From IMG/VR virus record IMGVR_UViG_3300044681_000056, positions 1 to 20,706 of that record: 20,706 bases of DNA. The stretch is one strand, 5' to 3'. Position numbers and translations under genes: made by a program. This DNA is from a virus. The notes under the pieces were generated by a model, which did not search any database, had not been told where the DNA came from, and was given only the letters and a program-made list of their open reading frames with translations. This document shows, piece after piece, positions 1 through 20,706 of the stretch; within the stretch, counting starts at the first letter, position 1; every line of letters begins with the position of its first letter.

Positions 1-270
1 ATATACCTGCTCAGCACCTGGAACATAAGCCAAAGTAAAGCCATTGGCATCTACCCCAGAAAGGCTTGTCTCGCCTCCTGAAGCCACGAAACGGTAGCGT
101 ACTAGTTGTCTATCAAAGGTACCCACATCACCGTCTGAATCCACCCATATATCGCCTGTAGAGGGGCTTACAGGGGCAGAGGCTTGGTAGGCTATAGGAG
201 TCTGTGGGACTACTGGTCCAACTGGTGTCCAGTTAGCACCATCCCATACGTACATTGGTTTAGATGTCAT
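1..270 (-). CDS. Tail fibre protein, N-terminal part (runs off the window)
   Basis: Open frame of 90 codons with no stop up to the window edge, starting at ATG 270. GAGGAG lies about 11 nt upstream, and the ATG overlaps the previous TAA. The protein begins [20 protein letters not shown], then AYQASAPVSPSTGDIWVDSD (about 27-46), then VRYRFVASGGETSLSGVDAN and GFTLAYVPGAEQVY. The last part matches the well-known phage fibre domain 'F.A.GGETS.SG.D.NG.TL.Y.PG.EQVYLNG...', whose continuation would lie downstream outside the window. The 'YQ.SAP....G.(I/L)WVDSD' unit is shared with the C-terminus of the 623-aa fibre. It is likely another adhesin or fibre subunit of the same tail. Confidence 0.8.
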   Translation of the reverse strand, partial: MTSKPMYVWDGANWTPVGPVVPQTPIAYQASAPVSPSTGDIWVDSDGDVGTFDRQLVRYRFVASGGETSLSGVDANGFTLAYVPGAEQVY

Positions 271-422
271 TAATTAGTCCACTCCTCTGCGGTGTTACCT
301 TCTGCTACCCAAGCAAGGTAGGCTTGATAGTCTGTGTTTGCTGGGTCAAAAGGGATAGAAGCACTATCTGATTCTCTGATAATTGCTTTTACTATTCCGT
401 CTATTGTTAATTTTTTAAACAT
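270..422 (-). CDS. 50-aa small protein in the fibre cassette
   Basis: Short ORF beginning [20 protein letters not shown] with a helical N-terminus, then [20 protein letters not shown] and NTAEEW at the end. The '[16 protein letters not shown]' stretch recurs in small phage proteins beside tail-fibre genes. I cannot assign a function; a fibre-assembly helper is one possibility by analogy with tail-fibre assembly proteins. GGAG lies upstream within the last codons of the 379-aa gene, its ATG abuts that gene's TAA, and its own TAA overlaps the next ATG (TAATG). The fit without spare bases supports it as real although it is short. Confidence 0.7.
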
Positions 423-1562
423 TTACAACTCCGCACTTGCGTAAAAATTCCAACGATAAAACTGATTTGCTGTTAAACTTCCACTACCATTAATATAGTA
501 ATAACCATTTTCTGTTGGGTCCACTATTGCTGCAGCATCGTGAGTACCGTCATTAATAGAAGTTATTTTTCCTGTATTTCCAAGACTATCATAAAGAGTT
601 ATTGTTGGTGCTGCTCTCATATTTGTTGCAAATACACCACTAAAGGCTGCAGCAAAACTTGTGCTTTGAGAATATCCAGTTCTCATACCAACTGAAGTTG
701 CTGTTCCGCCATAAGTATTATCAGCAAAAGATTTTTGAAAGTACCTTTGACACTCTCTTAAATCCTGAGCATAAGGCTTAAACTCAAACAAAGTAGCAAC
801 TGCACCTACTTCTAGTTGCACACCTGTAATCTGCCAGTAGTTGTTAATGGCTGATGCTAGGTTGGTTTGACCTACGGCAACATTAGCCGCAACTCTTGAA
901 CCCCAAGCAGTATTTAATGTACCTGAAGTAAGGTCAGAACCAGCACCTAAATAAAAATGTAAAACAAGTGATTGATTATTATCATTATCAAATGTTCCAG
1001 TAGTATCGGCAGGAAATGTAATTGTTTTCTTTTCCCAAGTTCCTGATGCATCTATTGTATAAGACTTAGAAATAGACCTTGAAGCATCAAGATTTCTCAA
1101 TTCAATTATATAAGTTCCAGTTACATTTCCTTTAACCCAAAATTGAAGTGTTAATTGTTGTGCTTCAGATGTTCCTTGACGAATCCTTTGACAATCTTGA
1201 CCTTCTAAAGAAGTTTCAAATCTTATTAAGTCACCAGAAGCAGGTGAAGCGTCAGCAGTAGTGCAAAGTGTTTTGACAGATTTAGCAAATCCTGAACCTG
1301 TTGGTGCATCGTTTTCTACTGTTTGAGTCCAAGTACCTTGTGTGGTTATTACGGTTTTCCATCTATCTGCTGTGTAATAACCAGCAGTAGTAATGCTTGC
1401 AGTTGATGTTCCTCTTTGTGCTACCTGCATAGCACCATTGATTACTAGGTTTCTAAATGGTGCTTGTGAATTAGCAATGGTCTGATAAGGAGTAAGGTCA
1501 GTCACCTCACTCGCTAATGGAACCCAATCTGTTCCTGAGTAAACGTATGCTTTCTTTGCCAT
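423..1562 (-). CDS. Receptor-binding / tip-like fibre protein
   Basis: 379-aa protein. The N-terminus AKKAYVYSGTDWVPLASEV (2-20) is the short 'YVY.G..W' fibre-attachment-like unit seen also in the next fibre gene. It is followed by NLVINGAMQVAQRGTS (38-53) and YYTADRW (62-68), the 'N..INGAM.VAQRG.S ... DRW' signature of phage tail and host-recognition proteins. A jelly-roll, carbohydrate-binding-like domain then runs from about 70 to 265 (LTLQFWVKGNVTGTYIIELR, YWQITGVQLEVGAVATLFEF). The remainder (PYAQDLRECQRYFQKS onward) matches the usual tail after that domain and ends in a beta-rich head. It probably contacts cell-surface glycan. GGGAG lies just upstream of the ATG, which overlaps the 623-aa stop (TAATG). 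Its TAA directly abuts the next ATG. Confidence 0.85.
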   Translation of the reverse strand: MAKKAYVYSGTDWVPLASEVTDLTPYQTIANSQAPFRNLVINGAMQVAQRGTSTASITTAGYYTADRWKTVITTQGTWTQTVENDAPTGSGFAKSVKTLCTTADASPASGDLIRFETSLEGQDCQRIRQGTSEAQQLTLQFWVKGNVTGTYIIELRNLDASRSISKSYTIDASGTWEKKTITFPADTTGTFDNDNNQSLVLHFYLGAGSDLTSGTLNTAWGSRVAANVAVGQTNLASAINNYWQITGVQLEVGAVATLFEFKPYAQDLRECQRYFQKSFADNTYGGTATSVGMRTGYSQSTSFAAAFSGVFATNMRAAPTITLYDSLGNTGKITSINDGTHDAAAIVDPTENGYYYINGSGSLTANQFYRWNFYASAEL

Positions 1563-3433
1563 TAGGCTCCCATCAATACGAACGGATGAATTGCTTCAGA
1601 ATATATATCTGTCTTTTGGACAAAATCATTAGTGTTAAGTGCAGATGCAGTAGCATCAGAATCAACCCACAACTCTCCAACTGCTTCTGCAGTAGGTGCT
1701 GAATCTTGGTACGAAACACTTGCTCCACCACCAGAGATTTCATTCCACGTAGAACCATCAGAAACTTTTACTAAGTCAGTATCTGTTTCATAGATTAACT
1801 GTCCCTCAGAGTGTGCTGGCTGAGTGGCTGAAGTACAGATGATTAAGCCTCTTGATACATACCAAGAAGCACCACCGTAAACTTTTAATACATTGTCAGT
1901 TGAGTTCCAGTACAAAGCACCAGTTATTAATGCATCACCGTCATTGTCTACTGCTGGGTCAGAACCCTTAGAACCTAAGTATCTATCATCAAATGCATCG
2001 TAACTTGCTGCAGCAGCAGCAGCACTTGTAGCAGCATCTGTTGCTGAACCCAAGATACCGTCAACATAAGCCTTAGTAGTTGCATCAGTTGAAGCAGTTG
2101 GAGTTCCTAAAGTTGTAATCTTGTTAGAACCCATATCAATAGCACCAGTCATAGTGCCACCAGCCAAGGCTAGTTTAGTTGCAATAGAGTTGGTAATTGT
2201 AGTTGAGAAGTTAGGGTCATCACCTAACGCTGCAGCCAACTCATTCAAGGTGTCTAGTGCACCTGGTGCTGAATCTAGTAAATTACTTACAGCAGTATCT
2301 ACATAGTTCTTAGTAGCAGCATCTGCTGATGCTGATGGTGCACCTAAGCCAGTTACCTTGTAGCCACCTGCTGCTAGGTCTGAAGCCAAAGAAACGCTAT
2401 TAAGACTTCCACCAGTAACTGTTGGATAAGAAACTGTTGGAGTATTTATAGTAGGACTACTTAAAGTCTTGTTATATAAAGTTTGAGTTCCAAGCAAAGT
2501 TGCAGCAGTACCATCAATTTTAGTTGGTGCTATTGCTGCAGAAGCATTGATGTCAGCATTAACAATAGTGCCATCAGCAATCATTGCTGAAGTAACCGTA
2601 CCTGAATCTGCTCTAGTTACAGCAGTTCCTGCAATCTTTGAAGCAGCGATAGCGGCAGATGAATTAATATCGACATTGTTAATAGTTCCATCTGAAATCA
2701 TAGTACTGGTAACAGTTCCATAATCACCAGTGGTAATTACAGTTCCACCTCTATCTGGAAGATAGATGATTCTATCTGAAGTAGGATTAAGTGCTTCAAG
2801 TCTTGTTTCAAAAGCATCATCTGTTGAACCTTCAAAGAAGATTCTTCCACCAACGCCAATGCTTACATCTCCAGTAATTGATGGACTGGCGATAGTCTTG
2901 TTAGTTAAGGTTTGAGTACCATCTTCAGTTACTACATCATCACCAGCAACCTGCAATTCGGCAGCATTAATAACTCCACCTGTAATAGTTCCATTGTTGG
3001 TTGCAGTGCCAGTAATGACTGGGTCATACAAAGTCTTATTGGTTAGGGTCTGGGTATCAGTGGTACCTACAACGGTCCCAGACAAGCCGTGTACGGCTGC
3101 TGAGGCGGCTCTGTGGGCTGCTGCAAGCCTTAAGTCCTCACCGATAGCCATATGGCGAACCTTGGCTCCAGAGGTGTGAGTCTTGGCTGTAGAGCCATCG
3201 TAACCACGAGTTACTGTTAAGGTATTACCACTTACTGCAGTTACCTTTACGATTTCTTCGTTAGATGTTTCAGGGTCAATTACTACTATGAAGTCATTAG
3301 ATGCGGATACATCTGCATCATTGATACCACCTAGTAGGTTGCTCGCAGAGACAACGTCAATGCTGGTTGCAACAGTTGTTAGCGAACCTACGACATCTGT
3401 CTCTAATGATACGCTGGAAAATTTTCTAGACAT
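1562..3433 (-). CDS. Tail fibre protein with repeated modules
   Basis: 623-aa trimeric-fibre-type protein. The N-terminal beta module (about 9-95) ends in RGYDGSTAKTHTSGAKVRH. Then come three 'QTL.NKT' units (about 127-135, 173-181 and 316-324). Two 33-residue direct repeats follow (239-271 and 278-310, 25 identities), then two copies of the phage-fibre motif 'G..K(V/I)T.LG.P.AS.DA.TK.YVD' (355-379 and 434-458). After an Ala-rich helix (about 464-478) the C-terminus carries ALYWNSTDNVLKVYGGASWY, VKVSDGSTWNEIS and SYQDSAPTAEAVGELWVDSD. These repeats are typical of side or distal tail fibres that carry the receptor-binding end. AAGGT lies upstream of the ATG, 8 nt after the adaptor stop, and its TAA overlaps the next ATG. 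It probably interacts with the adaptor-like protein by the shared N-terminal module (inference). Confidence 0.88.
   Translation of the reverse strand: MSRKFSSVSLETDVVGSLTTVATSIDVVSASNLLGGINDADVSASNDFIVVIDPETSNEEIVKVTAVSGNTLTVTRGYDGSTAKTHTSGAKVRHMAIGEDLRLAAAHRAASAAVHGLSGTVVGTTDTQTLTNKTLYDPVITGTATNNGTITGGVINAAELQVAGDDVVTEDGTQTLTNKTIASPSITGDVSIGVGGRIFFEGSTDDAFETRLEALNPTSDRIIYLPDRGGTVITTGDYGTVTSTMISDGTINNVDINSSAAIAASKIAGTAVTRADSGTVTSAMIADGTIVNADINASAAIAPTKIDGTAATLLGTQTLYNKTLSSPTINTPTVSYPTVTGGSLNSVSLASDLAAGGYKVTGLGAPSASADAATKNYVDTAVSNLLDSAPGALDTLNELAAALGDDPNFSTTITNSIATKLALAGGTMTGAIDMGSNKITTLGTPTASTDATTKAYVDGILGSATDAATSAAAAAASYDAFDDRYLGSKGSDPAVDNDGDALITGALYWNSTDNVLKVYGGASWYVSRGLIICTSATQPAHSEGQLIYETDTDLVKVSDGSTWNEISGGGASVSYQDSAPTAEAVGELWVDSDATASALNTNDFVQKTDIYSEAIHPFVLMGA
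2060..2371 (-). repeat. Two copies of the fibre motif G..K.T.LG..AS.DA.TK.YVD
   Basis: Segments at 2297-2371 and 2060-2134 encode residues 355-379 and 434-458, spaced 79 residues apart. This is the classic repeat found in many phage tail fibres and long-fibre shafts. Between the copies lies the helical linker with ALDTLNELAAALGDDPNF, which is also standard for the family. Confidence 0.8.
2504..2719 (-). repeat. Two tandem 33-codon repeats in the fibre gene
   Basis: Units at 2621-2719 and 2504-2602 encode residues 239-271 and 278-310, both of the form 'GTVTS.MI.DGTI.N.DIN.S' and so on, 25 of 33 residues identical. Third positions have diverged, so the duplication is old or maintained at the protein level. 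Likely shaft repeats. Confidence 0.8.
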
Positions 3434-3441
3434 TGGCTACC

Positions 3442-4335
3442 TTATATTGTGTAGTGAACACGGACTGGATGTTTGCCATTTTGCTTGGCTGATTCTTCTT
3501 GCAATCTTTGTTGGTACAAAGCAAGCAAGTATCTGGCAGTATTCGTACCAGAACCGAACTGACGTGTGCTGTCGTTCTGGTCTGCCTCTGGTGCGACAAA
3601 GTTCAAACGACCTGGGTCAATGAATGACACCATACGATATGCAGCACCATAAACAATCACGTCTCTTGATGATGCTGGTAAACCTGTAACTGTAGTAAAT
3701 ACATCAGAACCACTTGATAGTTCTGTTGGTTCTTTACCATAAACAACTTGAACAGTTCTTCCTGGAACTATTCCATCATAGATACTAATGGTATTACCAT
3801 TTGCATATTCAGATGTACTTGCCATTGGGTCATGACGCCACTTACGAACTGGAATCCATTCACCTGATGGACCAACAGAATCCCAACTTACTGCAAGAAC
3901 TGTATCGGCTGCGGTTGGTAAAGAGTATGTAGTTTGAGCAGGGTTAGCAGTAAAGGTAGTAGAAGCAACACCATAGATATTTGGAAAGACAGCCTTGATG
4001 GTGTCGTTAATTGCACGCTTAACAGATAACTTAGGAAAACTTGGGGCAAAAGTAACTTTGGCATTAGTGTCATGGCTTGCTGCAGTTGTTCCCCTATATC
4101 CTCTACCAAATGGTGAGATGACTGCAGAGCGGTCAGTACGGTCAACAGAATCTAAATGTATAAGTTCTTCATCAATCTCAACAACACCCTTACCTATGTT
4201 CTCGCCATTGGCTAGAGCAATAGATAGGTCTGTTGAATTAATACCAGCAGTAAGATATGTAGTTCTGTCTTGACGTAGGGTAAAGCCCTCAAGATTAATA
4301 AGAACTTCTTCTACTAGTTCGTTAAATGTAGTCAC
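3442..4335 (-). CDS. Head-tail adaptor-like / tail-stalk protein
   Basis: 297-aa protein. It starts with GTG, supported by AAGGA 7 nt upstream and by the GTGA overlap with the preceding TGA. The N-terminus (TFNELVEEVLINLEGF, 3-18) is helical. A beta module follows at about 25-97 and ends in RGYRGTTAASHDTNAKV (78-94), which resembles the N-terminal module of the fibre gene downstream. Next comes a helical segment (LSVKRAINDTIKAVFPNIYG, 103-122) recalling the 'iN.ai..i...' helices of podovirus adaptor proteins (T7 gp11, P22 gp4). The second half is beta-rich (EWIPVRKWRHDP, RTVQVVYGKEP) and closes with a helix (ARYLLALYQQRLQEESAKQN). Its place between head genes and fibre genes supports a connector that joins portal to tail. 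The alternative is a minor tail protein that anchors the fibre. Confidence 0.65.
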   Translation of the reverse strand: MTTFNELVEEVLINLEGFTLRQDRTTYLTAGINSTDLSIALANGENIGKGVVEIDEELIHLDSVDRTDRSAVISPFGRGYRGTTAASHDTNAKVTFAPSFPKLSVKRAINDTIKAVFPNIYGVASTTFTANPAQTTYSLPTAADTVLAVSWDSVGPSGEWIPVRKWRHDPMASTSEYANGNTISIYDGIVPGRTVQVVYGKEPTELSSGSDVFTTVTGLPASSRDVIVYGAAYRMVSFIDPGRLNFVAPEADQNDSTRQFGSGTNTARYLLALYQQRLQEESAKQNGKHPVRVHYTI

Positions 4336-4487
4336 TTAGATTTCCTTGCTACTGCAGCATTATCTACTAGGTTTGGATATTTTCTGCCAGCCTTCTTGGC
4401 TCTAGTCTTAGCAGCCTTAATCTGTGCTGGTGTAAGTTTTGTTGATTTCTTCTTTGGATTCTTTTTATCCCAAAATGCTTTAGCCAT
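4332..4487 (-). CDS. 51-aa Lys-rich mini-protein
   Basis: Small ORF beginning MAKAFWDKKNPKKKSTKLTP and followed by a basic helix (AQIKAAKTRAKKAGRKYPNL), then VDNAAVARKSK. No family is recognised. With AAGGTG about 8-9 nt upstream, a TAATG overlap with the 86-aa gene, and its TGA overlapping the GTG of the adaptor-like gene (GTGA), it fits exactly between two real genes with no spare base. The 'KKA.R.YPN.VDN..VAR' end resembles small phage proteins I have seen annotated only as hypothetical. A DNA-binding or charge-neutralising role is inference from composition. Confidence 0.65.
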   Translation of the reverse strand: MAKAFWDKKNPKKKSTKLTPAQIKAAKTRAKKAGRKYPNLVDNAAVARKSK

Positions 4488-4747
4488 TACCATTTCACCT
4501 TGTCTGCCCAATATGCTGCTGACATCTTACCTTTAGCAATGTTCTTAGCATGACGTGCTTTAAAAGACTTTTGTCTTGCGGTTGGCTTTCTGTCCCCAGT
4601 AACACCTTGTTGTCCAAAGCGGATTGTCTTAACCTTATCGCCAACCTTGGCTACAACTACGTGTGATTTAGTTGGGTGGCTAGGAGTCCGCTTTGGCTTA
4701 TTAAAACCAGAGACCCCAACCCTTTTGAGTCTTGGGTCTTTAGCCAT
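4487..4747 (-). CDS. 86-aa basic protein of a widespread phage family
   Basis: Strongly basic protein with a recognisable pattern: DPRLKRVGVSGFNKPKRTPS (4-23), then a small beta unit SHVVVAKVGDKVKTIRFGQQ (28-47) and a basic helix-rich end (SFKARHAKNIAKGKMSAAYW, about 61-80, followed by ADKVKW). The combination 'K.IRFG..G ... SFKARH..N..KGK.SA.YWA...KW' is shared by small proteins of many marine and freshwater phages. I associate it tentatively with a DUF (possibly DUF5872), not verified. The function is unknown; the composition suggests nucleic-acid contact, for instance with packaged DNA. TAATG overlaps on both sides couple it to its mini-gene neighbours. Confidence 0.78.
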   Translation of the reverse strand: MAKDPRLKRVGVSGFNKPKRTPSHPTKSHVVVAKVGDKVKTIRFGQQGVTGDRKPTARQKSFKARHAKNIAKGKMSAAYWADKVKW

Positions 4748-4908
4748 TACTTCTTAGGCTTCCGTGGTGTTGCTTTAACTGACTTTGATGCAGGAATCTT
4801 TCCATTCTGTAATGGTAAAGGATTACTTCCTGTTGGTTTCATTGGAACTTTCATTCCCATATTTTCGTGGTTATAGTTTGCGTAATTGCATCCACATGTT
4901 GAGCACAT
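4747..4908 (-). CDS. 53-aa mini-protein with N-terminal Cys cluster
   Basis: Small ORF beginning MCSTCGCNYANYNHENMGMK with four closely spaced metal-ligand candidates (C2, C5, C7, plus H14). The rest is Pro/Lys-rich and basic, ending ATPRKPKK. CxxCxC followed by a His could be a minimal zinc- or metal-binding knuckle, though one more ligand than usual may be missing. No family is assigned with certainty; similar MC-x-x-CGC starts occur in small phage proteins as I remember. AGGGAAG lies 5 nt upstream, the frame is tightly packed (1-nt gap before, TAATG overlap after), and codon use looks like the neighbours. These support it as a real gene. Confidence 0.6.
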   Translation of the reverse strand: MCSTCGCNYANYNHENMGMKVPMKPTGSNPLPLQNGKIPASKSVKATPRKPKK

Positions 4909-4909
4909 A

Positions 4910-5080
4910 TTAACTTCCCTTAACTCTCTTTAATCTTGGGTTTTTCTTTTTGGCTGCAGCAGATGCTTTACGACTACTTGCTGCCAAGATTGCACCAGCA
5001 CGCTCCATTGGGATACTCTGCTTCTTAGCAATCTTCTTTTGCACAGCCTTGAATCCAGGATGCTTTGCTGATTTAGCCAT
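4910..5080 (-). CDS. 56-aa basic mini-protein
   Basis: Small ORF beginning MAKSAKHPGFKAVQKKIAKK and ending NPRLKRVKGS. It is strongly basic, with an Ala/Ser/Lys-rich centre (AGAILAASSRKASAAAKKK) expected to be helical. The combination of AxxxA spacing and Lys faces suggests an amphipathic, nucleic-acid-binding helix, but no family is recognised. The ATG abuts the TAA of the 35-aa gene. Its last codons (AGGGAAG) serve as the ribosome-binding site of the next ORF, and a single nucleotide separates the stop from that ATG. The KNPRLKRV end resembles the DPRLKRV near the start of the 86-aa protein nearby. Confidence 0.65.
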   Translation of the reverse strand: MAKSAKHPGFKAVQKKIAKKQSIPMERAGAILAASSRKASAAAKKKNPRLKRVKGS

Positions 5081-5188
5081 TTACTTCTTCTTACCCATTT
5101 TCTTCATTGACTTCTTTGGCATTTCTTTTTTCTTCATCATGTCCATCTTCTTAGACATTTTTTTCTTACCCATACTCTTGCCGTACAT
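5081..5188 (-). CDS. 35-aa Lys/Met-rich mini-protein
   Basis: A 35-residue ORF beginning MYGKSMGKKKMSKKMDMMKK and ending MGKKK. It has 16 Lys and 9 Met, so 25 of 35 residues are one of two amino acids, and only two are acidic (Asp16, Glu22). It has a perfect AAGGAG site at 4 nt, and its TAA directly abuts the next ATG. Such tiny, extremely basic proteins occur near head-tail genes of environmental phages, in my recollection. Their role is unknown. Binding to packaged DNA or RNA as a counter-ion peptide is a natural guess and is pure inference. It is too short for most gene finders. Confidence 0.65.
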   Translation of the reverse strand: MYGKSMGKKKMSKKMDMMKKKEMPKKSMKKMGKKK

Positions 5189-5192
5189 ATTG

Positions 5193-5198
5193 CTCCTT
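5193..5198 (-). promoter_or_regulatory. Full Shine-Dalgarno for the 35-aa Lys/Met-rich gene
   Basis: AAGGAG on the minus strand, 4 nt before the ATG at 5188 and overlapping the TAA of the preceding gene. It is among the best ribosome-binding sites in the window, which argues that the 35-codon ORF is really translated. Confidence 0.7.
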
Positions 5199-5454
5199 AT
5201 TGATTACCGTAGGCTGTGCCTGTTTTTTCTGATATATCTATTGCCCTGCGTATATCTTTAGTCTTGGTAGAGTCAGGTTGAATGCCTTGTGCTCTAGCAC
5301 TTCTATATAACGCAAGTTCATTGTCCCACTTTTTTTCTTTAGTCAAGTCAAGACCAGATGCACTTTTAGCCCAACCAACTCTTAGGTTGGCTGCCTTAAG
5401 ACACTCTCCCCACGTTGCGTGGTCTTTTGTTGGGCATCCGCTTCTGCACGCCAT
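5197..5454 (-). CDS. Small Cys-containing actinophage-type hypothetical protein
   Basis: 85-aa protein beginning MACRSGCPTKDHATWGEC, with three Cys in the first 18 residues (C3, C7, C18). The same start recurs, as I remember, in small proteins of actinobacteriophages near tail or fibre genes. The function is unknown. A CxxxC-x10-C arrangement with H12 could bind metal, but this is speculative. The rest is helical and charged (KEKKWDNELALYRSARAQGI, about 39-58). The start lies 59 nt inside the DUF2746-like gene in a different frame, preceded by GGGG as a weak ribosome-binding site. Its TAA is part of TAAGGAG, the ribosome-binding site of the next mini-gene. Confidence 0.75.
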   Translation of the reverse strand: MACRSGCPTKDHATWGECLKAANLRVGWAKSASGLDLTKEKKWDNELALYRSARAQGIQPDSTKTKDIRRAIDISEKTGTAYGNQ

Positions 5455-5752
5455 CGTTCCCCATCTTTTCTTCTATGACACTTAAAGTCGTTTCAATTCT
5501 TTGTACTGCATCTTTAAGTGATGAGCCACCATTATGTGATAGTTCACCATCAAGACGATTGAGTCTTTCCATAACTCCAGGAACTCTTGCTCTTCCTGGC
5601 TCAGCCTCTTCGCCTTCCCAATCTCTTCTAAACTTTTCTAACCAATCAGATATGTCTTTAGTTCTTTTTACTATTGGAGAAAAAACACGACCAACAAGTA
5701 CAATCAAACCCAGTACTGCTGTCGCTACTGCGATAACTTCTAGTGCGGTCAT
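5396..5752 (-). CDS. N-terminally membrane-anchored protein, DUF2746-like
   Basis: 118-aa protein with one N-terminal transmembrane helix (about residues 3-24, LEVIAVATAVLGLIVLVGRVF). It is followed by a basic/charged soluble part: VKRTKDISDWLEKFRRDWEG (about 28-47), PGRARVPGVMERLNRLDGEL (about 52-71), NGGSSLKDAVQRIETTL (74-90) and a basic tail. The order 'TM helix, W.G, PGV..RL..L, NGG.S..DA..RIE' matches my recollection of DUF2746 proteins of mycobacteriophages, whose function is not known. The last 59 nt overlap the start of the next gene in another frame. A membrane protein among late genes could act at entry, lysis or superinfection; the sequence does not decide. Its start overlaps the preceding TGA (ATGA). 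Confidence 0.75.
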   Translation of the reverse strand: MTALEVIAVATAVLGLIVLVGRVFSPIVKRTKDISDWLEKFRRDWEGEEAEPGRARVPGVMERLNRLDGELSHNGGSSLKDAVQRIETTLSVIEEKMGNDGVQKRMPNKRPRNVGRVS

Positions 5753-6003
5753 TCGAAGTTAGCCTCCGTAATACCGATGCCAGCATCAATGAGCGAGGTT
5801 TTTGTCGCTTCAGAAACTTCATATTCATGTCCCCCTGCATAGTATTCACTAGCAGATTCTATCTCGTCTGTTGATGGAACTCGCCTAGTTACATATGTTC
5901 CACTAATCTTTAAAACACTTACACCTCTAGTGTGCTTGTATCTGTAGAACAGACCAAAGCCTGCTGGGGCTTCTTCAACTGTTGGTGGAAAAAATAATGG
6001 CAA
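5749..6003 (-). CDS. Small conserved-looking hypothetical protein (TTG start)
   Basis: 84-aa protein, function not recognised. It reads as a small beta-rich globular domain: N-terminal PPTVEEAPAGFGLFYRYKH (about 6-24), then GVSVLKISGTYVTRR (27-41) and an acidic segment with SEYYAGGHEYEVSEA (52-66), ending in a helix with IGITEANFE. There is no membrane segment. It uses a TTG start with a good AGGAG site 5 nt upstream, and its TGA overlaps the next ATG (ATGA). Lying just after the capsid protein, it could be a head decoration or head-completion protein. That is inference from position. Confidence 0.7.
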   Translation of the reverse strand: MPLFFPPTVEEAPAGFGLFYRYKHTRGVSVLKISGTYVTRRVPSTDEIESASEYYAGGHEYEVSEATKTSLIDAGIGITEANFE

Positions 6004-6008
6004 GTTAA

Positions 6009-6013
6009 CTCCT
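6009..6013 (-). promoter_or_regulatory. Shine-Dalgarno supporting a TTG start
   Basis: AGGAG lies 5 nt before the TTG at 6003. No ATG or GTG is available in frame at the N-terminus, so this site decides the start of the 84-aa gene. Confidence 0.65.
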
Positions 6014-6020
6014 AATAAGT

Positions 6021-6051
6021 GTAGCCCCTACATGGTGTGTGCAGGGGCTAC
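6021..6051 (-). terminator. Strong hairpin after the capsid gene (possible terminator or mRNA 3'-end element)
   Basis: GTAGCCCCT (6021-6029) and AGGGGCTAC (6043-6051) form a perfect 9-bp, GC-rich stem around a 13-nt loop, and three more pairs (ACA/TGT) can form inside. It starts 11 nt after the capsid stop. No run of U follows in the minus direction (ACTTATTAGGAG comes next, the ribosome-binding site of the next gene). A partial terminator, an RNase-processing or mRNA-stabilising element is therefore as likely as full termination. Confidence 0.55.
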
Positions 6052-6062
6052 GAGTGAATCAA

Positions 6063-7085
6063 TTAAGCAGCGTTGATGCTGGAAGAAGATTCAATACGGT
6101 ACAAGGCTTCTTCGCGGTAACGCTTCCAACCTAATACGCCGTACCATCCAATTGGACGTAGACGCATTAACTTGTCGGTTACGTTTCCGATTACTACGTG
6201 TGGCTCTTCAGCAACGGCTTCAGCCAATGCTTGTTGTCCTGCTAGTAGAGTACGGAATGCACGAGCCGATGAAGCACCATCGGTTGCGTTGTACAAGCGT
6301 GGGGACTCAATGAAGTAAGCACCTTCAAAAGTTCCGATTTCACCTGACCAGATTTCAGCATTGCTCTGGTATTCGTGTGGCAATCTCCAAGCACCTGAAC
6401 CAGTCTCTGCACGAAGGTCGTGTGAAACTTCTGGGTGAATTGCACACCAGTAGAGGCTACCCTTGCGAGGTACAGCCTTTCCTGCACGCAACTTGGCAAC
6501 AGCCTTGCGAATATCAGCAGCAGAGATAACATCTTCTGCAGCAATTTCGTTGGTTGCAGCAGGAGTGCTTGCTCCACCAGTTGCATAGATGACGTTGGTT
6601 CCACCACGTAGTTCGGTTTGAACTAGTTCGTCAATGGAATCTGCCATGTTGAATGCAACGATGTTTGCAATCGCTGGGTCTACATCTGCTAGTGAGAATA
6701 GTTGTAGTTTGCGAGTGGTTAGTACAGCATTACCGTATTCGTTAAGAGTTACGGTAACGGCACTTGGGCTACCAATCGCTACTGAATCAGGGTCAACTTG
6801 CTCGGATAGAGCAGTGGTTGCCTTTGCTAGGTCGTTGTAAATCTGAAAGACTACAGACGAACCTGGCATTGCTTGTCTTGCTGGACGCTTGTCAGCGACT
6901 GAACGCAACAATGGTTGTGAGCGGAGTGCAAATTCAACGAGACGGTCGTAAGCCTTTTGAACGAGACCTGCTCCATTAGATGGAGTGAAGGTACCTACGT
7001 TGTCGTTGCTTGAATATGCACCGCCACCAAGACCACCGTTGGTTGCAGCAGTGCCGCCAGAAAGAGCGGTATATGCATTAGCCAT
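6063..7085 (-). CDS. Major capsid protein, N4-gp56-like (HK97 fold)
   Basis: 340-aa protein that builds the icosahedral shell. The Gly/Ser-rich N-terminus (about 1-38) is followed by a segment typical of the N4-gp56 capsid family: AYDRLVEFALRSQPLLRSVA (45-64), KRPARQAMPGSSVVFQIYND (about 66-85), LNEYGNAVLTTRKLQLFS (114-131) and DELVQTELRGG (about 152-162). A later strand region has YWCAIHPEVSHDLR (212-225), the place of the peripheral domain, and the end contains LMRLRPIGWYGVLGWKRY (306-323). It follows the scaffold gene after 27 nt that include AAGGAAAC as a plausible ribosome-binding site. A stable hairpin lies just after its stop, as is common for highly expressed capsid genes. The alternative is another HK97-fold subfamily. 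The capsid function itself is well supported by context. Confidence 0.92.
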   Translation of the reverse strand: MANAYTALSGGTAATNGGLGGGAYSSNDNVGTFTPSNGAGLVQKAYDRLVEFALRSQPLLRSVADKRPARQAMPGSSVVFQIYNDLAKATTALSEQVDPDSVAIGSPSAVTVTLNEYGNAVLTTRKLQLFSLADVDPAIANIVAFNMADSIDELVQTELRGGTNVIYATGGASTPAATNEIAAEDVISAADIRKAVAKLRAGKAVPRKGSLYWCAIHPEVSHDLRAETGSGAWRLPHEYQSNAEIWSGEIGTFEGAYFIESPRLYNATDGASSARAFRTLLAGQQALAEAVAEEPHVVIGNVTDKLMRLRPIGWYGVLGWKRYREEALYRIESSSSINAA

Positions 7086-7112
7086 TTATATGGTTTCCTT
7101 AGTTAGTAGTTA

Positions 7113-7571
7113 TTACGATTGTGCTCCTGAAATCATGTTAATAATTTCTTCAGCACTGGTTGCCTGGTCAATTCGGAGAAGAGTGTCATCAATACCAACT
7201 GGTACCTGTGCTGCTGCAGCAACCGTATCTATTTGACGTAAGGCAGCCAAGTCAGGAGCCTGCTCCTGCTTTTGTACCTGTAGCCCAAATACTTCTGCAT
7301 GCTCTTCCAGCCAAGCATCTACGGCTTCAGGCGAAGCCTCAATACTTTCAGGAATAAAAGCAGCAATCTTTGGATTAAGATTTCTTTCCGAGAGGACTGA
7401 CTTGATAGAGTTAGCCCTTTGTGCAGTCTTTAATGAACTTAATTCATCCATTAATTCTTTTAACTGCTTGTCTTTCTTTTTAGTGGCACGACGTAGTTGA
7501 GTAACTAAATCTCCGCCATCTTCATTGGACTCTAACTCTTCTTCATCAAAGTCCTGATAAACATTGCTCAT
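7113..7571 (-). CDS. Capsid scaffolding protein
   Basis: 152 aa from the preferred ATG at 7571 (the open frame extends to an ATG at 7616). It sits immediately upstream of the major capsid gene, the usual place for a scaffold. Its composition fits the class: an acidic N-terminus (DFDEEELESNEDGG, about 7-20), a charged coiled coil (about 21-50, RRATKKKDKQLKELMDELSS), then a helical segment with NPKIAAFIP (66-74) and VDAWLEEHAEVFG (about 84-96). The pattern 'NPK.A..IP ... WL.....VFG' recurs in actinophage scaffolds as I remember them. Scaffold binds the inner face of the capsid protein during procapsid assembly and leaves before or during packaging. The short C-terminal helix (EEIINMISGA) may be the coat-binding end. 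It is Cys-free and small for the class. Confidence 0.8.
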   Translation of the reverse strand: MSNVYQDFDEEELESNEDGGDLVTQLRRATKKKDKQLKELMDELSSLKTAQRANSIKSVLSERNLNPKIAAFIPESIEASPEAVDAWLEEHAEVFGLQVQKQEQAPDLAALRQIDTVAAAAQVPVGIDDTLLRIDQATSAEEIINMISGAQS

Positions 7572-7579
7572 CGCAATAT

Positions 7580-7584
7580 CTCCC
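7580..7584 (-). promoter_or_regulatory. Shine-Dalgarno fixing the scaffold start
   Basis: GGGAG on the minus strand lies 8 nt before the ATG at 7571. The upstream in-frame ATG at 7616 has no comparable site and would add 15 residues, so 7571 is preferred. Confidence 0.6.
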
Positions 7585-7610
7585 ATCGTTGTAGTTTGCG
7601 TAAGCCGCAC

Positions 7611-7630
7611 ATTCAATTGGGGATTTGAAT
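7611..7630. repeat. Perfect 6-bp inverted repeat ATTCAA-N8-TTGAAT
   Basis: ATTCAA (7611-7616) and TTGAAT (7625-7630) flank an 8-nt spacer, 40 nt upstream of the preferred scaffold start. The dyad could be a small RNA hairpin or a protein-binding site. It is short and AT-rich, so chance is plausible. Confidence 0.3.
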
Positions 7631-7657
7631 ATGGCTCTTACTACCAGTCTTGAACTC

Positions 7658-7686
7658 ACCACAGGGCTGGTTGGTCTGTGTGTGGT
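7658..7686 (-). repeat. Inverted repeat just after the 372-aa gene
   Basis: ACCACA (7658-7663) and TGTGGT (7681-7686) form a 6-bp stem with a 17-nt loop. A competing 5-bp pairing, CACAG (7660-7664) with CTGTG (7676-7680), also exists. It begins 7 nt after the stop of the 372-aa gene. No T-tract follows on the minus strand, so a weak terminator, an RNA-processing site or chance are all possible. Confidence 0.35.
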
Positions 7687-7693
7687 CTATGGA

Positions 7694-8812
7694 TTAGAAC
7701 TGTCCAGCAGTTCTTTGTTGTAGCGAAACTTGAGTTACACCAGCGCTTCCTGCAAATGATGCTTTCTCTTGTTCGGTTAGTCTTTTACGTCTTTCAGAAG
7801 CCAACCCTTGGAACTGTTCCGCTTCTAATTCTGTTTGTAAATCTGTAACATCAGTTTGATAAATAGCACCTAATGTTCCTAGTCGTGCTTGTTGTTCTGC
7901 AATCTTTGAATATCCAGCACGAGCAAGAGTTCTAGAAACTCCCATTGATTGAAGTTCCATAGCACGTCGAACATCAAGTCCTAAGCCAGCACGAGAAGCC
8001 TCAGAACTAATCTCTGCTGCAGAAAGTTTATTCTTTAATCTGTTAGCCATGTCTTCTGGGCTAGTTCCAGTTAATAGCACTTCAGCAAAATCTGACTCAT
8101 TATAATCTGGGAAGTAATCTGCTAATTGAGATTTTAATACTTCGTCAGCATTTCTAATTTTGTCATAGACATTAGTAATTCTGTCAGTTACTTCAGCAGC
8201 AGAAACATCTCCGCCAATTAATGTAGCGTATGTGTTTCTTGTTGCAAGATTACCTAAACCATATCTTGTTAAGATTTCTTGATAATCTTTTTCAGCCTGA
8301 ATATAATCTGCTGGTGTTAAGGCTGCTGCTTTTTTACCTGCTGCAATATCTGAAGCAAAGTTTTGATTATAAAGTTGAATACCTTTAAAACGTTCTTTAT
8401 ATTCAGGAGTATCTTGAATAGCAAGTCTTACAGCAGTAGCCGTATAACCTTTATCTTTAACAAGATTAATAATTCTATCTACAATGCCTTCACCTATGTC
8501 GTAAGCATTTGCTAATTCTCTTGCTATATCGTAAGCGCTTTGACGCTGTGCTGCAATTTGTGCATCACGCTGCATTTGAGCCAAGCGTCTTTGCTCTTCA
8601 AGTAATCTTGCTAATCTATCTGCTTCGCTTTCACCTGTTGTAGTGGTAGGTGTAGTTGTGGGTGTAGTAGTACTGTCTTCATCTTTGCTTTTTTTTGTTT
8701 TTTTAGTAGAAGGTTTGGATGGACCACCTAAATAACCAGTAGAAACTGGAGGTCTAGAAACAGGTGATGGTATTCCTTTTAACTCATTTAAAAAATTTGG
8801 TCCGACAGTCAT
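7694..8812 (-). CDS. Helical virion-region protein with Lys/Thr/Pro linker
   Basis: 372-aa protein of unknown function. The N-terminal ~30 residues are Pro-rich (GIPSPVSRPPVSTGYLGGPS). Residues about 33-46 are Lys-rich, and 47-60 are a Thr/Pro low-complexity run (TTTPTTTPTTTTG). A predicted coiled coil follows at about 62-92 (ADRLARLLEEQRRLAQMQRD) and long helices to the end, including a C-terminal coiled-coil-like stretch (about 325-358, LQTELEAEQFQGLASERRKR). There is no membrane segment. It is last of the four long genes before the scaffold gene. The architecture of flexible linker plus coiled coils fits a structural or assembly partner rather than an enzyme. Translation is coupled to the 430-aa gene by TAATG. 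The stop is followed by the largest non-coding gap of the window. Confidence 0.7.
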   Translation of the reverse strand: MTVGPNFLNELKGIPSPVSRPPVSTGYLGGPSKPSTKKTKKSKDEDSTTTPTTTPTTTTGESEADRLARLLEEQRRLAQMQRDAQIAAQRQSAYDIARELANAYDIGEGIVDRIINLVKDKGYTATAVRLAIQDTPEYKERFKGIQLYNQNFASDIAAGKKAAALTPADYIQAEKDYQEILTRYGLGNLATRNTYATLIGGDVSAAEVTDRITNVYDKIRNADEVLKSQLADYFPDYNESDFAEVLLTGTSPEDMANRLKNKLSAAEISSEASRAGLGLDVRRAMELQSMGVSRTLARAGYSKIAEQQARLGTLGAIYQTDVTDLQTELEAEQFQGLASERRKRLTEQEKASFAGSAGVTQVSLQQRTAGQF

Positions 8813-10104
8813 TAGAATTTAAATCCAAAATCCTCTAGTACACCCTCAAGGCTTCCTAGAATAGTATCCCAAGCGTTTGACGTATATTGCCAAGCGTCAG
8901 TTTTTCTAACCATCTTTGAGAAATCAAATAGGTTAAGTGTTTCTCCTGATTGCAATACTTGTTGCATTAAATTATCTTGCAAACTAATTGAATCTATTGG
9001 AACTTCAAGCAAGGTTGCTGCGGCAGTTCTATATGGACTCAAGATATCAGAAAGGTTTGCACCTTCTTGAAAACGATTTTTATACTGTGGGTAAAGTTGA
9101 GAAGCCTGATTTCTAAAATTACCAACAATGTCATTTAATGCTGCTTTACCTGCTTGGCTATCAGGTCCACCTAAATCCATTACTTGCTTTACATAATTAA
9201 CAAACTCAGGACTTCCAGTACTTATATCAAAACCATTGTTTCTAATACCTTTAAGTATTTGCTCGCTGGCTTGACCTGCTTGTCCTTTAATGTAGTCTTT
9301 ACCAAAGCCAATGCTACCAATAAGAGCATCAGTTAATTCTTCATCACTCCAACCTAGCAACATAGTATTTTGCGCTAAGTTATCTAAAGTTGCTTCATCA
9401 AATTCAGCACCATAGTATGTGGCTAATGAACGAATACGTTCTTTTTCGTTTGCTACTTCTTCTTGGTAAGTAGGTTCATCCAATGCAAGGGTAGATGAAA
9501 CTCCAGCCCTAACTCTGTCGGATACACCTTTAGCCCATCTACTGTTTTCAATAGCAAGTTCTAATTCTGCTTCAGCGTCTGGACCTTGTCTGCCACTAGT
9601 CTTAAAATCTCGAAGTATCTTTTGTATTTCAGGGTCAACCATTGCTGCACGAGAAACCATTTTTTTAGTTACTTCAAATAAACGCCCTGCTTCTTGTTCA
9701 GTTGTTCCAGCGTATTGCTTAAAGGTTCCCCAAGGGCTTGCACCAATTGTACTTCTAAGTTGCTCCCATCCTCCAGTGTTAGCCTTTAACTGATTAACAA
9801 CATCTGTATAATAGTTTAATTTTAAAGTATCTACCGTAGCACGAACGCCTGTTGCAAAATCTGAATAACCTTGAACTCCAACTTCATTTACTGCAGCGCT
9901 TCCAGATAAACGCTTTGTAGTATTAAGAGGATTAAATCTTTCAATAGCAACTGGAACATCAGAACCAGCCTGTTGTTTAGTGCGAGAGTCTTCCGCTTCC
10001 ATCCATTTAAGAAGCATATCAACATTTGCTTTAGAGGTTGGAGCGCCAATACCTTTAAGAACTTCTATTGCAAATTTTTTCTTTTCAGATTCTTTATAAA
10101 CCAT
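8812..10104 (-). CDS. Predicted virion protein with N-terminal lysozyme-like module
   Basis: 430-aa protein. Residues about 20-128 contain a recognisable module: an acidic helix (LLKWMEAED, 31-39), then NPLNTT (58-63), VGVQGYSDFATGVRATVDTL (75-94) and SPWGT (123-127). The pattern 'W..AE ... NP.NTT ... GVQ.Y.....G..ATV.TL ... SPWGT' recurs in actinobacterial and actinophage proteins that I believe have a lysozyme/transglycosylase-like fold. Glu36 or the adjacent acidic residues would be the catalytic candidate. This is from memory, not from a search. The remaining 300 residues are helical and Gln/Ala-rich with no recognised domain. In context it could be a virion-borne muralytic protein that opens the cell wall during DNA entry. 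The ATG directly abuts the 402-aa stop, and its TAA overlaps the next ATG. Confidence 0.65.
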   Translation of the reverse strand: MVYKESEKKKFAIEVLKGIGAPTSKANVDMLLKWMEAEDSRTKQQAGSDVPVAIERFNPLNTTKRLSGSAAVNEVGVQGYSDFATGVRATVDTLKLNYYTDVVNQLKANTGGWEQLRSTIGASPWGTFKQYAGTTEQEAGRLFEVTKKMVSRAAMVDPEIQKILRDFKTSGRQGPDAEAELELAIENSRWAKGVSDRVRAGVSSTLALDEPTYQEEVANEKERIRSLATYYGAEFDEATLDNLAQNTMLLGWSDEELTDALIGSIGFGKDYIKGQAGQASEQILKGIRNNGFDISTGSPEFVNYVKQVMDLGGPDSQAGKAALNDIVGNFRNQASQLYPQYKNRFQEGANLSDILSPYRTAAATLLEVPIDSISLQDNLMQQVLQSGETLNLFDFSKMVRKTDAWQYTSNAWDTILGSLEGVLEDFGFKF

Positions 10105-11313
10105 TTATAGACTTCCTGGTCTGACAACGCTTTGAACTTCTTGTCTTGCTTTATTCGCAATTCTTTCAAACACATTTGATATAGCATTCAAACCGCCTTG
10201 ACCTGCACCAAATTCTTCAGCCTCTGGTCTGCTTAGCGTGTACTCAGAAGCAAAAGATTCTAATTGGTCAGCAGTAAAACCTTCGTAAGTAGTTTCCATG
10301 CCAGTAACCATATCAACAGCACTTCTTCTAGGATTGGCAGTTGCTTCTGCTTCTAGTGCAAATTTAAAAGCCTGTATTTCTTCAGCACTTGGCATTCTTC
10401 CTACATACTGAGAATAAGTAGATTTAAGAACTGTTTCTGCTTCTCTATCTGATGGAACATAAGCAGACAATGCATCAAAGTCTTGCTGAACAGTTTGAAT
10501 ATAATCGTCTATACCAAAAGGATTTAAGCCTTGTTTAACATTATTATAATTCTGCTGGCTTAGTTCACTAAGATATCTATCAAGAGCAATACCAAAAAAT
10601 TCGTCAGGACTTTTTCCTTGACGTAAACTAGATTGTATTTCAAAATCTTTAAAACCTGCTAAAGTATAAAAACCTTTTTCTGCTAACAATTGCTTAAACT
10701 CAGCAAGTTTATCAGTAGCAGTTAAATTCTTAATAAAACTTTCTTGAACAACAGTAGTGTCGTAAACCATAGCACCAGTGGCTGAGGGTCCGCCACCAAC
10801 ACCAAATTCCCTAGGAATAATAACTGCGAATCTAGGAGATGGTGTTCCACCTTCAGCAGTACCACCATAGACACCAGCACCTGGAGCATCTGCAGTTATA
10901 AAATTCACTTGTCTAGTTACTGGGTCAATCTGTACAAACTCGTCTATATTTTTTTCAGTGACAAGTCTGCCTTGACGGTAAGCATATTCTTGGTCAGGTA
11001 ATTCTTCACCTTCACGTATGCGTTGGGCTTCTTCTGGAGTAATTTCTTCTTTTGAAGGTTTTTCTTGTGATTGATTTTCTTGAGCATAATCATTTGCAGA
11101 ACTAAATTGGACATAAGCGCCAATGATTTTATTGTCTTCTTTAATATAACTAAGACCTGGCATATTTCGAATGTCTTCTTCAGTAAAAGAAAAAGCCTTT
11201 AATGCAGGATATGGATTTGCCCCAAGCAACCAACGTGGTAGTTTTGCTTTGTAAACACCTGCATCAGCATCATATATTAACTCTAATCTAGTTGGTGTCT
11301 TTTCGTCAGCCAT
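10105..11313 (-). CDS. Predicted virion protein, possible peptidoglycan-binding-like segment
   Basis: 402-aa protein, function not recognised. The N-terminal ~70 residues look globular (PRWLLGANPYP, about 26-36). An acidic linker follows at about 77-107 (SQEKPSKEEITPEEAQRIRE). Residues about 200-256 contain EFKQLLAEKGFYTLAGF and then EFFGIALDRYLSELSQQN. This loosely recalls the 'L..L...G.Y....G......T..A' pattern of peptidoglycan-binding helical bundles, but it is weak. Residues about 299-328 carry YVGRMPSAEEIQAF and end in ANP, a 'GR.P...E...F' helix pair that I associate with phage structural proteins. The start overlaps the stop of the 1795-aa gene (TAATG), and the stop abuts the next ATG (TAAATG). 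It is probably made together with the 1795-, 430- and 372-aa proteins as parts of one virion substructure. Confidence 0.7.
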   Translation of the reverse strand: MADEKTPTRLELIYDADAGVYKAKLPRWLLGANPYPALKAFSFTEEDIRNMPGLSYIKEDNKIIGAYVQFSSANDYAQENQSQEKPSKEEITPEEAQRIREGEELPDQEYAYRQGRLVTEKNIDEFVQIDPVTRQVNFITADAPGAGVYGGTAEGGTPSPRFAVIIPREFGVGGGPSATGAMVYDTTVVQESFIKNLTATDKLAEFKQLLAEKGFYTLAGFKDFEIQSSLRQGKSPDEFFGIALDRYLSELSQQNYNNVKQGLNPFGIDDYIQTVQQDFDALSAYVPSDREAETVLKSTYSQYVGRMPSAEEIQAFKFALEAEATANPRRSAVDMVTGMETTYEGFTADQLESFASEYTLSRPEAEEFGAGQGGLNAISNVFERIANKARQEVQSVVRPGSL

Positions 11314-14300
11314 TAACTTATACGCTCATCTCTACTTAAACTTTTTAGGATTGGAACAAAGATTGCTCTGTTTGCTTGTCGAACTGTGTAGTTTATATTA
11401 GCAATATTATCTAAGTCTGCGATTGCTTCATCACGAATGATTCTCTTAAATGAAGCATCTTGACCTCTCATAAGTTCTAATTTAGAAGTGGTATTGCTTG
11501 CTAATTGAAATGCTATATTAAGACTTTCTCTGGTCTTTGCGTCCATCTCTACATCTTTGTCAAGTAACATATTGCCTAGCATGCTTGCCATGTTTCTTTC
11601 TTTTTCAACACCAAAACCACCTGACTCTAAGTAAGTCTTAAGTAATGGGTTTTGAACAAGAAGCATTTGTCTACGCATTTGCATATTGTCAGCAATAGTT
11701 TGACGCTCATATGGATTAGCCGTAGAGTTCATTCTATCCATTGCTTCGTCTTGAATATCAAACCAAGTTTGACGGTCAATAGAAATCTGAACTTCTTTTA
11801 GATAAGTCTCAAAGTCTTTATTATCAATAAGACCTGACGCTTCAAACCAACCATATGCAGATGCACTAAACTCACCTACGTTAGGTGCTGCTAACCATGC
11901 TGCATCACCATACTTGTCAATTAAATCTGCGTTTTTAATGTACCAGTCTTTAACTTCATCAGTTTTTCTGAAAGCAATCTCTTGTGTTTTCTCAGCACGA
12001 GATACGGTATAAACAAGTTTATTAGGGTTCTTACCTATGTAGATAGCAAGCGCTTCTTCATATGGGTCATCTAATCTTGGGTTTGAGTTGTTTACAACAC
12101 CTTCATAAATATCAAAGAACTCTTGACGTACGCTAGTAATACCTACTTCTTTTAAGAAGTTAGGTAGGTCTTTAGATTCTTTTAATGTTGGCGACCAAGG
12201 AATTGGTAGCAACCCAAGAAGATTACGCATAAAGACTACATTATGACCTGATATACGTAGGTTCTTTACGTATTCATATTGTTCTTCTGGAGTAGCATCT
12301 ACTGGCAATCCCTTACCATGTGCTGCATTGTAGGCAATTACTTGATGAAGAGCAGATACTTCCTGCCTATCTTTTTCATTACTTGTTGTCATGCGCCATA
12401 GTCTGTCTAAAGATGCAGGCACCATAGCACGACGTAAAGTTAAGTTATCTCCAATATCACCAAGAAGAACATTATCAATTCTATCTGCAGCAATACGACC
12501 ATTAGGTCCCAATCCACCTAATACAGACTTGGCTAATAAAATACTCATACTGGCTAACGGACCAGAAAGAGTAGGAGTCGTAGCATCTGGACCGAATGAT
12601 GGGTTTACTTGAGATAGTTTAAGAGTAAAGTCTCCAACTAAAGTTTGATTATATCCAGCAGTACCACCAGTTAAAACTCTTAATGGTTTATCAACAACTT
12701 GGAATATCATGTCATCCATTGGCATAACCATATAGGATTCGCCTTTAGCATCTTCATGAATAAATCCAGATGCAGCCAATCCTTGCGCACTTAAACGCAT
12801 ACGCATAATGGTTTTAATAGAATGTTCTTTTAATCTGTAAAATCTGCGAATAAAGTCTTCAGTAGCACGGTAGAAACGTGAACCATTACGTAGATTCCAA
12901 GCCAATGAAGTACGTACTTCAGGATTATCTGCATATTTCATGATGTTATTTAAAGCATCTTGAATAGCAAACTCAGATAGCCTACGTTCTGCTAAATCAT
13001 CCGCATGTCTTTGAAAAGCAATTGCATCTTCTTTACTAAGTTTACCTAACTTTGTGCTTTCTAAACGTGCAGCAGTAGTTTTAGCAAGCAATTCTTCTTT
13101 TAACTGCCTTGAGTATCCACCTTCTTCAAAGTTACGCATAGTAGTTAAGAAGAAAGCCATAGTTGCTGGCGTACGAAAGTAAGAAGTTACTTGTTGGTCC
13201 ATCAATTCAAAGGCTCTATTGCCATATTCAGCAATTGCTTCTGTAATACTAGCAGGACCTGGAGCAAAAGGTACGGCTAATTCACCTTTAATATCGTACT
13301 TACCAACTAATTCGTCATATTCTTCCATTGGAAGTCTACTCCAGTTAAACTTACCTTTAGAAGATGAAACTTTTTTAAACAACGATTCGTTAAATACTTC
13401 AAATCTAGAAGAACCGTGAAATGATTTACGTAAATCTAGTAAATGCGTTTGCAACCAGTCTGTAAATATTTCATAATCAGACTTGGTGCCTTTTAATGCA
13501 GGATATGAATCTAAAGATTCTAAGAGTTTTCTAACTGGAGTTCCTGGACCCATTAATTTTTCTGGGTTAGTAAGCAATCCTGTTGTAATATCGTCTGCCG
13601 CATCAATGAAATCTTTGCCTTCTGGAAGTTTTATATCAAAAGCCTGAACAATTTCATTACCAGCATTAATAAAATCTTCTTGAGTTCTTAATCCATTATG
13701 CTTTACAAATAGACTACTTGGGTCTAACTTAGTTCCTTTGCCTACAAAAAGACTATAATCGTTTGAAAATCTTTTTGAAACGATATCAAACTGCCCAGCA
13801 ATTCTTTGATTTCTGCTTGCACTTTCAGAAAGGATTTGTAATTTAGGGGTTTTAACTAAACCATTTGCTTTTAAGAAAGCATCATAGCCTTGCTCGCTAA
13901 CCACATCTTGAGTTACATCAATAGCCTTACCGCCAAGAGCAGCATTTCTAGCCTGAGATGATGTTACTAAATCTAATCCCATAGGGTTGTAGCGCATTAG
14001 AGCATATAAGAATTTCTTATCCATTTTATCAAGCACCATTGGGCTAGGAAGATTGCTTGTAAAACCTGGTATCGCTCTTAATTCGTTTATTGCTTCATTT
14101 ATTATGGTTTCAACAACGAAATCTTTTTGGGCTACAAAGTCTTTAGGATGCTCTATTGCTGCTAAATCTTCAATAGCACGTCTAGTTTCAGGAGATATCT
14201 TATCTTGTAGTTTTAAAAATCTTTCTTGAGAGAACGATAAACCCTCTGCACTTCCTCTGGCTATAGCCAAAGTTTTAACAGCCTTGCGTGCACGCCCTAC

Positions 14301-16700
14301 AAAACTACCAATTATTTCATAAGGTGCATATAAAGAAAATAAAAAGAGTTCGTCTACAACAGCCCTAATACCTAGTTTAGGAACCAGCGTTGCAATTGTC
14401 CAAGTATTAGTTACGGTGCTAACAGCATGGCTATTAGTAATAGCACCCATTCTTCTTAAAGCATTCCAGACTTTAGCGCCGTCTTCTTTTTTAGATAAAG
14501 CATTCTCGCCAAGAAGATTTGCTATTTCAACAAATTTAGGCTGGCTAACGTTACTAGTAAATTGAAATGGTTGAGAAGGTGTTTTAGAAATTGCTGTATC
14601 AAAGTCAGCACCAATACTTACTGATTGTTTATATGAATTGCTTAACTTCATTCCTTTAGAAATATCTAAACTTTGACCTGAAATAAAGCCAAGTGAACCA
14701 AAGGTGTCGTCAAGTATACCTTGAATAATGTCAGTGCCGCCTGGTATAGCACCTAAACCACTACTGTGATAAACATCTGCATGTAATGCACGAAGCATTA
14801 CTCGCCTATCATTCATTTTTAAGTCAGCAAATCTTTGAGTAAGAATTTTTGCTTGCTTATCAGGAAGTACAAGTTTTGCTAAATCTCTAAAAGCAGGTAA
14901 ACTTTTATATACGTTATCATCATCAGTATATATTGTGCGACTTAATGGATGGCGTGAAAAATACCTACCAACTCTTTCTTTAAAGGTTGCCATCTTAGTA
15001 GCAGCCAAGTTAAATAAAGGGTCTGTATTTCTTAAATCAGCAATGTTCTTGGCTACTTTATCAACTTCTTGACCTGATTCTAGATATCTTCCTGCTATGT
15101 AAGCAGCATCTAGACTTTTATCAGATTGCTTTAAAACTTCAAATAAGTCATCGCCTTCTGAAACTGGTTGGCGAGTGTTAAATCTTTCCGCTATTTTAAG
15201 TCTAAAGTTTTGACGGAACCGTAAACTCTTGTTTGCAGTAAGCACATTGTTAGATGTGTAAAAAATCATGCTATTGCTTTTAGCGTTAAAAAGACTTAAA
15301 GCATGTTCACTATCTGTAAAGTATTTACCAGCAGTAAAAGCGTCTTCAATTCCACCTTCTGCAAATTCTCTAATAATAGCGTCGTTGTTATACATTGGAT
15401 AAAATCTTCCAATGTCATCCATAACATTTGCTTTAACTACATCATCGCCTTCACGAAAGGCTTTAAGTAATTTACCTAGACCAGGAATAGCAGAATTTTC
15501 AATACCATCCCATACAGCCTTAACTTCTTTTTCTCTAAATACTAAAGGAACTGCGATATCAGAAGGAATGCCCTTCTTCATTAAGTTACCGTAAATTTTA
15601 CCTTTATTTAATAAAGGCAAACCTAAAGTTTTATTACTCTTAACGGTTAGGTCAGGCGCTAAAAGACGAGTTGGCGATGGTGCAAGTTCTGATTGTCTTG
15701 CAAGAACTTGCTCAACTGCTTCGCGTCTTGCTTGGTATCTAAGAATTATTGGGTCTGTATTAGGAAACTCTTTTAGTTTAACTTTAAGAATATCATCAGT
15801 TAATTTAAGCGCTTCTTGGTCTAAAGCACCTGCTGCTTTAACTAAACCTTTAGCAGCACCCCATGTACCTAGCGTAGCCCAAGTTAATGGGTCAGCAAAA
15901 ATTTGATAGCCTGCGTCTAATACACCTGACACTCTGTCAAATGCTTTTTCTTGTGCAGTAGGTGCATCTGGTGAAAGACGGAATATAAATCTTCCAACGT
16001 CTCTACCAAAAGAAATTTGACCACGACGATAGTCTTCAAGAATTATATTAAACTTATCAGGGTTTTCTTGCATGAAGTTAAGAGCACGCTCTAACTCAGG
16101 AGTTACTCCGCCAACTTCTTCAATAACTTGCCCTGGTGTTTTACCTACAGTTAAACCTTTAGCAAGTGCTGCAACGCCGTCACCATAAGTTGCATCAAGT
16201 TGAGAGGTGTATTTCTTGTCAAATATCTTTTTGCCGTCCCAGTCTTTAGACCAGATAAGCAACATTGAAGGAGTAAATTCTCCTTGACCTAATGCTCTAG
16301 TGATGTTATAAGGAGCAGAAAGAGTTTGACTATAAGCAGGTAATGCTGTTTCAAAAGCAAATCTAAAAGGGGAAGAAACTAATGTTTTAATACCTTTACC
16401 TAAAGCGCCAAGAACAGTCCAGTCTTTAGGTTTATTTAAATAATCTGGATTGTCAAAGGTTGCTTTAAGTGCTGTCTGAACATCTTCATCCAAAGCATTA
16501 AATTCTTGAACTGCTTTATCATTATCCATGCTAAGCAATTCACGATGCTTATCGTATAGTTTACCCCAAGAATTTATCTGTTGTAAATTAGATTCTGGAA
16601 TACCAGTACGATAAGAGGCAACCGCTAATTCAGGATTGTATTTTGAATCAGTATAAGCAGACCAACCTTGCGGTGGTGTCCAGCCTTGTAAGCGAGCCAC
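11313..16700 (-). CDS. Giant 1795-aa predicted internal/ejected virion protein
   Basis: Very large single ORF that takes up about a quarter of the window. I recognise no enzymatic domain. It starts at GTG (16700) with only a weak upstream GGA, and it ends in TAATG overlap with the 402-aa gene. Visible features are long mixed-charge helical stretches and several hydrophobic or amphipathic patches: about residues 94-126 (TVLGALGKGIKTLVSSPFRF), 262-295 (GYQIFADPLTWATLGTWGAA), 766-800 (containing AVVDELFLFSLYAPYEIIGS) and near 1390 (LASMSILLAKSVLGGLG). There is no signal peptide and no repeat ladder like that of a tape measure. Size, the amphipathic patches and its place among virion genes are reminiscent of the large ejected proteins of podoviruses (T7 gp16, or the N4 virion RNA polymerase as a size analogue). 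That makes a DNA-ejection or trans-envelope role the best guess. A tape-measure-like role is the alternative. Confidence 0.7.
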   Translation of the reverse strand: MARLQGWTPPQGWSAYTDSKYNPELAVASYRTGIPESNLQQINSWGKLYDKHRELLSMDNDKAVQEFNALDEDVQTALKATFDNPDYLNKPKDWTVLGALGKGIKTLVSSPFRFAFETALPAYSQTLSAPYNITRALGQGEFTPSMLLIWSKDWDGKKIFDKKYTSQLDATYGDGVAALAKGLTVGKTPGQVIEEVGGVTPELERALNFMQENPDKFNIILEDYRRGQISFGRDVGRFIFRLSPDAPTAQEKAFDRVSGVLDAGYQIFADPLTWATLGTWGAAKGLVKAAGALDQEALKLTDDILKVKLKEFPNTDPIILRYQARREAVEQVLARQSELAPSPTRLLAPDLTVKSNKTLGLPLLNKGKIYGNLMKKGIPSDIAVPLVFREKEVKAVWDGIENSAIPGLGKLLKAFREGDDVVKANVMDDIGRFYPMYNNDAIIREFAEGGIEDAFTAGKYFTDSEHALSLFNAKSNSMIFYTSNNVLTANKSLRFRQNFRLKIAERFNTRQPVSEGDDLFEVLKQSDKSLDAAYIAGRYLESGQEVDKVAKNIADLRNTDPLFNLAATKMATFKERVGRYFSRHPLSRTIYTDDDNVYKSLPAFRDLAKLVLPDKQAKILTQRFADLKMNDRRVMLRALHADVYHSSGLGAIPGGTDIIQGILDDTFGSLGFISGQSLDISKGMKLSNSYKQSVSIGADFDTAISKTPSQPFQFTSNVSQPKFVEIANLLGENALSKKEDGAKVWNALRRMGAITNSHAVSTVTNTWTIATLVPKLGIRAVVDELFLFSLYAPYEIIGSFVGRARKAVKTLAIARGSAEGLSFSQERFLKLQDKISPETRRAIEDLAAIEHPKDFVAQKDFVVETIINEAINELRAIPGFTSNLPSPMVLDKMDKKFLYALMRYNPMGLDLVTSSQARNAALGGKAIDVTQDVVSEQGYDAFLKANGLVKTPKLQILSESASRNQRIAGQFDIVSKRFSNDYSLFVGKGTKLDPSSLFVKHNGLRTQEDFINAGNEIVQAFDIKLPEGKDFIDAADDITTGLLTNPEKLMGPGTPVRKLLESLDSYPALKGTKSDYEIFTDWLQTHLLDLRKSFHGSSRFEVFNESLFKKVSSSKGKFNWSRLPMEEYDELVGKYDIKGELAVPFAPGPASITEAIAEYGNRAFELMDQQVTSYFRTPATMAFFLTTMRNFEEGGYSRQLKEELLAKTTAARLESTKLGKLSKEDAIAFQRHADDLAERRLSEFAIQDALNNIMKYADNPEVRTSLAWNLRNGSRFYRATEDFIRRFYRLKEHSIKTIMRMRLSAQGLAASGFIHEDAKGESYMVMPMDDMIFQVVDKPLRVLTGGTAGYNQTLVGDFTLKLSQVNPSFGPDATTPTLSGPLASMSILLAKSVLGGLGPNGRIAADRIDNVLLGDIGDNLTLRRAMVPASLDRLWRMTTSNEKDRQEVSALHQVIAYNAAHGKGLPVDATPEEQYEYVKNLRISGHNVVFMRNLLGLLPIPWSPTLKESKDLPNFLKEVGITSVRQEFFDIYEGVVNNSNPRLDDPYEEALAIYIGKNPNKLVYTVSRAEKTQEIAFRKTDEVKDWYIKNADLIDKYGDAAWLAAPNVGEFSASAYGWFEASGLIDNKDFETYLKEVQISIDRQTWFDIQDEAMDRMNSTANPYERQTIADNMQMRRQMLLVQNPLLKTYLESGGFGVEKERNMASMLGNMLLDKDVEMDAKTRESLNIAFQLASNTTSKLELMRGQDASFKRIIRDEAIADLDNIANINYTVRQANRAIFVPILKSLSRDERIS

Positions 16701-16717
16701 TAATTAAAATCCGTTCT

Positions 16718-17128
16718 TTAAAACATCTCATTGAAAATTGCCGACAGTTTTCCTGTATTGTCCCCAGGTATTAATTTAGATAATTCAGATTGTAAAGTTG
16801 GTTGAGGTGGAGCAGCAGGTAAATTTAAATTTGTAAAATCTTGACCTGGACCAAAACTCATTCCTGCTGTTAATGGTTCGTTAGGTCTATTGGTCTTGTC
16901 CATAAGCCCAGCATTACCAGACATTGCTGACATAATGTTACTGCGACTAACAGCAGGTTGAACTGCTGGCGGTGCTTGATACATACTGGCACCAGCCTGT
17001 TGTTCCATTAGTTCTTGACCTTCACCATAAGTTCCACCACTCATGTATCTTGTTGGTTGTTTGGATACATTCATGTCAGTTCTTTTTGATTGTGAACCAG
17101 GACCTGATACTTGTTCTCTAACTGCCAT
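16718..17128 (-). CDS. Low-complexity hypothetical virion-region protein
   Basis: 136-aa protein of unknown function. It is rich in Gly, Pro, Gln, Met and Ser and likely largely disordered. The N-terminus carries a conserved-looking basic stretch (SQSKRTDMNVSKQPTRYMSG, residues 13-32) followed by GTYGEGQELMEQQAGA. The C-terminal ~30 residues (ELSKLIPGDNTGKLSAIFNE) could form helices. There is no membrane segment. The ATG overlaps the preceding stop (TAATG), and 17 nt separate its stop from the GTG of the 1795-aa gene. Placed between the portal and the giant protein, it could be a minor virion component or a chaperone-like partner of that protein. That is inference. Confidence 0.7.
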   Translation of the reverse strand: MAVREQVSGPGSQSKRTDMNVSKQPTRYMSGGTYGEGQELMEQQAGASMYQAPPAVQPAVSRSNIMSAMSGNAGLMDKTNRPNEPLTAGMSFGPGQDFTNLNLPAAPPQPTLQSELSKLIPGDNTGKLSAIFNEMF

Positions 17129-17388
17129 TAGTCCTCATCTTCTAAAAAATTTGTTTCTGAAGTTACTAGAATATCTGTTGCGTGTGCAAGCATTCCGTTT
17201 AATTTCCACGGTGGAGTCCTGCCATCTGACAAAGCATCTAGATGATATTGATTATCTGCGTCTATAAATTCTGCAATTAAAATTAAACTAGTAGTTAAAG
17301 CACCTTGTGGAAATCTTGCTTTAGCATAACCATCAATTGCTTCTTTGAATAATTTGACGTACTCTGGTTGTGCATCAATCTTATCCAT
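17128..17388 (-). CDS. Small acidic protein of unknown function between portal and virion genes
   Basis: 86-aa protein that I do not recognise. It is predicted to be mostly helical, with an amphipathic N-terminus (YVKLFKEAIDGYAKARFP, residues 10-27), a more hydrophobic middle helix (LTTSLILIAEFIDADNQYH) and an acidic C-terminus ending FLEDED. There is no signal peptide or membrane segment. It starts 1 nt after the portal stop, and its own TAA overlaps the ATG of the next gene (TAATG), so it belongs to the packaging/head operon. A role in head completion or as a portal- or terminase-associated factor is possible but is inference from position only. Confidence 0.75.
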   Translation of the reverse strand: MDKIDAQPEYVKLFKEAIDGYAKARFPQGALTTSLILIAEFIDADNQYHLDALSDGRTPPWKLNGMLAHATDILVTSETNFLEDED

Positions 17389-17389
17389 T

Positions 17390-19111
17390 TTAACCTGCCA
17401 GTTGCGCCATAATTGCTGCTAATTCAGGAGGGGCTCCAGCAGGGCTACCAGAGGGAGCGCCAGGTGGGGACGGTTGCGCTGCAACCCCTTGTGGAAGGGC
17501 AGCCTCTGCTGGAGTAGGTTCTTCAATCGGCTCAGGAGTAAATGCTTCTTTAACAGCATCCTCAATAGCCATACCATCACGACGTTTCTCAATAATGTCT
17601 GCAAATTTAGATAACAATTGAGATGCGTCTTGTCCAGTTGCAATCATTTCTGGCAATGCACCTGCTGCAGCATTTACTGCACGATTCAAATTATCACGCA
17701 TCTTTTCAATGTCAATGCGTTCTTTTTCTTTACTTACGTTAAGCGACCAAGGTAGTTCGCTCATTACAAATTCCTTGGATACTAGTTCTCCGCCTAGTGC
17801 TTGTAGTGAGAAAATCAAAGCACGGCTTGGGTCTAGTCCAGCCATTAAGCCATAGCGAACTTCTACCGTGTAGTCACCCTTAATATCTTTGGCTGGGTTG
17901 TACTTAAGTTCGTATGGTGCACCGTCATTATATCCGCGTGCGGTCTTTTCAAATGGGAATATCTTCTCATCTGCACGCAAGCACAACGAAATTACATCTT
18001 CAAAAGTTTGAGATAGTACTTGTTGTCCTGCTTTAATCTGAGAATCAAAAGCACCTAATAACGCTTGGACGCCTTGTCCAGTAATGATACTGGCATCAAT
18101 GTTGCCAGTTCTTCCTTCTGGATAGCGTGCGCCCAAACGCATTTCCTGCTGCAACACTGCTTGTTCAGTAAATGCGACTGGCGGTATATCAAGTCCGACT
18201 CTGCGAATCTGCTGAGGGTTTTGACTTCTCAACACAGCGTCTGGACCAAAAGCCAACTCTTGAACATCATTTGGCAATGCGAGCGGAGCCTGAACGCTCT
18301 TCTCTGCTGCTTCTAATGCTAGTAATGCAAAACGAGAACGAGCAAGTTGTACCCACACAACGTCATCAAATTGACCGCGTGGTTCATCATCAATACTTGG
18401 ACGTCTTGCTACGCGTACAAGTATCTCGCCTAATGGGTTTTCTGTTCTTTGTAGTACTAAATCTTTACGAGATGGTAGGAATAAAACTATTTGGTCGTCA
18501 TCTTCGTAGCGAATCATTTCCAACATGGAGTACATGTCGGTCATATCTCGACCTTCAGGACCAATAATTTGCGCTTCTAGGTCTGGAAACTCTGCAACTA
18601 ATTCAGCAATAGTCTTGTAATAACGACGGCTGTAAGAAGTTATGCGACCAAAACGGTCAAACTCTGGATAAGAACTTAAAGGATTATCTACACGTATGCG
18701 AGGCTGACTGTTGTCAACATCCAATTCTACTACTATCGGCAAAAAGCCATATGTTAGGAACCAGTCAGCCCCAGTATACATTTGGGTTTGTAAACGAGAT
18801 GATTGAATATAATAATTAACAATCATGCTACGTTTTTCTGCCTGCGATTTAGCGCGGTCAGAAGTTACTTTTGCTGTGGTGCAGTTAAAACTTGGTAGTG
18901 GTGCAAGCACTTCTGCTAAGTCTCTTGCTGCTACGTCAATAAAGTTGGCAACCATTGGTGCTGGCATACCTTCAGGAAAGAAATCTGGGAATACAGATTG
19001 AATCTCTCCACGACGTACCGATAGTACATTCGCCATACGAGCATCTCTATCAGAGTAGCGACGCTTAAGAGCCTCTACCTTGTCTGAGATTTGTTGCACT
19101 GATAGTGCCAT
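17390..19111 (-). CDS. Portal protein
   Basis: 573-aa protein directly after terL. Position, length and sequence character fit a portal, the dodecameric ring at the unique capsid vertex through which DNA enters and leaves and on which terminase and tail dock. The N-terminal ~100 residues are helical and charged. The middle (about 120-260) alternates beta strands and contains the aromatic stretch YTGADWFLTYGFLPIVVELD. A helical segment rich in Gln and Ala (about 265-385, with AVLQQEMRLGARYPEG) could form the crown/stem helices. The last ~60 residues are a Pro/Ala/Gly-rich tail, probably disordered. The start is set by AGGAG 5 nt upstream. Only 1 nt separates its stop from the next gene. I cannot assign a portal family from motifs alone, so the call rests on context plus general resemblance. 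Confidence 0.88.
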   Translation of the reverse strand: MALSVQQISDKVEALKRRYSDRDARMANVLSVRRGEIQSVFPDFFPEGMPAPMVANFIDVAARDLAEVLAPLPSFNCTTAKVTSDRAKSQAEKRSMIVNYYIQSSRLQTQMYTGADWFLTYGFLPIVVELDVDNSQPRIRVDNPLSSYPEFDRFGRITSYSRRYYKTIAELVAEFPDLEAQIIGPEGRDMTDMYSMLEMIRYEDDDQIVLFLPSRKDLVLQRTENPLGEILVRVARRPSIDDEPRGQFDDVVWVQLARSRFALLALEAAEKSVQAPLALPNDVQELAFGPDAVLRSQNPQQIRRVGLDIPPVAFTEQAVLQQEMRLGARYPEGRTGNIDASIITGQGVQALLGAFDSQIKAGQQVLSQTFEDVISLCLRADEKIFPFEKTARGYNDGAPYELKYNPAKDIKGDYTVEVRYGLMAGLDPSRALIFSLQALGGELVSKEFVMSELPWSLNVSKEKERIDIEKMRDNLNRAVNAAAGALPEMIATGQDASQLLSKFADIIEKRRDGMAIEDAVKEAFTPEPIEEPTPAEAALPQGVAAQPSPPGAPSGSPAGAPPELAAIMAQLAG

Positions 19112-19116
19112 TCAAA

Positions 19117-19121
19117 CTCCT
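19117..19121 (-). promoter_or_regulatory. Shine-Dalgarno of the portal gene
   Basis: On the minus strand AGGAG lies 5 nt before the portal ATG (19111) and overlaps the TAG stop of the terminase gene, reading TAGGAG. It fixes the portal start and couples its translation to terL. Confidence 0.7.
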
Positions 19122-20706
19122 ATAAGTATGCTTCAGCATATTGTGCTGCAGCAAGTTCATCTAAGTTAACAACGCCACGCTGGTTTATACCAGCACGAGT
19201 TGCATAGCGGTTAAAAGAATGTGATTGAGCAAATCCAGACATCTGAATTAGTTCTTTAACTCTAATCTCACAAAACCAAAGAGCCATAACGCAGTCGGTT
19301 GGTTGATATTTTTTAGCGTTAGGTGCCCAAGTTATTAATTGATTTATTAGAGCCTTTACGTGCTCATTGCCTTCAGAGGAAGGTAGTTCAATTAGATTAT
19401 CATCTTGGTGTTTGCCATCACGGTCTGTGCCAAATAGCGAAGCCATAGAGGCAACACCAAAGTCTACGTCCCATTTATTTTTACCAGTAAAGTGTGAGCG
19501 GAACTGGATACCTCTAGATGCCATCCATTGGTTTAGTTCTTCATCTAGTTGGTACGCCTTTTGATGGGCATTAATTTCAATTCTTAATTCTTGTGGGTGG
19601 TACTTGTTAACCCAATCTTCCATCAAAGCGCGAATTTTTTGAGGGTTAGGGTCTTCCATGTTGTACACATCAAGCACATAACGTTTTTGAGTTTGGCGGT
19701 CATACGCCAACATTACGGCTGCGGTCTTACCACTCATGGCTGGGTCAAGACCCATGATTAAATACCAGTCACCATTCTTAGGATGACCTGGCGCTTTTGT
19801 ATTAATAGGACCTACACGGCGCATGCCATTAACGGAACCTTGCACACAGACAGGGCGGAAGATGGAATCTTCTTGAATGTCCTGCTGTTGGTAAACCATA
19901 GCCCAAGTACTAGGGGTTACTTCACCACGCCTACGGTACAGGGCTGGACCGTCCCACTTAGTATACAAGCCGTTTTCGTCAGGTTCTTTTTTGCTAGTGC
20001 CTTTGACGTCAGTTTTCTCCCAAAGCGTTTTCCAGTCTTTGGGTTCGTCAGCAAATTCTAAAACTGCTGGCATAGCAAAATAGGTAAATGGACTTATGCC
20101 ATTTGACCAGTGTTTAGGGTTGCGGATTTCTTTATAGAGGTCGGTGGCAGCAAAGCGCGTACCTACCACTAGAAGCACTCCCTCATCATCAAGACGAGTG
20201 ATTACTTCTTTTTGAATCCACTCAAGTTGTTTCTCGTACTCATGGGCGTTGGCGCCTGTTACGCAGTCGTCAAGAATTATTAAATTGGCGCGCGCACCAT
20301 ACACCTGACCACCAATACCAAGGGCTTGGACGGTAGGGTCCTTTTCTGTGGAAGTACGAGAAAGTGTAATTGCATTCTGTTTCCAAGAGTCGGCTTCCTC
20401 TTTCCATCCGCCAGGAGGAGCATAGGTAGCCTGAAGTTTAGCCCACATAGGGTGGGTCAATCTTTGCTTGATTGAGTATACAAACTCTTGGGCTTTAGTC
20501 AGAGTTTTGGAAATAACAATAATCCGAGTATTGTCAGGGTCCATGCAAATCTTGTAGGTAGAGTAATTTACCGTGATGGTTGTACTCTTGGCGTGCTCTG
20601 GGGGCACATTGATTAAAAGTCTAGTTGGGTCTGAGGGTTCATACACCATAGATGGGTGAAGCCAACTTGGCTCGCGCCCCTCTAAAACATCTATCCAATT
20701 TTGCTG
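19120..20706 (-). CDS. terL: Terminase large subunit (5' end outside window)
   Basis: This is the ATPase/nuclease motor subunit that pumps phage DNA into the procapsid through the portal and cuts the concatemer. The frame stays open from the first ATG (20649) through 19 further codons to the window edge, so the gene starts outside and 20649 is probably an internal Met. Numbered from that Met, I see a degenerate Walker A (residues 14-23, NVPPEHAKST), a Walker B strand LIILDD (123-128), a GTR coupling motif (VVGTRF, 161-166) and a C-terminal RNase H-like nuclease. The nuclease has a first Asp in LIMGLDPAMSGKT (D302), a second acidic strand around LRIEIN (355-360) and a late Asp near DCVMALW (452-458). 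This order is typical of the family. The TAG stop sits inside the portal gene's Shine-Dalgarno sequence, so the two are tightly linked. The small terminase subunit would be expected upstream, outside the window. Confidence 0.95.
   Translation of the reverse strand, partial: QQNWIDVLEGREPSWLHPSMVYEPSDPTRLLINVPPEHAKSTTITVNYSTYKICMDPDNTRIIVISKTLTKAQEFVYSIKQRLTHPMWAKLQATYAPPGGWKEEADSWKQNAITLSRTSTEKDPTVQALGIGGQVYGARANLIILDDCVTGANAHEYEKQLEWIQKEVITRLDDEGVLLVVGTRFAATDLYKEIRNPKHWSNGISPFTYFAMPAVLEFADEPKDWKTLWEKTDVKGTSKKEPDENGLYTKWDGPALYRRRGEVTPSTWAMVYQQQDIQEDSIFRPVCVQGSVNGMRRVGPINTKAPGHPKNGDWYLIMGLDPAMSGKTAAVMLAYDRQTQKRYVLDVYNMEDPNPQKIRALMEDWVNKYHPQELRIEINAHQKAYQLDEELNQWMASRGIQFRSHFTGKNKWDVDFGVASMASLFGTDRDGKHQDDNLIELPSSEGNEHVKALINQLITWAPNAKKYQPTDCVMALWFCEIRVKELIQMSGFAQSHSFNRYATRAGINQRGVVNLDELAAAQYAEAYL

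Follow-up and report, generated by a model that had tools for sequence, protein, structure and literature searches.

A giant gene between portal and scaffold in freshwater viruses related to Streptomyces podoviruses is exchanged as a cassette and may encode an ejection protein

What does a gene of 1,795 codons do between the portal gene and the scaffold and capsid genes of a virus, when its product resembles no named protein? We analyzed a 20.7-kb viral record (hereafter the window), read on its minus strand, in which this giant gene is a single unbroken frame that shares one base at its stop with the start of the following gene (Table 1). A preliminary description, made from the sequence, had given its coordinates and size exactly and had called its product a virion-region protein, which is right by gene position. 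Across 200 mononucleotide shuffles of the gene, the longest open frame was 140 codons, and comparison with a relative encoding a 98% identical protein (L006) yielded 77 silent and 41 replacement codon differences, with 37/15/81 differences at codon positions 1/2/3. Because the shuffles never exceeded 140 codons and the differences from L006 are mostly silent, the giant gene is a selected one: it is under purifying selection, and a chance open frame is excluded. Three loci (L045, L047 and L122) have the giant in two open frames (e.g. 463 + 1133 aa), reflecting a sequencing error or a real split.

Table 1. Features of the window discussed in the text (positions on the window; residues are those of the giant protein).
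Feature	Positions	Strand	Remarks
Terminase large subunit (TerL)	19120..20706	-	5' end cut by window
Portal protein	17390..19111	-	phrog_104; 55.5% to Planktophila phages, 44-45% to Streptomyces podoviruses
p86, small conserved portal-side protein	17128..17388	-	conserved gene order
p136, Pro/Gly-rich	16718..17128	-	phrog_8200
Giant gene	11313..16700	-	GTG start at 16700, stop at 11313; 1795 aa + stop; proposed internal virion / ejection protein
Conserved hydrophobic segment of giant, ~residues 760-804 (TNTWTIATLVPKLGIRAVVDE...)	14288..14423	-	
Most conserved part of giant, ~residues 1258-1414 (RNGSRFYRATEDF, NPSFGPDA..PTLSGP)	12458..12929	-	residues 1258-1383 low-confidence in monomer model
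p402, companion	10105..11313	-	conserved gene order
p430, companion	8812..10104	-	C-terminal domain phrog_6654
p372, companion	7694..8812	-	phrog_8424; closes exchanged cassette in E7/F5
Scaffold protein	7113..7616	-	phrog_7813, weak phrog_648; position
Major capsid protein (MCP), N4-gp56 family	6063..7085	-	TIGR04387 E 6e-35 over cutoff; phrog_1357

To place the gene among its relatives, IMG/VR loci were gathered using a portal search together with a profile of the giants, and giant homologues of 1,580-1,940 aa were found in the same slot on more than 100 contigs. The order TerL-portal-p86-p136-giant-p402-p430-p372-scaffold-MCP, followed by small genes, an adaptor and a fibre, is conserved among these loci, with genes missing or ORFs fused in some of them (on many contigs a single ORF matches both p402 and p430). 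The closest cultured relative, 1,772 aa long, is encoded by Planktophila phage LanE43AprE7 (E7; OX376640) and has an E-value of 1e-49, or 1e-167 using the profile. It is homologous to the giant, the matched part being about 28% identical, and lies in the same gene order in a phage whose host is the freshwater actinobacterium Ca. Planktophila (Ca. Nanopelagicales) (PMC10202952); unlike the window, E7 has a single companion ORF that matches both p402 and p430. The records OX376640 and OX376641 are filed as “Caudovirales sp. ct2KA10” with no annotation or host and are therefore easily missed.

A profile built without Streptomyces and Planktophila phages also matched the 1,650-aa gp9 of Streptomyces podoviruses of the Beephvirinae (E-value ~1e-25), and HHalign aligned the giant family with gp9 at 99.5% probability over 1,164 columns. 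These gp9 proteins (phrog_10618; Olicious, Immanuel3, Fabian and Abafar; 1635-1650 aa) occupy the same slot with the same flanking genes, their identity to the giant being below the reach of BLAST and the homology detected by profile. The Streptomyces phages differ in that p86 is not recognised, TerL and portal are separated by an endolysin gene, and a tRNA block precedes the scaffold gene. With profile homology over most of its length and a shared slot, the giant is a member of the Beephvirinae/Planktophila family. The preliminary description had taken its position and size to suggest a distinct ejection apparatus lineage; the slot is the standard layout of these phages and not a peculiarity of the window. 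The quoted gene orders of T7 and N4, where large ejected proteins are encoded elsewhere, are right. The whiB gene, an actinophage marker (PMC10202952), was found in 13 of 19 related records, including all 11 of those of 32 kb or more; the window does not reach the whiB region. As the window is only a fragment, we infer its actinobacterial host from kinship.

Several of the neighbouring genes have features of their own. In p136 the N-terminal part is conserved, and there is a motif like PTxxPxxPLTxGxDxGxGxGSExLxLP. The start of p402 (11008-11313, the first ~100 aa) has no DNA match between the window and L005, L006 or L007, a hypervariable start within an otherwise conserved stretch in phages whose giants are 98% identical. 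Between capsid and adaptor, at 4332-5080, there are four short genes (59, 86, 53 and 56 aa), several of them very Lys/Arg-rich. In another locus (L110, ~20844-21557) a post-capsid open frame outside the neighbour families looks glycosyltransferase-like by eye.

We searched the giant protein and the family profiles against Pfam, NCBIfam and PADLOC, where no family was matched, and against PDB sequences, with no significant match; tandem repeats were looked for in the giant and none were found. The earlier view of a protein with neither a recognisable domain nor a repeat ladder thus stands. The sole PHROG match of the window's giant was marginal (phrog_4547, E-value 0.0035), and its relatives fall in a single PHROG, phrog_10618, annotated as of unknown function. 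DsbA rows with an E-value of 0.02 covered just 70 columns and were discarded as noise, and a weak match to a “structural protein, Cellulophaga phi14:2” (E-value 0.06) was discarded after profile follow-up showed the giant to be unrelated. In prokaryote genomes, 46 pattern matches were retrieved, none of which was a relative. A strong profile match to a tape-measure protein or a virion RNA polymerase (vRNAP), named at the outset as what would overturn an ejection role, was not found. The hydrophobic patches noted earlier around residues 94-126, 262-295, 766-800 and 1390 are present and are family-wide hydropathy maxima (those at 258-276, 766-784 and 1366-1384 also rank with the best conserved windows), but they are not diagnostic. 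Their use as a sign of membrane insertion was dropped, as the same values are reached by ordinary head and tail proteins of T7 and P22; since maximal values are the same in other virion proteins, hydropathy is no evidence for an ejection role.

AlphaFold models were built for residues 1-900 and 860-1795 of the giant using 50-row alignments, yielding medium-confidence half-models (mean pLDDT of 72 and 70, pTM of 0.46 and 0.40 respectively) that are both overwhelmingly helical with few strands. The conserved stretches at ~745-783 and 1258-1383 are among the lowest-confidence parts of the models; they could be regions whose folding requires an oligomer or that change shape, although low confidence has other causes too. 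Both halves were compared with the PDB using Foldseek and VIA-align 2, with nothing above noise (a PhiM1 ejectosome chain, with a Z-score of 3.6 over 49 residues, was at noise level), and with BFVD, where five significant structural matches were all uncharacterised or unnamed viral proteins. Structure thus gave no name for the giant.

Comparison of close relatives was more informative about how the gene travels. From TerL to inside p136 (position 3691, reverse complement), the window and contig L105 share 98.3% identity; they have almost no DNA similarity over the giant, p402, p430, p372 and most of the scaffold gene, and return to 96% identity at position 13600 (reverse complement), just before the capsid gene. 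E7 (L002) and F5 (L161; OX376641), which were isolated on one host strain (PMC10202952), have flanks that are 96-98% identical and differ at E7 8373-16921, a stretch that begins within p136 and closes with p372. An 8-kb island of hypothetical proteins without homologues in the other phage has been published for this pair (PMC10202952) and is explained by our analysis, as it is the p136-giant-companion cassette. The F5 slot encodes a 1,720-aa giant that matches the family profile with an E-value of 1e-6 at collinear positions (HHalign 27%, versus 0.3% for the reversed control) and is, on these matches, probably a remote homologue of the giant family. This second, very divergent giant type was found in F5 and 25 IMG/VR loci.

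We then considered all pairs of gathered loci with portal identity of at least 90%, which share ancestry and are not independent: the giant was below 50% identity in 34 of 228 pairs, p430 was below 50% in 22 of 22 giant-swapped pairs versus 4 of 140 others, and p136 in 16 of 34 giant-swapped pairs versus 1 of 194 others. By sequence comparison, then, the giant and its neighbours, from the C-terminal half of p136 to p372, are exchanged between related viruses as one cassette. This co-exchange suggests that the giant and its companions work together, and the breakpoint inside p136 in two independent pairs suggests that p136 is matched to the portal side by its N-terminal part and to the cassette by its C-terminal part. 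The giant gene family was already present in databases without a function; what this analysis adds is a link between freshwater contigs and Streptomyces podoviruses, the finding that the cassette is exchanged at shared breakpoints, and a proposal for the role.

This role draws on the companions. Olicious gp11 has an NlpC/P60 domain (E-value 3.6e-30) and gp12 an SLT transglycosylase domain (E-value 6.6e-5, above the curated cutoff), and both share a C-terminal phrog_6654 domain with p430 of the window. In the window's own p402, p430 and p372, domain searches recognised no hydrolase, and a lysozyme domain suspected by eye in the N-terminal part of p430 was not supported by the searches. From synteny, co-exchange and the hydrolase companions, we infer that these proteins work like an ejection set. 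It is fairly probable that the giant is the large member of such an internal-virion (ejection) protein set, in a podovirus lineage related to Actinobacteria phages, and, as far as can be read from sequence, its most likely task is to help drive viral DNA across the host wall and membrane. During assembly, the giant, p402, p430 and p372 would be mounted on the portal's inner side, p136 being a putative linker of the set. Upon adsorption, the set would leave through the short tail, the companions (NlpC/P60 and SLT in the Streptomyces relatives) would open the peptidoglycan, and the helical giant may refold or oligomerise, lining a conduit for the DNA through wall and membrane.

An ejection set is favoured by the NlpC/P60 and SLT domains of the Streptomyces companions, which represent the chemistry of the large ejection protein T7 gp16, itself carrying a transglycosylase domain (which is reported to swap between ejection proteins in related phages) (PMC8954989); by the very short tail that electron microscopy shows for the relative Abafar (PMC11536984), whose group thus does not need its 1,650-aa protein as a long-tail ruler; by the mostly helical models of both halves, as in T7 core proteins; and by the location of the tail fibre and adaptor genes elsewhere, with no RNA polymerase domain found. 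It is disfavoured by the lack of similarity to known ejection proteins, by window companions in which no hydrolase is recognisable, by the medium confidence of the models, and by the literature, which knows ejection proteins chiefly in podoviruses infecting Gram-negatives and describes phi29-like podoviruses of Gram-positive hosts as lacking them (PMC8954989). Profile comparison of the giant with T7 gp14/15/16, P22 gp16/20, N4 gp50 and the phi14:2 cargo proteins detected no similarity, and no sequence or fold match to crAss-like ejection proteins was found; judged by sequence or profile similarity to gp14/gp15/gp16, the giant falls outside the T7-type ejection family. Both the T7 and the giant sets include a very large helical protein in a late structural operon, and a peptidoglycan hydrolase belongs to the T7 set as well as to that of the Streptomyces relatives. 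However, T7 encodes its ejection proteins after the tail genes and not before scaffold and capsid, its hydrolase is on gp16 itself and not on separate small companion proteins as in the Streptomyces relatives, and its hosts are Gram-negative.

More tentatively, at a little under even chances, this may be a separate ejection lineage for monoderm (Gram-positive) hosts, with a giant helical protein that has no homology to known ejection proteins, hydrolases on detachable companions, a two-part p136 linker to the portal, and a plug-in cassette traded independently of the infected strain. The distinct ejection apparatus lineage of the preliminary description is the best supported reading, through the fixed slot, the co-exchange, the Streptomyces hydrolases, the helical model and the lack of similarity to known ejection, tape-measure or RNA-polymerase proteins, but not through its position, which is the known group's standard, nor through the hydrophobic patches.

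Among other readings, the giant could be an external tail component (a large adhesin, tail-knob or sheath like N4 gp65) exchanged for receptor use. Planktophila phages have two hypervariable islands, of which its slot is one (PMC10202952), and receptor-binding genes are often located in such islands. We nevertheless consider this unlikely: E7 and F5, with different giants, infect the same strain (PMC10202952), the helical, strand-poor models are unlike usual fibres, and the genes for fibre and adaptor come after the capsid gene, the fibre being in the second island (PMC10202952). Slightly less likely again is a structural or core protein of the head interior, acting in assembly (portal/scaffold nucleation) and not ejected; the gene lies between portal and scaffold and the window/L105 swap extends through the scaffold gene, yet in the all-pairs comparison scaffold and capsid mostly stay in place when the giant is exchanged, and size and wall-hydrolase companions fit entry better.

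A vRNAP or other ejected enzyme is highly improbable. The window and N4 both have an N4-gp56 family capsid protein and a giant late protein, but N4 gp50 (3500 aa, with polymerase activity) is encoded beyond the capsid gene and has no similarity to the giant (HHalign probability 0.1%). No RNA_pol match was found in 19 related records (a weak argument, as control genomes were also silent), the R-x3-K-x7-YG motif (motif B) is not conserved at the conserved YG (residues 1597-1598), the models have few strands, and E7 and F5 have a sigma factor instead (PMC10202952). The least credible reading is a tape measure from a long-tailed phage, suggested by a long helical protein in a structural operon and by stray tape-measure rows with insignificant E-values, since the giant has no repeats, its gene lies before scaffold and capsid and outside a tail operon, only one family member matched a tape-measure profile (E-value 0.0047), and electron microscopy shows the relative Abafar to be a podovirus (PMC11536984).

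If the giant is indeed the large member of an ejection set, short-tailed phages infecting Actinobacteria, among them phages of the freshwater Nanopelagicales, which are very abundant, would have their own DNA-delivery machine, and cultured phages of this lineage exist in which the proposed role can be tested. A large unannotated protein family would gain a role, as would the variable 8-kb island published for the Planktophila phages that were the first to be cultured.
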